Shown: one piece after another, positions 1 through 64,000 of the stretch
Position numbering within the stretch: the first letter of the stretch is position 1
Layout of the letters: each line of letters opens with the position of its first letter
Assembly (NCBI RefSeq): GCF_001583495.1
Contig: NZ_LQAQ01000042.1
Coordinates: forward strand, 124,001 to 188,000
DNA: 64,000 nucleotides
Reading direction: 5' to 3'
Source: Flammeovirga sp. SJP92
Lineage (GTDB): Bacteria > Bacteroidota > Bacteroidia > Cytophagales > Flammeovirgaceae
Made by a program: the position numbers and the translations under genes
Notes under the pieces: generated by a model
Told to the model about the DNA's origin: nothing
The model's input: the letters and a program-made list of their open reading frames with translations, nothing else
The model's database searches: none

Positions 1-488
1 ATGAAGGTTATTCTCCAGGTGGTATTGCTATCTATGTTGAATGTTCTACTGACAATACAAGGAGAACAGTACAGCAGGTGAAAAGCTACTTTGCAAAATT
101 GGGTGGATCTCTAGCAAAAAATGGTTCGTTGGAATTTTTGTTTGACCGTAAAGGTGTTTTTGTTGTCAATAAAACAGAAGAACTTGATATTGAAGAGCTT
201 GAGTTGGAGTTGATTGATGCTGGAGCAGAAGATTTTGAAGTAGAAGAAGAGTTTGTAACTATCTTCTCTCAAATGGAAGATTTTGGTGCAGTAAACAAAA
301 AGCTAGAAGAGTTGGGTGTTGAAGTATCAAGTGCTAACCTTCAAAGAATTCCTCATGCTACCAAAGAAGTAGATGATGAAACGCTTGAAACTGTGATGAA
401 ATTGATTGACAGATTGGAAGATGATGACGATGTTCAGAATGTATTCCATGATTTAGAGATCACAGATGCTCAAGCAGAGAAATTGTAA
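1..488 (+). CDS. yebC: YebC/PmpR family DNA-binding regulator, 5' end missing
   Basis: This is the C-terminal part of a YebC/TACO1-family protein. The reading frame is open from base 3, so about 161 residues are visible and the N-terminus lies before the window. The segment opens with EGYSPGGIAIYVE and TDN-RRT, the conserved YebC core. A KLGGSLAKNGSLEFLFDRKG block follows, then an acidic C-terminal domain (EELELELIDAGAEDFEVEEE). Family members are cytosolic. They act as transcriptional regulators or, in recent work on the family, help ribosomes translate difficult (proline-rich) stretches. An ATG at 78 lies inside the conserved core and is not the real start. A hairpin terminator follows directly. 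The family call is secure; the regulatory versus translational role is not decided by sequence. Confidence 0.95.
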   Translation, partial: EGYSPGGIAIYVECSTDNTRRTVQQVKSYFAKLGGSLAKNGSLEFLFDRKGVFVVNKTEELDIEELELELIDAGAEDFEVEEEFVTIFSQMEDFGAVNKKLEELGVEVSSANLQRIPHATKEVDDETLETVMKLIDRLEDDDDVQNVFHDLEITDAQAEKL

Positions 489-565
489 TGTTTTTCAAAG
501 TACTGATTTAGTTCATCTCTTAAACTAGAGAAAATATATTTTTGAGTTTTCCTCAAATTCTAGCG

Positions 566-597
566 AAAGCCCATGACAAATGTTGTGGGCTTTTATC
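566..597 (+). terminator. Rho-independent terminator of yebC
   Basis: AAAGCCCA (566-573) pairs with TGGGCTTT (586-593) around a 12-nt loop, followed by a T-rich tail. It lies 78 bp after the yebC stop. Confidence 0.75.
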
Positions 598-1507
598 GTT
601 TTTAGCCTTGCTTAATTAGTGTTTTTTAAAAACAATTATTCTGTCTGAAAGTTATAACACTTGTGCTTACAAGAATTTGTTATTATGGTACATATTGTAG
701 AAATCATGTAAATGAATAAATAATTATTGTAAGATGTTATAGGGTTCGTTAATTCGTGTATGTAACATTGTGTAATATGTATTATTTGTTCGTTAAAATG
801 GGTTTTTTAAGGGTTTTAAGTTGCAGATAATGAGATTGATGTACTCTTTTTTGTTGATTGAATCGATTGATAAGTTCAACTTTTATTAAAAAATATTTAG
901 AAATACTTTAATAATTCAAAAAAAAACAGGATTATTGTAATTACTAGAATTTAGAGAAAATAAAAAATTAAGTTTCAACAGTATAACTAATCTATGTAAT
1001 TTATGATTGGTTTTGATAAATTAACCCACTGTAATTATATACAATAACCAAGGAGTTTTTGGACTTCTACTATTTGAAAGATTTCTATTGACTGCTGAAA
1101 ACATCAATAGGTCTTCATTCTACATTAAGCTTTTGTGAGGAAGCTTTGTTTACTATGTTAATTAACCTATTTCTAAAATATTATGTGATGTATTTCTGTT
1201 TTCAAATTTAAATCAGGTATAAAAGAAGACATGTACATTTGTTCTGTGCAATTGTGTAAATTTCTGTTTATGATTCAACTCAATATTTAATGTTTGTCTT
1301 CTAAAGTACAGTATTCTTTACAACGAATAATCCCATTGAAAAATACTAATTATTATAGTTTCAAAATAAACCTTTAGGAGTGCTTTGAAAGCTTCATAAT
1401 ATACCAGCTATGGTTCTTTCCAACACTCTAACGACCACAAACATCTATCACAAAACTTATAATTTCAAAATGCTAGTTTTGTTTTGATAGTTCTACACTA
1501 AATAAAT
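598..1507. other. Long gene-free leader before the giant surface protein
   Basis: About 0.9 kb of very AT-rich sequence with no convincing ORF on either strand. It holds small inverted repeats: CTATTGA (1085-1091) with TCAATAG (1104-1110), and CAAAACT (1451-1457) with AGTTTTG (1475-1481). The second pair ends 26 bp before the next start codon. It probably contains the promoter and a long 5' leader of the gene at 1508. I could not assign a promoter with confidence. Confidence 0.5.
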
Positions 1508-4500
1508 ATGCGACAGATTACCATTCTCAATTACTGCTTTAAACACCCCAAAAGTGTTATACCTCTATTATTATTCTTGATAACAACCTTTGAAATCTAC
1601 GGCCAAAATGACATTCCAACAGATGGTTTAGAATTATGGTTAAAGGCAGATCAAATTACCGCCTCGGATTATACTGATATTGGAGGAGGAGTTTTAAGAT
1701 TAGATAAATGGGTTGATCAGTCCGGTAACGGCTATTATGTTAATAATGACAACAGCGAAAACGGCATTATCTACCAAACTGGACAAGTTAATTCATTGCC
1801 TGCTGTACTATTTCCTTCTACAGCTCATGAAGGACTTATTTTAAAAAATTCTTCTGATAACACTGTAGAATTGCTATTAGAGAATTATGAAGTTTTTATT
1901 GTGCTAAAAGCAAATGCAACTACAGGAAATGTAGGTTTTTACGCCGGAGGTAATGCAACAAGGTCTTTATATGGCAAATGGAACGGTGCACAATTTTACT
2001 TTAGAGGACCAGATAATAACCTTGCAAATACTGATAATGCCCCTTGGCCAATCAGTGATAATTGGGGCTTGATTTCCTTCCAAAGAAATACAACTGATCA
2101 AACAAGTTATACATCCAATGGTGGTTTACTCACGAGTTTACCCAACAATACATCCAATACAGATACGCACAAATTTGGTAGTGTAGGTGGTGCAAATCAA
2201 TCCACCACATTAGGATGGGACGGCTATATAGCAGAAGTTATTGTTTATAATAAAACGGCTGCTGGAGGAACTGATTTAGATCCTGTAACAAGATTAAGAG
2301 TCAATGATTATTTGACCAATAAGTATGGTTTTACACACGCTGAATTTTCGGATACCGACGAGCTTTTTAACAACAACACTACACCCAACCAGAATATGGT
2401 TGTTTATGGTAATGATGGAGGAAATTATACACCAGACAGAGTCAATCCATCGACTTCACTTGGAGTGGGTATTTCAGCAACTTCTGATGGAGATTATATC
2501 ATATTAGGAGAAACTAACGAAGGCGGTTTAACTTTTGATTATGCACCGAATGATTCACGTATTTGGGCTAAGAAGTTTTACCTGCAGAAAAACGGTAACC
2601 TTACTGTGAATTTGAATTTCAATGTTCAAAATTATGAGGGTAAACCAAATGATTATGACACGGGAAGTGGGCCAGAAAGGACAGAGGCAGATTATTATTT
2701 AGTTTACTCCTCTGATAATAGTTCTACTTATACTGTTGTTCCTGGACCAACAGTTTCTTTCATTGGATCCAATATTGTTTCAGTTTCGATAACTGATGCT
2801 CAATATGATATTAACGGAGATGGTTTTTATACTTTGGCTTCAACTGCACCTGATGCTTTTTATACCAAAAGTACAGGGAATTGGACAGATACAGATATTT
2901 GGACTAAAAACCCATCAGGATTTGCAGATGGGACAAATACATATCCATCTGCTACAGATGATGTATTTATTCTAGCAGGTGGAGTAATTACTTTAAATTC
3001 TAGTAATATATCAGCAGGTATTTTAGAAGTTAATCAAGGGGGGACATTAGTTGTTGGAAGTACAACTGGTCATAACTTTTTAGAAGTAAAAGGTAAAGGA
3101 ACCATAAAAGTAGATGGAGATAATTTCCCTTCCCCAGGTAGTGCTACTGCAGTTGGAGGTTTCTTAACAGCAGATGGTGGAACAGTAGAGTTCAATGGAA
3201 CAGGAACAGTATTGACCAACAACTACGCCTATCATAATGTGAACGTCGAGATGGACAATGCAAGTGATGAGTTGATTATAGCAACAGACTTAACACTGAC
3301 GGATTCACTAAAATTGTCAAAAGGAAAAGTGACGATAGGAACAAGTGACAATTCGAATCAAGCAATTGATCTAAACGTTACGGGAAATGTAAGAGTGCTG
3401 TCAGAAGCAACTTTAGGCGTCGGTACCGATGATGTTATTCATAATATTGTATTGAAAGGTAGTCTTTTTAATACAGGTGAAATAGCATTGACTAATAGAG
3501 CAGACATCAAAGATTCCTTCACGTTTGGTTCACCCGGCTACCTTACTGAGTTAGAAACCTATTTTTCTAATAATCTTTCAGGTGAATATGCCATTATCAC
3601 TTTTGATGCAGATCAGAAAGATCAAGATATGGTGTGTAATGGTTCTACAATTCTTTATCAAATTGTAGTAGATAAGGGAGCTTCGGATTACTATAATCTC
3701 AATATTAGTGCAGATACGGAGGGACGGTTTGAAATGTATGGTTACAATACACACAGTAATGGAAGTACAGGAGGCACAGACGGATCCATGACCACTAGCA
3801 ATGGTATGTTTGTAATGAAATATGGGACAATTCATTTTGGAAACAATATTTATATTCCAAGTTATGCCAATACAACAGGAAATTATGATTTAGGTTTTGG
3901 TTGTAGATTATGGGTAGATGATGGTGCAGATGTAAACTTTGGCCCTGTCAATGCCCTGACAGTGTATGGTAATGTATTGGTGACTGGAGGTAGATTGAAT
4001 ATTGGTTTAAATAGTGATGGTACAAGTAATGGTAGACAAAATAGTATCACATTAAGGGAGAAAGGCTTCTTAGTACAAGAAGGAGGAAATGTATTTTTAA
4101 ATCAAATAAAAACGTCTATTCTAGGAGAAGATCACCAAGGTTCTGTAACCATGTCAGGTGGTGAGATGACTATCTATGGTTATGTTCCAAGTAGCGATGT
4201 AGCCGCGTTATCTTTGCCTTATAATACCAATTCATTTAATATGTCTGGAGGTACAATTACAATTCATAACCAGGATAGTGATATGAACTTACTGACAAAA
4301 TTTGCAATGGACGACGGTTTTTATAGTATCACTGGCGGTGAGATTATTTTTGATATCAACACTGATAGAGATGTTAGTTTTGTCTCATCAATACCTTTCT
4401 ATAATTTGACTGTTACTACTGATTTCCCTGCAAGAAACGTCACACTTTCTGATGGAGTAGGATCATTTGGTGATCCAATTTCTAATGATGGAGATTTAAA

Positions 4501-7500
4501 AGTACTCAATCACCTTGTAGTAGAGGAAAATAGTAATGTTCAGGTAGGGAATTTTGATGTTACGATCAGTGGAGATCTTACTTTATACAATGACGCCCAA
4601 TTGAATATAGGGAGTAGTAATACATTAACTTTCAATGGTGATGGACTAAGCCATTATCTTGATGTCAGAGATACAGATACACCATACAGTGTCAATAATT
4701 TGGTCATAGATTTGCCCAATTCTTCAGACATTTTTAAACTCAGAGATTTTAGTGATAATTCGTCGGTAGGTGATACAAGACTTAAAGTGTTAACTTCTTT
4801 ATCCCTGACTCAAGGAACATTCGATTATTCAAAGTTTGTAATAGAAGTGGAGGGTGATTTAGATTTTCAAGGTAGAATTGGAGCGTCTAACGCATTAGGT
4901 CATATCAAGCTCAACAATTCATCAGGTAGTACTCAAAATATTACAGCAAGTTATGAGTTAGTAGAAGAGCAAATTGCTGATACAACCAATGTTGGAATTA
5001 CACATCTTTGGTTGAATAATACAGATGGTTTTAATCTTAATAAAAACCTTTACACCACAAAGTTAACCTGGGAAGAAGGAACGATTAAAACTAATGAATA
5101 TGGTGTGGTCATTGGTGCATTGGGAATGAATGATCAAGGCAGTAATGCTATTGGAACCAATAATAAAGTGATATTAGGAACAGGAAACTCTTCAGATGGA
5201 GGTTTGTCTTATTTTATTCATTCTAATGGAACGTACAACTATCCATTAGCCTCTGAATTTGATACACCTGTTGTTGGGTCTTATAAATATACACCCGCTT
5301 CCATTACAACAAGCGGAGTCTCAGAACAAGGTTTTATACAGTTGGCCATTAATAATGGAAGTTTGGTAGAGTTTGCAACTGACCCTGATGATGCGTCTAA
5401 CATTCTGGATTATTATTGGCGATCTAATGTATATGAGTATACAAGCGATGCCAATAAGCCTGATATTACGTTGACTTTTAATTATAATGATGAGGATTTG
5501 ATAGGCACTGAATCAGATTACGTTGCTGGACGTATTTTATTGGAAGGTGATTATTCAAGGTCGGTTTTAGGTACAGTGACGGAAGCTTCAAATACCATTA
5601 ATTTTTCTACTGCTTCTAAACCAAATAGAGGTATGTATTCAGCTGGAGATACGGATCAGTTTACTGGGCAAATACAAGTTTATTACTCTTTTAGAGGAAC
5701 AGGAGCAGATGGTAATGACGTTTCTAATATTGCATTTTGGAATGAAAATCAACGTTGGACAACCAATGCAGATTGGAAAACAACAGGACCAGGTACAGTA
5801 GCTCAAAATTCTGGTGAGCCTGGAAAAGGTGATATTGCAGTCATCGGTTTTGGTTCTTGGAATGGTTCCAATTATGTGAATGGAGCAGGTCATAGAGTCA
5901 GGTTGAATGGTATAACAAGAGAGGTGGCGTTACTACGTTTTGAGGAAGGTGATGAATCAAGTACTTTTTATGTGGAAGAGAATAGTAATGGATTACCAGA
6001 AGTAAGGATTCAGAATAATTCAGAGTTAACCGCTGAAGTGGTAGAAGATATTGGTAGATTTAGAATTTTTGGAGGTACTGATACGGATGGTACCGATAGA
6101 GGTGTTCTGAATGGAAATGACATGAATGATTTCCTAAGTGAAGAAAAAAGTGAGTTGATGATTCAAAACCAATCAGGCAACAATGGAGGTAACCCTTTTA
6201 ATGATTTTGTGATTCCTATTTTTCCAAAATATCCTACATTACGCCTTTATGGCGGTTCAACAGGAGGTGAGTATGTTTTTGACGATGCTATTACCGAAGC
6301 TGTGCAAATCAAAAGAATGCTTGTAGAAGGTCTTGTATTGAGATTGGATAAAAGCCTTGATGTTGAAGGAACTATTAATATTGGAGGTTTTCAAGAGGGG
6401 AATCTAATTTTTGATGCCTCAACAGCTATTCAGGTGACTTGCCAGAATATAAAAATGGAAAACATCTATTCTGCTTCAAACTCTGCTGAAAATAAAATAT
6501 TAACAGAAGGCACTGATGATGTTGAACATCGATTGATTGTAAAGGAAGGTATATCAGTAGAAGAAATCACTGCCGGAGATCAGAATAATATAGAATTTGA
6601 CCTTTACAATGGAGCAACAGGAAACCGTGTAATTTTAGAATTAAGAGGAGAAGATAATGGAAGGTTCATTAACTTTTATCCATCAGAAGTGATTCCAGAC
6701 TTATATAAAATTGTTATGAATAAAGGGGCATCTCAAACGCCTACATTCACAATGAGTACCAACTTCACATTGCCTTCTAGTACAACCGAGGAGTTAATTA
6801 CACTTTCAAACGGTACATTAATTCTTGACAATAGTTCAATTAATATTACTCCTTTTGCTGTGCCAAGTTCTTCTTGGAATCTAGCATCAACTGCTGGATT
6901 GACTTTAAATCAAGGGATTGTAAACGTGGAAGGAGATGAAGCGAATTTATTATTAGGTGGAAAATTAATGGTATCTGGTGGTACTTTAAACTTGTCAAAT
7001 TCTGGTCAAGAAAATTCTATTATATACGCTGCGAGTGGAGAAATTGAAATGACAGCTGGGGCAATTAATATAGGTTCTGAGTTAAGAAGAGATTTAGCAG
7101 GGAATGATGCTTCTATCACTTATAAACAGTCGGGAGGTGTATTTAGTGCAGGCTTGATAGGAAATCCTAATAGTGCAACAAGAGGAACATTTGAGGTAGT
7201 TGGTAGTTCATCAACATTTGATTTTAATGGAGGTGAAATCATTGTATCCTCAGGGAAAGTTACGATAAACGCTGCGTCTTCTTCAGTTAGTGAAAGTGCC
7301 GAACTTAAATTAGGAAATAATATTACAACAGAATCTATAGATGCAGAATTGGCTAATGAAGTAGGGAAATTAGAATTGATCAATGATGTGACTGTAGAGG
7401 TAGTGATCAACGATGTTCAATTATCTGGAGACCTAGAAATTCCAGCGTCAGCTACTTTGAATTTCAATGGTAAGAACCTTTCAATCAAAGGAAGTATTAC

Positions 7501-10500
7501 CAATAATGGTACAGTTGAGGCAACTTCTACTACTTTAAACTTAATCAGTTCAGATGATCAATCTATAGGAGGAACCAATGCTATCACAACTCAAAATATG
7601 GTAGTTTTCACAGATGGTTCAACAGTCAATATGAATGCTGATATTAATATTACTGAGGATTTGACAATTTCTTCGGGGATTCTAGCTGATAATGCTCAGA
7701 CTATCTATGTAGGAGGTGATTTATCAGTGGTTGGTACGCATTCTACTACAAGTACGGGTAGAATAAAACTGAATGGATCTTCCTCTCAAGATATGAATAT
7801 TACAGGTAGCTTAGGACGCCTTGAAATTGATAATGTGGCCGGTATCAATTTAACCAACAGTTTGAATTTGGTGGCCGATGAAATAGTATTTACCAATGGT
7901 GTACTCAACATAGATCAATTCAGTTTGAACTTAGGAACGAATGTAATTCTTACTGCGACCACAGCTTTTGATGAAAATAATATGATTCAGCTGAGTGGAA
8001 GTAATAGTGCACAAGGTGTAAAGATTACATTGCCAAGTACGGAGATTGTAAGTGAGAAACTGTTGCCGATTGGGTATTCAGGAATTTATGCTCCGATAGG
8101 GATCATTGGTGATTATAATGAAGCTGAGTTAATTGTAAAACCTATCAATACGAGGCATACAGTTGCAGAAAATCAAGGAGACAATAATGAGGCATTGAAT
8201 CAATATTGGAGATTAGAATTCTCAAAAGCCGATGTGACAGTACCTGGAGATAGATATATTTCGATTTATTACAGTGATATTAATATCAATGGTACAGAAG
8301 CTGATTACATAGGTATTATCATCAATGATGCAGCTGAAATACAAAAGAACGTGCAGAAAACGTTAGATGTAGCAAACAATAGAATTGATATTGATTTGGC
8401 ATCGAGTTTAGTGACAGGAGATTATTTTGCTGGAGATGTACTTTCTACTCCAGATGATATCATTCGTTATAGATTAGCCTCAGGCATTACGGATGCGGTA
8501 CTGAATGATGTTTCTACAGATAAGTGGGAAATTTCTAAAGACAATGGTTCAACTTATTCAAAGTTAGAAAATGAAGCTTCACCTTCATTAACTTCAGGAA
8601 CTATTATTGAAGTTCCGTTAGGTACAAACCTTACGACAACCACAGATGGAACTTTAGGTTTTAAAACTTATTATAAAGCCATTATTGAAGGTACCTTTAT
8701 TATAGAGGTGAACGATAGACAGATTAATTTTGATGCTGTAGAAGGTGCTGGAACAGTAAAGTATTTTGTCAATAATGATAAAGTAGGACAGATGCCAAAT
8801 GCTAATTGGGAGTCGTTCTATAATTCCGGTGGATCTATCATTGTGGAAGGAAATGCCAGCAATGCGACCTTAAGTTTAAATGCTCCTTTAAATAATAATA
8901 AACTGACGATCGGTGGATTATCCTTGATAGGGACAAGTACGGGGCAAGTTTGGGAAATTCCTGTAGGAAATGGTTTGAATATGCCTGCTGGTCAGCTGTC
9001 TGTTGATAATGTAGAATTTGATCTTTCAACATCTTCAGATATCAATACAATAGAAATCATCAATACAGGTAAATTAACGGTTACCTCCACTACAACTGTA
9101 AATGGCAACGTTAATGTGGATGTAGGTGATGCAAATGATGGAGTAGGAGCAACGCTTAATATCTCATCTAGTACAATGGTAATCAAAGGAGATTTAACCG
9201 TTGATACTGATGGAGGATTATCTATGGTAAACTCTAATCTTGATGCTGAAAATAACATTACATTCAATTCAGGCTCAACGATAGCCCTTTCAACAGGAGC
9301 TAAATTGGCCGTAGGAGGTAATTTTACAGATAACGGAACGACCACTGCGACCTTTACAGGTTCTACTTTATCCTTTAATGGAGCTTCTGGAAATCAAACT
9401 TTCACAGGGACTTTTACCTCAGGTAAAGCCATTAATAACCTTGAAATAAATAAAGCAAGTGGAGAGGTGATTTTAGCAGGAGGTAATACCAAAGAAGTCA
9501 CGAATCTTACTTTAAATTCAGCATTGAATAATTCAGGGAACGATGATGGTTCATTGCTAATTCTAGGAAATTCTATTTCAGGAAGTTCATATGTTTCTGG
9601 TCCTCTTTCTAAAAAACTTGATGTGAATGACAGCTTTATTTTCCCTGTTGGATCAGGAGGTGCACTCAGAACATTAGCCTTAATTTATACCGAAAATGTA
9701 CTAGACGAAGGTGATAGTGAAAAAACATGGACGGTAGAGTATGGTAGTTTGTTACGCCCGGTTGGAGATGATAATATTGATGATGCCTCAGGAATAGCCA
9801 ATGTTTCAGAGGAGTATCAATGGAGAGTGACAGATATTGATGAAGGTGGTAATGCAACAACAAAAAAGAGTAAAGCAGAGATTTATGCATATTACAGTGG
9901 TTTAGGCAAAGACCCTAACTATATTTTGGCCATTTGGGATGACCTTGATTTTGGAACACCTGAATGGAAAAAAGCAGGAGATCCACTACATAACGCTGAA
10001 ACGTATTTTGAGACTGAAGATGTTTCTTTTAGTGAGAAATTCCTTGCTATTGCAGCCGTAGATGAAACAACAGAATTACCAGTGGAGCTTATTGAGTTTA
10101 ATGCGTATGCTGAGGAAGAGCAAGTGCGATTAGATTGGTCAACGGCTTCTGAAGAGAACAATGATGAGTTTGAAGTACAACGTTCATTAGAGGGCAAAAG
10201 CTGGAATTCAATAGGTCTGATTCAAGGTGCAGGTAATTCCAATGTACGTTTGGATTATGAGTTTTTTGATACTAACCCTGTGATGAATCAAATCACATAT
10301 TACCGTTTAATTCAACGTGATTTTGATGGGACGGAAACAGTTTATGAGCCTGTTCAAGTTTATATGGAAGGAAAAACATCTGTTGCAGATATAGCTGTTT
10401 ACCCAAATCCTACCCAAGGTGAGAAAGTCAATCTATTATTGAAATCTTGGACTGGAGAAGTTGAAATAGGACTTTTTAATACATTAGGATACAAAGTCTT

Positions 10501-10630
10501 AGAAGAAACTTGGACGTATGAAGATAGTCAATTAACAGAATTAGAAGTAAATAATCTACCTAGAGGAGTTTATCTTTTAAGATTAAAATCAGGAAAAACA
10601 ATTAAATCAAAAAGAGTAATTATCGAATAA
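1508..10630 (+). CDS. Giant T9SS-exported surface protein (LamG-like, beta-helical repeats, C-terminal sorting domain)
   Basis: A 3,040-residue secreted protein. Residues 1-32 are a signal peptide (hydrophobic LLLFLITTF core, ending near YGQ). Residues about 35-250 resemble a LamG/concanavalin-like domain (GLELWLKAD, WVDQSGNG). Residues about 290-440 resemble the segment often found after it in Bacteroidota adhesins. A long region of beta-rich repeats follows, with recurring G-x-L-x-V-x-G-x-L and NxGxIxxxS patterns typical of beta-helix/adhesin folds. Two modules open with a similar W-containing motif (TGNWTDTDIW near 455; NQRWTTNADW near 1415). A Fn3-like domain (PVELIEFNAYAEE, VRLDWSTASEENN) lies at about 2857-2955. 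The last 80 residues are a type-A T9SS sorting domain (AVYPNPTQGEKV, PRGVYLLRLKSGK). It probably acts in adhesion or polymer binding at the cell surface; no catalytic motif was recognised. It is monocistronic, with its own terminator. Confidence 0.9.
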   Translation: MRQITILNYCFKHPKSVIPLLLFLITTFEIYGQNDIPTDGLELWLKADQITASDYTDIGGGVLRLDKWVDQSGNGYYVNNDNSENGIIYQTGQVNSLPAVLFPSTAHEGLILKNSSDNTVELLLENYEVFIVLKANATTGNVGFYAGGNATRSLYGKWNGAQFYFRGPDNNLANTDNAPWPISDNWGLISFQRNTTDQTSYTSNGGLLTSLPNNTSNTDTHKFGSVGGANQSTTLGWDGYIAEVIVYNKTAAGGTDLDPVTRLRVNDYLTNKYGFTHAEFSDTDELFNNNTTPNQNMVVYGNDGGNYTPDRVNPSTSLGVGISATSDGDYIILGETNEGGLTFDYAPNDSRIWAKKFYLQKNGNLTVNLNFNVQNYEGKPNDYDTGSGPERTEADYYLVYSSDNSSTYTVVPGPTVSFIGSNIVSVSITDAQYDINGDGFYTLASTAPDAFYTKSTGNWTDTDIWTKNPSGFADGTNTYPSATDDVFILAGGVITLNSSNISAGILEVNQGGTLVVGSTTGHNFLEVKGKGTIKVDGDNFPSPGSATAVGGFLTADGGTVEFNGTGTVLTNNYAYHNVNVEMDNASDELIIATDLTLTDSLKLSKGKVTIGTSDNSNQAIDLNVTGNVRVLSEATLGVGTDDVIHNIVLKGSLFNTGEIALTNRADIKDSFTFGSPGYLTELETYFSNNLSGEYAIITFDADQKDQDMVCNGSTILYQIVVDKGASDYYNLNISADTEGRFEMYGYNTHSNGSTGGTDGSMTTSNGMFVMKYGTIHFGNNIYIPSYANTTGNYDLGFGCRLWVDDGADVNFGPVNALTVYGNVLVTGGRLNIGLNSDGTSNGRQNSITLREKGFLVQEGGNVFLNQIKTSILGEDHQGSVTMSGGEMTIYGYVPSSDVAALSLPYNTNSFNMSGGTITIHNQDSDMNLLTKFAMDDGFYSITGGEIIFDINTDRDVSFVSSIPFYNLTVTTDFPARNVTLSDGVGSFGDPISNDGDLKVLNHLVVEENSNVQVGNFDVTISGDLTLYNDAQLNIGSSNTLTFNGDGLSHYLDVRDTDTPYSVNNLVIDLPNSSDIFKLRDFSDNSSVGDTRLKVLTSLSLTQGTFDYSKFVIEVEGDLDFQGRIGASNALGHIKLNNSSGSTQNITASYELVEEQIADTTNVGITHLWLNNTDGFNLNKNLYTTKLTWEEGTIKTNEYGVVIGALGMNDQGSNAIGTNNKVILGTGNSSDGGLSYFIHSNGTYNYPLASEFDTPVVGSYKYTPASITTSGVSEQGFIQLAINNGSLVEFATDPDDASNILDYYWRSNVYEYTSDANKPDITLTFNYNDEDLIGTESDYVAGRILLEGDYSRSVLGTVTEASNTINFSTASKPNRGMYSAGDTDQFTGQIQVYYSFRGTGADGNDVSNIAFWNENQRWTTNADWKTTGPGTVAQNSGEPGKGDIAVIGFGSWNGSNYVNGAGHRVRLNGITREVALLRFEEGDESSTFYVEENSNGLPEVRIQNNSELTAEVVEDIGRFRIFGGTDTDGTDRGVLNGNDMNDFLSEEKSELMIQNQSGNNGGNPFNDFVIPIFPKYPTLRLYGGSTGGEYVFDDAITEAVQIKRMLVEGLVLRLDKSLDVEGTINIGGFQEGNLIFDASTAIQVTCQNIKMENIYSASNSAENKILTEGTDDVEHRLIVKEGISVEEITAGDQNNIEFDLYNGATGNRVILELRGEDNGRFINFYPSEVIPDLYKIVMNKGASQTPTFTMSTNFTLPSSTTEELITLSNGTLILDNSSINITPFAVPSSSWNLASTAGLTLNQGIVNVEGDEANLLLGGKLMVSGGTLNLSNSGQENSIIYAASGEIEMTAGAINIGSELRRDLAGNDASITYKQSGGVFSAGLIGNPNSATRGTFEVVGSSSTFDFNGGEIIVSSGKVTINAASSSVSESAELKLGNNITTESIDAELANEVGKLELINDVTVEVVINDVQLSGDLEIPASATLNFNGKNLSIKGSITNNGTVEATSTTLNLISSDDQSIGGTNAITTQNMVVFTDGSTVNMNADINITEDLTISSGILADNAQTIYVGGDLSVVGTHSTTSTGRIKLNGSSSQDMNITGSLGRLEIDNVAGINLTNSLNLVADEIVFTNGVLNIDQFSLNLGTNVILTATTAFDENNMIQLSGSNSAQGVKITLPSTEIVSEKLLPIGYSGIYAPIGIIGDYNEAELIVKPINTRHTVAENQGDNNEALNQYWRLEFSKADVTVPGDRYISIYYSDININGTEADYIGIIINDAAEIQKNVQKTLDVANNRIDIDLASSLVTGDYFAGDVLSTPDDIIRYRLASGITDAVLNDVSTDKWEISKDNGSTYSKLENEASPSLTSGTIIEVPLGTNLTTTTDGTLGFKTYYKAIIEGTFIIEVNDRQINFDAVEGAGTVKYFVNNDKVGQMPNANWESFYNSGGSIIVEGNASNATLSLNAPLNNNKLTIGGLSLIGTSTGQVWEIPVGNGLNMPAGQLSVDNVEFDLSTSSDINTIEIINTGKLTVTSTTTVNGNVNVDVGDANDGVGATLNISSSTMVIKGDLTVDTDGGLSMVNSNLDAENNITFNSGSTIALSTGAKLAVGGNFTDNGTTTATFTGSTLSFNGASGNQTFTGTFTSGKAINNLEINKASGEVILAGGNTKEVTNLTLNSALNNSGNDDGSLLILGNSISGSSYVSGPLSKKLDVNDSFIFPVGSGGALRTLALIYTENVLDEGDSEKTWTVEYGSLLRPVGDDNIDDASGIANVSEEYQWRVTDIDEGGNATTKKSKAEIYAYYSGLGKDPNYILAIWDDLDFGTPEWKKAGDPLHNAETYFETEDVSFSEKFLAIAAVDETTELPVELIEFNAYAEEEQVRLDWSTASEENNDEFEVQRSLEGKSWNSIGLIQGAGNSNVRLDYEFFDTNPVMNQITYYRLIQRDFDGTETVYEPVQVYMEGKTSVADIAVYPNPTQGEKVNLLLKSWTGEVEIGLFNTLGYKVLEETWTYEDSQLTELEVNNLPRGVYLLRLKSGKTIKSKRVIIE

Positions 10631-10650
10631 TAAGACCATTTAGTTTCAGA

Positions 10651-10689
10651 AACACCTTGTACATTTTATATTTGGCAAGGTGTTTTTTT
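10651..10689 (+). terminator. Terminator of the giant surface protein gene
   Basis: AACACCTTG (10651-10659) pairs with CAAGGTGTT (10676-10684), followed by a run of T. Confidence 0.85.
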
Positions 10690-10738
10690 ATATCCTCTAT
10701 TTTTATCGAACTCATAATCATCATTAAGATTATCATCC

Positions 10739-11518
10739 ATGTATAATAATGAAATAAGAACCGTCAATATGACGAGATACGTGACGCCATTAAGGGAAGG
10801 TGGTTCATTGCCTGCAATTGTTGAAGCAGATGATGGCTTTGATTACGTCATCAAATTTAGAGGAGCAGGGCAGGGTGTCAAAGCCTTGATTGCAGAGTTG
10901 ATTGGAGGAGAAATGGCCCGTCAGATTGGGTTGAATATGCCTGAGTTAGTCTTTATACACCTTGTAGATACATTCAGTAAGTCAGAGGGAGACGAGGAAA
11001 TTCAAGATTTACTCAAATTTAGTGAAGGCCTAAATTTAGGGATGAGCTACCTTAGTGGTGCCATCACTTATGATCCTTTGGTTTCAATTGCAGATCCATT
11101 GGCCGCCTCAAAAGTTGTGCTTTTGGATAGCATTATCACTAATATTGATAGAACACATAGAAACACTAATTTATTGAACTGGAATAAAGCACTGTGGGTG
11201 ATTGATCACGGAGCAAGCTTGTATTTTCATCATTCATGGAATGGGTGGGAAGATCACGCTAATAGAACTTTTCCGATGATAAAAGATCATGTTTTGTTGT
11301 CCAAAGCTACAAAATTAGATGAAGCCAACACTTTATTAAAGGAATTATTAGCCCCTACAATTATTGAGGGAATTGTATCTTTGTTGCCTGAAGATTGGTT
11401 GTCGGATCCAAGTATTGATGCAAGTGTCGAGGAAAGAAGGAACGTCTACACCACCTTATTAAATACAAGAATTGCAAATTTAGATCAACTAACAAAAGAA
11501 GCGAAGAATGCAAGATAA
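10739..11518 (+). CDS. HipA-like kinase domain protein
   Basis: A 259-residue protein related to the kinase core of HipA/PI3K-like Ser/Thr kinases. Visible elements are a likely ATP-binding lysine in YVIKF (K39), the catalytic-loop signature NIDRTHRNTN with D137, H140 and N142, and the metal-binding aspartate in VIDHG (D156). It is much shorter than E. coli HipA (about 440 aa) and lacks the N-terminal HipA subdomain. No HipB-like repressor lies beside it, so it is not a standard hipBA toxin pair. The next gene (DUF3037) starts 11 bp before this stop codon, which points to translational coupling and joint function. Substrate and role are unknown: possibly regulatory phosphorylation, a toxin-antitoxin variant, or defence. 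Confidence 0.8.
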   Translation: MYNNEIRTVNMTRYVTPLREGGSLPAIVEADDGFDYVIKFRGAGQGVKALIAELIGGEMARQIGLNMPELVFIHLVDTFSKSEGDEEIQDLLKFSEGLNLGMSYLSGAITYDPLVSIADPLAASKVVLLDSIITNIDRTHRNTNLLNWNKALWVIDHGASLYFHHSWNGWEDHANRTFPMIKDHVLLSKATKLDEANTLLKELLAPTIIEGIVSLLPEDWLSDPSIDASVEERRNVYTTLLNTRIANLDQLTKEAKNAR

Positions 11519-11897
11519 ACATGTTTATGAATATGCGGTCATCCGCTTTATGCCAAAAGTGGAAAGAGAAGAGTTTATCAATGTGGGTGTAATACTTTTT
11601 AGTAAACCTTTGAAGTTTCTTGACCTTAAATACCAAGTCAATGAAAAGAAACTCAATGCTTTTGATTTAGTTGATATTGATAAAAAAGGTATTGAAGCCT
11701 ATTTGAATACATGGAAACTGATTTGTGAAGGAGGAGCCAAAGGTGGAGTGATTGGTGAGCAAGATTTGCCCAGCAGATTCCGTTGGCTTACTGCTACAAG
11801 ATCAACATTAATTCAATCTTCAAAAGTACATCCTGGTTTGTGTATTGAAGAACCAGAGGAGATTTTGGAAAGGTTATTTGAGAAATACGTTTTATGA
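11508..11897 (+). CDS. DUF3037 family protein
   Basis: A 129-residue cytosolic protein. It matches the DUF3037 pattern: an opening YEYAVIRFMPKVEREEFINVGVILF, a central D-x-D-rich helix and an SRFRWLTATRSTLIQ-like block (LPSRFRWLTATRST at about 85-98), then PGLCIEEPEEILERLFE. DUF3037 genes are commonly found directly after HipA-like kinase genes, and here the two ORFs overlap by 11 bp. It may be the kinase's partner, substrate or neutraliser; that is inference from context. Its 3' end overlaps the convergent sensor-kinase gene by 6 bp, with no terminator hairpin between them. Confidence 0.8.
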   Translation: MQDKHVYEYAVIRFMPKVEREEFINVGVILFSKPLKFLDLKYQVNEKKLNAFDLVDIDKKGIEAYLNTWKLICEGGAKGGVIGEQDLPSRFRWLTATRSTLIQSSKVHPGLCIEEPEEILERLFEKYVL

Positions 11898-14177
11898 TTC
11901 GTAAACGTCATACGTTTTCCACCAATCTTGTGCATTATGCTTAGTCCACTGGTGCTTTTGAGCAATTTTTTCCAGTTGAAAGATCAAATCATCAATACTT
12001 TGAATTCTTTTTTTAGGGTCAAACTGAATACATTTTTCAAGTAATGCATATAGGTCTTCAGGAATATCTTCACGTTCCACTAATTTATGAATATCATTTT
12101 GCTCAATAGATTCTTGTCCTGATAGTACTTTTTGAGAGAGAATTTCAATCATCAGTCGTCCATTAAGCATGTAGAATCCTAGGATTCCTAAAGAATAAAT
12201 ATCCACTTTACTGTCACTGTTGTTGGGGTCTCTCAATCGCTCAGGTGCCATGTAAAGTGGAGTGCCACCTACCTTATGAAAGGCCGTATGCTCAGTGTTT
12301 GGAGCCAGTTCCTTCACCAATCCAAAGTCCAGAAGTTTTACCTGATCATAAGCTTCTCCTTGTTTAGAGAGGATAATATTCATCGGTTTAATATCACGAT
12401 GAACAAGGTTTTTATGGTGAGCTTCTCTTAAACTGTAGGCTACCTCCAAAAGAATATAAACGGCTCTGTTGATAGGGAAAACCTGATCGCGGTCAATGAT
12501 TTTTGCAAGGGTCACTCCATCAATATATTCCATTACATAATAGAAATACCCCTCATTGGAAGTGCCATAATCATAAATTTTTATTGTATTAGGATGTTTC
12601 AACGCAGAAGTAGCCATTACTTCTCTCTCAAATCTTTTTACATTGTCATCTGTAATAAAATCCTTTTTTAAGAGTTTGATGGCAACAGGCATTTTAATCA
12701 GAGAGTGTTCTGCTTTGTAAACCACACCAAAACCACCTTCGCCAATTTTATCTACTACAGTAAACTGTCCTAGTTGTTTGATTTTTGAGTTGAATCGGAG
12801 GATGCGAATATTAGAATGATATAAGAGAAAGCAAAGTACGCAAATAATGAAATACAAAATGCCTAAAACCCAGTCCATTTTCCTTATCATTTCTAGTGCA
12901 TCTGAAGCATCTTCCTTATTGACAATTCCAAAATCCAAATCGTCAATCCACTGCCATACTCCAATGACATCCACCCCTCTGTAATCTTTATAAATATGAT
13001 CTATTTCTCCGTTATTTACCTTCGAGTTGCCTTTTAAATATTCATAAAACTTCATAGAAGTAGCAGTAAGAGGCCAATTGATTTTCTCTAAATCAGGTGA
13101 TTCACCTTCCATAACGTTTACTTCAGGATTTAAATCTTCTAAGTGGTAAATAGAAGATTTATGTTTCAAAAATCCACTTTTCTGAAGGTCTTTTGTAAAA
13201 CGGCTTTCAGAAATAATATATCCATCTTTGTTGACGGCATAAGATTCGGAAGATTGACCATAAAGAGTCGCTTTGAACAAATTAGAGAACTGTTTTTTGG
13301 CTAAAGTCACAGTCAATACGAAACCAACGATTTTATTTTCATTATTATAAACAGGCGTACCTACTGCACAATCGGAATCTGTATTTAAAGTACTGTCTTT
13401 TTCAAGCAATGATGCGGAGATATGAATTGGAGGAATAAAAATAGTATTTCCTTTTTTCAGCTCATTATGATAATCAAAAAGGTGTTTACTGAGTTTTTTA
13501 TTAATGAGTGGGGAGTTAAACTGTTGCTCTGATTGAAAGGTATTATAAGTAATTTTTAATTCATTTTTATGGATGAGGCTGATGTATTCAAAGCCCATAA
13601 TGTCTTTCATCTTATTAATCTGAGCATTATAAGGTTGAATTTTCTGAAGATAAACTTCATGTGGTAATTCCAGCCTTTGAAGGCTGTCAATCACAATAGC
13701 AAAGTTTCTTAAGGTTTTAGTAGAAGCAATTTCTTTTACCTTTCTTTTTTCATCATTGACCCAATCTTGTATAATGGTGGTAGTAGCATTAAGCTGTGCT
13801 CTTTTTTCTTCTATTTCTTGATAGAAAACTACGTTGTAAATATGTTTTCTTACCCAAAAACCTAATACTAACAATACTGCTAGACTCGATACTATCACAA
13901 TAAGTCTTGTGTGTTTGTTTTTGAGAAGATGATTAGAAACTTTTCCGAATAAGCTTTTAGTGTGATCTTCCTGATCTAGCTGAATGTGCGACTGATGAGT
14001 AGCAACTTTGCCAGTAGGAGTGTAAGTTGTAAATTCTTGATATAAACTTAAAACTTCTTGGAGCAAAGCCTCATCATTTTGACATTTTTCATGAATTACT
14101 TTTATAGCCTTTTCCTTTTCTAACTCCATAACAAGCGCTAGAATATTTGAGGCTTTTTCGTGCAATGATTGTGACAT
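11892..14177 (-). CDS. Transmembrane sensor serine/threonine protein kinase
   Basis: A 761-residue membrane kinase with an unusual order. An N-terminal cytosolic segment (1-88) comes first, then TM1 (about 90-110, IVIVSSLAVLLVLGFWV) and a roughly 320-residue periplasmic region resembling a double Cache sensor. TM2 follows (about 437-456, WVLGILYFIICVLCFLLY), and then a C-terminal Hanks-type kinase domain (about 467-740). Kinase motifs are complete: GEGGFG P-loop (near 475), VAIKLL lysine (near 499), HRDIKPMN catalytic loop (near 594), DFG (near 618) and APE-type MAPERL. A TTG at 14216 would extend the frame by 13 codons into the sigma gene; the ATG at 14177 sits 5 bp after the sigma stop and is preferred. 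It is the second gene of an operon with an ECF sigma factor and probably controls that sigma by phosphorylation. Confidence 0.92.
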   Translation of the reverse strand: MSQSLHEKASNILALVMELEKEKAIKVIHEKCQNDEALLQEVLSLYQEFTTYTPTGKVATHQSHIQLDQEDHTKSLFGKVSNHLLKNKHTRLIVIVSSLAVLLVLGFWVRKHIYNVVFYQEIEEKRAQLNATTTIIQDWVNDEKRKVKEIASTKTLRNFAIVIDSLQRLELPHEVYLQKIQPYNAQINKMKDIMGFEYISLIHKNELKITYNTFQSEQQFNSPLINKKLSKHLFDYHNELKKGNTIFIPPIHISASLLEKDSTLNTDSDCAVGTPVYNNENKIVGFVLTVTLAKKQFSNLFKATLYGQSSESYAVNKDGYIISESRFTKDLQKSGFLKHKSSIYHLEDLNPEVNVMEGESPDLEKINWPLTATSMKFYEYLKGNSKVNNGEIDHIYKDYRGVDVIGVWQWIDDLDFGIVNKEDASDALEMIRKMDWVLGILYFIICVLCFLLYHSNIRILRFNSKIKQLGQFTVVDKIGEGGFGVVYKAEHSLIKMPVAIKLLKKDFITDDNVKRFEREVMATSALKHPNTIKIYDYGTSNEGYFYYVMEYIDGVTLAKIIDRDQVFPINRAVYILLEVAYSLREAHHKNLVHRDIKPMNIILSKQGEAYDQVKLLDFGLVKELAPNTEHTAFHKVGGTPLYMAPERLRDPNNSDSKVDIYSLGILGFYMLNGRLMIEILSQKVLSGQESIEQNDIHKLVEREDIPEDLYALLEKCIQFDPKKRIQSIDDLIFQLEKIAQKHQWTKHNAQDWWKTYDVYES

Positions 14178-14182
14178 ATAAT

Positions 14183-14740
14183 TTAGAGGTCGCTCTTCAT
14201 AAATTTCTTTAACCAAGCTTTGGCCACTTTCCAGTCTACTTCAATAGTTTTGATGGAAACACCCAATTCATCAGCAATTTCTTGCATTTTCAAACCTCCA
14301 AAAAATTTTAATTCTACAACCGTTGCTTGTCTATCGTGTACCTTTGCTAGCTGTTCTAACCCTTCATGAATATCTAGCACCATACCTTCTTTTTCAGGCG
14401 TAAAAGCAATGCCTTCTTCTAGTTCGAGCATGTGCTCTCCACTTCCTCTTTTAATAGCATTTTTTGATCTAGCATGATGCACTAAAATACGACGAATTGC
14501 TTGGGCTCCAACTGCGAAAAAATGAGTTTTTCCTTGCCAGTTGATTTGATCCTGATCTACTAAATTAAGATAAGCTTCATTGACTAAAAGTGTAGGCTGT
14601 AATGTATGATCTACTCTTTCTCTTCTAAATAGTTTTTCTGCAATATCATGTAAATTATCATAGACGATAGGGTAGAGTTGTTCTTTTGATTTTGGTAAAT
14701 CAAGCTGATTGAGCAATTGTGAGACCTCTGTTTTATTCAT
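14183..14740 (-). CDS. ECF-type RNA polymerase sigma factor paired with a Ser/Thr kinase
   Basis: A 185-residue sigma-70 family protein with regions 2 (about 10-90) and 4 (about 125-183, MQEIADELGVSIKTIEVDWKVAKAWL helix-turn-helix). Where ordinary ECF factors carry an acidic DAED-like patch in region 2.2, this one reads DHTLQPTLLVNEAYLNL (residues 44-60). That is the kinase-linked ECF type (ECF43-like), in which a phosphorylated threonine supplies the missing negative charge. T46 and T50 are candidates. The gene directly precedes the membrane kinase with a 5-bp gap, and there is no anti-sigma gene. The upstream 250 bp presumably hold its promoter. Its target genes are unknown. Confidence 0.9.
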   Translation of the reverse strand: MNKTEVSQLLNQLDLPKSKEQLYPIVYDNLHDIAEKLFRRERVDHTLQPTLLVNEAYLNLVDQDQINWQGKTHFFAVGAQAIRRILVHHARSKNAIKRGSGEHMLELEEGIAFTPEKEGMVLDIHEGLEQLAKVHDRQATVVELKFFGGLKMQEIADELGVSIKTIEVDWKVAKAWLKKFMKSDL

Positions 14741-14942
14741 GTGTGAGAGTTATAATAGTATGAATATCTAAAAATAAAAAAATCCTTTTGAAGAAAAAAA
14801 AATAGATGTGTCGGTGATATTTTATAGAACTTGATATAATAGGATGTAAACGATAAGATGAACGATTACTCTTGTAACATCGAATAAAAAACTAACAACT
14901 CTGAAAAGTGTAAATGTTAGGTAGTAATTTAGTTAGAGAAAC

Positions 14943-14967
14943 AAGGGAGGTGATGCCTCCCTTTTTT
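14943..14967. terminator. Strong hairpin between genes, best T-run on the plus strand
   Basis: AAGGGAGG, a 5-nt loop and CCTCCCTT are followed on the plus strand by six T. On the minus strand it lies 20 bp after the stop of the gene at 14988 and has only a mixed T-rich tail. It could end that gene, but it reads best as a terminator for an unseen plus-strand transcript. Confidence 0.65.
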
Positions 14968-14987
14968 ATGTATTTCTATTTTTTCAA

Positions 14988-15374
14988 CTAAGACAATAAT
15001 TGGTATTCAAACAAGTCGTACTTAATCAAGTTTTTCAATAAATGAACAGCTGCTTCTTTGACAATTGTTTCAGACAAATCAATGATAAAGTCTAAAGTTT
15101 CCCCATCACATTCTACTTTCACATTATCGAAAAATTCTTTCGGATAATTTCTTAACAATGCAAATTTTTTCTCAAAGGCATAAGCAATAATATATTCTAT
15201 TGAAAGAAAATCATGTTCTTGCTCATTAAGTGACGCTTGGTAAAGAAGATGATCTATTTGCTGGTGGAGTGCATTGGACTCTTCTTCAGGTAGATCAATA
15301 ATTTGGAAGAATTCCCAGCTTTGGTGGATATCGAAGTGTACAATAATATAAGTGTGATCTGCTGTGATTTTCAT
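14988..15374 (-). CDS. Hypothetical cytosolic protein
   Basis: A 128-residue protein that I do not recognise. It is acidic, mixed alpha/beta, and has no signal peptide or membrane segment. Sequence landmarks are DHTYIIVHFDIHQSWEFF at the start and a central FLSIEYIIAYAFEKKFALLRNYP. A hydrophobic C-terminal helix (ETIVKEAAVHLLKNLIKYDLF) ends it. A TTG two codons upstream extends the frame, but the ATG at 15374 is the natural start. It stands alone between the sigma/kinase operon and a divergent unknown gene. Confidence 0.75.
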   Translation of the reverse strand: MKITADHTYIIVHFDIHQSWEFFQIIDLPEEESNALHQQIDHLLYQASLNEQEHDFLSIEYIIAYAFEKKFALLRNYPKEFFDNVKVECDGETLDFIIDLSETIVKEAAVHLLKNLIKYDLFEYQLLS

Positions 15375-15518
15375 ATTCAATAATCTATAATTTTGCCCTT
15401 AACGATCTTTAAGGATTATTATATTTCTTTCTTCAACCCTTTGTTTCAAACAATCGTTCAATATATCAAAAGTAAATACAAATAATTGTATTTATCTAAC
15501 TTTTAAAAGTTGATTGCT

Positions 15519-16055
15519 ATGATACATCAAAATATAAATAAAGAAACTACTACCTATAAATTAATCTATAATCAATACATTAAAGAATTAAATTCGATGT
15601 TAGAGTTTAATAAAGGTAGATTAACAAAACGTTTTTTTGAACCACAGTGGGCATTATTACCATTTCATTGGTTCATGAAAGATTTTAGAAATTTAAAAAA
15701 TACAGATATAGAAATTACTGCAGAAGGTTTTGTAATGGAAACAGCTGTGGCATTAAAAGATAAATATGGGATTGTGTTAGAAGAGAGAGAAGTTTCTAAC
15801 TTAATTGCCGGTTACAATAATATATTACAACAACAAACTCTTTTTGAAACAGTTATTGAAATTGAGGAAGAAAGATTTTTTGAAGATTATGATCAATTGA
15901 AGAAAATGAAAGCGAAAGAACAAAAAATTGAAGAAGCAAAATTACAGGTATTGAACTTGTATGCTTCAACTAAAAATATACTTAATTCTAGTGTACTTAA
16001 TGTGTCTTCTTATTTGGATACAATCCAGAAGAGACCAAAGTTGCACAAAGGTTAA
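15519..16055 (+). CDS. Hypothetical helical protein
   Basis: A 178-residue protein with no family I recognise. The N-terminal part is basic and aromatic (NKGRLTKRFFEPQWALLPFHWFMKDFRNL). The middle and C-terminal parts are strongly helical and charged (EIEEERFFEDYDQLKKMKAKEQKIEEAKLQ, about 120-150), which suggests a coiled coil. There is no signal peptide. A TTG three codons upstream is possible, but the ATG at 15519 is more likely. It is divergent from the unknown gene at 14988 and convergent with galM, with a shared hairpin terminator between. Confidence 0.75.
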   Translation: MIHQNINKETTTYKLIYNQYIKELNSMLEFNKGRLTKRFFEPQWALLPFHWFMKDFRNLKNTDIEITAEGFVMETAVALKDKYGIVLEEREVSNLIAGYNNILQQQTLFETVIEIEEERFFEDYDQLKKMKAKEQKIEEAKLQVLNLYASTKNILNSSVLNVSSYLDTIQKRPKLHKG

Positions 16056-16121
16056 GATCAGTAGTTAATGACAATTGGGCACAGTAAATACTCATTGCTT
16101 TAAGCCCAGATAAGTAAAAAT

Positions 16122-16163
16122 GAAAGCCCTGATTCTGTTATTTTAGAATCAGGGCTTCATTGT
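16122..16163. terminator. Bidirectional terminator between convergent genes
   Basis: GAAAGCCCTGATTCT (16122-16136) pairs with AGAATCAGGGCTTC (16145-16158): a long GC-containing stem between the convergent gene at 15519 and galM. Confidence 0.85.
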
Positions 16164-16182
16164 CTATAAGTCTAAATGAGAT

Positions 16183-17244
16183 CTATTTCACTACAAATTT
16201 GTACACTGTTTTTTGAGTGTACTCTTCATTTGGATTTAAAATCACTGAAGGGAAATGAGGTTGATTTGGAGAGTCAGGGAAATGTTGTGCTTCCAAGCAG
16301 AACCCTTGACGCTTAATATGAGCGGTTTGATTTTTTCCTAAATCACCTTCAAGCCAGTTACCAGTGTAGAATTGAACACCAGGTTCAGTAGAATATACTT
16401 CCATGCTACGACCTGTAGTTGCTTCATAAGCAATACCTACCAATCCATACTCACCAACTGGTTTGTTGATCACTAAGTTGTGATCATAGCCAATACCAAT
16501 TTGAGTTTGGTCGTGATCAGCATCAATTTCGTTACCAATTACTTTTTCTTCAGTAAAGTCAAAAGGAGTACCTTTTACAGAAACAATTTCACCAGTTGGA
16601 ATACAAGTTTCATCTACAGGAGTATAGTACTTACAATTTAACAGTAAAGAGTGGTCCGTAATTTCACCTTCCCCTTTAAGGTTGAAATAAGGGTGAGAAG
16701 TAAAGTTGACAATTGTCTTCTTATCTGTTGTAGCACTGTAATCTAAAACAATTTCATTTTCGTCAGTCAATGAAATCTTCAGCTTCAATGTTACATTACC
16801 AGGAAGATTTTCAAAACCGTCAGGGCTTGTATGTGACAAAACCACTGAGCTTACATTTTCCTCTGAAATTTCTTCCACAATATCAAATACATGGCTATCA
16901 AAACCTTTGTCACCACCATGTAAAAAGTTAGGACCGTTGTTGGTTGCCAATTGGTATTCTACTCCATCAATAGAGATTTTACCTTTAGCGATTCTGTTGG
17001 CAAATTGACCAACAGTTGCACCAAGATAACAGTCATTTTTTAAGTAATCTTCTAAAGAATCTTTTCCAAGAAGAACGTCAGCCATTTCACCGTTTTTATC
17101 AGCAGTAACAAAGCTAACAAGAATGCCTCCGTAAGTTGAGACTTTAAGTTGGGAACCTTTTTGATTAGTAAGAGTATACAAGTACACGTCTTTGTCGTCG
17201 TGCTTGCCCCAAGCAACTTTTTCTATTTGTTTAATATCTATCAT
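16183..17244 (-). CDS. galM: Aldose 1-epimerase (galactose mutarotase)
   Basis: A 353-residue cytosolic enzyme that interconverts alpha and beta anomers of galactose or glucose, feeding galactokinase. Family motifs are clear: GATVGQFANRI (75-85), FLHGG (108-112), the catalytic acid His in NFTSHPYFNL (H184) and the catalytic base Glu in GFCLEAQHFPDSPN (E318). An upstream TTG would add 16 unrelated residues, so the ATG at 17244 is the start. It is the last gene of the Leloir cluster. It is separated from galE by 292 bp holding two hairpins, so it may be expressed at a lower level or from its own promoter. Confidence 0.95.
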   Translation of the reverse strand: MIDIKQIEKVAWGKHDDKDVYLYTLTNQKGSQLKVSTYGGILVSFVTADKNGEMADVLLGKDSLEDYLKNDCYLGATVGQFANRIAKGKISIDGVEYQLATNNGPNFLHGGDKGFDSHVFDIVEEISEENVSSVVLSHTSPDGFENLPGNVTLKLKISLTDENEIVLDYSATTDKKTIVNFTSHPYFNLKGEGEITDHSLLLNCKYYTPVDETCIPTGEIVSVKGTPFDFTEEKVIGNEIDADHDQTQIGIGYDHNLVINKPVGEYGLVGIAYEATTGRSMEVYSTEPGVQFYTGNWLEGDLGKNQTAHIKRQGFCLEAQHFPDSPNQPHFPSVILNPNEEYTQKTVYKFVVK

Positions 17245-17351
17245 TTCATTAAAACATTTAAGGTTTGCTAGTAGTAAAGTAGTAAGTACCAATACTTTTA
17301 GTAAAAAAAGTTATTTACTTTCCTTTTTCCTAGTACTTTAATAGATAAATT

Positions 17352-17433
17352 AAAAGCCTGTTTGAAATATCAGTTTTCAGCAAATTGTGTTTTCAAACAG
17401 GCTCTTACACTTCCCTTATAAAAGAGAAGTGTA
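17352..17433 (-). terminator. Two tandem hairpins between galE and galM
   Basis: Reading the minus strand, TTACACTTC pairs with GAAGTGTAA (17405-17433). Next, AGCCTGTTTGAAA pairs with TTTCAAACAGGCT (17354-17403), followed by TTTTAATTT. The second hairpin looks like a terminator or strong attenuator after galE. Confidence 0.7.
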
Positions 17434-17536
17434 AAGAGCATCTATTCATCTGAAATTACCTGTACAATATGATGCTTTAAGTTGTTTGTTGTTAAGTCAA
17501 AAAAATGTTTAGTTTTTTTGCCGTACACACTATTTA

Positions 17537-18568
17537 TTATGCTTTTGATAAAGCTTTTTCTTGCAATTGTTGTTGCCATTTCCAAGCAGAACCAGTCATA
17601 TCATCCAATGTCTTTTCGGATTGCCATCCTAACTCTTGGTTACCGAAAGTGGTGTCAGCATAAATCTTTTCGATATCACCTTCACGACGTTCTACCAACT
17701 TGTAGTTCAGTTTTACACCTGACATTTTTTCGAATGATTGGATTACCTCTAAAACAGTGGAACCAGTACCAGTCCCTACGTTGAAGAATTCGTAATCTTC
17801 TTTTTGCTTGCTTTCGATCATTCTGTTTAATGCAACAATATGAGCTTGTGCTAAATCTACTACGTGGATGTAGTCACGAATACAAGTACCATCTTTTGTA
17901 TTGTAGTCATCACCAAATACACTTAATTCGGCTCTCATACCCACACCTGTTTGTGTGATAAACGGCATCAAGTTTTGAGGGACACCCAAAGGTAATTCAC
18001 CAATCAATGCAGAATCATGTGCACCTACAGGGTTGAAATAACGTAGAGCGATCGCTTTCAATCCGCTTTCTGCTTTTACGATATCTCTGATGATCTCTTC
18101 ACCTACTTGTTTTGTATTTCCGTAAGGAGATAGAGCAGGTTGAACTGGCGTTTGTTCAGTTACAGGCAACACGTCTGGTTGACCGTAAACTGTACAAGAT
18201 GAAGAGAAAACAAAATTACTTACCTCATGTTTTACCATTAGGTCTAAGATGTTTAATAACGACTGAAGGTTATTTCTGTAATAAAGGCTTGGCTTATTTA
18301 CAGATTCACCCACTGCTTTTGAAGCGGCGAAGTGAATAATACCATCAATCTTCTCCTCTTGGAATAATTGATCTAATTTATCAAAATCTAAAAGATCAAA
18401 CTCATAGAACTTAGGCTTTGTTCCAGTGATTTTTTCAATACCTTCCAATGCACCAATCTCAGAATTTGATAAGTTGTCAACGATAACCACTTCAAATCCT
18501 TTGTTGATTAATTCCACTGAGGTATGTGAACCAATGTAACCTAAACCTCCTGTTACTAAAATCTTCAT
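17537..18568 (-). CDS. galE: UDP-glucose 4-epimerase
   Basis: A 343-residue short-chain dehydrogenase-type epimerase that converts UDP-galactose to UDP-glucose using bound NAD. The N-terminal Rossmann motif GGLGYIGSH is at residues 7-15. The catalytic triad region shows S124 in FSSSCTVYG and Y149/K153 in SPYGNTKQ. A conserved ALRYFNPVGAH and a CIRDYIHVVDLA block follow. Length is typical of GalE. It lies downstream of galT (81-bp gap with a hairpin) and upstream of galM in the minus-strand gal operon. Confidence 0.97.
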   Translation of the reverse strand: MKILVTGGLGYIGSHTSVELINKGFEVVIVDNLSNSEIGALEGIEKITGTKPKFYEFDLLDFDKLDQLFQEEKIDGIIHFAASKAVGESVNKPSLYYRNNLQSLLNILDLMVKHEVSNFVFSSSCTVYGQPDVLPVTEQTPVQPALSPYGNTKQVGEEIIRDIVKAESGLKAIALRYFNPVGAHDSALIGELPLGVPQNLMPFITQTGVGMRAELSVFGDDYNTKDGTCIRDYIHVVDLAQAHIVALNRMIESKQKEDYEFFNVGTGTGSTVLEVIQSFEKMSGVKLNYKLVERREGDIEKIYADTTFGNQELGWQSEKTLDDMTGSAWKWQQQLQEKALSKA

Positions 18569-18603
18569 TTTGTTTATTTGTTATCTCTATTAATGAAAAA
18601 TTA

Positions 18604-18635
18604 TAGACTAGCAATTATCATTTATTACTAGTCTA
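18604..18635 (-). repeat. Intercistronic hairpin between galT and galE
   Basis: TAGACTAG (18604-18611) and CTAGTCTA (18628-18635) form an 8-bp stem. On the minus strand it is followed by TATAATTTTT, a weak terminator-like tail inside the operon. Confidence 0.55.
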
Positions 18636-18649
18636 CAAATCATCTAATG

Positions 18650-19714
18650 TTATTTTTCTTCTTCCAAAACAGCACTTTTATAGTGTACTAAAGATTGCTC
18701 TCTAATACGTGCAGCCGCTGTTTCAGCAGTAATATCTCTTTGAGCATTAGCAAGCATTTCATAACCTACCATAAACTTCTTCACTGTAGCAGAGCGAAGT
18801 AGAGGAGGATAGAAACACATGTGCATGTGCCACTCTGGGTGATCCTCTCCGTCTGTTGGAGCTTGGTGGATACCCGCAGAATAAGGGAAAGAAACTTCAA
18901 AGATGTTGTCATACTTGATCGTTAAAGATCTGTACGCATCCGCAAAAGCATCTTTTTCCTCTTCCGAAAGATCAGTAATTCTGCTTACTGCTCTTTTAGG
19001 AACAATCATCGTTTCAAAAGGCCAAACAGCCCAGAAAGGAACGATAGCAACAAAGTGTTCATTTTCATAAACTACTCTTGTTTGTTGCTTGATTTCTTGT
19101 GCAATGTAATCAGAAAGCAAAGTCGTACCATTTTTGTCATAGTATGCTTTTTGATTTTCTTGCTTTTTGGCAGGCTCTTGAGGAATAGATTCCTGAGCCC
19201 AGATTTGACCGTGAGGGTGAGGATTTGAACAACCCATCACAGAACCTTTATTTTCAAAAATCTGAACATGGTTGATGTAATCTCTAGCACCTAGCTCAGT
19301 ATATTCTTTTGCCCATAGGTCAACTACTTTTCTAATTCCTTCCGTTTCCATTTCAGGAATAGTCAAATCGTGACGAGGAGAGAAGCAAATTACTTTACAC
19401 AAACCTCTTTCACTTTTTGCTCTGAAAAGACCATTACCTTCATTCATTTCGCCTGTAGGAACATCTTCCAATAAAGCAGCGAAATCATTTTGGAATGAAT
19501 AAGTATCAGTATACTGAGGGTTCACTTCGCCATTGATACGAGTATTACCCGCACATAAATAACATGATGGATCATGTTCAGGACGCTTTTCCTCTTCAAT
19601 CTTTTCTACTTGTCCTTGCCAAGGTCTCTTCGCTCTGTGAGGAGAAACTTGTACCCATTCATTTGTAAGTGGGTTGTATCGACGGTGAGGATGATCCTCA
19701 AAATTAAATTCCAT
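18650..19714 (-). CDS. galT: Galactose-1-phosphate uridylyltransferase
   Basis: A 354-residue HIT-superfamily enzyme that moves UMP from UDP-glucose to galactose-1-phosphate. Zn-binding cysteines appear as CYLC (C51, C54). The active-site motif is NPHPHGQIW, with H168 as the nucleophile that carries UMP. The C-terminal half holds the second HIT-like domain ([26 protein letters not shown]). Length is normal for the bacterial enzyme. It is second in the galKTEM operon, 87 bp after galK with a hairpin in the gap. Confidence 0.97.
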
Positions 19715-19753
19715 TGTTGATTCTTGTTTTCCTAGTCAAAAAATTTCTTTAAA

Positions 19754-19786
19754 AGCATGTTTAGTATCATGTGAACTAAACATGCC
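19754..19786 (-). repeat. Intercistronic hairpin between galK and galT
   Basis: AGCATGTTTAGT (19754-19765) pairs with ACTAAACATGCC (19775-19786; 11 bp). On the minus strand the stem is followed by TTTTAAAG. It sits in the 87-bp galK-galT gap and could act as an attenuator or an mRNA-stabilising stem. Confidence 0.65.
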
Positions 19787-19801
19787 TTCTATAGATATAA
19801 A

Positions 19802-20962
19802 TTAAGCTTCAACTGACTCTTCAACTCTTGCTCCGTCGCCGATAACAACTACATAAGCAGAAAGATCTTTACCCATTCCTTCTTTATATGCTTTCGTCAT
19901 TCTTTCTACAAATGCGTCAACAGCGTCTTCTTTTACAAGGTTGATCGTACAGCCACCGAAGCCGCCACCCATCATTCTCGCACCAAGTACATTGTCATCT
20001 TCTAAAGTTTGCTCAACCAAGAAGTCTAACTCTGGACATGATACTGCATATTTCTTAGAAAGACCTTCGTGAGAACCATAGATCATTTTACCTAAGTTCA
20101 CTAAGTCTCCGTTATCCATAAATTCACATGCTTTCGTTAAACGGTCGTTTTCTTCAACCACATACGAACATCTGTCATAAATTACCGGATCCATTTTACC
20201 GTCAAACTCGTGCATCATTTCTACAGAAACGTCACGTAAATTGATGATATCAGGATAAGTTTCTTTGATTACTTCAACACCCGCTTCACATTGCTCTCTT
20301 CTTGTATTGTACTCAGAAGAAGCCAAAGAGTGTGTCACGTTAGTGTTACATAATACCAACTTGTGACCAGTGATATCTAAGTTATGGTACTCATACTCTT
20401 TTGTACGGCAGTCTAACTTGATTACTTTGTTGGCTTGACCGAAAGTTGAAGCAAATTGGTCCATGATACCACACTTCACGCCAGCATAGTTATGCTCAGA
20501 CATTTGTGAAGCTAAAACGATATCTAATTTAGATAAATCGCCTTCGAATAATTTATTTAAACCTGTTGCTAAAGCACACTCTAAAGCAGCAGAAGAAGAC
20601 ATACCCGCTCCTAGAGGTACATCACCAGCAAAAACAACATCAAAACCTTTTGGTTCTAAGCCTTTTACAGCTGTTTCAGCAACAACACCTTTAATGTAGT
20701 TGATCCATCCTTCTGAAGGAACAATGTTTGATAATTCAAAAGAACCAGACTCTTCTAAATCTAATGCATAAGCGTTTACAGTATCAGTACCGTTTAAAGC
20801 TAATGCGAAAACCATTTCTTTGTCAATTGACGCAGGCAATACAAAACCGTCGTTGTAGTCAGTGTGCTCACCGATGATATTTACTCTACCTGGAGCTCTA
20901 GATACCATTGGTTCTTTCTTAAATAGCTCTTCGAATTTTGCTACTACAGCTTTAGCGTTCAT
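19802..20962 (-). CDS. galK: Galactokinase
   Basis: A 386-residue GHMP-family kinase that phosphorylates galactose at C1 with ATP, the entry step of the Leloir pathway. The three family motifs are present: PGRVNIIGEHTDYNDG near residues 25-40 (sugar binding), GAGMSSSAALE near 118-128 (ATP loop) and MMGGGFGGCTI near 338-348. It is the first gene of the galK-galT-galE-galM operon. Its upstream region is shared with a divergent LacI-family gene and contains a perfect palindromic operator. Confidence 0.97.
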   Translation of the reverse strand: MNAKAVVAKFEELFKKEPMVSRAPGRVNIIGEHTDYNDGFVLPASIDKEMVFALALNGTDTVNAYALDLEESGSFELSNIVPSEGWINYIKGVVAETAVKGLEPKGFDVVFAGDVPLGAGMSSSAALECALATGLNKLFEGDLSKLDIVLASQMSEHNYAGVKCGIMDQFASTFGQANKVIKLDCRTKEYEYHNLDITGHKLVLCNTNVTHSLASSEYNTRREQCEAGVEVIKETYPDIINLRDVSVEMMHEFDGKMDPVIYDRCSYVVEENDRLTKACEFMDNGDLVNLGKMIYGSHEGLSKKYAVSCPELDFLVEQTLEDDNVLGARMMGGGFGGCTINLVKEDAVDAFVERMTKAYKEGMGKDLSAYVVVIGDGARVEESVEA

Positions 20963-21070
20963 GTTGCTTTATTTTTTAGTTAAAAAATTTCTTTAATTCA
21001 TTTCGATGGTTCAAACATGACGTGTTTTATTTTAAAGGACAAATAAACACTTAATGATTTTTAAAAATAG

Positions 21071-21084
21071 CGTTACCGGTAACG
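21071..21084. promoter_or_regulatory. Palindromic LacI-family operator (gal operator)
   Basis: CGTTACCGGTAACG is a perfect 14-bp palindrome with the central CG typical of LacI/GalR operators. A degenerate half site (TTCTCGGTAA) follows at about 21085-21094. It lies 109 bp before galK and 52 bp before the divergent regulator, placed to control both. Confidence 0.8.
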
Positions 21085-21135
21085 TTCTCGGTAATTTTTG
21101 ACGTGTTTATTTTCGAGTTTTTTTTAATTTTGAGT

Positions 21136-22179
21136 ATGAAAAAAAGAAAGCCAACCATAAAGGATATTGCACGACGTTTGGACATTTCCGTCTCAACGGT
21201 TTCAAGAGCAATAAGAGGAGCAGAGGATATTAATCCTATGACCAAAAAGAAAGTACTGGACCTTGCAGAAAAAATTGGGTATAAGAAAAGTGTGCTGGCG
21301 GCAGGTTTAGCAAGTAAAAAATCCTATTTGATTGGAGTGATAATTCCTGAATTGACCGTTCCTTTTTTTGGCAGAGTTATTTTGGGAATCGAGCAATTTT
21401 TGAAACCTTTGGGCTACGATCTGATTATTGTACATAGTGACGAGCAAGAGCAGAAAGAGAAAGAATGCATTGATATCTTATTAGACCGACAAGTGGATGG
21501 CATTCTAATTTCCCTCTCTTTTAATACAAAAAGCGACCTCCATCTGAAAAAAGCTATGGAAGAGGAAGTGCCCATTGTAGTTTTTGATAGAATATTACCA
21601 AAATCGGAACTACCAATTCCAAGAGTAATTGTTGATGATTTTGAAGCGGGCTATCAGGCTACCAATCATCTTATCAATAAAGGATATAAAAGAATAGCAT
21701 TTATTTCTGGCCCTGAAGATTTATATATTTCTCAACAAAGATTGAAAGGATACAGAACTGCAATGGAAAGGAACGGATTTGGCACTTCAGCCGATTTAAT
21801 TGTACCAACACTGGATTTAAGAAGGTCAGTAGGGCAGGCATTGGATAAATTAATGGTATTGAAAGAAAAACCTGATGCTATTGTTGCTTTGAATGATCCC
21901 ATTGCTTTTAGAGTGATGCGACTTTTGCAAAAACGTGGAATAGAAATACCGGAGAAAATTGCTGTAATGGGAATTTCCGGTGATGACATGGGAGAACTTT
22001 TCAATCCTTCACTAACAACAATTAATCAACCAGCACAAGAAATGGGTTTTGTGGCAGCCAATCTTTTAATAGATAGAATGAATGCAATGAAGGACGCCAA
22101 AAATCAAGGAAAAGTATTTATTCCAATGGCCATCTTAAAAAAATTACCTATATCACTGATTGAAAGAGAAAGTACCTGA
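21136..22179 (+). CDS. LacI/GalR family transcriptional regulator of the gal operon
   Basis: A 347-residue repressor-type regulator. The N-terminal helix-turn-helix TIKDIARRLDISVSTVSRAIRG (about 7-28) and the hinge (LAAGLASKKS) are followed by a periplasmic-binding-protein-like sensor domain (YLIGVIIPELTVPFFGRVILGIE, and later VAMGISGDDMGELFNPSLTTINQPAQEMG in essence). It is divergent from galK, with a palindromic operator in between. The simplest model is galactose- or UDP-sugar-responsive control of galKTEM and of itself. A GTG at 21103 gives a longer frame, but MKKRKPTIKD at 21136 matches family starts. Confidence 0.93.
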   Translation: MKKRKPTIKDIARRLDISVSTVSRAIRGAEDINPMTKKKVLDLAEKIGYKKSVLAAGLASKKSYLIGVIIPELTVPFFGRVILGIEQFLKPLGYDLIIVHSDEQEQKEKECIDILLDRQVDGILISLSFNTKSDLHLKKAMEEEVPIVVFDRILPKSELPIPRVIVDDFEAGYQATNHLINKGYKRIAFISGPEDLYISQQRLKGYRTAMERNGFGTSADLIVPTLDLRRSVGQALDKLMVLKEKPDAIVALNDPIAFRVMRLLQKRGIEIPEKIAVMGISGDDMGELFNPSLTTINQPAQEMGFVAANLLIDRMNAMKDAKNQGKVFIPMAILKKLPISLIEREST

Positions 22180-22262
22180 TCAAAGACAGCACATTAGAAT
22201 AGATTTGAGTTTTATTTCATTTAAGATTTATTTAGATTTGGTAAGTACCAACAATAACACCA

Positions 22263-22652
22263 ATGAAGAAATACTCAATAATTCTATTCTTTTTACTCGG
22301 CATTTCTTTAATTTCGAATGCACAGCAAAAAATATTAGACTTCTACTTTGAGGGAGGGCGGTGTCAAATGAATGAGAAAATAGTAGAGGTGATCGATGAT
22401 GGGATTAATATACCAGCAAGACAGGTCGTTTTGCATTATAAGAAAAATGAGGAAAGTATGACCTTGAATTTCGTTGATGAGAACTTGAGGTCTTATGAGG
22501 AAACGATTGAAAACTTGGAAGCTTACACCGTAAAAGGTAAAACGCAGTTGATTTGGAGAAGCAAGTCCAACAAAAAATTGGAAATTATTGTAATTGAAAA
22601 GGCTGGTAGTTTGACCTTTATGTGGAATGGGGCAAAGTATAAAACAAACTAA
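22263..22652 (+). CDS. Secreted hypothetical protein
   Basis: A 129-residue protein with a clear signal peptide (KKYSIILFFLLGISLISNAQQ, cleavage near residue 20). The mature part, about 108 residues, looks beta-rich and includes RQVVLHYKKNEESMTLNFVD and GSLTFMWNGAKY. No family was recognised. It follows the LacI gene by 83 bp in the same direction and is followed by another exported unknown, so the two may be co-transcribed. It probably acts in the periplasm or outside. Confidence 0.7.
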   Translation: MKKYSIILFFLLGISLISNAQQKILDFYFEGGRCQMNEKIVEVIDDGINIPARQVVLHYKKNEESMTLNFVDENLRSYEETIENLEAYTVKGKTQLIWRSKSNKKLEIIVIEKAGSLTFMWNGAKYKTN

Positions 22653-22719
22653 AGTAAAATAGGCATAATTTTTAAACACAAATTTATATTTAAGTCAACT
22701 TCATACAAATTAGAAACAG

Positions 22720-23268
22720 ATGAAACTTTTATTTATTCTTACTATACTCTTTAACTTATTTGTAGAACCTTCAGTAAAAGAAGTGAAAGAAACGCTACAG
22801 AAATCTTCTTCAGATAATTTACCCTACAACGTTGATGTATTATCAACTGCTTTCGGTTCACAAGATTATGTTAGCATAGACGCTAGAATTGTACATGCCA
22901 AAGACGATTACTTTGCGATTGAATTCCTAAATCAGGATTGGAACATGCAAGTTTATCATGTTGATGATGATTATTTAGGATTACCTTATTTCAAAAGTAA
23001 AATCAGAAAAGATGTTTTAGAGTATTTGGATGATTCCTCAAATGATATTGAAATCACAGAAAAAACATATTTAGGTTTAGCTTCTTATAAAGTGAAAATT
23101 CATTTGCAAGGAACTTCTTCAGATATCAAAAGAACAAACAAGTGGATTGAATTCATTGTTTCTAAAGAAGGATTACTTTTAAGATACGAATCACATAGTC
23201 TTTCAGGTGGAAATCAAGATATTAATAAGCAAAGAGAAGTAGTTCGTTTTTATATTCAAGAGAATTAG
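22720..23268 (+). CDS. Exported hypothetical protein
   Basis: A 182-residue protein with a short hydrophobic N-terminus (MKLLFILTILFNLFV), probably a signal peptide. The rest is rich in short strands and acidic turns (YHVDDDYLGLPYFKSKIRKDVLEYLDDSS; TYLGLASYKVKIHLQG). It may have an outer-membrane lipoprotein-carrier-like beta-sheet fold, but no motif proves this. It is 67 bp downstream of the previous exported gene and has a strong terminator. Confidence 0.7.
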   Translation: MKLLFILTILFNLFVEPSVKEVKETLQKSSSDNLPYNVDVLSTAFGSQDYVSIDARIVHAKDDYFAIEFLNQDWNMQVYHVDDDYLGLPYFKSKIRKDVLEYLDDSSNDIEITEKTYLGLASYKVKIHLQGTSSDIKRTNKWIEFIVSKEGLLLRYESHSLSGGNQDINKQREVVRFYIQEN

Positions 23269-23288
23269 AAAACCTCTTTTCTAAAGAA

Positions 23289-23326
23289 AAACCTCTTTCA
23301 CGACACAATTGAAGAGGTTTTTTTTA
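23289..23326 (+). terminator. Terminator after the exported unknown
   Basis: AACCTCTT (23290-23297) pairs with AAGAGGTT (23312-23319), followed by seven or more T. Confidence 0.85.
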
Positions 23327-23432
23327 TGTAAAAAATATTCTTGTTTAATCGTGTTGTGAAGAGGAGGGATATTGAAAAATGGCTTAATAAGTGTGTCTAA
23401 ATGTGATAGTAAATTCATCGAAATTCAACCTG

Positions 23433-24212
23433 TTAGAAATTATATCCTATTCCATTGATGATTGTGTAGTTCAATTTATCAATAGGAACATAAGGTTGAT
23501 TTTCATACCATAAAGTGAAATTATTATTGAAATAAAGCTTTTTTGAGATTTTGAAATTCAAATTGGCCACCGTACTGATTCTATATGCGTCCATGGTTGA
23601 ATATTTTGATTGGAAATAAGTAGTGAAATTAAAGAACACATGATCCGAAATATCAGATCTATAGGTGATATAAAGGTTCCACCTTGCAATAGACGGTTGG
23701 GCCTTTGTGACTATGGTTTCATTGTCAGTAACTTCTTCCCAATACCAGTTTTCATTTTCGTAAAAAGACCCTAATCCAATGGCTAAATGATCTGTATCAT
23801 TATCAATAGGGTTGTACCTGAAATTACCCCCAATCAGAAAACGCTCATTCATTCCTTTTACCTGATCATATTGGAGCTGGGAAAATACCTCATAAGAAAT
23901 CTTTCTATTCTTTAAGAACTCAATACGACCATGAATGAAGCCATTTTGAAGTAGATCAAAACCTTCTGAGTTTAAAAAAGACAAATCAGAGATGAGTACC
24001 AAGTCGTTGACTTTACCCACTCTAGCAAAGTTTGTTTTCAACCCGCCTCCTTGGGTTCTAATTTGTTGATTGATGAGTCTATAGTTTAAAGCAATATTGC
24101 CCACCCAATGTACAGAATCGCCTTGATCAAGTCTGGCTTTTTCTACATTTAAGATTTGAGCTTGAAGATGATAGGAATAAAATATGGTGATAAGGAGTAA
24201 TAAATAACGCAT
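23433..24212 (-). CDS. Outer membrane beta-barrel protein, DUF481-like
   Basis: A 259-residue protein with a signal peptide (MRYLLLLITIFYSYHLQAQ). Alternating amphipathic strands with aromatic ends fill the mature part (NIALNYRLINQQ, LNLYITYRSDISDHVFFNFTTYFQ). The last residues (TIINGIGYNF) form the C-terminal aromatic strand of an outer membrane protein. The pattern resembles DUF481 (salt-induced/YdiY-like) barrels; that family call is tentative. An upstream TTG would add 23 residues before the signal peptide, so ATG 24212 is chosen. It is a single gene. Confidence 0.7.
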   Translation of the reverse strand: MRYLLLLITIFYSYHLQAQILNVEKARLDQGDSVHWVGNIALNYRLINQQIRTQGGGLKTNFARVGKVNDLVLISDLSFLNSEGFDLLQNGFIHGRIEFLKNRKISYEVFSQLQYDQVKGMNERFLIGGNFRYNPIDNDTDHLAIGLGSFYENENWYWEEVTDNETIVTKAQPSIARWNLYITYRSDISDHVFFNFTTYFQSKYSTMDAYRISTVANLNFKISKKLYFNNNFTLWYENQPYVPIDKLNYTIINGIGYNF

Positions 24213-25248
24213 TGAAGTCTTTGTTCTGTTTAGATTAAAGACCAAAATTAGAGAAGTATTTTGCAAATTAAAAAACTTCAAAAAGAACTATTTATAAGTG
24301 AATAAAATTCAGGTATTTAAATTAAGAGATGTTTTAATTAAGCTCTAAAGAAACCATTTATTCAACTAAAAAATAATCACATTAAATAAAGAGTAACATC
24401 TTTTGTTGCGGTTGTTATTGTTTATCTTTCTAAAGAGTGAGAATGTATTCATTTAATTATTTTGGTTAGGTAAAAGTGTGTTACATTATTCATTTCTAAG
24501 ATCTTTTTTGAACATTTTATGGATACGTAATCTATTTATTTGTTTTTTTCTGACTTAAGAAAAGATATGCACTAAGGATTTTTATTATGGCGTTATAAGA
24601 ATTATTGAATTTTCTGAGGAAACAGGTTTGAAATCTTTTTGCTGAAAGGGGTCGAAAAATAGATAAAAGGAAATAAGATTACGGAGTGACTTTGTCACTT
24701 TATGTTGGTTTTCAAACTTTTGAACGATGAGTAGGAAAGTGATACAGATATATATAGGCTTAAATTCAATCATTAACCTTTATTATCAAGTTTGGTGAGG
24801 TAATTCTACATTGGACTTTTTCATATTTTTAGGATCTAATTTGTGAAAAATTTAATTATAGTGAAAAGATTTTCTCTAAAATTATATATAATTTACAGTG
24901 TTATCTAAAAATATGTTAAAATCATGCAGGTAATATTATACACATTATTGAGGTGATTAAAATATCATTTACATTAGTGGTATAATAAATCTTAAAAGGA
25001 GGACAACGTTTCGGTCTGAGTTTTAAGTTTAATGAGTACGCTGGAAATTTTTTTATTACCTCAAGTTTTTTTTAAAATGCTATACACTTTCATGCACAAA
25101 TCTTGACTAATCCTCCTCATCCATTTTATGTACGACTTTCTCCATTTTTAAAGCAAAAAAGGAGATTAGATAGAAGGTTACTATGTAGTGATAATAGTAC
25201 TATTGTTAATCATTTTATTTATTAGATAAAATTACTCTATTCTAAATT
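24213..25248. other. 1 kb gene-free region
   Basis: Very AT-rich with no good ORF. The ATG ORF at 24585-24773 (minus) has no recognisable features. On the plus strand, AGGAGGA (24997-25003) can pair with TCCTCCT (25111-25117), and a plus-strand terminator follows at 25249. An unannotated plus-strand RNA is possible; see the findings. Confidence 0.4.
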
Positions 25249-25284
25249 GTCATCCCGGTATATGTAAAGTGGGATGGCTTTTTT
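25249..25284 (+). terminator. Orphan plus-strand terminator
   Basis: GTCATCCC (25249-25256) pairs with GGGATGGC (25271-25278), followed by six T. There is no plus-strand coding gene upstream for 2 kb, and the previous one has its own terminator. Confidence 0.7.
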
Positions 25285-25325
25285 GTGTTAAATCGTTATT
25301 GAAAAAAGAACAAAAGCAAGAGGAA

Positions 25326-25351
25326 GAGGAGCCAATTTATGTTGACTCCCC
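25326..25351 (-). terminator. Hairpin after the efflux operon
   Basis: On the minus strand GGGGAGTCAA pairs imperfectly with TTGGCTCCTC, followed by a T-rich tail. It lies 25 bp after the tolC-like stop. Confidence 0.5.
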
Positions 25352-25375
25352 TTTATTTGTTTTTAATACTTATTC

Positions 25376-26686
25376 TTATTTAGCTCGATATAAATCGCCA
25401 CTGGCCTTTTCAATATTTGTACATGCTACTTTATATTTCACCTTTGCATCAATGTATTCAGCATAAGCAAGTTGCCAGTTTACTTGTGCATCAGTAACTT
25501 CTAGGATTGGAGATAACCCATCTTTATAACGGTCTATGATCATCTTCAAATTTTCATTTGCCTTCACTAACGAGGCTTTGGTCAATTCGACTCTTTTGGA
25601 AGCTTCATCTAAAACATACATTGCTTCATTGATATCCAAAATCACCTGATCTGTCATTTTTTCTTTGTGTAATACAGCAATTTCTGTTTCTATTTTTCGG
25701 GCCGCCATTTCTCTTTTCTTTTTCCCTGAATGATAAATGGGAATTGAAAAGCCAGCTCCAGCATAGTAATTTCCCTCTGGGGTATTGGCTAACTGTGGAC
25801 TTGGAGCACCGTAAACCCCTTTAGCAAAAACATGCAAATTACCTTTGTATTTTGATGCTGTAAGGTCAGCATTTGCATGAGTGGCCTTTACTTCCGCTAT
25901 AGATTGTCTGATTTCTGCTCTTTGATCCAAAGCTCTTGAAACTACATCATTGGTATCAAAAATGAACTCAGAGAAGTCCACAGTATCTTCAACTATTGTA
26001 GTGGAAATGATTTCTTTTCCCATTAATCTATTTAAATTCATGATTGAAATGTTATAATTATTTTGAGCTTTTAAGACTTCTAGTTCAGCTTCATTAAGCT
26101 TCACTTCTGCCATTAGAAGATCATTTCTACTTACAATTTCCGCTTCATATTTATTTTTAGCTACATCAACTAAAGTTTTCACAGAGTTTTGATATTGGTG
26201 AGCAAGTTCTAAAGCCTCTTTGTCGCCAACACTTTTCCAATACAATTGATCTGCATAAAACAATAATTCAGAACCAGTGAAATCACGATGTGCAGAAGCA
26301 ATTTCTTTTTTCATTTGTGCCAACTTGATGGAACTTTTGATTTTCCCACCGGTATAAAGATTTTGTTTGATTGTGACATTGGCGTTATAATTATGATGTA
26401 CTGGCAACCATTCACCAATAGGAGCGTCACTAGGTTTGAAACCAGTAGGATCAAATGGACGGCCGGTATAACTGTAGTTTGCACCTGCATCAATTCTTGG
26501 TCCTTTATCACTGTGTGCTACTTTTATATATTCTTCAGCCGCATTGATTTGCATTTGTGCAGACTGAATATCTTGATTGTATTCCAATACTTTTTGTCTG
26601 TAATCCTTCACTTTCAATACTTCTTGTGCATTGATGTTGAATGAAAAATAGAAAGTAGAAAAAACGAATATGATATATTTTTTCAT
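25376..26686 (-). CDS. TolC-family outer membrane efflux protein
   Basis: A 436-residue outer membrane channel. It has a signal peptide (KKYIIFVFSTFYFSFNINAQE). Two repeats of long amphipathic helices follow, with the family's NAAEEYIKVAHSDKGPRIDAGANYSYTG start, a LAQMKKEIASAHRDF helix, and the second-half LTKASLVKANENLKMIIDRYKDG...LEVTDAQVNW pattern. It is the exit duct of the tripartite pump. The gene starts 5 bp after the RND gene stop, so the three genes form one operon. Confidence 0.95.
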   Translation of the reverse strand: MKKYIIFVFSTFYFSFNINAQEVLKVKDYRQKVLEYNQDIQSAQMQINAAEEYIKVAHSDKGPRIDAGANYSYTGRPFDPTGFKPSDAPIGEWLPVHHNYNANVTIKQNLYTGGKIKSSIKLAQMKKEIASAHRDFTGSELLFYADQLYWKSVGDKEALELAHQYQNSVKTLVDVAKNKYEAEIVSRNDLLMAEVKLNEAELEVLKAQNNYNISIMNLNRLMGKEIISTTIVEDTVDFSEFIFDTNDVVSRALDQRAEIRQSIAEVKATHANADLTASKYKGNLHVFAKGVYGAPSPQLANTPEGNYYAGAGFSIPIYHSGKKKREMAARKIETEIAVLHKEKMTDQVILDINEAMYVLDEASKRVELTKASLVKANENLKMIIDRYKDGLSPILEVTDAQVNWQLAYAEYIDAKVKYKVACTNIEKASGDLYRAK

Positions 26687-26691
26687 GACAA

Positions 26692-29600
26692 TTAGGCCTT
26701 TTTTAAGTTGAAGAAAATCGCGTAGAAAATAGGTAGTACTACGAGAGTGGCTATTGTAGCGGCAAATAAACCTCCCATAATTGCAGCTGCCATACCTCCG
26801 AATAATGGATCAGTTATGATTGGTGCCATACCTAGAATGGTAGTTGCCGCTGCCATAGAAACCGGAATTGTTCTTGAAAGTGCCGCCATGATCAAAGCGT
26901 CGTATTCATTCAAACCATTTTCCATTTCAATTTCTATTTGTTCTACCAAGACAATGGCGTTTTTGATGACCATTCCAACAAGGCCGAGCAAACCAAGGAT
27001 AGCCATAAAACCGATGGTCTGTCCAAATACTTTCATTCCTAGTATGATACCCACCCATATCAATGGCAAAATGGCAATTATGGCTAATGGTTTTCTAAAC
27101 CCTTTGAACAAGATGATTAGTACCCCCAGCATCAAAACGGCAGCAACAGGAAGGGGTGCCGAAATGGCCTCATTAGATTGTTGCTGATATCTTTTTAGGC
27201 CGTCCCAGAATAAAGTATAACCTTCAGGAAGTTCCATTGCTTCAATAAGAGGTACAATCTCATTTTCAACTTCAGGGCTTTCATAGCCTAAAACCACATC
27301 ACATTGTACTGCAATCATTCGCTGGCGATTATATCTCCAAATCCAGTCTTCTTCATATTTGTATTCGTAATCGTCTACAATTTGATCAAGCGTAACCATT
27401 TTACCTTCATCAGAGAAAACAGGCATTGTACCGAGGTTGCTGTTATCATAATTCTTTCTAGAAATCTCTTTTACAAGAATAGGCATTCTCTTATCTCTTT
27501 CTCTGTATTCACCTACTTGTACACCTTCTCTAAGCATTCTTGTTGCAGTAGCAATATGTTCTTTTGTAACCCCTAGTCTTCTTCCTTTCTCCTCAGAGTA
27601 AATAGGTTTCCAGATTGGTGTTTTTTCACGCCAGTTATCTCTTATATTTTTGGCTGTTTGAACATGAGCAATTCTTTCTTTGGCTTCTTCAGCCAATGCT
27701 CTCAATACCTCAGGGTCAGGTCCTGTAAAACAAGCTTCTATATCTGCTTTTGGTGTAGGTGCCGCTTTGAATAACTGAAATACACTTATAGCATGCGGTA
27801 AACTGTCTTGAGCAAATTGCTGTGCTCGTTCCATTACTTCATTAGACATAGATGGATCTTTTACTTCCACCAAGAAAGAGGCTAGGTTTCTAGTACTACT
27901 CCATGAAACAGAAGCTAGATAGTACCTTGGGGGAGTACTGCCCACTGTAATTGATACTTTTTCGACTTCTTCTTGTGCCAATAAGAAATTCTCTAGCTTT
28001 TTAGAATCTTCATAGGTAAAATCAATGGGTGTGTCTGCAGGCAACCAATAATCTACTTTGAATAGAGGTTTGGAAACGAAGGGAAAGAAACTTTGCTTCA
28101 CAGTATTTCCCCACATAACAAAGCCAGTAAACACTAAAACTACTCCACCTAAACTCAACCATCTATGTTGAATTAATTTTTCAATTAAACGTTTGAATGA
28201 TTTAAAAAACACATTATCATAAGGATCACCCGTTTCTTTAGGTTCTTTTAGTATGAAGTCACCATAAACGACCGTTTGTGTCAATGCAAATACCCAGCTT
28301 AATAATAATGAAATAGAAAGAACATAAAATAATGGCTGAATAGTCTCTGCAGTATCATCAGTGGCCATGGCCAACGGAAGGAAAGAGAAAATGGCAATAA
28401 AAGTTGCTCCAAATAATCCCCATTGAGGAATTGAGGCTCCTTTGATTAAAGCATCTTTTTTCTTTTCCCCTTTTTTCATGGTATTTATTGCATTGTCTGC
28501 CACAACAATGGCATTATCAACTAACATACCCATTGCAATGATAATGGCGGCAAGTGTTGTTCTATTCAAAGTCAAGCCGATTTGTTCCATGAAAACCAGT
28601 GTGGTTACAATAGCAAATACTAAGCTGGAACCGATCAGTAAACTTGGTCGAACACCCATAGCAAACATTAGAATTAAAACTACAATCACTACAGACATTA
28701 CCAAGTTGTCAATGAAATCCATGTTCGCTTCTTGAGCTACTTGATCTTCATGATAGAGGCCCACAAGCTCCAATCCAACAGGAATTGTTGCTTTTAATTC
28801 ATCTAGTTTTGCATCCACCTTTTCACCAGTTTCAACAATATTTAGTCCAGCTTCATTAGATACCGCAATACCGATAGCAGGTTTTCCGCTTACCCTCATT
28901 AGTACATCGGCAGGGTCTTGAAAACCTTGTTTTACGGAGGCAATATCTTTCAGACGGAATTGCTGTCCATTTTTTCCTTTGATAATTAAATCTTGAATGT
29001 CTTCTATACTTGAAAAAGAATTGGTGGCATCTACTTTCAATGACGTTCTACCAGAATTAAAAGTACCGCCTTGTACAATTTTGTTGTGTCGTTCAATGGT
29101 TTTGAAAACATCATTAGGACTAACTCCAAGATTGGCTAATTTTGTTTGTGAAATTTCTACATCAATCACAGGGTTTTGTTCACCATACAATACCACTTTT
29201 GCTACTCCTTTGAGGGGTTTTAAATTCTTTTGAATATAAATTGCATAGTCTCTTAATATGCTTGGATCTACACCTTCTTCAGCCTTCAAAGCATAATACA
29301 TTCCTAATACATCACCAAAATTGTCATTGATGTTGATAGGGCCGGCTCCTTCCGGAAGGTTAATCTCAGCATCTCTCACTCTACGTCTGATTTCATCCCA
29401 CTTTTGCTGCAACTGATCTGGATCATAGTTAGGAACAATTTCAACATCAATCTGAGATAAGCCTCTTCTCGATTCAGATTTAATTTGTTTTAAATAACCA
29501 ACATTCTGAAGTTCCTTTTCAATTACTTCTGTCACTAATTCTTCTACTTCCCACTGCGTAGCACCAGGGTATTCTGTAGTGATAATCACTTGTTTGATGG

Positions 29601-29721
29601 TGAAAGGAGCATCTTCTTGTTTTCCAAGGTTGAAGAAAGACTGAATTCCTGCTACAAGCAATACAACAAGAAAGAAGTGTATTACTTTTTTATTTTCGAT
29701 TGAATACTTTGCAATACTCAT
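26692..29721 (-). CDS. RND-family efflux pump inner membrane transporter
   Basis: A 1,009-residue proton-driven transporter with the RND layout of two six-helix bundles and two large periplasmic loops. N-terminal TM1 is KKVIHFFLVVLLVAGIQSFF. TM4 carries IAMGMLVDNAIVVAD (relay Asp near 401, with DN in place of AcrB's DD). TM10 carries GMVIKNAIVLVEQ (Lys near 919). This pattern fits the hydrophobe/amphiphile efflux group more than the metal (CusA) group, but substrates cannot be read from sequence. It is encoded 24 bp after the membrane fusion protein and 5 bp before tolC. Confidence 0.95.
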   Translation of the reverse strand: MSIAKYSIENKKVIHFFLVVLLVAGIQSFFNLGKQEDAPFTIKQVIITTEYPGATQWEVEELVTEVIEKELQNVGYLKQIKSESRRGLSQIDVEIVPNYDPDQLQQKWDEIRRRVRDAEINLPEGAGPININDNFGDVLGMYYALKAEEGVDPSILRDYAIYIQKNLKPLKGVAKVVLYGEQNPVIDVEISQTKLANLGVSPNDVFKTIERHNKIVQGGTFNSGRTSLKVDATNSFSSIEDIQDLIIKGKNGQQFRLKDIASVKQGFQDPADVLMRVSGKPAIGIAVSNEAGLNIVETGEKVDAKLDELKATIPVGLELVGLYHEDQVAQEANMDFIDNLVMSVVIVVLILMFAMGVRPSLLIGSSLVFAIVTTLVFMEQIGLTLNRTTLAAIIIAMGMLVDNAIVVADNAINTMKKGEKKKDALIKGASIPQWGLFGATFIAIFSFLPLAMATDDTAETIQPLFYVLSISLLLSWVFALTQTVVYGDFILKEPKETGDPYDNVFFKSFKRLIEKLIQHRWLSLGGVVLVFTGFVMWGNTVKQSFFPFVSKPLFKVDYWLPADTPIDFTYEDSKKLENFLLAQEEVEKVSITVGSTPPRYYLASVSWSSTRNLASFLVEVKDPSMSNEVMERAQQFAQDSLPHAISVFQLFKAAPTPKADIEACFTGPDPEVLRALAEEAKERIAHVQTAKNIRDNWREKTPIWKPIYSEEKGRRLGVTKEHIATATRMLREGVQVGEYRERDKRMPILVKEISRKNYDNSNLGTMPVFSDEGKMVTLDQIVDDYEYKYEEDWIWRYNRQRMIAVQCDVVLGYESPEVENEIVPLIEAMELPEGYTLFWDGLKRYQQQSNEAISAPLPVAAVLMLGVLIILFKGFRKPLAIIAILPLIWVGIILGMKVFGQTIGFMAILGLLGLVGMVIKNAIVLVEQIEIEMENGLNEYDALIMAALSRTIPVSMAAATTILGMAPIITDPLFGGMAAAIMGGLFAATIATLVVLPIFYAIFFNLKKA

Positions 29722-29745
29722 AATTTATCTTTTTGAAGTGGAGGA

Positions 29746-30834
29746 TTATTTTGAAGTAGTTGGATTAAAATCAAGCACTCTAGCTTTTTGTCCATCATGA
29801 AGTAAATTAGCACCATATTCAACCACCAATTCACCTGATTTTAGTCCCCCAAGTATTTGTATTTTGTCTTTATCGACGAGCTTACCTAATCGTACATTTC
29901 TTTTGGAAACTTCTTTTTTGAAAGCATCAAAAATCATTACTGAAGGTTTATGATCCGCACCTTTTTGTACTACTGAATAGACGGGCAACAAAATTACATC
30001 TTCATTGGATTGGTCATTTTGCTCCATTTCTACCGTTACCTGACATGCCATGCCAGAACCAACAGGTGTTTCACTTTGCATATCTTGTGTGGTATTGAGG
30101 TATAGAAAAACAGGAAATCCTGTAGCACCTTCAGATCGGGCGCCAATTTCTTTGAGGGTTGCATCAAAGATTACATCAGGGTAGGCGTTTAATTTTACTT
30201 TAAAACTTGTTACATGATCAAAATAGCGGATAAAGTTTTCAGGTATAGTGAATTTTACTTCTATAGCTGAGAAATCTAGAAGGCTAGCAATTGGTTGTTT
30301 CGCAGTAACTTCTTGATAATTTTCAACTAATTTTTTTGCTACAATAGCATTAAAAGGAGCATATAATTTTGTGTCTTTTAAAGCATTTTCTGCATCTTCA
30401 AAATCAGATTTAGCAATTAAATACGCAGCTAATTTTTGGTCATATTCATTCTGTGGAATTGATCCTTTTGCTAAAAGCCCTTCATATCTAATTTTTTCTG
30501 ATTTTGCTTGAATAAAGCGAGCTTTTTTTGCCTGCACTTTAATTTTAAAGTCACGAGGATCAATTTCTGCTATTAAATTTCCTTTTTTAATGTGTTGCCC
30601 TTCTTCAGCATTTAATTTGATCAATGGACCACCAACTCTAAAAGATAGACTAGACTCTTTTGTTTCTTTTGTTGTTGCACTAAATGTTTTATTTGAAAGA
30701 TAATCTGCTGTTGTAGTGGTTATAACTTTTACAGGTCTAATAATTTCTTCTTTTTGTTCCTCTCGTTCAGAACAAGAAAATAATGATGAGAGCACAAAAA
30801 GTGATGAGATAGATATTGTTACTATTTTTTTCAT
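29746..30834 (-). CDS. RND efflux membrane fusion lipoprotein
   Basis: A 362-residue periplasmic adaptor linking RND pump and TolC. The N-terminus is a lipoprotein signal (LSSLFSC lipobox, C21). It then shows the half-lipoyl motif (LSFRVGGPLIKLNAEEGQHIKKGNLIAEID), an alpha-hairpin (KARFIQAKSEKIRYEGLLAKGSIPQNEYD), the second lipoyl half (ALKDTKLYAPFNAIVAKK) and a beta-barrel with a C-terminal membrane-proximal domain (GLKSGELVVEYGANLLHDGQ). It is the first gene of the efflux operon. There is no adjacent regulator gene; the 283-bp region upstream is shared with a divergent PepSY gene. Confidence 0.95.
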   Translation of the reverse strand: MKKIVTISISSLFVLSSLFSCSEREEQKEEIIRPVKVITTTTADYLSNKTFSATTKETKESSLSFRVGGPLIKLNAEEGQHIKKGNLIAEIDPRDFKIKVQAKKARFIQAKSEKIRYEGLLAKGSIPQNEYDQKLAAYLIAKSDFEDAENALKDTKLYAPFNAIVAKKLVENYQEVTAKQPIASLLDFSAIEVKFTIPENFIRYFDHVTSFKVKLNAYPDVIFDATLKEIGARSEGATGFPVFLYLNTTQDMQSETPVGSGMACQVTVEMEQNDQSNEDVILLPVYSVVQKGADHKPSVMIFDAFKKEVSKRNVRLGKLVDKDKIQILGGLKSGELVVEYGANLLHDGQKARVLDFNPTTSK

Positions 30835-31117
30835 ATCAATTAAGTGAGTTATCTGTAATAATGATTATGTATTCTAATACGATACAGTTCGAACGAATGA
30901 TTAGTTTTTAGTGTTAATAAATTTTATTCTGTTATTTCACCCAGTTTCTTTTCAAGTCATTCCAATAAGAATGAAACTACTGGCACATTATTCATTATCT
31001 TGAAGAGCATAAAGCAATCATCATTTTTGATCGAAAAGCGATTATTCTTTCAAGAGTAAAATCTAATTTGTATCATTGTGTGATGATTATTTAGATCAAT
31101 TCTAATTTAAACTAAAC

Positions 31118-31636
31118 ATGGCAAAGAAAAATACAACTGCTTACTGGATGAGGATTATCCATCGTTATCTAGGATTTTTTTTAGCAGGTATCATGGCTGT
31201 CTATTCATTCAGCGGCATTATTTTAATTTTTAGAGACACTGATTTTCTAAAAAGAGATTATTACTTTGAAAAAACGGTAGATGCAGGTTTACCCAAAGAT
31301 CAAATTGGAAAAGCAATTGGCGTCAGAAGACTTAAAGTCGGTAAAGTAGAAGGGGATGTATACCATTATAAACAAGGTACTTATAATGTAAAGACAGGAG
31401 AGGCAAAGTATACTTTAAAGAAGCAACCGTATATGATTGAAAAAATGAATCATATGCATAAGGCAACATCAGGTGATCCACTTTTCTTTTTGAATATCTT
31501 CTTTGGAGTTTCATTATTCTTTTTTGTGCTTTCAACATTCTGGATGTTTGCACCAAAGACAAAAATCTTCAAAAAAGGAATTTATTTTACGCTAGGAGGT
31601 ATAGCATTGACATTGTTTGTTTTATTTTTTGAGTAA
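31118..31636 (+). CDS. PepSY-associated transmembrane protein
   Basis: A 172-residue inner membrane protein. It begins with the PepSY_TM signature WMRIIHRYLGFFLAGIMAVYSFSGIILIF (TM1). A periplasmic PepSY-like segment follows (DQIGKAIGVRRLKVGKVEGDVYHYKQGTYNVKTGEA). An MNHMHKA histidine motif and two further TM helices (FFGVSLFFFVLSTFWMF; GIYFTLGGIALTLFVLFF) complete it. Family members often sit with ferric-siderophore uptake or reductases. It is shorter than classic PepSY_TM proteins, with three helices instead of four, and has no TonB-receptor neighbour here. Histidines H15 and in MNHMH may bind haem; that is inference. Confidence 0.85.
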   Translation: MAKKNTTAYWMRIIHRYLGFFLAGIMAVYSFSGIILIFRDTDFLKRDYYFEKTVDAGLPKDQIGKAIGVRRLKVGKVEGDVYHYKQGTYNVKTGEAKYTLKKQPYMIEKMNHMHKATSGDPLFFLNIFFGVSLFFFVLSTFWMFAPKTKIFKKGIYFTLGGIALTLFVLFFE

Positions 31637-31659
31637 AAAAATAATATTCCGATAAAATG

Positions 31660-31698
31660 TTCCCCAATTGATTTTGTAAGATCGATTGGGGAATTTTT
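31660..31698 (+). terminator. Terminator after the PepSY gene
   Basis: TTCCCCAATTGAT pairs with ATCGATTGGGGAA (one mismatch), followed by TTTTTAT. Confidence 0.85.
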
Positions 31699-31703
31699 AT
31701 ACA

Positions 31704-31740
31704 TAAAAAAATCCCTCCAAGAATTACTTCTCGAAGGGAT
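31704..31740 (-). terminator. Terminator of the TPR protein gene
   Basis: On the minus strand ATCCCTTCGAGAAG pairs with CTTGGAGGGAT (imperfect), followed by seven T. Confidence 0.8.
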
Positions 31741-31867
31741 ACACTTCATTTATTAGATAAAGTAGTTATATGTATATGCACTATTACAACAAACTATTCA
31801 TTTATAATAGCATTGACCATTTCAGTGCTTTTCCTATCTAATGGTAAAAGCACCATTGATTTTATAA

Positions 31868-32263
31868 TTATTTTCTACCGTAAACCAAGACTTTTCTTTG
31901 GATACTATCTCTAAGATCTTTTTCAATTGTTGTGATGTCCGTAGAAAGTGCTTTCATATAAGTTTCTAAAGCTTTTTCAGTGTTTCCTAATCTTACATAG
32001 TAATCACCTAAAACTTCTAAGTTTTCTGCGTTTTCATCAATTGAAATTGCTGTGTCGATCCATTCTTTTGCTAATTCTAAATCAGCATTCCAGTTGATTG
32101 CTAGTGATGCAGCTTTTGTATAAGTAGCCCAATCATTGGCATCTGCATTTGCAACCATTTCTGATAACTTTGATGTATTTGATTCATCTGAATTTTCAAT
32201 GTTAGAAGCAAAAGAAACAACTGAAGATAATGCAATAACTAAAGAGATAAATAACTTTTTCAT
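31868..32263 (-). CDS. Secreted TPR-like protein
   Basis: A 131-residue protein with a signal peptide (KKLFISLVIALSSVVSFA). A single tetratricopeptide-like helical pair fills the C-terminal half: AKEWIDTAISIDENAENLEVLGDYYVRLGNTEKALETYMKAL, where the G-Y-A-L/TPR consensus spacing is visible. It probably mediates a protein contact in the periplasm. It stands alone between a convergent PepSY gene and the YaaW-like gene. Confidence 0.75.
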   Translation of the reverse strand: MKKLFISLVIALSSVVSFASNIENSDESNTSKLSEMVANADANDWATYTKAASLAINWNADLELAKEWIDTAISIDENAENLEVLGDYYVRLGNTEKALETYMKALSTDITTIEKDLRDSIQRKVLVYGRK

Positions 32264-32546
32264 AAGAGTATAAATTTTAAGTTTCTGTAAATGTTTACGT
32301 TATGTTTTACGCTTAACTTAGATTCCATCTTTGTGCCATAAAATCATAACTATCAGTTATACAGTTGTTTATATGTTTATTGAGTGATTTTCTCTTTGTT
32401 ATCAATGTTCAATTCCGAACATAAAATACTAAAACAGCACATTTTCTGACACATTTTTTGAGAATGGGCATTTATAGAAATATTAAAGTTTCAAGATGTA
32501 CCATAATGCTTCTTATTCTAGATTAAATGTTTCTAATTGAATGGTT

Positions 32547-33089
32547 TTATTTTAATAAAGTTTCTCTACCCTTTTGCTGACTTCCCTTTCCAAGGTTTGC
32601 CCTTAATAATGAAACATAAATGACAGCAGGTAGAACACATCTATCGCTAGGGTTTTCTTTGATCTCATCAATCATCCCTTCTTTAACCAATATTTCGAAA
32701 GGGAGTGAAGTCATTCCTGAATTTTTGATACCTAACGCTTTTTCATGTAAACCATTTAAAAGCCTTTGTTCTAAATTCAGACAACTCTCATGTAACGAAA
32801 ATTGGATGGATAATTTATTTAATAGATTTTGAAGTATTTGTTGATAAGGCACTTTCTCTTTACGTAAGAGCCCTGCTAGTGTGGTGTTACCGAGAATTTG
32901 TAATTCTTTCCCGATTCGATGTGAAAATTTATAGTAATCTTCTTCAAATACTTGTGCTTCTACAGAATGAAGCAACCGACTTCTTTTTCTTAAAGTCTGA
33001 TCTTCCTCAAAACATAAAATATTAAATAAAATACCTAATTGTTCGTTAGTACATTCGCCTATAAATTGTAAATCTCTATCCAGGACCAT
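32547..33089 (-). CDS. YaaW/UPF0174-like protein (DUF3944 N-terminus)
   Basis: A 180-residue cytosolic protein. The N-terminal DRDLQFIGECTNEQLGILFNIL matches the DUF3944 motif found at the start of E. coli YaaW-type proteins. The middle (FSHRIGKELQILGNTTLAGLLRKEKVPYQQILQNLLNKL) matches the following UPF0174 core. It is shorter than YaaW (about 237 aa), so the C-terminal part of the family is reduced. Molecular function is unknown. The gene is divergent from the helicase gene. Confidence 0.75.
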   Translation of the reverse strand: MVLDRDLQFIGECTNEQLGILFNILCFEEDQTLRKRSRLLHSVEAQVFEEDYYKFSHRIGKELQILGNTTLAGLLRKEKVPYQQILQNLLNKLSIQFSLHESCLNLEQRLLNGLHEKALGIKNSGMTSLPFEILVKEGMIDEIKENPSDRCVLPAVIYVSLLRANLGKGSQQKGRETLLK

Positions 33090-33284
33090 TGTTCATTATT
33101 TTTGTTTGACTATTAACTTATACTGTTAAAATGAAGGAAAGATTAATTTATTTGACTATGTTGCGGGAGGTTAACGTATGATTACATTCTATGGCTTTTG
33201 AATTCATCACATTATGTTATATTCGCATCCTCTTTCTATTTTCGGGGGAGTGAAGTATATTCCATAAATCAATATTAAAGCACC

Positions 33285-34607
33285 ATGAAAAAGCATAATC
33301 AATCTTTAGATCAAATACAAAAACATCTTGGTTTTCAATCTTTTAATACTATTCAAAAGGAAACGATAGAGCATTCTAAAAAGAGTGAAGAATTGATTTT
33401 GCTTTCACCAACAGGTTCAGGTAAAACACTTGCTTTTTTATTGCCCTTGATTGACAAAATCAATGTTGATTTAAAAGAAGTGCAATGTGTTATTATTGCT
33501 CCATCAAGGGAATTAGCTTTACAGATTGAAGGTGTTTTTAAAAGTATGGGTACCGCTTTTTCAATTAATAGTGTTTATGGTGGACATTCATTTAAAATTG
33601 AAGAGAAAAATTTATCTAACCCACCTCACGTTTTGGTAGGAACACCCGGAAGGTTAGCGGATCATATTGATAAAGAAACGTTTGATTTCAGTTGTGTTGA
33701 ATACTTAATTCTTGATGAGTTTGACAAAGCATTAGAGTTTGGATTTCAGAATGATATGGAATTTATCATTGAAGAATTGAGATCGATTCATTATAAAATG
33801 TTGACTTCAGCTACTGAAAGCGATGAAATTCCTGCTTTTGTGAAAATGGAAGACCCAGTCATAATGAATCATTTGGGAGGGCAATTACCTCCAAAGCTAG
33901 AATTGAAATATGTACAAGCTGATGGTGTAGATAAATTGGCAGTTCTTTTTAAATTGATTTGTAGAGTGGCAAGTGAACCTACATTGATTTTCTGTAATCA
34001 CAGAGCGGCAGTAGATCGAATAAGTGAGCATCTAAAAGAAAATAACATTCCTCATGAATCTTTCCATGGAGGTATGGATCAGGAACAAAGAGAAAGAGCA
34101 TTGACAAAATTCAGAAATGGCTCTGTACACGTTTTCTTGACAACAGATTTAGCGGCAAGAGGATTGGATATTCCATCAATCAAACATGTCATTCATTACC
34201 AATTGCCTCCTAAGGAAGATGCCTTTATTCATCGCAATGGTAGAACTGCCAGAATGGATAAAGAAGGAGTGACTTACCTTGTAATGTCATCAGAAGATGA
34301 GTTTCCTGATTATATTGAAGATAGACCTATTCATTTATCGTTACCTTCTATAGAGGAAATGCCACAACTTCCTGTGTGGGAAACGTTGTATATCAGTGGT
34401 GGGAAGAAGAATAAAATCAACAAAATCGATATTGTAGGTTTATTGGCCAAGAAAGGAAAGTTACAGAAAGAAGAGATTGGTTTAATAGAGGTAAAAGACT
34501 TTATGTCTTTTGTGGCTGTAACAAGATCGAAGGCTAAAAAGGTAGCTGAAATTGTCAATAAAGAAAAAGTAAAGAAGATAAAAGTAAGAGTTGCAGTTGC
34601 AAAATAA
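33285..34607 (+). CDS. dbpA: DEAD-box RNA helicase, DbpA type
   Basis: A 440-residue ATP-dependent RNA helicase. Motifs in order are Walker A SPTGSGKT (41-48), PSRELALQ, TPGRL, motif II as DEFD near 143 (a variant of DEAD), SAT, and in domain 2 TLIFCNHR, TTDLAARGLDI and HRNGRTAR. The last 75 residues (YISGGKKNKINKIDIVGLLAKKG, IGLIEVKDFMSFVAV) form the RRM-like DbpA C-terminal domain that binds hairpin 92 of 23S rRNA. The likely role is therefore late assembly of the large ribosomal subunit. It appears to be a single gene. Confidence 0.93.
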   Translation: MKKHNQSLDQIQKHLGFQSFNTIQKETIEHSKKSEELILLSPTGSGKTLAFLLPLIDKINVDLKEVQCVIIAPSRELALQIEGVFKSMGTAFSINSVYGGHSFKIEEKNLSNPPHVLVGTPGRLADHIDKETFDFSCVEYLILDEFDKALEFGFQNDMEFIIEELRSIHYKMLTSATESDEIPAFVKMEDPVIMNHLGGQLPPKLELKYVQADGVDKLAVLFKLICRVASEPTLIFCNHRAAVDRISEHLKENNIPHESFHGGMDQEQRERALTKFRNGSVHVFLTTDLAARGLDIPSIKHVIHYQLPPKEDAFIHRNGRTARMDKEGVTYLVMSSEDEFPDYIEDRPIHLSLPSIEEMPQLPVWETLYISGGKKNKINKIDIVGLLAKKGKLQKEEIGLIEVKDFMSFVAVTRSKAKKVAEIVNKEKVKKIKVRVAVAK

Positions 34608-34706
34608 CGGTTTTGGCATGATTCTATACTAAAATAGTGGAGTATTTAATCTAACTATAACCCCTGAGAAATCAGAGTATTTCTTAGGTCATAAACTACT
34701 GTTACT

Positions 34707-35594
34707 ATGAATCAAACTAGCACCTTATTATTAGGTATTGCCTTGGCAATTATTATGCTTGGCATGGGATTATCATTGGTACCTGATGATTTTAAAAGGA
34801 TTCTGAAAAAACCTTGGGCAGTTTTAATCGGATTGGTTTTACAAATTGTTTGTTTGCCAATCATTGCATTTGGCATTGCTTATTATTTAGCATTACCGTC
34901 TTTCATTGCTTTAGGGCTTATTATTTTGGCGGCATGTCCTGGCGGGCCAACCTCCAATCTTATCACGCACTTGGCAAATGGAGATACTGCATTGTCGGTG
35001 ACACTAACGGCGGTAAGTAGTTTTGCCACTATTATCACTATTCCTTTTGTGATCAATTTAGGTTCTTCCTTTTTCTTGAGCCAAGATCAAACTATTCTTT
35101 TGGATGTACCAGATACTATCAAGAAGATTATGATTGTCAGTATTATTCCAATCATTTTAGGAATGAGTATTCGAAAGTTTTTACCTGGCTTTGCTCAAAA
35201 AATGGCAAAACCTACCAGAATTGCCTCAGCAGTGATTTTGATTGTAATGATTGTCGGTATTGTTGTGAAAGAAAGAAATAATGTAGTGGCCTATTTTGCT
35301 CAGGCAGGAATGGCTACACTCTTATTGAATGTCTTCACCATGGGCTTAGGCTATGGAATTGCACGATTAGCTCAATTAAAATCAGCACAAGCCACTTCTA
35401 TTGCCATCGAAACAGGTATTCAAAACGGTACAATGGCCATCACGATTGCAATTGGTATTATGGGAAGGGTAGATCTTTCTATTGCAGCAGGTGTTTATTC
35501 ATTGATTATGTTTTTCACTTCAGGAGCAATCATCTTTATTTTTTCTAAGAAAAACAAAAAAGAGGAATCATTAGAGTTGTCGGAATATAAATAA
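34707..35594 (+). CDS. Bile acid:sodium symporter family (SBF/BASS) transporter
   Basis: A 295-residue polytopic inner membrane protein with about nine or ten hydrophobic helices. The family signature CPGGPTSNLITHLANGDTALSVTLT (about 77-101) lies at the sodium-binding crossover, and a second conserved block (AIETGIQNGTMAITIA) lies near 228-245. BASS proteins move organic anions with sodium; bacterial substrates vary (pantoate, keto-acids, bile acids), and the substrate is not readable here. It is followed by a strong terminator. Confidence 0.93.
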   Translation: MNQTSTLLLGIALAIIMLGMGLSLVPDDFKRILKKPWAVLIGLVLQIVCLPIIAFGIAYYLALPSFIALGLIILAACPGGPTSNLITHLANGDTALSVTLTAVSSFATIITIPFVINLGSSFFLSQDQTILLDVPDTIKKIMIVSIIPIILGMSIRKFLPGFAQKMAKPTRIASAVILIVMIVGIVVKERNNVVAYFAQAGMATLLLNVFTMGLGYGIARLAQLKSAQATSIAIETGIQNGTMAITIAIGIMGRVDLSIAAGVYSLIMFFTSGAIIFIFSKKNKKEESLELSEYK

Positions 35595-35613
35595 TAACTC
35601 TAAATAGCTATAC

Positions 35614-35650
35614 AATAGCCCTATGATATTCGTGTCATAGGGCTATTTTT
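35614..35650 (+). terminator. Terminator of the SBF transporter gene
   Basis: AATAGCCCTATGA (35614-35626) pairs with TCATAGGGCTATT (35635-35647), then T. Confidence 0.9.
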
Positions 35651-35675
35651 ATGTATTTTTACGAAAAAATATGTT

Positions 35676-36026
35676 ATGGCAGAAAGAAGAGAAGTAAGAG
35701 AGGAAGAACTCGTTTTAGTAAAGCATTTGATACAATTGGGAGGGGAAAACCCCTCTGATTTTGAGTTGCCAATGATGGTAGATGATTATGAAAATGCGGT
35801 AATGGGAAGTATTAATTTTACGGAACCTGAAAAATCACCTTATAAAGGAGATATAGTTCAAGTAGTTTACAGAGATGTAGATAGGGTTCCTGTGGTAATT
35901 ACTTTGACCAAAAATGAAAACAATGAAATCTTGGATATGGATTTCTGGAAAAAAGATTTTTCAAAACTTCAACAGTATCCAAAGCCTGAAGATGTACAAA
36001 TCTTCAATAATAATGGATTAGTTTAG
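35676..36026 (+). CDS. Hypothetical protein, DUF6984-like
   Basis: A 116-residue cytosolic acidic protein. The order of elements (REVREEELVLVKHLIQLGG, a MVDDYENAVMGSINF block, GDIVQVVYRDVDRVPVVITLTKNENNEILDMDFWKKDFS) resembles the DUF6984 family of Bacteroidota. That assignment is from memory of the pattern and should be treated as tentative. No function is known. It lies 86 bp upstream of the SigZ gene, but the promoter-like motif between them suggests that sigZ has its own transcript. Confidence 0.65.
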   Translation: MAERREVREEELVLVKHLIQLGGENPSDFELPMMVDDYENAVMGSINFTEPEKSPYKGDIVQVVYRDVDRVPVVITLTKNENNEILDMDFWKKDFSKLQQYPKPEDVQIFNNNGLV

Positions 36027-36067
36027 AGTGAGTTACAGTACAGGTAAAAAAAGCAGTATTGTATAAT

Positions 36068-36093
36068 GCGTCTTTTTCAGTTTTTTACGTCTA
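36068..36093 (+). promoter_or_regulatory. Candidate autoregulated SigZ promoter
   Basis: GCGTCTTTTT, 10 nt, CGTCTA. The same two blocks with identical spacing recur at 36680-36705 before the Cys-rich gene. CGTCTA is a typical -10 for ECF sigma factors, and the 15-bp spacing after GCGTC fits ECF promoters. The last base is 20 bp before the sigZ start. Confidence 0.65.
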
Positions 36094-36112
36094 CAATCCA
36101 AAAGTATAAAAT

Positions 36113-36655
36113 ATGAATACAAAGGACATTTGGAATACTTTTCATCAAGAGTTGGAAGGGTTTATTGCTTCTAAAATTAATGAAAAAGACGAGGCAGAAG
36201 ATATTCTTCAAGATGTTTTTATTAAAATACATGAGAAGAAAGCACTCCTGAAAGATGAGAAGCAATTGGGCAGTTGGATTTATCAGATTACAAGAAACTC
36301 AATTATAGATTTTTATAGAAAGAGAAAACAGAACAGTACTTTTGATGTAGAAAAGATTGATTTACCTGCGGAATTTGATGCTACAGACTCTAATCTTCAA
36401 GCCTGTGAAGCTTGTGTGAAGCCTTTTATTTTACAACTACCCGAAAAATATCAAGATGTTTTAATGAAAGTGACTTACCAGCGAGTATCTCAGAAGGAAT
36501 ATGCACAGCAGCATCAATTATCTTATTCTGCTGTTAAATCAAGAGTACAAAGAGGAAGAGAACAGTTAAAGCAATCTTTTGAAACTTGTTGTACACAGGT
36601 AGATGATGGTTTTGGTAATATTTCATTTCAATGTAAATCAGGTAATTGTAATTAA
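36113..36655 (+). CDS. sigZ: ECF sigma factor, SigZ type, with cysteine-rich C-terminus
   Basis: A 180-residue sigma factor. Region 2 (about 8-75) contains DEAEDILQDVFIKIHEK and the -10 recognition helix SWIYQITRNSIIDFYRKRK. Region 4 (about 108-157) contains LPEKYQDVLMKVTYQRVSQKEYAQQHQLSYSAVKSRVQRGREQL. The protein has six cysteines, C98 and C101 (CEAC) between the two regions and C159, C160, C174 and C179 in a short tail. This matches the SigZ family and recalls CorE-type sigma factors that sense metal through cysteines. There is no anti-sigma gene nearby. The tail may sense metal or oxidation directly; that is inference. A matching promoter-like motif precedes both this gene and the next one. 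Confidence 0.92.
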   Translation: MNTKDIWNTFHQELEGFIASKINEKDEAEDILQDVFIKIHEKKALLKDEKQLGSWIYQITRNSIIDFYRKRKQNSTFDVEKIDLPAEFDATDSNLQACEACVKPFILQLPEKYQDVLMKVTYQRVSQKEYAQQHQLSYSAVKSRVQRGREQLKQSFETCCTQVDDGFGNISFQCKSGNCN

Positions 36656-36679
36656 TTTTTTTGTTTTTATACTTTTTTT

Positions 36680-36705
36680 GCGTCTTTTTTTAAAAGTCTC
36701 GTCTA
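36680..36705 (+). promoter_or_regulatory. Candidate SigZ-dependent promoter of the Cys-rich gene
   Basis: GCGTCTTTTT, 10 nt, CGTCTA, the same blocks and spacing as upstream of sigZ, while the 10 bases between differ. It lies 42 bp before the start of the 41-residue Cys-rich protein. Confidence 0.65.
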
Positions 36706-36747
36706 TTAGGGTGAAAACGGATTAATCACCTTTAAAAATAGAATAAG

Positions 36748-36873
36748 ATGAACGATAAGGAAATCAAATGCGCAGAAAATAGCCAATGTACTTGTGATTG
36801 CAACTGCTGTAAATGTACTCAAGAAGAGAGCACAGGTTGTAAATGTACTTCAACTGATGCTGACTGTTGCTAA
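36748..36873 (+). CDS. Metallothionein-like small cysteine-rich protein
   Basis: A 41-residue ORF (ATG to TAA) with 11 cysteines, at positions 8, 14, 16, 18, 20, 21, 23, 31, 33, 40 and 41. The arrangement gives CxCxCxCCxC, CxC and terminal CC clusters, typical of metal-thiolate binding. There is no signal peptide or hydrophobic segment, so it is cytosolic. It does not match the SmtA/BmtA metallothioneins or the fungal types I know, so it may be a new small class. It is 92 bp after sigZ, has its own copy of the putative SigZ promoter, and is followed by a very strong terminator. The likely role is binding of Cu, Cd, Zn or Hg, or acting as a thiol buffer, under SigZ control. That role is inference; the ORF itself is well supported by context. 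Confidence 0.8.
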   Translation: MNDKEIKCAENSQCTCDCNCCKCTQEESTGCKCTSTDADCC

Positions 36874-36890
36874 GCAAAAAAGTTAAACGA

Positions 36891-36936
36891 AAAAGGACCA
36901 TAAGCTGAATTTTAAATCAACTTATGGTCCTTTTTT
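36891..36936. terminator. Bidirectional terminator after the Cys-rich gene
   Basis: AAAAGGACCATAAG (36891-36904) pairs with CTTATGGTCCTTTT (36921-36934), with A and T runs on both sides. It serves the Cys-rich gene and the convergent CAT-like gene. Confidence 0.9.
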
Positions 36937-36977
36937 ATAGAAGAGATGTTTCAAGCATGCTCTAATTTAATACCAGC

Positions 36978-37676
36978 CTAGCGGTTTAATATTTCTTCAA
37001 AATCGGCCATAAATCCTGATAGTACAAATGGATCAAGACTTGAGTGATCAAACGTAATAGACAAAGGAATAAACAACAGATCACCTTGTTGATAACGTTT
37101 GCCAAAATAGAAGTAAGGCCTTGCTGAATCCAAAGCAGACGCATGAAGCTGAAAGCTTGTGAACTGTAAGTTGGGTAAGTTGCCAATAAAATGTGCTGTA
37201 GCCCAAACTAACACAGGTAGAGGAGCAAAATCGCCTTCTCTATTGAAAGCATAGTCTACACACTTTTTATAATTACGGAAATACTCTTCTACTGTAGAAT
37301 TGGCAGGATCTTCTACAATAATTTCAGTAAATCTTGTTTCACCACCTACAGCTATCGGAGAGAAAACGGGTAGGTTATCAAAGACATACCATTCGTTTTC
37401 TAGTTTTCTATACCTAAAATAAGGGTGCTTTTTCATTGCTTCGACCAATGCCCACATTAAGTAAGCGGTAAAAGAAGCTCCTTCATATTTTTTTAAATTG
37501 TCTTTATAATATTGGTAGCCCTTTGTAATATCTACTTGAAGGGTCATTTGTAGATTAGGTTCTCTAACAATCTCTTTTTGGTGAAAAAAATTCAACGACC
37601 ATTGCTCATAAGAACTCACTTCGTCCATTTTTAATTTTTTACCACCGTATTTTTGGAGTAATTCTTCTTTTTCCAT
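36978..37676 (-). CDS. Chloramphenicol acetyltransferase-like enzyme (CatA family)
   Basis: A 232-residue cytosolic acyltransferase of the type A CAT fold. Family landmarks are FTAYLMWALVEAMKKHPYFRYR (69-90), PVFSPIAVG (103-111) and the catalytic segment ITFDHSSLDPF. There H211 and D215 correspond to the catalytic His and structural Asp of the HHAVCDG motif, although the flanking residues differ. Catalysis is therefore possible, but chloramphenicol need not be the substrate; chromosomal Bacteroidota homologues are usually uncharacterised. A TTG seven codons upstream is less likely than the ATG at 37676. Confidence 0.85.
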   Translation of the reverse strand: MEKEELLQKYGGKKLKMDEVSSYEQWSLNFFHQKEIVREPNLQMTLQVDITKGYQYYKDNLKKYEGASFTAYLMWALVEAMKKHPYFRYRKLENEWYVFDNLPVFSPIAVGGETRFTEIIVEDPANSTVEEYFRNYKKCVDYAFNREGDFAPLPVLVWATAHFIGNLPNLQFTSFQLHASALDSARPYFYFGKRYQQGDLLFIPLSITFDHSSLDPFVLSGFMADFEEILNR

Positions 37677-37761
37677 CTTATTTAATTTAGTCTGCAAAGA
37701 TGTTTATTTTTTAAATGATAACACAGTGTATCCAAAGAGATTACTGTAAATAAGTTTAAAT

Positions 37762-37800
37762 AAAAAGAGCTATATCGATCGTGATCAATATAGCTCTTTC
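37762..37800 (-). terminator. Terminator of the small membrane protein gene
   Basis: On the minus strand GAAAGAGCTATA pairs with TATAGCTCTTT, followed by TTATTT. It lies 18 bp after the stop at 37818. Confidence 0.85.
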
Positions 37801-37817
37801 AACTATTTTTTTATCTT

Positions 37818-37964
37818 TTAATTACCAGTGTAAACATGTGTTTGTGGTACCTCTTGGAGTGGATTTGAAGATTGACTTACTCCAAAATGAACGCCAATTA
37901 AAATAATGCCTAATGTACCGATAATTGCTGTAGCTCCTTTGATAACTTCTAAAATGTCTTTCAT
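37818..37964 (-). CDS. Small single-pass membrane protein (48 aa)
   Basis: A 48-residue ORF from ATG to TAA on the minus strand. Residues 1-10 (MKDILEVIKG) are followed by a hydrophobic segment (ATAIIGTLGIILIGVHFGV, about 11-29) and a polar tail ending THVYTGN. A well-formed terminator 18 bp downstream and a clean ATG support that it is a real gene. There is no cleavage-site pattern, so it is probably anchored with a short polar C-terminus. No family recognised. Confidence 0.65.
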   Translation of the reverse strand: MKDILEVIKGATAIIGTLGIILIGVHFGVSQSSNPLQEVPQTHVYTGN

Positions 37965-38081
37965 AGTATAGATTTTTTTATTGATTGAAGAGTTGTTCCT
38001 TCATTTTTAAAAAACGGCCAAACTATACTTGAGTTCAATACATTGCAGAGTGTTAACAAAAAGGGAGTTAATGCAGTGAAA

Positions 38082-40568
38082 TTAATTATTTTTAAAGGTT
38101 GTTGTATTGTAAAATGGTTTGCCCGATGTTGTGATTCCTTCTATTTCAACTTGATAATCTGTTGCTTTGTCATCTGTATAAAAAGAAACGGTAGCTTTTC
38201 CGTTTTCATCAAAAATAATATTGGGTTCCCATAAAAGCGTAATTCTATGATCAGGCTTGGCGTGTTCATCTTTTTGAATATCATATTTTGGTTGATAGAA
38301 AGTCCTGCTGGTATAAAAGCCAGGAGAAGTGATGTTGTCCAATCCTGCCACTACATAGGAACCACCACCGCCTTGTCGTGTATAAATTGCAATCACTCCA
38401 TTGATGGAATTACTTGTATAAATACTTCCTTCTGACATATCCAAAACATCAATAAAACCAACTTCTGTCATAGACATGGTTTGCAATAGTGATTTATCCA
38501 CTTGGAAACCATCCAATATTACAGGTATATCAGACTCACCTGACGGTATTGCTTCACCATCTTCACTAAATGATCCTCCAGCAGATGAAAGGTAACCGGA
38601 ACGGCGAAGTATTTGAGCTGTTTTCATTTCTTGAGTTAAAAACTCCCACACATTAAAACCAGATGCATAACCAAGTGAATCGGGAATCAGTCTGGCAGTG
38701 TAGTTGGAATGTAATTTTGAAGTAGGACTAAATTCATCTATTTCTGCTTCATCCTTAATTTCAATTTCATCAAGAATAATTGTTTTTGTACTGAAAGCAC
38801 GGTCAATTTTCTCAATGTTCAAGATTTCTTTTTCAAATTGTGCCAACGAATTCCCTTTGGGTAAAATCGCTTTTTTCTCCTCTATAGGAGAGGTGAGAGG
38901 TGGCTCTAATTCAAAAATTGAAATTTTGACAGCATTGTTATTTGTAACTTTTTTTCTTCTTTCGCTGTATTTTTTTGCTTGAAAAATAAAGTTGGTAGAA
39001 TCAAAGAAGACCATTCCCGTAAATGTAAAACCACCTTCATCATCCGTTAAAACAGAATCATGAATGAAACCTTTGTCTATTGAAGTCATTGAGATTTCAG
39101 CTTTTTGATATTTTTTTTCATTCCAGAAGTTGCTTGTTCTTCCTCTTAAAGAGATACCCGGTTCTGGAATAAACTGTAAATCTAAACTGTCTTTCGCTTC
39201 TTCTATCCAACTGATCTGTCTGAAACCTTGTGTGAGCATAAGATCATCTAAAGCATATTCTTTTTCATTATTATAGTTTTGAAAATACCAAGATGGGTTT
39301 TCTATATTACCATTCAATTCATTGGTCATGATCAACTGAGAAATAATATTATTTTTCTTTTGTGTAAGATCCACTAATTTTTGATCTACAATGGCAATGG
39401 AAGCATCACCATTTAGAGGTGCTCCGTTTTCGTCTTTAAGATCGATTGACAATTCTACTTTTTCTCTTTTTCTGAAGGTATTTTGATTAAGTTGAAGCTG
39501 GACATTTTGTGGTTTGTAATGGAAAATTACTCTTTCTACCACAGGTTGAAGTTTATGATTAAGTAACGTTAGTTTTATGATCCCATTATTCATATCACTT
39601 AATGACATTTTGATTGGAACAAGAGCTTTTCCAGGAGGACATTGCCATGAGTACAATACTTTGTTGTCTGAGGAAGCTAATAAATAACCTCCTTCTTGAA
39701 GGGCTCCATCATTCGAAATCACTTTTATAAATAAGTCGTCTCTTTTTACAACAAATAACGTTGTGCCTTTTTCTTTAGCGACTGGTAGCTCATACTTTTT
39801 GGGTGATTTGTCATGCTCATCCCAATCAAGTACAGCATAAAAACGATCTCCTTTTTCGGCATGAATATAAAAACTCCCCATTCCCAAAGTATTACTCTCT
39901 ACTTTAGTGACGAGATAATCATTCTGATTATAAATTTTAGCTGAAAAAGCTTCACCATAACCGTTTTGATTGACCAGTTTAACACCCATTTTGGTCGATA
40001 ATTGTTCAATAAACTGTCCACTTTCAGGGAAAAACTGAAGGTCATATTTTTTCTTTCTATTTAAAACTTGCTCATTTGTAGCACCCTCTTCCAGAACAAT
40101 CTTTTCTGTTCTTAAAGAGTCAGGATTGATTTGATAAACTTGAATTTCTTGACTGAAAAAAGTGCTGTCACCAAAATTTCTCATCCAATTAGTGTAAGCA
40201 CGGAGTCTGTATCTTCCTTCTTCTAAGTCAGTTCTCAACTTAAAGTCGCCATTACTGTGTTCCCCTTGTCCAAAGATTTTTCTTTCGTCTATAATTTCAC
40301 CAGCAGGAGAGAGCAATTCGACATGTACCGATTTGCTCCATTGGTCGTTAGTAAGAGAAGAAGCTTTTCTTAGATAAACTTTAAACCATAAGTTTTCACC
40401 GGCCATATAATATGGCTTATCAGTATGGACGTAAAGGGCATCATTAGTTTTCAATCGGTTGTTGGTATTGATCATTTTTATTAATTGATCAATAGTAGAT
40501 ATGTTTTCCCAACTCGATAATATAAATATCGGGACAATAATTAGCAGGGAGAGTCGTAATAATCTCAT
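38082..40568 (-). CDS. MG2-domain protein with TonB-plug-like domain
   Basis: An 828-residue exported protein. A signal peptide (LLRLSLLIIVPIFILSS) precedes a macroglobulin MG2-type beta domain at about 44-150 (ALYVHTDKPYYMAGENLWFKVYLR; RLRAYTNWMRN). Further Ig-like and carboxypeptidase-regulatory-like domains follow (SLRGRTSNFWNEKKYQKAEISMTS). Residues about 600-740 resemble a TonB-receptor plug (PVILDGFQVD; NGVIAIYTRQGGGGS), but no beta-barrel follows. A C-terminal WEPNIIFDENGKATVSFYTDD segment recalls alpha-2-macroglobulin-like domains. Related Bacteroidota proteins are annotated as TonB plug-domain or carboxypeptidase-regulatory proteins of unknown role. The start is ATG 40568; a GTG at 40580 is possible. 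Confidence 0.8.
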   Translation of the reverse strand: MRLLRLSLLIIVPIFILSSWENISTIDQLIKMINTNNRLKTNDALYVHTDKPYYMAGENLWFKVYLRKASSLTNDQWSKSVHVELLSPAGEIIDERKIFGQGEHSNGDFKLRTDLEEGRYRLRAYTNWMRNFGDSTFFSQEIQVYQINPDSLRTEKIVLEEGATNEQVLNRKKKYDLQFFPESGQFIEQLSTKMGVKLVNQNGYGEAFSAKIYNQNDYLVTKVESNTLGMGSFYIHAEKGDRFYAVLDWDEHDKSPKKYELPVAKEKGTTLFVVKRDDLFIKVISNDGALQEGGYLLASSDNKVLYSWQCPPGKALVPIKMSLSDMNNGIIKLTLLNHKLQPVVERVIFHYKPQNVQLQLNQNTFRKREKVELSIDLKDENGAPLNGDASIAIVDQKLVDLTQKKNNIISQLIMTNELNGNIENPSWYFQNYNNEKEYALDDLMLTQGFRQISWIEEAKDSLDLQFIPEPGISLRGRTSNFWNEKKYQKAEISMTSIDKGFIHDSVLTDDEGGFTFTGMVFFDSTNFIFQAKKYSERRKKVTNNNAVKISIFELEPPLTSPIEEKKAILPKGNSLAQFEKEILNIEKIDRAFSTKTIILDEIEIKDEAEIDEFSPTSKLHSNYTARLIPDSLGYASGFNVWEFLTQEMKTAQILRRSGYLSSAGGSFSEDGEAIPSGESDIPVILDGFQVDKSLLQTMSMTEVGFIDVLDMSEGSIYTSNSINGVIAIYTRQGGGGSYVVAGLDNITSPGFYTSRTFYQPKYDIQKDEHAKPDHRITLLWEPNIIFDENGKATVSFYTDDKATDYQVEIEGITTSGKPFYNTTTFKNN

Positions 40569-40645
40569 TTCAGTAGTCACGTTTAGTTTGTTATTTAAAA
40601 AGTAAATGTACTATCATTTACTTCAAGTACTGTGACAAATTGATT

Positions 40646-41018
40646 TAATACAAATTCTAATTATTGTTTTGTAGTTATCCCCTTTAAAAAAGAACAATAG
40701 CACCACTGTTTATACCTTTTTTTGATGTGTCTACAATAAATATTAAAGAATTAATAATCAATTATTTTGGCCTTTGTACTTCTGAATTTAAAAATAAGAG
40801 AATGAATATTTAAGTACAAATTCAAAATTATCTAATACAAATTCTATTTATTGTTTTATGATTACTTCCTTCAAAAGACTTTTAGTAGAACCACTATTAA
40901 TACATTTTTTAGCGTTGTACTCACAAAAAATAAATTAAAACTAACTATGATTTATTTTTGACTTAGTACTTAATTCAAATAATAAGTAATTGATGTCGTA
41001 AATAATTTTGTCTTACGG
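40646..41018. repeat. Diverged 187-bp tandem intergenic repeat
   Basis: Two copies start with TAATACAAATTCTA at 40646 and 40833 (187 bp apart). They stay similar along their length: TTATTGTTTT, a TAG-ACCACT-TTA-TACA block, TTTTTT, ATAAAT-TTAAA, TACTT and AATAAG stretches occur in the same order. The copies are partly diverged, and neither encodes a protein. Confidence 0.65.
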
Positions 41019-41065
41019 CTACATTATAATCTATATTTTTAAATGAAGAAAATTGGGATAACACA

Positions 41066-41104
41066 AAAAAAGCTACCTTAAGTTTTCACTTAAGATAGCT
41101 TTTT
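41066..41104 (-). terminator. Terminator of the tricorn-like gene
   Basis: AAAAAGCTACCTTAAGT pairs with ACTTAAGATAGCTTTTT (one mismatch), with A/T runs on both sides. It lies 25 bp after the stop. Confidence 0.9.
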
Positions 41105-41128
41105 CACTGATGATTGATTCAACTATTT

Positions 41129-44100
41129 CTAATTTTTCAACAGTTCATCTACAGCTTTACGAAGTTGCTGGTCAATTCCTTCAACAACAACGTCTTTATC
41201 TTGAGCAATTTTTATATCTGGCTCGATTTGCTGGTTCTCAAGGAAATTGCCATTCATATCTTTGACACCCACTTGAGGAATACCAAATACTAATGATGGA
41301 TCTTGGAGTCTTTCCCACCAAACAGCTGTCATTGTACCTGGTACAGGCATACCGATGATTTTACCAATTCCTAATGTTTTGTAAGCATATGGGAAGGCAT
41401 GAGCATCAGAATAGTTGCCTTCAGATGCTAGAACAGCAGAAGGTTTTGTCCATTTGTTGATAGGTTCAGTACCGAATTTTTGATTATTTGGTGCAAATTG
41501 AGCATAAACCTTTCCACTCAAGAACGTAACAAGGTCATCATGTAACCAACCACCGCCATTGAAACGTGTATCAACGATTAGTGCTTCTTTATTATAATTC
41601 TTTCCTAAGGCTTCGGAATATAATGTTCTGAAAGAAGAACTGTTCATTCCTCTAACGTGAACATAACCGATTTTACCGTTAGAAACCTCTTCCGTTTCTT
41701 TCTCTCTTTGTTTCACCCATCTCTTATAAAGAAGGTCGCCTAGGGTGCCTTGAGAGACAGGCTTAACTTCAGTCTTGAATACTTTACTTTTTGTAGGGTC
41801 AAGAATAGTAAGGTAAGTAGAAGTTCCTTTTTTATGGTTGAGTAATTGGAAATAATCTTGGCCTGAAGTAATCTTCTGACCATCAATTTCAGTAATAATC
41901 ATACCTGCTTCAATATTATCCTCAACCTTCGTCAAAGGACCACCTTCAATTACTTCAAGAATTTCTAATCCATCATTCTGATATTCTGGGTTGTAGAAAG
42001 CACCCAAAGTAGCAGTTTGATCACCATTACGGCTTGAAGGATAATAACGGCAACCTGTATGTGAACCATTCAATTCACCCAGCATCTCACTCAACATTTC
42101 AGAGTAATCATAATTGTTAGTGATATACGGTAAGAATTTAGCGTAAGAAGTTTTGTAATAGTCCCAATCTAAACCATGAATATTAGAATCGTAAAACTTC
42201 TTTTTCACTTGTCTCCAAACGTGCTCAAACATGTAATCTCTTTCAGCCGAACGATCTAAATAATAGGAAGCACCATATGAAATTCCTTTTCTTTTATTCG
42301 ACTTTACGTCCATTTTGGCAAATTTGCCATTTGAAATAAAGAACAGGTTTTTGTGGTCCTTATCAAATTGTAAGTTTCCACCGTAACCTGATAATTTCAA
42401 GACTAATTTCGTTTCATTTTTACGGATGTCTTTTGACCATAAATCAAATCCACCTTCAAAACGAGACATATAGTAAAGCTTGCTGCCGTCTTTGGTCAGT
42501 AGCATATCAGAAGTAAATGAAGAGTTGATTGTCAACCTTAATACGCGGTCATTAAGACCATCAAAGTCAATTACTAATGCTTCTTCTTTTTCTTCCTCTT
42601 CCTTATCGTCACCTTTCTTTTTCTTCTTTTTAGAGTCGTCTTTTTTTGCTTCTTTTTCCTTTTTCTCTTCTTCCTTGCGTGCTTCTTCTAATAATTCAAA
42701 TTCTTCCTTAGAAAGTTGGAACTCATCGTAAGCATCTTTAGTTAAGAATAAAGCAAAAATATCGTCTTCAGCCCCCCAGCTACCATGACTTCTGAAGCCG
42801 TAGCGGTCATTGGAGAAGATGATTGCTTTGCCGTCCATAGCAAACTTCGGCTGACCACTATTGTAACCGCTTTCAGTCAGGTTGATGATGTTTTGATTAC
42901 CAGAAGCATCCACCAATCCAATATCTGAGCTAGTCCATTGATTTGGAGAATATTGAACAGCAAACCATTTTCCATCAGGTGACCAGTCATATGATTGATC
43001 TCCATCTGAGTAGGAGTAATTATAAGTTCCAGGAAGGATTACTCTTTCTTTTTTAGAATCAAGGTTGATGACTTTCAATGTAGTTCTCTCTTCCAAGAAT
43101 GCAATTTCATCACCTTTAGGTGACCACATCGGCTGGAATTCCTCCTCAGCTTTATCAGTCACTACTTTTTCAACAAATGAAGAAGCTGATATAAAATACA
43201 AATCTTCTTCATTTTCAATTTCAGAAGTATAGATATTCCAAGAACCGTTTCTCTCACCAGCATAAACTAATTTTCTGCCATCAGGAGAGAAGCTTACCGA
43301 ACGTTCTTGCTCAGGTGTTTTTGTAATTTGAACAGTAGTATTATAATCTACTGAAGTAACGAATACATCTCCTCTTAATATGAAAGCCATTTCTTTACCA
43401 TTAGGAGAGACTGCAATCTGATTACCACCGCTCGACTTTCGTTCAAAAGTGACATTGTTTACTTTCACATCATTTCGGATTTCAATATTTACTTTTTTAG
43501 GTGTTTCACCTTTTATGAAAGTATAGATTTCACCATCATACCCAAAACACATTTTTCCATCTTCAGCTACAGTTAAGAAACGGATTGGATGTTTTTCAAA
43601 AGAAGTCAATCTTTCTTTGTCGCTTCCATCTAATTTTGTAGTCCAAACATTGAAAGAACCTTCTTCTTCGCTTAAATAAACAATAGTTTGATCGTCTTTA
43701 TAAAACTGAGGATATTGGTCCTCACCTTTAAAAGTCGAGATTTGTTTATGTTTGTTAGAGGCCACATCATAAACCCAAATATCTCTTGTCACTGAAGAAG
43801 TGTGATGCTTTCTCCAGTTGTCTTCATATCCTTTTACATCTTGATAAAGGATTGTTTTTTGGTCCTTACTATAAGTGGCATTTACGGCAGATGTACTTAA
43901 GATCTGTTCAGGTCTTCCACCTTTAATGGAAACACTGTACAATTCTGGTAATCTGAAATAAGGAAACTGAGCACTTTTTTGATCATCTAAAATCGTTGCA
44001 GTAAATAGAATTGATTGGCCATCAGGCGTAAAAGAAGAGGGGATTTCTTTATTTGAATGATAGGTTAATCGTTGAGGAGTACCACCTTCAGCATTCATTA

Positions 44101-44371
44101 CAAATACATCAAAATTCCCGAATCGATCTGAAGCAAAAGCAATTTGTTTGCTATCGGGGCTCCATACTGGTGAAAAATCATGTGCTACATGATGCGTAAT
44201 GGCTTGTGCTTTGCCTCCTTCGGCTGACAAAACATATAAGTCACCTTGGTAAGAAAATGCGATTTTTGAACCGTCAGGAGAAATGGATGGATATCTCATC
44301 CATAATGGAGACTGAGCTAAGCTTGAAAACCCTAATAGACACAATAGGGCAAAACTGAATAGTCTTTTCAT
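41129..44371 (-). CDS. Tricorn-like S41 family peptidase
   Basis: A 1,080-residue exported protein with a signal peptide (KRLFSFALLCLLGFSSLAQ). The N-terminal half (about 20-520) holds TolB/WD-like propeller repeats (SISPDGSKIAFSYQGDLYV, PVWSPDSKQIAFASDR, MWSPKGDEIAFLEE). A very lysine/glutamate-rich linker follows at about 560-605. The second half has the tricorn core, a PDZ segment (EVIEGGPLTKVEDNIEAGMIITEIDG) and the S41 fold (LIVDTRFNGGGWLHDDLVTFLSG, then MPVPGTMTAVWWE). The histidine of LNGSHTG is present, but at the usual serine position after NGGG the motif reads WLHDD. It may be a variant or inactive peptidase, or use another residue. The likely location is the periplasm. Confidence 0.9.
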   Translation of the reverse strand: MKRLFSFALLCLLGFSSLAQSPLWMRYPSISPDGSKIAFSYQGDLYVLSAEGGKAQAITHHVAHDFSPVWSPDSKQIAFASDRFGNFDVFVMNAEGGTPQRLTYHSNKEIPSSFTPDGQSILFTATILDDQKSAQFPYFRLPELYSVSIKGGRPEQILSTSAVNATYSKDQKTILYQDVKGYEDNWRKHHTSSVTRDIWVYDVASNKHKQISTFKGEDQYPQFYKDDQTIVYLSEEEGSFNVWTTKLDGSDKERLTSFEKHPIRFLTVAEDGKMCFGYDGEIYTFIKGETPKKVNIEIRNDVKVNNVTFERKSSGGNQIAVSPNGKEMAFILRGDVFVTSVDYNTTVQITKTPEQERSVSFSPDGRKLVYAGERNGSWNIYTSEIENEEDLYFISASSFVEKVVTDKAEEEFQPMWSPKGDEIAFLEERTTLKVINLDSKKERVILPGTYNYSYSDGDQSYDWSPDGKWFAVQYSPNQWTSSDIGLVDASGNQNIINLTESGYNSGQPKFAMDGKAIIFSNDRYGFRSHGSWGAEDDIFALFLTKDAYDEFQLSKEEFELLEEARKEEEKKEKEAKKDDSKKKKKKGDDKEEEEKEEALVIDFDGLNDRVLRLTINSSFTSDMLLTKDGSKLYYMSRFEGGFDLWSKDIRKNETKLVLKLSGYGGNLQFDKDHKNLFFISNGKFAKMDVKSNKRKGISYGASYYLDRSAERDYMFEHVWRQVKKKFYDSNIHGLDWDYYKTSYAKFLPYITNNYDYSEMLSEMLGELNGSHTGCRYYPSSRNGDQTATLGAFYNPEYQNDGLEILEVIEGGPLTKVEDNIEAGMIITEIDGQKITSGQDYFQLLNHKKGTSTYLTILDPTKSKVFKTEVKPVSQGTLGDLLYKRWVKQREKETEEVSNGKIGYVHVRGMNSSSFRTLYSEALGKNYNKEALIVDTRFNGGGWLHDDLVTFLSGKVYAQFAPNNQKFGTEPINKWTKPSAVLASEGNYSDAHAFPYAYKTLGIGKIIGMPVPGTMTAVWWERLQDPSLVFGIPQVGVKDMNGNFLENQQIEPDIKIAQDKDVVVEGIDQQLRKAVDELLKN

Positions 44372-45294
44372 AAATTGAATTGATTTAATTTAAGTTGTTT
44401 GTTTTGACACTTACGTGAACTTACTAAAAAAATGCTAGTAAATAGCCTTTTAAATGAATTTATGTATTACAACGTATGCTTTTAATGCAATACAGTTGCA
44501 ATAATAAAACTTTTCCTACGATTTGACAACTCTTAAAATAATGTAAATCAATATTTCATTTAAGATAATTTTTTGGAGTGTAAGGTGCTAGATGAAAAAT
44601 CGTTCTTTGCTTGATTTAAGTTGCTGAAAATCAAATTATAACATTTCAATGTAATGTGTGAATAATGTTATAGGTAATTTATTGTGATGATGTTACAATG
44701 CAGATAATCAGTGTAATAACTAGGTGTGTTCCTTGTTTTTATAAAAGTTAAAATGTTTTCAATTCCCAAAATCCTTTCTTAGAATTGTACTAGCAAATAA
44801 CATAAAGCACAACCTAATTTATTATTTAAACCTAGTTCAAACATTAATTTAATGAGATACATCATCTTATAACACGCTAAACATTTATTTCGCTTCATTA
44901 GTGAAGAAAATAATAAGCAGATTTATATACTTTTTTGATAATGTTGAAATTGAATAATCTTTATTCAGTACAATCATTAGTCAACATTATAGCCTTTTCA
45001 GAAGCTATAAGTAGCTTGCTGGTATTGTCTATAGCAATTAGACAAAGGTAGTCAGTATATCTATAGTTTTGAAAATTCATTTCGAATTCCACTTTTTTGA
45101 GTAGAATACATATTTCTGTATTAATAGCAAGGCTATTAATATTGGTATAACAATATACACCTCTTTTATGAAAATTGAGGCTTAATTTGTATGTCAAAAA
45201 ATAAAGTGAACTATAATTCCCTTTGATTACATCAATGGGATGCTGAATACTTATGTTCAACACAAATATCCAATCAATCAATTATTAACTTAAC
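44372..45294. other. Gene-free region upstream of susC
   Basis: About 920 bp of AT-rich sequence between a divergent tricorn-like gene and susC. The minus-strand ORF at 44961-45281 starts with TTG and has no recognisable feature. The region presumably holds the promoters of both flanking genes; I could not identify a reliable promoter or regulatory RNA. Confidence 0.5.
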
Positions 45295-48200
45295 ATGAAA
45301 AAAAGAGTACTTTATTTCCTCTTTCTTTTCTTGGGGGTGGTTGCTACAGCCTTTTCTCAAGAAAGAATTATTTCAGGTGTCATTCGTGATGCCAATGGAG
45401 AAACGCTTCCGGGCGCTACTGTCATGATTGAAGGAACAACAAACGGTTCTGTATCAGATTTTGATGGAAATTACACTGTTGCTACAGAAGCTACAGATGC
45501 CGTTTTGGTGGTTCGACTTATCGGTTATAAAACGCAGAATGTCACGGTAGGTACAAAATCAGTGATTGATTTTACCCTGCTTGAAGATGTGGAACAGCTT
45601 GAAGAAGTGGTAGTTACCGCATTAGGTATTGAAAAAGATAAAAAATCACTGGGTTATTCTGTTTCAGAAGTAAAAGGTGATGACCTGAAAGGTGCTGACA
45701 ATGGAGTTTTAAATAACTTAAATGGTAAAGTAGCAGGTGTACAGGTAAATACATCTTCAGGTGCACCTGGTGCATCATCTCGTATTACTATTCGTGGTAA
45801 CTCTTCATTGACAGGTAACAACCAACCGTTATTTGTAATTGATGGAGTGCCGATGGATAACACCTATAACTCAGGAAATACATCAAGTGGTGGCACTGAC
45901 TTCGGTTCACCAATCAATGATATCAACCCAGACGATATTGAGTCAATGTCAGTATTGAAAGGTCCAAACGCAGCCGCTTTATATGGTTCAAGAGCACAAA
46001 ATGGTGCTATCGTAATCACCACAAAATCAGGTAAAGGATCAAAAGGATTGGGTGTTACACTTTCCAACACTACTACATTCCAAAAGCCATTGGTTTTACC
46101 GAATTACCAAAACGAATACGGTCAGGGTTTGAATGGTCAATTCTCATTTTCAGATGGTAAGAACGGTGGTACTTATGATGGAGTGGATGAATCATGGGGT
46201 CCTAGACTAGACCAAGGAACAAACATTCCTCAGTTCTACTCTAATGGTGAGCCAGTGCCCTGGGTATCGAATCCCAATAACGTAGAAGATTTCTTTGAAA
46301 CAGGTCACGTTTCTACAACAAACCTATCCATCCAAAATGCGACGGATAAATCAAATGTTCGTTTCTCTATGATGTACTCAGATCAAGAAGGTATGGTGCC
46401 AAACACAGGCTTAGAGAACTACTCGGCTTCATTAAACTTCGGTCATAAAATCAATGAGAAGTTACAATTAGATACTAAAATCACGTATTCAAGAAGATCT
46501 TCAGATAACTTGCCTCAGCAAGGTTACGGTGAAAATAACGTCATGCAACAGTTTGTATGGTTTGGTCGTCAAGTAGATACAAATATGCTGAAAGACTACA
46601 AAAAAGCTGATGGAACGCCTTACAACTGGAACTACAACTACCATGATAACCCGTATTGGATCTTGAATGAGAACACAAACTCACAGCTAAGAGACCGTGT
46701 AAATGGTTATGCCTCATTGAAGTGGAACATTACAGATTACTTAAATTTCAAAGTGAAGGGTGGTACTGATTTGTATACTGAAAACCGTTTGTCGAAATCA
46801 GCAATGTACTCGATCAATGACCCTGACGGTGGTTTCTATGAATCCAACTACTTTGTCAATGAGACCAACTTTGATTTCTTGTTCTCGTTCTCAAAAGACT
46901 TCGGTTCAGACTGGAATGTGAATGCCAACTTTGGTGGAAACAACATGTACAGAGTGTATAAATCGAATTCAATGGAAGCATTTGGTTTAGCTTCACCGGG
47001 CGTTTATACACCAGCCAATGCAACTGGCCAAGTGGAATCACAGACTTACTTCGAAGAGAAAATCATCAACTCATTATATGGTACGGCTTCGGTAGGTTTC
47101 AGAGATTATTTATTTGCTGATGTAACTTTACGTAATGATTGGTCTTCAACATTGCCGGTACAAAACAACTCGTTTATGTATCCATCAATCAACCTGTCTT
47201 ATGTATTCTCAGAGCATATTGATTTGCCATCATGGATCTCTCAAGGTAAGATTAGAGGTGGATGGGCCGAAGTAGGTAACGATACAGATCCTTACAATAC
47301 AATGAACGTTTACACAAGTGGATTGCCTTATAATGGTTATCCGATGTTTAAATATGAAACTACTCAAGCGAATCCTGATTTAAGATCAGAAAGAACACAA
47401 TCATGGGAAGTTGGTTTGGATATGGGATTCTTCAATAACCGTTTAGGATTTGAAGCGGCTTATTATGAAAAAGCAACTTACGATCAAATTGTTCCAGCAG
47501 ACGTCTCAGCAGCATCAGGTTATAGATATTCTTATATCAATGCAGGACAGATTGACAACAAAGGTTTTGAATTAATGGTATTTGCCACTCCTGTACAGAC
47601 TGATGAGGTGACTTGGGATGTATCATTCAATTTCTCAAAAAACAAAAACGAAGTAGTTGAGCTTGCAGAAGGTGTAGATTCATTTGTATTAGGTGAATAC
47701 TGGGGCTTAACAACAGAGGCTCGTCCAGGTGAAGAGTTAGGAACGTTTTACGGTTATGCTTACCAACGTGATGATGCAGGTAATGTAATGGTCGATGAAA
47801 ATGGTTTCCCAATGAAAACAGAAGAGAAAGTGAAGTTAGGTTCTATCAACCCAGATTGGAGAGGTGGTATCCGCAACTCGGTTTCTTATAAGAACTTCAC
47901 ATTATCAGCATTGATTGATATTTCTGTTGGAGGCGACATCTTCTCTGTAACAAACATGTTTGGTCAATATGCAGGTGTACTTGATGTAACAGCTGTAAAT
48001 CGTGAAGCTGGCAGAGTAACTAATGGTGTAGGTGTAGACGGTAATCCGAATACAATTGTAGTTTCTTCTCAAGATTACTACCAGTCGCTTTACGGAATTC
48101 ATGAAGAATTTTTATACGATGCTACTTATGTGAAATTGGCTGAACTGTCAATCGCTTATAACATTCCATCTACTTTCACTAAGAAATATGGTATTCAAGG

Positions 48201-48366
48201 GATGAGCGTAGCATTTGTAGGTAATAACCTTTGGATGATTCATAAAAACGCTCCGAACATTGATCCACAAGCGGGCTTCGGTTCTAGCTTAGATGGTCAA
48301 GGTTTTGAATTTGGTCAGTTGCCATCACCACAAAGTTTTGGTTTCGACATCAAAATGAAATTCTAA
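45295..48366 (+). CDS. SusC/RagA-family TonB-dependent outer membrane transporter
   Basis: A 1,023-residue outer membrane receptor. A signal peptide (KRVLYFLFLFLGVVATAFSQ) is followed by a carboxypeptidase-regulatory-like domain (about 25-100, ISGVIRDANGETLPGATVMIEGT). A TonB-box/plug region follows (VVVTALGIEKDKKSLGYSVSEV; QPLFVIDGVPMDN; IESMSVLKGPNAAALYGSRAQNGAIVITTK). A 22-strand barrel fills the rest, and the C-terminus FGFDIKMKF ends in an aromatic residue. With SusD it forms the import complex for a large nutrient, either a glycan or a peptide. The gene lacks a neighbouring sensor (HTCS, anti-sigma/ECF pair) and enzymes, so the substrate is unknown. Confidence 0.97.
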   Translation: MKKRVLYFLFLFLGVVATAFSQERIISGVIRDANGETLPGATVMIEGTTNGSVSDFDGNYTVATEATDAVLVVRLIGYKTQNVTVGTKSVIDFTLLEDVEQLEEVVVTALGIEKDKKSLGYSVSEVKGDDLKGADNGVLNNLNGKVAGVQVNTSSGAPGASSRITIRGNSSLTGNNQPLFVIDGVPMDNTYNSGNTSSGGTDFGSPINDINPDDIESMSVLKGPNAAALYGSRAQNGAIVITTKSGKGSKGLGVTLSNTTTFQKPLVLPNYQNEYGQGLNGQFSFSDGKNGGTYDGVDESWGPRLDQGTNIPQFYSNGEPVPWVSNPNNVEDFFETGHVSTTNLSIQNATDKSNVRFSMMYSDQEGMVPNTGLENYSASLNFGHKINEKLQLDTKITYSRRSSDNLPQQGYGENNVMQQFVWFGRQVDTNMLKDYKKADGTPYNWNYNYHDNPYWILNENTNSQLRDRVNGYASLKWNITDYLNFKVKGGTDLYTENRLSKSAMYSINDPDGGFYESNYFVNETNFDFLFSFSKDFGSDWNVNANFGGNNMYRVYKSNSMEAFGLASPGVYTPANATGQVESQTYFEEKIINSLYGTASVGFRDYLFADVTLRNDWSSTLPVQNNSFMYPSINLSYVFSEHIDLPSWISQGKIRGGWAEVGNDTDPYNTMNVYTSGLPYNGYPMFKYETTQANPDLRSERTQSWEVGLDMGFFNNRLGFEAAYYEKATYDQIVPADVSAASGYRYSYINAGQIDNKGFELMVFATPVQTDEVTWDVSFNFSKNKNEVVELAEGVDSFVLGEYWGLTTEARPGEELGTFYGYAYQRDDAGNVMVDENGFPMKTEEKVKLGSINPDWRGGIRNSVSYKNFTLSALIDISVGGDIFSVTNMFGQYAGVLDVTAVNREAGRVTNGVGVDGNPNTIVVSSQDYYQSLYGIHEEFLYDATYVKLAELSIAYNIPSTFTKKYGIQGMSVAFVGNNLWMIHKNAPNIDPQAGFGSSLDGQGFEFGQLPSPQSFGFDIKMKF

Positions 48367-48392
48367 TTTCTGAGCAAGTGAATTATTAAAAA

Positions 48393-48414
48393 GTTGAGGG
48401 AAATTTCCCTCAAC
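48393..48414 (+). repeat. Intercistronic hairpin between susC and susD
   Basis: GTTGAGGGAAATTTCCCTCAAC is a perfect 22-bp palindrome 26 bp after the susC stop and 16 bp before the susD start. There is no T-run, so it probably adjusts mRNA stability or SusC:SusD ratio and is unlikely to terminate. Confidence 0.75.
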
Positions 48415-48430
48415 CTAAATTTGAAGAAGA

Positions 48431-50170
48431 ATGAAAAAATCAATTATATATATAGCATCAATCTTGATGACTTTGGGGATGACTTCGTGTTTCAAAAACT
48501 TTGAAGATATGCAGACCAACCCCAATTATCCTACAGATGTAAAACCAGGTAATTTATTTGCCAATGCCACTTTCTCTAGAATTGGAGGTATTTATGGTGT
48601 GCAAGCTGAAGATTTCAACATGACAGGTAGCGGTCTTTGGGCACAGCATTTTGGTAAAATCCAGTACATTGATGAAGATTATTATGAGTACAGATCCAAT
48701 GTAATCGACTTATACTGGAAGTATATGTATGCAGGTTCATCATCAAATGGTACAGCTTCATTGTATGATTTAGAATTAGGATTGATGAAAATCCGTGAAT
48801 TAAAAGAGGCATTGCAAGCAGAAGCGAATCAAGATGTGAAAGCGATTGCAGATGCTGAAGCAATGGAAGGAGCAATGTTGGTCGTTCGTACTTATCTTTT
48901 CTCTGTAATGACTGATGTTTGGGGAGATATTCCTTATTCAGAAGCTTTGAAAACAGTAGCATTAGGTTATGAATCGACGATCACTCAACCAAAATATGAT
49001 GCTCAAAAAGACATCTATGATGACTTCTTTAACCGTTTGTCAGAAGCCAATGAATTACTTTCTCACGGTGGAAATGTAGAGCCTCAATCTGATATGATTT
49101 ATGGTGGAGATGCTACAAAATGGCAGAAATTTGCAAACTCGTTGGCAGCAAGATTATATATCCATATATCAAAAGTAGATCCTTCAACAGCAGCAAAAGG
49201 TTTGGATTTGATTTTCAGTAATCCAGCAAAATATCCAGTATTCAGTTCAATTGAAGACGATGCAATGCTTACGTATGCAGGTACTCAACCTTACGAGCAC
49301 CCTTTCTTTGAAAACTATGTTCGTGATTCACGTGATGATCATGCTATCTCGTATACAATGATTGACATGATGAAGCAAAGAAAAGATACCCGTATGTATA
49401 TCTTCGCAACGCCAACACCAAATTCTATTGCAATGTTTGATTCTACAGGAAATACTGCAGATATTAAATATGAAGGTATCGAAAACGGAAAACCAAAAGA
49501 GGAGGATTTCAGAATTGCGGATATTTCAAGAATTGGTGTATTGTACAGAGGAACAGCAAACAGTGTTTCACATGTGATGTCTTATTCTGAATTAGAATTT
49601 ATCAGAGCTGAAGCGGCTGCAGTATTAAACGTAGGAAGTGCAGGTGATGCTCAGTCGGCTTATGAAAGAGGTATTCACGCTTCTTTTGAAAGACAATATA
49701 AATTGGCAGATCAATATGGTATCAGAACTGCAGAATTTGTTGCTCAAAATGGTAGCACTACTTTCTCAGAAAAAGTAGTAACAGAATCTGATGGTACTGA
49801 TATTGAGATTTCATTGGCCAACTTAGAAGATCATTACAAAAGAACATTAGAAACAGAAGCAGTAGCTTGGAATGCAGGGAATGCAGCACAGTTGATTGCG
49901 GAACAGAAATTTATTTCCATTTTCACAAATGGTCCTGAAGCATTTACTGAAGTTCGCCGTACTAATTTCCCTCAGCTTACTTTTGTAAGAGGTGGTACAC
50001 AATACAAAGGTTTAGGCCTTCCATACCGTTTCCCTTATGCAATTTCGGAACAAACTACCAACGGAGCGAATCTAGCTCCTGCTATGGAAGGTATCACCAA
50101 TACAATGTATGGTAAAACACTTTGGTGGAATACAAAAGCATTTGACAACTATAGAATGTTAGGCAACTAG
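48431..50170 (+). CDS. SusD/RagB-family nutrient-binding outer membrane lipoprotein
   Basis: A 579-residue lipoprotein with lipobox LGMTSC (C20) and the SusD helical fold. Recognisable elements are the early NPNYPTDVKPGNLFANATF, a TPR-like helical region (DVWGDIPYSEALK) and C-terminal YSELEFIRAEAAAVLN and IAEQKFISIFTNGPEAFTEVRR blocks. It is of the SusD-like 2 type. It acts as a lid on the SusC barrel and binds the ligand at the cell surface. It lies 64 bp downstream of susC with a hairpin between. Confidence 0.95.
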   Translation: MKKSIIYIASILMTLGMTSCFKNFEDMQTNPNYPTDVKPGNLFANATFSRIGGIYGVQAEDFNMTGSGLWAQHFGKIQYIDEDYYEYRSNVIDLYWKYMYAGSSSNGTASLYDLELGLMKIRELKEALQAEANQDVKAIADAEAMEGAMLVVRTYLFSVMTDVWGDIPYSEALKTVALGYESTITQPKYDAQKDIYDDFFNRLSEANELLSHGGNVEPQSDMIYGGDATKWQKFANSLAARLYIHISKVDPSTAAKGLDLIFSNPAKYPVFSSIEDDAMLTYAGTQPYEHPFFENYVRDSRDDHAISYTMIDMMKQRKDTRMYIFATPTPNSIAMFDSTGNTADIKYEGIENGKPKEEDFRIADISRIGVLYRGTANSVSHVMSYSELEFIRAEAAAVLNVGSAGDAQSAYERGIHASFERQYKLADQYGIRTAEFVAQNGSTTFSEKVVTESDGTDIEISLANLEDHYKRTLETEAVAWNAGNAAQLIAEQKFISIFTNGPEAFTEVRRTNFPQLTFVRGGTQYKGLGLPYRFPYAISEQTTNGANLAPAMEGITNTMYGKTLWWNTKAFDNYRMLGN

Positions 50171-50180
50171 AATATAACCG

Positions 50181-50257
50181 AATTCCAATTCAGTGTAACG
50201 CTGAGTTGGAATTTAAAGTTTGAGGAAAGGAATCACCTATTAGGGGGTTCTTTTTTT
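50181..50257 (+). terminator. Terminator region after susD
   Basis: A first hairpin, AATTCCAATTCAG with CTGAGTTGGAATT (about 50181-50213), is followed by an imperfect GGAATCACC/GGGGGTTC hairpin ending in seven T. Confidence 0.7.
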
Positions 50258-50348
50258 ATTTGAAGAGAAATCAAATTTGTTATATGAATTAAAATTGCTA
50301 GTTTTAGATTCTGACTTAGTACTTTTGTAAATAATGAAATAACCAATC

Positions 50349-50861
50349 ATGCGTCTCTTTCTTCTTCCATTACTGTTATTGATCTATAATGTTTCTTGGA
50401 GTCAAAAAACGGAAATAACACTATCTATTTCATCTTCAGACTTAAGTGAAGATTTTAGTATTTTATCTTCAAAAAATGATGAATTATTGTTTTTAGTTTA
50501 TGAAGACAAGGACGATGTGTTGGACAACCCCGTCTTGATGAAGGAGTTTAACTTTGATTCAACACAGATGGATATTAGTTTTTTCCATCAATTAGACCTT
50601 TCAAAATCATATGTTTACTTTTTAATTGAGTTGGATAGTAGAAGAAATCACCTTCAAATAGATCCGATTATAAGATTACATTATAAGAAAATAGCGCACT
50701 GTTTTAGAGAATCGGATTACCTATGTGTAGAAGAGTATCTTGAAGATGAGGATGTTCTAGGCATCGGGACTTTTAAAATACCTACAGCAAATGAGATAGA
50801 AGGTGTGTATAAAATTGACAGTTATAAATATAAGATTAAAGTGGATACTTTCTTTGATTAA
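50349..50861 (+). CDS. Exported hypothetical protein
   Basis: A 170-residue protein with a signal peptide (MRLFLLPLLLLIYNVSWSQ). The mature part is acidic and strand-rich (TLSISSSDLSEDFSILSSKNDELLFLVYEDKDDVLDNP), with two cysteines in CFRESDYLC. No family was recognised. A candidate Bacteroidota -7 element (TACTTTTG at 50320-50327) precedes it. It lies between the susD terminator and an outer-membrane barrel gene. Confidence 0.7.
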   Translation: MRLFLLPLLLLIYNVSWSQKTEITLSISSSDLSEDFSILSSKNDELLFLVYEDKDDVLDNPVLMKEFNFDSTQMDISFFHQLDLSKSYVYFLIELDSRRNHLQIDPIIRLHYKKIAHCFRESDYLCVEEYLEDEDVLGIGTFKIPTANEIEGVYKIDSYKYKIKVDTFFD

Positions 50862-50902
50862 TCTTTTAGAAGGCGTATTTTATGATAACTAAAATCGAGT
50901 GA

Positions 50903-50953
50903 AGTACTAAGCCAAAAAATAGAATTAGGAGCAAATAATTCTGTCTTAGTACT
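50903..50953. repeat. AGTAC-cored inverted repeat
   Basis: AGTACTAAG (50903-50911) and CTTAGTACT (50945-50953) are perfect inverted repeats, with an inner AGAATT/AATTCT pair (50921-50926 and 50937-50942). The core motif CTTAGTACT also occurs at 50315-50323 and 40963-40971. Confidence 0.6.
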
Positions 50954-50983
50954 GTTAAAGTTAAAAACTATTTCTCTTCATTT

Positions 50984-52246
50984 ATGCCGCTGAAAAAACT
51001 CAAACATTATTTTCTTTTTTTTTGCTTGTTTTGGACTTTAAAAAGTAATGCTCAGGATTGGGAAAAAAGACATCAATTTGCAAAAGCATATTTTGGAGTA
51101 AGCAATTATTTTGTGCCTCATTTATCCAATGGAAATTATCTTACGGAAGAAGGTGTAATAGCTTTCTCTAAAAGTGGTTTTATGTCGCCTGCCATCAATA
51201 TTGGAGCTACACATTTTTGGGGTTATGCTGATTTTTATATTTCTATTAATACAGCATCGATCAAAATGGGGAAAGATAAAATCAATAATGCATATAGGTT
51301 TGGTACATTTACAGGTGTAAGAGTCTATCCCTTGGCTTCTAAAGAAAAAACAATTCGTCCCTATTTAGGATATAAATTTTCCCCTTTCAGGTATAGACAA
51401 GAAGATATAAATGAACAAAAGTTTGCTTATACTCAAGTGAAATCTGTTTTTGATATTGGTTTAGGAATTCAATTTCCAAAGTTCTATTTGACGTTGGAAT
51501 ACAGTAGAGTTTTAAATACTTCTTTTGAAACGTATTTATCTCGGTCGGTGAAGAGTACAGACCAATTTCCTGATCAGACGTTTCAAGTTGGTTTCAATTA
51601 CATGGTGGAGACAACTAAAAGTGCAAGTAGAGACTCCAATAAAAAGCTCAATAAGGAGCTTAGTTCTTCTAATCAATTTGGATTATTCTTGGCTGTAGGT
51701 CCATCTTCAGCTTTCCCCACTGCATCATCAAGTTATATTACCGATCTTTATCCTTTCTTAGATGATAAAGCTTTTCCAAGTATTTTTGCAGACATTGCTT
51801 TAGGGTATCATTTCACAAAATGGGATCTTATTACAGCAATTTCTTATCGACAGATGTCCCAGAAGCGGAGTGCTTATGCATTAGATTTAAACATCAAAAG
51901 AAAAAGCATCAGCTTTGAAGCTTATAAATTTATAGCCGATTATCATGGATTTGTCCCATATTTAGGTTTAGGTGTGAGTTATGAAGATATTTCACTTACG
52001 GAAAACAATAACGGAGTAGAAGCTCCTTCCCAGACATCATCAATTTTTACTCCTAGTCTTGTTTTTGGTTGGGATATTCGTCCAAGTGAAAAAGGAGATT
52101 GGTGGGTTTTGCGTACTAACTTAAGATATTTCCCATTTTTGGAATTAGAGCGCCAACAAAAATCATTAAGTCTGCAGTTTATTGAGTTTAACTTTATTCA
52201 ATTTGTTTTTTACCCTCAAAGATTGCGTAAGTTAAATCGTATGTAA
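50984..52246 (+). CDS. Outer membrane beta-barrel protein with two barrel-like halves
   Basis: A 420-residue exported protein with a signal peptide ending SNAQ. Strands with alternating hydrophobic residues fill two halves: about 25-205 (AYFGVSNYFVPHLSNGNYL ... FQVGFNYMVE) and about 228-420 (FGLFLAVGPSSAFPTASSSYI ... FNFIQFVFYP). They are joined by a charged linker near 208-225. This looks like an internal duplication of a small outer-membrane barrel domain. No functional motif was recognised. It probably resides in the outer membrane. Confidence 0.7.
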   Translation: MPLKKLKHYFLFFCLFWTLKSNAQDWEKRHQFAKAYFGVSNYFVPHLSNGNYLTEEGVIAFSKSGFMSPAINIGATHFWGYADFYISINTASIKMGKDKINNAYRFGTFTGVRVYPLASKEKTIRPYLGYKFSPFRYRQEDINEQKFAYTQVKSVFDIGLGIQFPKFYLTLEYSRVLNTSFETYLSRSVKSTDQFPDQTFQVGFNYMVETTKSASRDSNKKLNKELSSSNQFGLFLAVGPSSAFPTASSSYITDLYPFLDDKAFPSIFADIALGYHFTKWDLITAISYRQMSQKRSAYALDLNIKRKSISFEAYKFIADYHGFVPYLGLGVSYEDISLTENNNGVEAPSQTSSIFTPSLVFGWDIRPSEKGDWWVLRTNLRYFPFLELERQQKSLSLQFIEFNFIQFVFYPQRLRKLNRM

Positions 52247-52464
52247 GCGTCTAATCTCTAAGTCTTAGAATAGTATTATGTTGTAAGTGTGATTTTATTT
52301 TAAGTTGAAATACAAAAAATCACCTTTCTTTATGTTAGGTTCAAGTTTAGGTGTGATTGCTTATCTTGAACGTTTTTGATCGGATTGCCTTTTCTTTCCT
52401 AATAAGTCAGATATTTTTAGTAATATTGGAACAGTCAAATTAATCTATCCAATTCACTTATTCA

Positions 52465-53319
52465 ATGAGAACTATTATACTATTTCTTCTTATTTTAACT
52501 TCATCGTGTTCAATTACAAAGTACCAAGAAAAGGGCGAAACAAATCCCACAAGTTTTCATGAGAAAATCCCTTTCAAAACAATAAAGTCCATCGTTTTAT
52601 TACCTGTTTTAATTGATGGGAAACCAAGAAATATGCTATTTGATACTGGCTCTCAGTTGAATTTAATCCAAAGGGAACAGCTGAAAGGTAAAACATATGG
52701 CGTTGATGGAGCCTCGAATAGAAAAGCGAAGATGGGAAGTGAAATTACAGCATCTATCAAAATAGGAGGCGTTGAGTTTACAAATACCGCTGCCTGGAAT
52801 GGTGATATGAAAGGCTTGAAAGAACAAATTCCTGATTTTGGAGGTTTAATCGGACAATCCATCATTAATAAAGCCAATTGGAAAATTGATTACCCGAACA
52901 AACAAATGGAAATATTTAATGGAAGTTTTTCAGAGGAGGGATTTCAAACCATTGATATCATTCGAGAAGAAGGGGTGCCTTATATTATGTTGACTGTGGA
53001 AGGAATACAATATAAAACAATAGTAGATTTAGGGTCGTCTTCCAATGGAATTAACGTTCCTAGTGATCATCCTCTTGCCAAGGTACTCTTAGAAAAATAC
53101 TCTTTTGTAGAAAATAAAAGAGAGATTTATACAATTGGAGGAAATCAGATGGTTACAGAGCAGGTCGGAACTATTAATTCCGTTGCAATTGGTGATATCA
53201 ATTTTAAAAACGTAGCTGTGGACATTCGTTCTTCTAGCCAACTAAGAGTTGGAATGCATTTTTTTAAAGATAAAATCTTAATTATCGATAATTTGAAAGA
53301 TGATTATTTTGTAAAGTAA
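52465..53319 (+). CDS. Retropepsin-like aspartic protease lipoprotein
   Basis: A 284-residue lipoprotein (lipobox LTSSC, C15) with two aspartic-protease half-sites. The first is MLFDTGSQLNLI (D60), the classical DTGS loop. The second is IVDLGSSSNGI (D188), a DxGS-type loop. A PDFGGLIGQSIINKANWKIDYPNKQMEIF block follows the first lobe. It therefore seems to be a single-chain, two-lobed pepsin-like fold, or a retropepsin dimer fused in one chain. Activity is plausible, with both Asp present, but the second loop deviates. The likely location is the periplasmic face of the envelope. Confidence 0.85.
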   Translation: MRTIILFLLILTSSCSITKYQEKGETNPTSFHEKIPFKTIKSIVLLPVLIDGKPRNMLFDTGSQLNLIQREQLKGKTYGVDGASNRKAKMGSEITASIKIGGVEFTNTAAWNGDMKGLKEQIPDFGGLIGQSIINKANWKIDYPNKQMEIFNGSFSEEGFQTIDIIREEGVPYIMLTVEGIQYKTIVDLGSSSNGINVPSDHPLAKVLLEKYSFVENKREIYTIGGNQMVTEQVGTINSVAIGDINFKNVAVDIRSSSQLRVGMHFFKDKILIIDNLKDDYFVK

Positions 53320-53964
53320 GCTTATCCAAATTTCGTTACTCCAAAAACTACTGATGCACTTTGTTATGAGTTCTTAAATAAAATGGATCTACTAAATCTT
53401 GAAATGTTGATATTTTTTGTTTAGATTTAGTGTAAAATATACTCTTAATTAAAAGTAAAGAGTATTACTATTGTGATTTCGTACTTATTATAAACCTTCC
53501 AGCCAAGATGTTTAATAGCAAAAAGTCTAAAGCTCAATACAATGAAATGAATAAAGGAACTGATGATCCTATCATTTTATTGACTAAAAATACTATTGTC
53601 AACTTCTACATATAGTCATCATCAATTTGATGAAAACCTTCAGTTTCTGAAAAATCACTGTTACTATTATTAAGAAAGCTCACTGAATTTCCTCTGATAA
53701 TATACACTACTAAATAACATTTTTTTCGGTATTGAACCTTCAATTCTTTTAGTTGACGGTTTTTGATTATAACTGAATGAACAATATACATGTACATTTT
53801 ATTCAATTCTATAAACATTAATCTACCTTTTATAGAACCTAATATATATAGTCGTATTAGCAATTTGTAAAATCATTCAGATCTATAGATGGCTGATTTT
53901 TAATAACTATCACCGGCTACATCTTTTTACACTTAGTATTTACAACATTAAAAAACGAAACGAA
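53320..53964. other. Gene-poor region with two weak small ORFs
   Basis: AT-rich, 645 bp. On the plus strand an ATG ORF of 35 codons (53508-53615, starting MFNSKKSKAQYNEMNKG) is followed by stop codons. On the minus strand a 70-codon frame reads from ATG 53818 to 53606. Neither has a recognised family, and either could be a decayed gene. Confidence 0.35.
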
Positions 53965-55839
53965 ATGAAGATTACTTTTACTCTGTCTTTATCATTATTT
54001 TTTGTACTCCAGTATTTTGATTGTTCTGCACAACAAGAAACCTCTTTTTTTAAAGAAAAAATGGTACTTGCAATAAGCAATCCCACTTTGAACTTTAGCT
54101 CTGAAATTGGTTATCTGAAGGGAATGAGATATGAAGATCTCTATGGGAAAAAAACAAGTGAAATAAGCGGGAATTACAACACTTATCAGCCCAATATTTC
54201 ATTTATGATCAATCCTATGTCTACTGATGATGCTTTGGATTATGAGGTGTTAGCAGCAAAAGAAATGGGCATTGATGGTTTTAAGTTTCAAATACCAGTA
54301 TGTGCCAATAGCTATTATGTAGATCGTTATATCAGCAATATCATCAGGTATATCAAGGCGGCTGAAAATAGAAAACTGGACTTCACCTATACCGTTGAAT
54401 TGCTCATGGATAGGGATATCGATTTAGTCTCTGAGACTCAATTATATGATATTTTGTCTTACCGATTGAGTCAATTGTTTAAAAATACAAAGTACTCAGA
54501 TAAGTGGTTGAGAAGTACAAAAGGAGAAATCGTCATCTTTACAAGTTCAACACTTGATGTATTGGATAAAACCATGAATACAACGGCATCAGAACTTGCT
54601 GAAAATCCCAAAATGTTGTCGGAAATCAATACGGTTTTTGGAAAATTAGTTGCTGATTTTAATGCGAAATTTGCTTTTGTCTTCGAAACAAAGTACCCCT
54701 CTCATCTTGCATTTAATAATGAAGTACTCAAAATTTTCCCTGCTATTACACAAGCTAAAAATGCAGTTCTTACAAAAGAAAACATAAAAGTATTGAAGAA
54801 AGCATGTGATCAAAATAGCAAACCTTTTATTCAGAACGTGTTTCCAGATTATTTAAATTCCCAGTTGATATTGAAAGCATCTGAAAAAGTAGCAACTTCC
54901 AAAAAGCTGTCTTTAGAGGAAGTATTTGTGAAAGGGCAATATTTAAACCTAACTGCCACTTACAGAGAACTATTAAACGAAGCAGTAGTCAATGATGCCG
55001 CTATGATTAATCTTTATTCTTGGAACTCTTTTGAAAAAGGAACTCATATAGCACCAGAGGCCCATCATGGTTTTGGCTATGGGTTATTATTGAGACATTA
55101 CAAAAGAATATGGCTAGATGATGAGGATCAATCGGTTTACAGAGAATTTGCGATGACGTCTTATAAGGCTTACTCTTCAAAACTTGCTTCATCAACAAAT
55201 CCAGAGGTACGTTATGAAAAAAATGTAACTGAGGCTGAAGATCAAATAGAAGTGGTAACATTACTCAATGAGCCAGCTGATGTGTATTGTAATGGGACAT
55301 TGCTCGGAAATGCACCAGCAGGAATTCATGTATTCTATGCACCCTATGCGGTAGGAAAAGTGGCAGTTGAAGTCAAGAGAAAATCAAAAGAGATCATCAG
55401 TTATACAACGCCAAAAGCGATTCAGAGTCAACCTTCAAAAATGGATTGGATGACGTATAGTTATACTAATTTAGATAAGAAAATGGGACTTTATTTCCAG
55501 AAGTATGCATTGGACTTTGTAATGAGGCAAATGTACAGACGATTCTTATTATCTACAGCTAGTGAGAAAATTTGGCGAGATGCTCTTCAAAAGAGGTATT
55601 TAGATAGGTTAGAGGCATTTTATCAGCTCACTCCACAAAAATTTATGTCTAATAACAAAAAAATAGAAAAAAAGTATAGAGATGAGGTGAAGAAAGTTCT
55701 AGATGAATTTCAATATAAAGTGTGGTTAGAAATGGAAGAGAATGATCTGGAAAATCAAGGAGTGACAAGTTTGTACGAACCTACTGATAATGGCATTTCA
55801 AATCGTAGTAATTTATTAGAATCTGACGATAGCAAATAA
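53965..55839 (+). CDS. GH71-like secreted glycoside hydrolase
   Basis: A 624-residue exported protein with a signal peptide (KITFTLSLSLFFVLQYFDCSAQ). The N-terminal 400 residues resemble the TIM-barrel fold of GH71/GH99-type enzymes. After a strand carrying MINPMSTDD, AKEMGIDGFKFQIPV (about 96-112) matches the alpha-1,3-glucanase pattern of a beta strand followed by A-GIDGF. LYSWNSFEKGTHIAPEAHHGFG (about 352-373) matches the W-N-x-x-E active-site strand, where E356 may be catalytic. The C-terminal 200 residues are helical and charged. The call is by pattern only; endo-1,3-alpha-glucan is the family's known substrate and is not demonstrated here. It is a single gene before a convergent Lrp regulator. 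Confidence 0.65.
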   Translation: MKITFTLSLSLFFVLQYFDCSAQQETSFFKEKMVLAISNPTLNFSSEIGYLKGMRYEDLYGKKTSEISGNYNTYQPNISFMINPMSTDDALDYEVLAAKEMGIDGFKFQIPVCANSYYVDRYISNIIRYIKAAENRKLDFTYTVELLMDRDIDLVSETQLYDILSYRLSQLFKNTKYSDKWLRSTKGEIVIFTSSTLDVLDKTMNTTASELAENPKMLSEINTVFGKLVADFNAKFAFVFETKYPSHLAFNNEVLKIFPAITQAKNAVLTKENIKVLKKACDQNSKPFIQNVFPDYLNSQLILKASEKVATSKKLSLEEVFVKGQYLNLTATYRELLNEAVVNDAAMINLYSWNSFEKGTHIAPEAHHGFGYGLLLRHYKRIWLDDEDQSVYREFAMTSYKAYSSKLASSTNPEVRYEKNVTEAEDQIEVVTLLNEPADVYCNGTLLGNAPAGIHVFYAPYAVGKVAVEVKRKSKEIISYTTPKAIQSQPSKMDWMTYSYTNLDKKMGLYFQKYALDFVMRQMYRRFLLSTASEKIWRDALQKRYLDRLEAFYQLTPQKFMSNNKKIEKKYRDEVKKVLDEFQYKVWLEMEENDLENQGVTSLYEPTDNGISNRSNLLESDDSK

Positions 55840-55851
55840 AAAATATTGTCG

Positions 55852-55890
55852 TTTCTGTTGGGGCCTTATACTATAACGTCTCAACAGAAA
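55852..55890. terminator. Hairpin between convergent genes
   Basis: TTTCTGTTG (55852-55860) pairs with CAACAGAAA (55882-55890). It lies between the GH71-like gene and the convergent Lrp gene; no T-run follows. Confidence 0.5.
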
Positions 55891-55942
55891 TGACTATTAA
55901 ATTGAAATATTGTTATTTCAGTGCTGTTTGATAGATATTAAA

Positions 55943-56404
55943 TTAAAAATTCCGTGAGGCCCATTTTTTGACTTCTAAATACATAGTGGTGTTGGAATCA
56001 CTTACCCCTTCAATGGTATGTATTTTTTCCATCATAGTACTCAGAAACTGTTTGTTATTCGAACACATTAAATTAATTTCAATATTATAACTCCCAGAAG
56101 TTAAAGCCACAAAACTTACTTCAGGTAAAGCAACAAGTTGATCTAATACTCTATTAATTTTTTCAGGAGGAAAAACTTTAAGGTTCACTCTAGCATAAGC
56201 ATCAATCCCGATTTTAATAGGATCTGCCCACCCAATGATGTGTAAAATATTGTTGTCTACCATTTTTTGATACCTATTGCGAATCATGCCAACTGAGGCT
56301 TTCATTTCGTTTGAAATATCTGTAAATGACATCCTTCCATCTCTTTTTAAGAAACTGAGTATCTGAAGATCTATTTTATCAAGTTGTATATTGATATTTT
56401 CCAT
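55943..56404 (-). CDS. Lrp/AsnC family transcriptional regulator
   Basis: A 153-residue protein. The N-terminal winged helix-turn-helix (KIDLQILSFLKRDGRMSFTDISNEMKASVGMIRNRYQKMVDN, about 8-50) matches the AsnC/Lrp family. The C-terminal RAM ligand-binding domain (LPEVSFVALTSGSYNIEINLMCSNNKQFLSTMMEKIHTIEGVSDSNTTM) follows, with its GSYNIEI-type fold. It senses amino acids or related ligands. The nearest genes are secreted unknowns, so targets are unknown. Confidence 0.95.
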   Translation of the reverse strand: MENINIQLDKIDLQILSFLKRDGRMSFTDISNEMKASVGMIRNRYQKMVDNNILHIIGWADPIKIGIDAYARVNLKVFPPEKINRVLDQLVALPEVSFVALTSGSYNIEINLMCSNNKQFLSTMMEKIHTIEGVSDSNTTMYLEVKKWASRNF

Positions 56405-56631
56405 TTTATGAATGAAAAAGGTGCAAATTGAGCTTTCTATTTTCTTGAATTTAAGGCATAAGAATTTCGTTAGGGAATATAAGAAAAAAATAAATTTCTT
56501 AATTTATATTTCATTGGAAATTGATTAATTTTAGTGGAAGGTGATCATTTAGTGTGACTTATCAATGATTATCATTTAATAACTATAGTTTTCAATTGAA
56601 CTTGATACTTAAAACCAACGAACAACTCTTC

Positions 56632-57357
56632 ATGAAAAATTTTAATTTATTCATTATCAGTTTTGTATTCTTTTTTTCATTAGATGTAACAGCACAGACC
56701 GATTTTGTAAAAGGTGTCCTCAAGACAAATTACAGCACACTGACAGGGTATGTAAGAATCTCCAAAAGTGTTGGACATATAGTCAAAAGCAAAAACAATC
56801 CATCACAATTTGCCATTAAAAAGCAGGCATTAAAACATAAAGAAACCTATACAACAACAAGTTATAATAGTTTTACTGGTACTACTTCTACTTTGCAACG
56901 CACTTATTATTTTCCTATTGTTGGCTTAGAGCAGAATATTTATTTTACAAGAGATCTCAGTGAACCCTCTCAAAGGTTACAAGCCTACAGATGCAAATCT
57001 TTTGAAGATGAAAAAGGAAATTATTATGAAGTGGTAAGAGTTCCTTTGCAAGTTGAAAACAGAACTTATATGGAGGAAAAGTCCGATAAAGAAATTGCTG
57101 TGATGGGGTTGAGGATAGTAAATGGCCTTGTCAGTGTCTATCAAGTCCATTATAGAAAACATGAATTGTATGTTTTGAAAAGAAGTAATCAGGATGATGC
57201 TTTTACTACCAAAAAGAAAGAAATTAAGCCGCTTTTACGTCGATATTTTTATGATGATGAGGAATTGTTGAATAAAATTGATGAGATAAAGAAATGGGAC
57301 CTCATGACTGTCATCAATTTGGTAAGTAGTTATAATGAACGTAATGATAAGTATTAA
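56632..57357 (+). CDS. Exported hypothetical protein
   Basis: A 241-residue protein with a signal peptide (MKNFNLFIISFVFFFSLDVTAQ). The mature part contains strands and charged turns (GVLKTNYSTLTGYVRISKSVGHIVKSKNN), a basic region and a helical C-terminus with a DDEELLNKIDEIKKWD stretch. No family recognised. A TTG at 56596 gives a longer frame, but ATG 56632 directly precedes the signal peptide. It is divergent from the Lrp gene. Confidence 0.7.
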   Translation: MKNFNLFIISFVFFFSLDVTAQTDFVKGVLKTNYSTLTGYVRISKSVGHIVKSKNNPSQFAIKKQALKHKETYTTTSYNSFTGTTSTLQRTYYFPIVGLEQNIYFTRDLSEPSQRLQAYRCKSFEDEKGNYYEVVRVPLQVENRTYMEEKSDKEIAVMGLRIVNGLVSVYQVHYRKHELYVLKRSNQDDAFTTKKKEIKPLLRRYFYDDEELLNKIDEIKKWDLMTVINLVSSYNERNDKY

Positions 57358-57542
57358 ATAACTTTGGCTTAGCACTCTACATGAAATAAATGTATAATAT
57401 AATGGCTAAAATAAAAAAAATGCATTAAGCGAGTCTAATAATATATAAAATACAATAGATTAACCTCATTAACAAAAGCTATGTAACTCAATTTTTTAAT
57501 CCACGTTAAATCAAACGAATGAATAATTAATGTAATTTATAT

Positions 57543-58127
57543 ATGAGTAATAGCTACAGTGCTCCTTATCATAAGGTTGTTTTGGTTTTTCTCCTTGTGA
57601 CACTTTCTACTTTACACCAAGTACAAGCACAGACTACTGTCTTGCAGTTGGCAGGTTGGGATAATTCAGTTGAATTTTCAGCATGGCAACAATTAGGGAA
57701 AAGTGATTGCAGGCATTGGTTGAATGTTAGGGCAGGTGTAAACGATTGGATGTCACCTGCAGGTGCTACAGATGTAAACTCTAAACGGATGAATGGAAAT
57801 TATTCTCTTTCATTGGGATATGGTTATCAGGTTTCAGACAAAATAATGCCTTACCTCACTATTAGAAAGGATATGAACAAGTTAGAAAACATTGGTTTTG
57901 TGACTGGTGTGGATATTCAAACGAATAATAGATTTAGTTACACTGTTGGTTTTACTTCCACACATGATATCTATAAAGATTGGAACCGAAGTAATGCGTG
58001 GGTTGATGTGTATTACAAGCTGGGTAATAATGGGTGGAAAATAGGAGTGGAAACTGCAGTTGATATGAATGGGGATGTTGGTTTTTTATGGATGATCAAT
58101 AAATCTATCAATTGGGCCAAGCATTAA
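57543..58127 (+). CDS. Exported hypothetical protein, possible small beta-barrel
   Basis: A 194-residue protein with an N-terminal signal region (HKVVLVFLLVTLSTLHQVQAQ, about 10-30). Strands with alternating residues and Gly/Asn turns follow (NYSLSLGYGYQVSDKIMPYLTIRKD; FSYTVGFTSTHDIYKDWNRSNAWVDVYYKLGNNGWKIGVETAV). This suggests an outer-membrane beta-barrel. No family recognised. The 362 bp downstream hold only a terminator. Confidence 0.65.
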   Translation: MSNSYSAPYHKVVLVFLLVTLSTLHQVQAQTTVLQLAGWDNSVEFSAWQQLGKSDCRHWLNVRAGVNDWMSPAGATDVNSKRMNGNYSLSLGYGYQVSDKIMPYLTIRKDMNKLENIGFVTGVDIQTNNRFSYTVGFTSTHDIYKDWNRSNAWVDVYYKLGNNGWKIGVETAVDMNGDVGFLWMINKSINWAKH

Positions 58128-58360
58128 TATACCCCAAAAACTATTGGAAAACTGTGATACTAGAATGGATAAAGTGGTTATGTAGAGACGCTTAACAGTA
58201 GGAAGATTTCTTAATGTTAAGTGCTACTATGAGTTAAAATTGTATGTGATTAGAAAAAAGAAACAAACACAATGTGTGTTTGAGATTGTGATTTGATCAT
58301 AAGGTTTATTTTATAATCCATTATGATTTTTTGAAAACTGCATAACTGTTCTCTTACAGT

Positions 58361-58402
58361 GAAGGTCATCATTTACGATGGCCTTCTTCTTTTTCTTCTT
58401 TT
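58361..58402 (+). terminator. Terminator upstream of the STAS-like gene
   Basis: GAAGGTCATC (58361-58370) pairs with GATGGCCTTC (58377-58386; one G-T pair), followed by a T-rich run. It lies 230 bp after the previous gene; the sequence in between shows no feature beyond a small CAAACACA/TGTGTTTG stem. Confidence 0.75.
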
Positions 58403-58489
58403 TTGACTGAAAAATTATTCGAGTACCATTTGAACTTAAAAGTAAAAAAAAATGTATGTATTAGTAGATAACCAAAAACTACTTTTACG

Positions 58490-58909
58490 ATGCAATTGAA
58501 AAACCACTACCACTGCAATTTCTGTGATTTTGATTTAGATGAATTTCCTATCATCAAGGTAACAACAAATGTCCATGAACCTTCTGTTGAAGACATTTAT
58601 GGTTACCAAATTCTAAAAAGAGAGATTTTTGATCAAATCAAACAAGAGGTAGTCTTCATTTTTGACACAACATCTATCAAATGGATGGGATCAGAGGCTC
58701 GAATTGCATTAGGCGAGGGGGTAAAACACAGTGAAAAGCATTATTCAGGTATCATTAAAAAAGCTTATATGGTGATACCGAACCTTGTAGCAAACATTCT
58801 CTTTAAAGGAGTAATTTTAGTGTCGAACACTAAACTCAAGTACTCTGTGCACAAAACATACAGTGAAGCCTACACAACTGCAAAAGAAGAACTGAGCGTT
58901 TTAGTTTAA
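58490..58909 (+). CDS. Hypothetical STAS-like protein (DUF7793-like)
   Basis: A 139-residue cytosolic protein. The pattern VVFIFDTTSIKWMGSEARIALGEGV (about 53-77), then AYMVIPNLVANILFKGVILVSN, then VHKTYSEAYTTAKEEL resembles the small STAS/SpoIIAA-like proteins of Bacteroidota. In them, the SREAR-like segment lies at the phospho-site position. No phosphorylation motif is certain here. It sits upstream of a convergent metallopeptidase gene with no clear regulatory link. Confidence 0.55.
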   Translation: MQLKNHYHCNFCDFDLDEFPIIKVTTNVHEPSVEDIYGYQILKREIFDQIKQEVVFIFDTTSIKWMGSEARIALGEGVKHSEKHYSGIIKKAYMVIPNLVANILFKGVILVSNTKLKYSVHKTYSEAYTTAKEELSVLV

Positions 58910-58919
58910 ACAGCACAAT

Positions 58920-59747
58920 TTATTTAATTTTAAAACTTTTCAAATAGGCTGAAGGTATATATCTCAGCTTTTTTCTGATCTCTTCTCTGTATTGAATTAG
59001 CTCAGGGTAGCGATAAAAAAATGCAACTTTCTGTTCTTTTATAGTATTTCCGCCTTTTATTTCATCCATCACAAAATATGTCCAAGATTCCGCTATGTCC
59101 TCCTCAGGGCTTTCTGCGGCATAATCTGTTACAAAGGACCTTGGTGCATTAAGATAAAAGTCAAACAGTCTATTTTCTTTTTTCCTTTGATTTCTAATTT
59201 GATCAATCTTATCCCATTGAAAAAGAAGCTCATCGGGCCAAAATTGAGCTACAAATACATCTAAATAACTATTCTTTCGAGCATAGCCTTCGGAGGTGAG
59301 GTAACCCTTTGAGTCATCTTGATACTCATCATCAGTAGGTGCTATTTGAGTGATGTTTAAAGTAAGCAGGTGTCCAAATTCATGAATTAATGTATGTTGA
59401 TAGTCCACAATTTTTTCTTGATTGGTTTCCTCTAGTTGTAAATCTGCGATATCTACTTCTAATTGCCAATCCTGATTACTATCATTTATCAGAGTCATTC
59501 CTCCTAAATCTCCTTCTTTACCATCAGTATAAATTCGAAAGCGTTTTACATATTGATCCATTAAAGGTGTAGGCAATAGTTCCCTAATAAAAGTCCAATA
59601 ATGTTCCCCCAACTTATTATCATATTGTTGATTGGAGAGGAGTTTGCCATTTTGGATACTCCATATACCTATATCTTTTCCAATTTTCTTTTGTGCAAAT
59701 AAGTTGAAACTGATGAAAATTAAAATGAAAAGGAGCTTGATTTTCAT
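58920..59747 (-). CDS. Exported putative zinc metallopeptidase
   Basis: A 275-residue protein with a signal peptide (KIKLLFILIFISFNLFAQ). The zinc-binding HExxH motif is seen as HEFGH (H122-E123-F124-G125-H126). A likely third ligand appears in SPEEDIAESWTYF (E220), typical of the putative zinc-binding metallopeptidases of Bacteroidota. It probably acts in the periplasm or outside the cell. No pro-domain or other domain was seen. Confidence 0.8.
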   Translation of the reverse strand: MKIKLLFILIFISFNLFAQKKIGKDIGIWSIQNGKLLSNQQYDNKLGEHYWTFIRELLPTPLMDQYVKRFRIYTDGKEGDLGGMTLINDSNQDWQLEVDIADLQLEETNQEKIVDYQHTLIHEFGHLLTLNITQIAPTDDEYQDDSKGYLTSEGYARKNSYLDVFVAQFWPDELLFQWDKIDQIRNQRKKENRLFDFYLNAPRSFVTDYAAESPEEDIAESWTYFVMDEIKGGNTIKEQKVAFFYRYPELIQYREEIRKKLRYIPSAYLKSFKIK

Positions 59748-59871
59748 AACTGATGGGTTGAAATTGTTTTGTAAAGAAGCATTTTAAATAAAAACTTATG
59801 TACCTTAATTTAAGAAAAACGAGAAAAATAAAATAGATGGTTATGATGAAGTTGTGTTGTTTTTAATTGAA

Positions 59872-59923
59872 AAGAAAAAATCCCCTTCCCGAAATCCAAT
59901 GAATGGAAACGAAAAAGGGGGGA
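59872..59923 (-). terminator. Terminator of the Asp-box gene
   Basis: On the minus strand an imperfect CCCCTTTTTC / GGAAGGGGA stem precedes a T-rich run. It lies 28 bp after the stop. Confidence 0.75.
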
Positions 59924-59950
59924 AGTAGTCACAAGAATTATTTATTCTAT

Positions 59951-62587
59951 TTATCGAAGTTCTTCGTCATATGCGATATAGTAACCTGCTCCATAGGTTG
60001 AGCAGTAATACACTCCTTTTTTGTGATAGTCAATTTCAAGGGCATTGATTCTGTCCGATTGAATATTACCCGTATTAATTTTTTTCCAAGTCTTACCTCC
60101 GTCTAGTGATCTGTAAATACCTGGGTTCATCATTCCCATGGTTCCATCTGATGGAATAGCTGCAAGAATAACGTTAGGATCGTATTTAGCGGTAGTGACT
60201 AAGCTGGCAAACTTATAAGGAATAATCTGTTTCCAATTCCCATTTGATCTTACCCAAACACCACCATTTTTATGATTCCCATCAAAAGTTCCTGCAGTGA
60301 TATACAGTTTATTGTCTTTTGAGAAATGGATGTCGTGTACACTTACAATTCCTTTTGGAAGATCCACTTTTTCCCAAGTAGTCTTCTTTTTATTCAACTT
60401 AAATAACCCACCCTGTTGATTCTTTTTACCCATTACAGCGGCATATAAATCCCCTTTGTTTGCTGGATCATACTCAATTTTTTGTACATGACCTTTTTCA
60501 GGCAATCCGTCATTGATTACTTCAAAAGTCTGTCCGGCATCTTTTGTTCTGTAGATACCAAAATCATTGAATTTTCCACCTTTGAATTTCACATTATGTA
60601 CCACTCTTTTTTGAGGAATGACAAAGTAGAGGTGATCATTTTCGACAGGATCAATGCGTAAATGACTCTGGTGAATGATCATATTCAGAGGATTACCTAA
60701 TTTATTAGGATCGAAAATTCTACCTTTTGGCGTCCAGTTTTGCCCTCCATCTTTGGTTTCCATCATCTGACCGAAGTAAGCCTGTCTGAAGAACAACGCA
60801 TACATATGATTCACATCATTAGGATCGATGGCCATGGTTCCAACAGAACATTCTGCAGGTTTTTGTTTATTAGGAATGCTGATTTTGTAAACTGCTTGAG
60901 CATCCTTTCTTACTAAATCACCATCGTTTGTAGTTTTGAAAATTGAATTCTCGCCAGCACATAAATAAAGGTGATCTTTGATACGCTCATCTTGAATGAT
61001 CTCTTCACCCGGCAAGTTACTGTTGCCAGCACCCACCCAATGATGATTACCCGGCTTCGTTTCTTTTTCATCATTTTCTAACCAAGTGTCACCATTATCA
61101 TTTGAAACACAAACAATTTTAGCCACCTGATACATGATTGTTGTACCATCTGCATTGAATTCTGCCACTGCACCCGCTTTACGGTCATAAGCATCACGCT
61201 CTTCCCATTCATCTTGACCAACCCAATCTACATTAATAGAAGTTGGATTATTTCTAGCATCCCAATGCGCTTTATCTCTGCCGTTCCAATCTTTACCATT
61301 TCTCAGTGTCACATACCAATGTTTACCACCGTCATCAGAACGCCAAAGCATACCGCCAGGGAATGTGAATTGTGATTTATAGTTATTGATTACCAATAAG
61401 TGATTCGGATTAGTGGGGTTCACACGGATCATACTCACTGAATGCATCAATTGCTCAGGCGCTTTTGGGTACTTCTCTTTCGCTTCTTTTGCAGTAATGC
61501 CAAACCATTTTCCAAGTGCAAATTTATAATACCCTTTTTGAATGTTTGGATTCTTCAAAATCGCCTTATTGAGAGGCATATCAGAGTTGATATTTACCCA
61601 AGATTCTCCTTCATCTTCACTCTTATAAACTCCACCGTTATAGGTAATTGTGTTTCCATTTGGAATGTATTTTACAAGGTCAATCGCATATAAAATCACT
61701 TTTTTAGATTGGGCATCATAATACATATCCATAGAACGGATAATGTCATTGTCCATACCATTTTTAGCTTTTAGCTTCCATGATTTCCCACTGTTTTCAG
61801 AGATATACAAACCGAAAGTTGTAGCGGCAAAAATTTTATTTGATTGTGCAGGGTGCACAAAGATTCTTGTAATTTGAGCTTTTGCATCAATTCCTTTAGG
61901 AGTGACACTTTTCCAAGTTTGACCTTTGTCTGTACTTTTCCAGATTCTAGCTTGATGTCCATAATCTGGGTTGCCGTCATTTCCTTTTCCGGCTTTACCT
62001 ACTTTTACCTTAGAACCAAATACACCATGAGGATGCTTGTTAGTATGGAAAAAGTGGTTGGAATCTCTAATATTACCTGATCCTGCATACCAAATGTTGT
62101 CGTTAGTAGGATCAACTTTGATCGTGTTTACATGAATATTTTCAAACTGAGCACTAACCAATTCATTGATTTTCCATGTCTTTCCTTTGTCGTAGGTAAA
62201 GTATATGAAATTGGCATCTTCAATAGTACAAATACCAAAATTCTCATCCTGTCTAGAAAACTCAGGAGAATAGATTTCAACCGGACCTCTTCTTCTTGTT
62301 CTATACGATGGACCATCAGGATCCATAATACCTTCATACGTTTCACCACGGTCGGTTGAGCGGTAAGAATTACCCATATTCGGACCTTGGTAAACAGTGT
62401 TAGGGTCAGTAGGATGCCAATAGATATGGTAGTTGTTTCCTGATCCGCCAGGCCCAAATTGTTGCCATTTTACGGTAGGAGTGGAATCAATGCGAGTATT
62501 ATCCAGCTTAGAGAAGTCAACATTCCCTTGAGCGAATAGTAGCGAAGTCATCAATAGAAATATATTGAATAAAACTGTCTTCTTCAT
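59951..62587 (-). CDS. Asp-box (BNR/VPS10-like) propeller protein
   Basis: An 878-residue exported protein with a signal peptide (KKTVLFNIFLLMTSLLFAQ). It has about ten Asp-box motifs of the S-x-D-x-G-x-T-W type, for example STDKGQTWK, SEDEGESWV, SDDGGKHWY, SNDNGDTWL and SLDGGKTWK. They define a large beta-propeller of the sortilin/VPS10 or sialidase-like type. No sialidase active-site arginines can be assigned. Homologues often accompany sulfatases and polysaccharide-use genes. It is encoded downstream of a sulfatase on the same strand, separated by a 194-bp region full of hairpins. Confidence 0.9.
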   Translation of the reverse strand: MKKTVLFNIFLLMTSLLFAQGNVDFSKLDNTRIDSTPTVKWQQFGPGGSGNNYHIYWHPTDPNTVYQGPNMGNSYRSTDRGETYEGIMDPDGPSYRTRRRGPVEIYSPEFSRQDENFGICTIEDANFIYFTYDKGKTWKINELVSAQFENIHVNTIKVDPTNDNIWYAGSGNIRDSNHFFHTNKHPHGVFGSKVKVGKAGKGNDGNPDYGHQARIWKSTDKGQTWKSVTPKGIDAKAQITRIFVHPAQSNKIFAATTFGLYISENSGKSWKLKAKNGMDNDIIRSMDMYYDAQSKKVILYAIDLVKYIPNGNTITYNGGVYKSEDEGESWVNINSDMPLNKAILKNPNIQKGYYKFALGKWFGITAKEAKEKYPKAPEQLMHSVSMIRVNPTNPNHLLVINNYKSQFTFPGGMLWRSDDGGKHWYVTLRNGKDWNGRDKAHWDARNNPTSINVDWVGQDEWEERDAYDRKAGAVAEFNADGTTIMYQVAKIVCVSNDNGDTWLENDEKETKPGNHHWVGAGNSNLPGEEIIQDERIKDHLYLCAGENSIFKTTNDGDLVRKDAQAVYKISIPNKQKPAECSVGTMAIDPNDVNHMYALFFRQAYFGQMMETKDGGQNWTPKGRIFDPNKLGNPLNMIIHQSHLRIDPVENDHLYFVIPQKRVVHNVKFKGGKFNDFGIYRTKDAGQTFEVINDGLPEKGHVQKIEYDPANKGDLYAAVMGKKNQQGGLFKLNKKKTTWEKVDLPKGIVSVHDIHFSKDNKLYITAGTFDGNHKNGGVWVRSNGNWKQIIPYKFASLVTTAKYDPNVILAAIPSDGTMGMMNPGIYRSLDGGKTWKKINTGNIQSDRINALEIDYHKKGVYYCSTYGAGYYIAYDEELR

Positions 62588-62641
62588 TTCAAAAAATATC
62601 TTTTAAGTAGTCTGTTGTTTTGTGTATTAATTATGCGTATC

Positions 62642-62774
62642 CCGTAGCCACGTAGCCCGCTACGTGTGTCCGAATAGGGGATAAAATAAGATGTTTAAAA
62701 GGTTCCATTTATTGAATATAGATTAAACTTCAACATCTTATTTTATTTTCATCATTTTGCGTAGCAGGTTACGC
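62642..62774. repeat. Cluster of inverted repeats between sulfatase and Asp-box genes
   Basis: Three nested or adjacent perfect stems. CACGTAG/CTACGTG lies at 62649-62666. A 15-bp ATAAAATAAGATGTT/AACATCTTATTTTAT lies at 62681-62695 and 62732-62746. GCGTA/TACGC lies at 62759-62774. The CGTAG motif repeats across them. Confidence 0.75.
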
Positions 62775-62781
62775 TTCTACA

Positions 62782-64000
62782 TTAATTAAAGTGATTCTTA
62801 GGCTTTTTCCCTTTCATCTGCTCCTCATAAGTACCTCTTAAAAATGGCTTTTTGTCTTCAGCAGAAGAATTTCTATCGAACAATACACCGTACTTTTGGT
62901 AATCATGATAAGGCACTGCATTTTCTTTCAACTGTTTCACTTGAGCATCATATAAAGCTCTCATTTTATGCAGTTGCTTTTGGTATTTCTTTTCCGAAAT
63001 CACATTCGTCATTTCCAAACGGTCTTTCCCGACATAATACAATTCCTCAGTTGGCTTCATACGATCATCTTCGTACTGCCAATAGATGTACTTCCAGTCT
63101 TTTGTGACTACTGACATTTCTTGAATTTCGTCATTGCCAAAGAAGTTCATCAATGGAATATGATCTCTTTTGATTCCTTTTTTCTTATTCATTAATGGAA
63201 TAAGGTTTTCACCGTCCATATTATTAGGAATATCCAAACCGGCCATTGTTAAGATAGTAGGAGCAATGTCAATACTAGAAGTAATGGTTTCTCTTTGACC
63301 ACCTTTTGTTTTCATTCTTGGGTCAAAAATCAATAAAGGAGATTTAGAAGCCTCTTCATAAGGCAATACTTTTCCGCCTAAATTATGAGCACCGCAACTG
63401 TAACCGTTGTCACCTGCATAAATGATGATCGTATTGTCGTCTACACCTAGTTCCTCTAATGATTTACGAATCATCCCAATCGCATAATCCACACCATGAA
63501 TCAGTTGATTATAACGTTTGATGGCTTCTTGGTAGTTTTCTTCCGTATCTCTCCAAAACTCATACTGTTTGTACTGTCTCCCCGTCTTCGCTTGAGGAGC
63601 TAAATGTTCACCATTTTCAGCACCATAGTTGGCCGGTTTTTGATACGTTTTTCCTTCATAAACGGCATCAAAATAAACGTCAGGTGTGAAAGGAAGGTGA
63701 GGAGCCTTGAAGCTGATCGACATACAGAATGGTTTTCCTGAATCTTTGGCTTCAGCGATAAAATCATGTGCCCATGCAGCATATGCTCTTGTACTATGAG
63801 GGTACTTATCAGCGTATTTTTTGATGTATTTATTTTTGGCTGTTTGGTATTTGGTTTGACCTAAACCTCCTGCCCAAACATCAAATTGATCTACTGGAAG
63901 CACGTCCCAATTTTTGTCAGAAGGATCAGTGCCATCAGAAACAGCAAAACCAAACTTACCCGCAAAACCTGTAAAATAACCCGCATCACGAAGGATCATT
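62782..64000 (-). CDS. Sulfatase (type I, S1 family), N-terminus outside window
   Basis: The visible 406 codons are the C-terminal part of an arylsulfatase-type enzyme. The active-site C/S-x-P-x-R segment lies beyond the window. Visible family features are the metal/substrate-binding SFKAPHLPFTPD (near 75-86 of the visible part), IIIYAGDNGYSCGAHNLGGK (near 185-205), and the DIAPTILTMAGLDIPNNMDGENLIPLM block. Such enzymes remove sulfate from glycans in marine polysaccharide use. It is the first visible gene of a minus-strand pair with the Asp-box protein. The substrate is unknown. Confidence 0.95.
   Translation of the reverse strand, partial: MILRDAGYFTGFAGKFGFAVSDGTDPSDKNWDVLPVDQFDVWAGGLGQTKYQTAKNKYIKKYADKYPHSTRAYAAWAHDFIAEAKDSGKPFCMSISFKAPHLPFTPDVYFDAVYEGKTYQKPANYGAENGEHLAPQAKTGRQYKQYEFWRDTEENYQEAIKRYNQLIHGVDYAIGMIRKSLEELGVDDNTIIIYAGDNGYSCGAHNLGGKVLPYEEASKSPLLIFDPRMKTKGGQRETITSSIDIAPTILTMAGLDIPNNMDGENLIPLMNKKKGIKRDHIPLMNFFGNDEIQEMSVVTKDWKYIYWQYEDDRMKPTEELYYVGKDRLEMTNVISEKKYQKQLHKMRALYDAQVKQLKENAVPYHDYQKYGVLFDRNSSAEDKKPFLRGTYEEQMKGKKPKNHFN

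Follow-up and report, generated by a model that had tools for sequence, protein, structure and literature searches.

Sigma factors of the SigZ type probably sense soft metals and metalloids, or the related thiol stress, through their own cysteine tail, much as CorE does; we put this reading at about 0.7. We came to it from one locus of Flammeovirga sp. SJP92, within a 64,000-nucleotide stretch of DNA that we call the window, where two copies of one promoter-like motif precede the gene of a SigZ-like extracytoplasmic function (ECF) sigma factor and a tiny cysteine-rich peptide. Computation shows four things: the motif, the linkage of that motif to SigZ, the conservation of the tail cysteines and a recurring set of detoxification neighbours. 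The arrangement belongs with Cys-tailed ECF sigma factors that are thought to sense metal themselves. The features of the locus are these:

36068..36093, plus strand: promoter motif 1, GCGTCTTTTT-N10-CGTCTA, an exact match, 19 nt 5' of the sigZ start
36113..36655, plus strand: sigZ-like ECF sigma factor gene, 180 aa, with Pfam Sigma70_r2 and r4_2 above cut-off
36680..36705, plus strand: promoter motif 2, GCGTCTTTTT-N10-CGTCTA, an exact match, 42 nt 5' of the Cys-rich ORF
36748..36873, plus strand: metallothionein-like peptide, 41 aa with 11 Cys, identified as an ORF
36890..36935, no strand assigned: terminator hairpin with a 19-pair stem, from stem prediction and sequence
36978-37697, minus strand: convergent chloramphenicol-acetyltransferase-like gene, Pfam CAT above cut-off and NCBIfam CatA below cut-off

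In full, the two motifs read GCGTCTTTTT-CAGTTTTTTA-CGTCTA and GCGTCTTTTT-TTAAAAGTCT-CGTCTA, and GTGAA comes after the second. A sequence-only reading of this DNA had claimed a two-block motif with equal spacing in both intergenic regions, 11 cysteines in the 41-residue protein after sigZ, and a terminator behind the Cys-rich gene. The first two claims held, both motif copies being exact, and for the third there is the 19-pair hairpin. The scanner puts this hairpin on the minus strand, yet an A run and a T run lie on its two sides and it faces the convergent gene too; it likely terminates transcription from both directions. The acetyltransferase-like gene has its terminator in common with the Cys-rich ORF. 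On the other flank, 5' of sigZ (34707-36026, plus strand), sit a DUF6984 gene and a gene of the bile-acid:sodium-symporter family, the latter falling in Pfam SBF without an arsenite-transporter match. An RNA element in place of a promoter was considered and rejected, all Rfam matches lying below gathering scores. Sigma-70-type promoter matches numbered five against a shuffle mean of 3.7, close to chance.

Searched with up to three mismatches, the window holds only the two motif copies, each with none. Five of 100 shuffled windows also reached two matches at that tolerance (mean 0.37), and the window test by itself is therefore modest. The genome is more telling: at no more than one mismatch, its 8.49 Mb contain just two copies, and the backwards control gives 0. 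In all nine genomes of the genus, and in one sister genus (L017), a Cys-rich ORF of 41 to 128 aa comes after sigZ, and the motif or a near variant stands 5' of each of the two; the variant -35 forms are GCATC, GTATC or GAGTC. Among the findings that the sequence-only reading had named in advance as refuting it was the absence of the motif or the Cys-rich ORF beside sigZ in relatives; this was checked, and 9/9 genus genomes have both, the motif at times as a close variant. Counted over loci, the same motif or a variant stands at sigZ in 10/10 Flammeovirgaceae, and a regular expression recovers copies downstream of sigZ in 9/10. It missed the copy 5' of the first Cys ORF of F. aprica (L009), which reads GCGTCCCTTTT..CGTCTA; that species has a second Cys ORF, 107 aa long, with a motif copy of its own. 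F. aprica, sp. OC4 and sp. EKP202 are the closest named relatives, with SigZ identities of 88-92%. A stringent genus pattern (TAGACG-N11-13-AAARGAYGCA, the reverse complement) finds 13 sites in the nine genomes, every one at sigZ or a sigZ paralogue, with 0 in the backwards control. In three genus genomes (L108-L110) the motif at the sigZ paralogue precedes a gene for a PatB-type C-S lyase ending in CCSC, and this lyase gene lies directly after the paralogue gene. The window's own genome has a second SigZ-type gene with a Cys tail (L068, G000:C60:79706-80224), with no motif and no Cys peptide alongside.

Does the motif follow SigZ beyond the family? We searched 395 Bacteroidota genomes with a SigZ model and kept the loci of 110 bits or more, 51 in all, from 49 genomes. 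As comparison sets we had 20 other-ECF loci with weaker scores, used as controls, and 10 paralogue loci. The 60 SigZ loci counted below comprise 10 from Flammeovirgaceae, 4 obtained separately and 46 from the 395-genome search; left out are L083 (a stop breaks the frame), L084 (contig end) and L086 (another kind of Cys-tailed ECF). Four of the controls (L087, L088, L099, L103) are themselves Cys-tailed, CorE-like ECFs and were retained as controls. A refined motif, TG[CTA][AGT]TC[CT]TT-x12-14-N[GA][TA]CT[ACT], sought on either side of the gene to a distance of 350 nt, was present at 39/60 SigZ loci (10/10 Flammeovirgaceae, 29/50 other), 3/10 paralogue loci and 0/20 controls. It was found on the opposite strand at 0/60 SigZ loci, and dinucleotide shuffles gave a mean of 0.23 of 60, with 2 the largest. 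It was absent within 350 nt from 21/50 SigZ loci outside Flammeovirgaceae and from 7/10 paralogue loci. The expression was shaped on some of these same loci, and the controls accordingly weigh more than the absolute rate.

A fixed-pattern scan of the 395 genomes gave 27 sites. With a spacer of 10 or 11, 14 of 20 sites fall no more than 800 bp from a SigZ gene and one more is at 4.5 kb; with a spacer of 9, 0/7 fall that close. As evidence the raw counts were dropped: the backwards control was more numerous, at about 60 (counted by eye), than the motif, at 27, and we therefore relied on proximity to SigZ and on the spacer-9 comparison instead. What the comparison shows is a two-block site that tracks SigZ over many families and always faces the gene.

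The site varies between clades. Most have an 11-nt spacer, Flammeovirga and one other group a 10-nt one, and the -10 block takes clade-specific forms (CGTCTA/T, TGTCTA, GGTCTA/C, AGTCTA/T, CATCTA, CGACTA and AGACTA/T). Roughly half of the sites have TGAA some 6-9 nt downstream, at what we infer to be the expected region of transcription start, the start itself being unmapped. Among 37 loci tabulated by hand, all eight with a CGACTA -10 have R or H at one sigma residue, which we take to lie in region 2.3/2.4, and N is found there in the remaining 29, two AGACTA/T loci among them. This covariation may reflect a single evolutionary event. By comparison, the assignment of the promoter to SigZ is strong and we consider it likely to be right; that SigZ binds the motif is inferred, there being no binding data.

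The sigma factor itself meets the test for a group 4 (ECF) protein, with sigma regions 2 and 4 only, both above Pfam gathering scores (PF04542 40.0, cut-off 24; PF08281 35.9, cut-off 25.7). Its best NCBIfam family is SigZ, that of Bacillus subtilis, with a full-length alignment, and it misses both curated cut-offs (NF007215, 181.9 vs 212; TIGR02959, 165.2 vs 168.65), which is why we call it SigZ-like. The NF007215 cut-off is reached in just 3/395 Bacteroidota genomes. Its cysteines are C159, C160, C174 and C179 in the tail, spaced CC-x13-C-x4-C, and C98 and C101 as a CxxC in the linker. Besides sigma-core positions, the columns that hardly vary across 80 SigZ-type proteins are the tail cysteines C159 (77), C160 (73) and C179 (75); in the linker, C101 is Cys in 49/80 and C98 in 13/80. 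In the AlphaFold model of SigZ (mean pLDDT 80.4, pTM 0.48) region 4 is followed by a hairpin that the tail forms, with block pLDDT running from 85 to 65. That this conserved tail is a sensor is an inference. No recognisable anti-sigma gene was seen among the neighbours of the window's sigZ. The test looks at neighbours only and is weak, since Pfam recognised an anti-sigma (FecR) at only 1/20 control loci.

The natural comparison is with CorE and CorE2 of Myxococcus xanthus (former ECF44, now ECF238), which like SigZ are ECF factors with a Cys-rich C-terminal extension, and which have no linked anti-sigma factor and metal-resistance targets (PMC3107203, PMC8999054). The details differ. The tail spacing is C-X4-C-X2-C-X1-C in CorE and CC-X3-C-X2-C-X1-C in CorE2 (PMC9023288), so that the window's SigZ has a Cys tail and fails the CorE spacing test; the linker is CXC in CorE and CxxC here; and CorE is accompanied by a copper ATPase or multicopper oxidase, where SigZ has Cys peptides and ArsI. 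OrbS of Burkholderia cenocepacia (ECF243) offers a second likeness, its C-terminal cysteines being an on-board metal sensor that replaces an anti-sigma factor; it differs in being off with Fe(II), in controlling siderophore genes and in its tail, C-X2-C-X3-C-X5-C (PMC9023288). Our survey also met a different kind of Cys-tailed ECF, with a CxC linker (L087, L088, L099, also L086 and L103), which is possibly CorE-like; in L087, L088 and L099 a P-type (E1-E2) ATPase gene follows directly.

Cys-rich peptides recur beside sigZ. Counting ORFs of 17-130 aa whose Cys content is 18% or higher, no more than 450 nt from sigZ, we found them at 27/60 SigZ loci (9/10 Flammeovirgaceae, 18/50 other), 1/20 controls and 1/10 paralogue loci, with shuffles giving 0.62 of 60. 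The 41-aa peptide matched no Pfam or NCBIfam model at E up to 1, metallothionein models included, and nine other SigZ-linked peptides produced one sub-threshold match (PF12749, 12.1 bits vs 22). Their designs differ from clade to clade without relation, running from TCNC repeats to CCGGGCC and CTCNEC. The 41-aa peptide resembles bacterial metallothioneins such as MymT and SmtA in being very short, about 27% Cys, and rich in CxC and CC; it differs in being apparently under sigma-factor control, MymT answering to the repressor RicR (PMC10141476). Eleven cysteines in 41 residues permit metal binding and no more, and binding by the peptide is inferred. Two smaller kinds of ORF were noticed along the way. 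In L021 and L067 an opposite-strand ORF of 19 aa, MKN.IIQKDGGCCGGLC.C, lies after sigZ. In L064, L074 and L107, where the -10 is AGACTA or AGACTT, or unmatched, a small ORF starting M..EIKILHSSCC lies downstream of sigZ and is followed by an ArsP_1/SaoE-type permease gene.

Detoxification genes recur as well. At some loci an enzyme gene takes the place after the motif, and the products above curated cut-offs are the arsenite methyltransferase ArsM (L039, L040), the C-As lyase ArsI/CadI (L052, L054), PatB (L108), PhzF (L066) and MATE (L041), and GST-like genes too follow the motif in some loci. A Pfam survey of first downstream ORFs covered 48 loci (42 SigZ, 6 paralogue), those without a first downstream ORF of at least 90 aa being excluded. 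It gave nine members of the glyoxalase superfamily, three ArsP_1 permeases, three aminotransferases, two methyltransferases, two pyridine-nucleotide disulphide oxidoreductases and two PhzF proteins. The first downstream ORFs of the 20 controls included none of those families, with three P-type ATPases and one FecR among them. The ArsP_1-type permeases encoded after some SigZ genes score better with the SaoE and Cu/Zn exporter models than with the arsenic model, in every case below cut-off.

ArsI gives the sharpest association. It occurs in 19/395 Bacteroidota genomes (18 above cut-off), 15 of which have SigZ, and in 14 of the 19, from eight families, it lies downstream of sigZ on the same strand within 1.2 kb. 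The Fisher p for co-occurrence is 8e-12, a figure that ignores kinship, six of the 14 adjacent cases coming from one family. As a general partner of sigZ, ArsM was rejected: it is present in 192/395 genomes and placed beside sigZ in at least 3 (G306, G157, G280). The window's genome has neither ArsI (E up to 1e-12) nor ArsM (E up to 1e-40), and the arsenic link is therefore inferred from other clades.

Cysteine tails turn up on the neighbours, too. Proteins encoded after the motif end in CCSC (PatB), CCAANCC and SSCCG (GST-like), ACC (ArsI), KCC (a 116-aa protein) and GCAKTC (a phosphatase-like protein). Two or more Cys within the final 15 residues were found in 18/187 neighbouring ORFs at SigZ loci, in 5/25 at paralogue loci and in 3/45 at controls. 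The 18 include three Cys-peptide ORFs and one SigZ fragment, and most of the remainder follow the motif; the three control cases look spurious. No such tail was seen in the ArsI of L052 and L083, or in ArsM, MATE and PhzF. We also note that L021 and L067 carry, after sigZ, a motif-led PAP2/acid-phosphatase-like gene whose protein ends in GCAKTCE(Q).

Outside Bacteroidota we have examples, not rates, because the loci are few and were chosen by SigZ homology, in a scan of genome contigs and a plasmid search (15 records, 10 examined). The expression used was looser, and chance matches are also to be expected. In Paraferrimonas, Cognaticolwellia, Vibrio cortegadensis and Photobacterium, TCGTCTTTT-type sites lie 5' of Cys-tailed GST-like genes. 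Two other Vibrio plasmids have an ArsR/SmtB-type gene (above cut-off) directly 5' of sigZ, with no clear site. Nonomuraea and Rhodococcus sp. DMU1 have a weaker site 5' of a Cys-rich peptide adjoining sigZ, and R. opacus has such a peptide beside sigZ without a clear site. Two Priestia plasmids carry the same -35 and spacer with CGTCAC, 5' of an aldo/keto reductase gene that runs divergently; neither plasmid showed a Cys peptide. A Hymenobacter plasmid has GCGTCTTTTT-N10-CGTCTA before its sigma gene, with ArsC and ACR3 genes some 2 kb off. Near the Nonomuraea sigZ (L175), in stretches of about 0.7-2.7 kb and 3.6-3.9 kb, we observed a flavoprotein ending in GGSCCG with a weak, below-cut-off ArsO match, an ArsR/SmtB-type gene above cut-off and an ORF of 68 aa in which GCCG occurs four times as a repeat.

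How might the module work? In our reading, a SigZ-type factor would direct RNA polymerase to TGCGTCYTTTT-N10/11-CGTCTA promoters, probably without an anti-sigma factor. A toxicant with a liking for thiols, of which a trivalent arsenical or a similar soft metal or metalloid is the likeliest, would bind the CC-x13-C-x4-C tail together with the linker CxxC and so switch the sigma factor on. In Flammeovirga the regulon we found, sigZ and the metallothionein-like peptide, would form a two-promoter stress module in which the peptide sequesters the toxicant and self-activation of SigZ amplifies the response; in other clades SigZ would turn on Cys-based sequestration or the conversion of arsenicals. 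Trivalent arsenicals are the leading candidate for the inducer, an inference from neighbours in those other clades, and vicinal cysteines binding trivalent organoarsenicals have been described for ArsI itself (PMC12607644).

The observation made from sequence alone was right, and its meaning largely right. The view that SigZ drives its own expression and that of the Cys-rich protein has comparative support, with no experiment behind it: the site tracks SigZ, faces the gene, keeps a spacer of 10 or 11 nt, and in one clade changes its -10 with the sigma factor. Self-activation did not prove general: in several clades we found the motif solely ahead of the target gene or of a peptide-sigZ pair. 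The neighbours (ArsI, ArsM, ArsR-type, PatB, GST-like and thioredoxin reductase) agree with the proposed response to metal or thiol stress and narrow it towards soft metal(loid)s of the arsenic type. That narrowing does not come from Flammeovirga itself, where just the peptide is seen.

A bolder version would make SigZ a cross-phylum factor that directly senses trivalent arsenicals, perhaps methylarsenite, and whose regulon is doubly marked, by the promoter and by grafted Cys tails. The tails would then be a shared metalloid-handling tag on unrelated enzymes, of which the free Cys peptides would be the minimal form. On balance we think this joint claim less likely than not.

Other explanations fare worse. 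The same module could answer to thiol or redox stress, from electrophiles or disulfide stress, with the tail oxidised or alkylated and the peptide serving as a thiol buffer. In its favour, genes for GST-like proteins, PatB, thioredoxin reductase and aldo/keto reductase adjoin SigZ or follow the motif. Against it, the ArsI, ArsM and ArsR/SmtB-type neighbours are specific to metal(loid)s and the peptide designs resemble metal-thiolate ligands, and we think it unlikely. Less likely by a clear margin is that the peptide acts back on SigZ, as a metal-transfer partner or an anti-sigma-like modulator, and does not serve general sequestration; peptides do adjoin sigZ in 27/60 loci, but their designs are unrelated between clades and elsewhere enzymes take the peptide's place. 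Finally, the motif could be an operator for another regulator, such as an ArsR/SmtB or response-regulator site, as the CGTC common to both blocks (a possible direct repeat) and the ArsR/SmtB-type genes adjoining sigZ in a few plasmid records might suggest, but the fixed orientation (0/60 on the opposite strand), the fixed spacer, the lack of symmetry, a location immediately 5' of genes and a -10 that varies in step with the sigma factor leave this very improbable.

Sensing by the tail therefore remains our preferred reading of SigZ. A 2023 table gives the role of SigZ simply as 'ECF' (PMC10141391), and our search of the open-licence PMC literature found no report linking SigZ to arsenic, Cys-rich peptides or the motif. 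A CorE-like way of working has already been suggested for the Cys-tailed groups ECF287 and ECF288 (PMC8999054), and not, in the literature we searched, for SigZ. With this analysis the orphan SigZ family gains a promoter, a regulon and a candidate class of inducer, which a simple reporter experiment can test. If the reading is true, SigZ would be another kind of self-sensing sigma factor alongside CorE and OrbS, ArsI in Bacteroidota would often be encoded next to a sigma factor gene, and bacteria would make very different tiny Cys-rich peptides, many of them too short for routine annotation, for one regulatory role.
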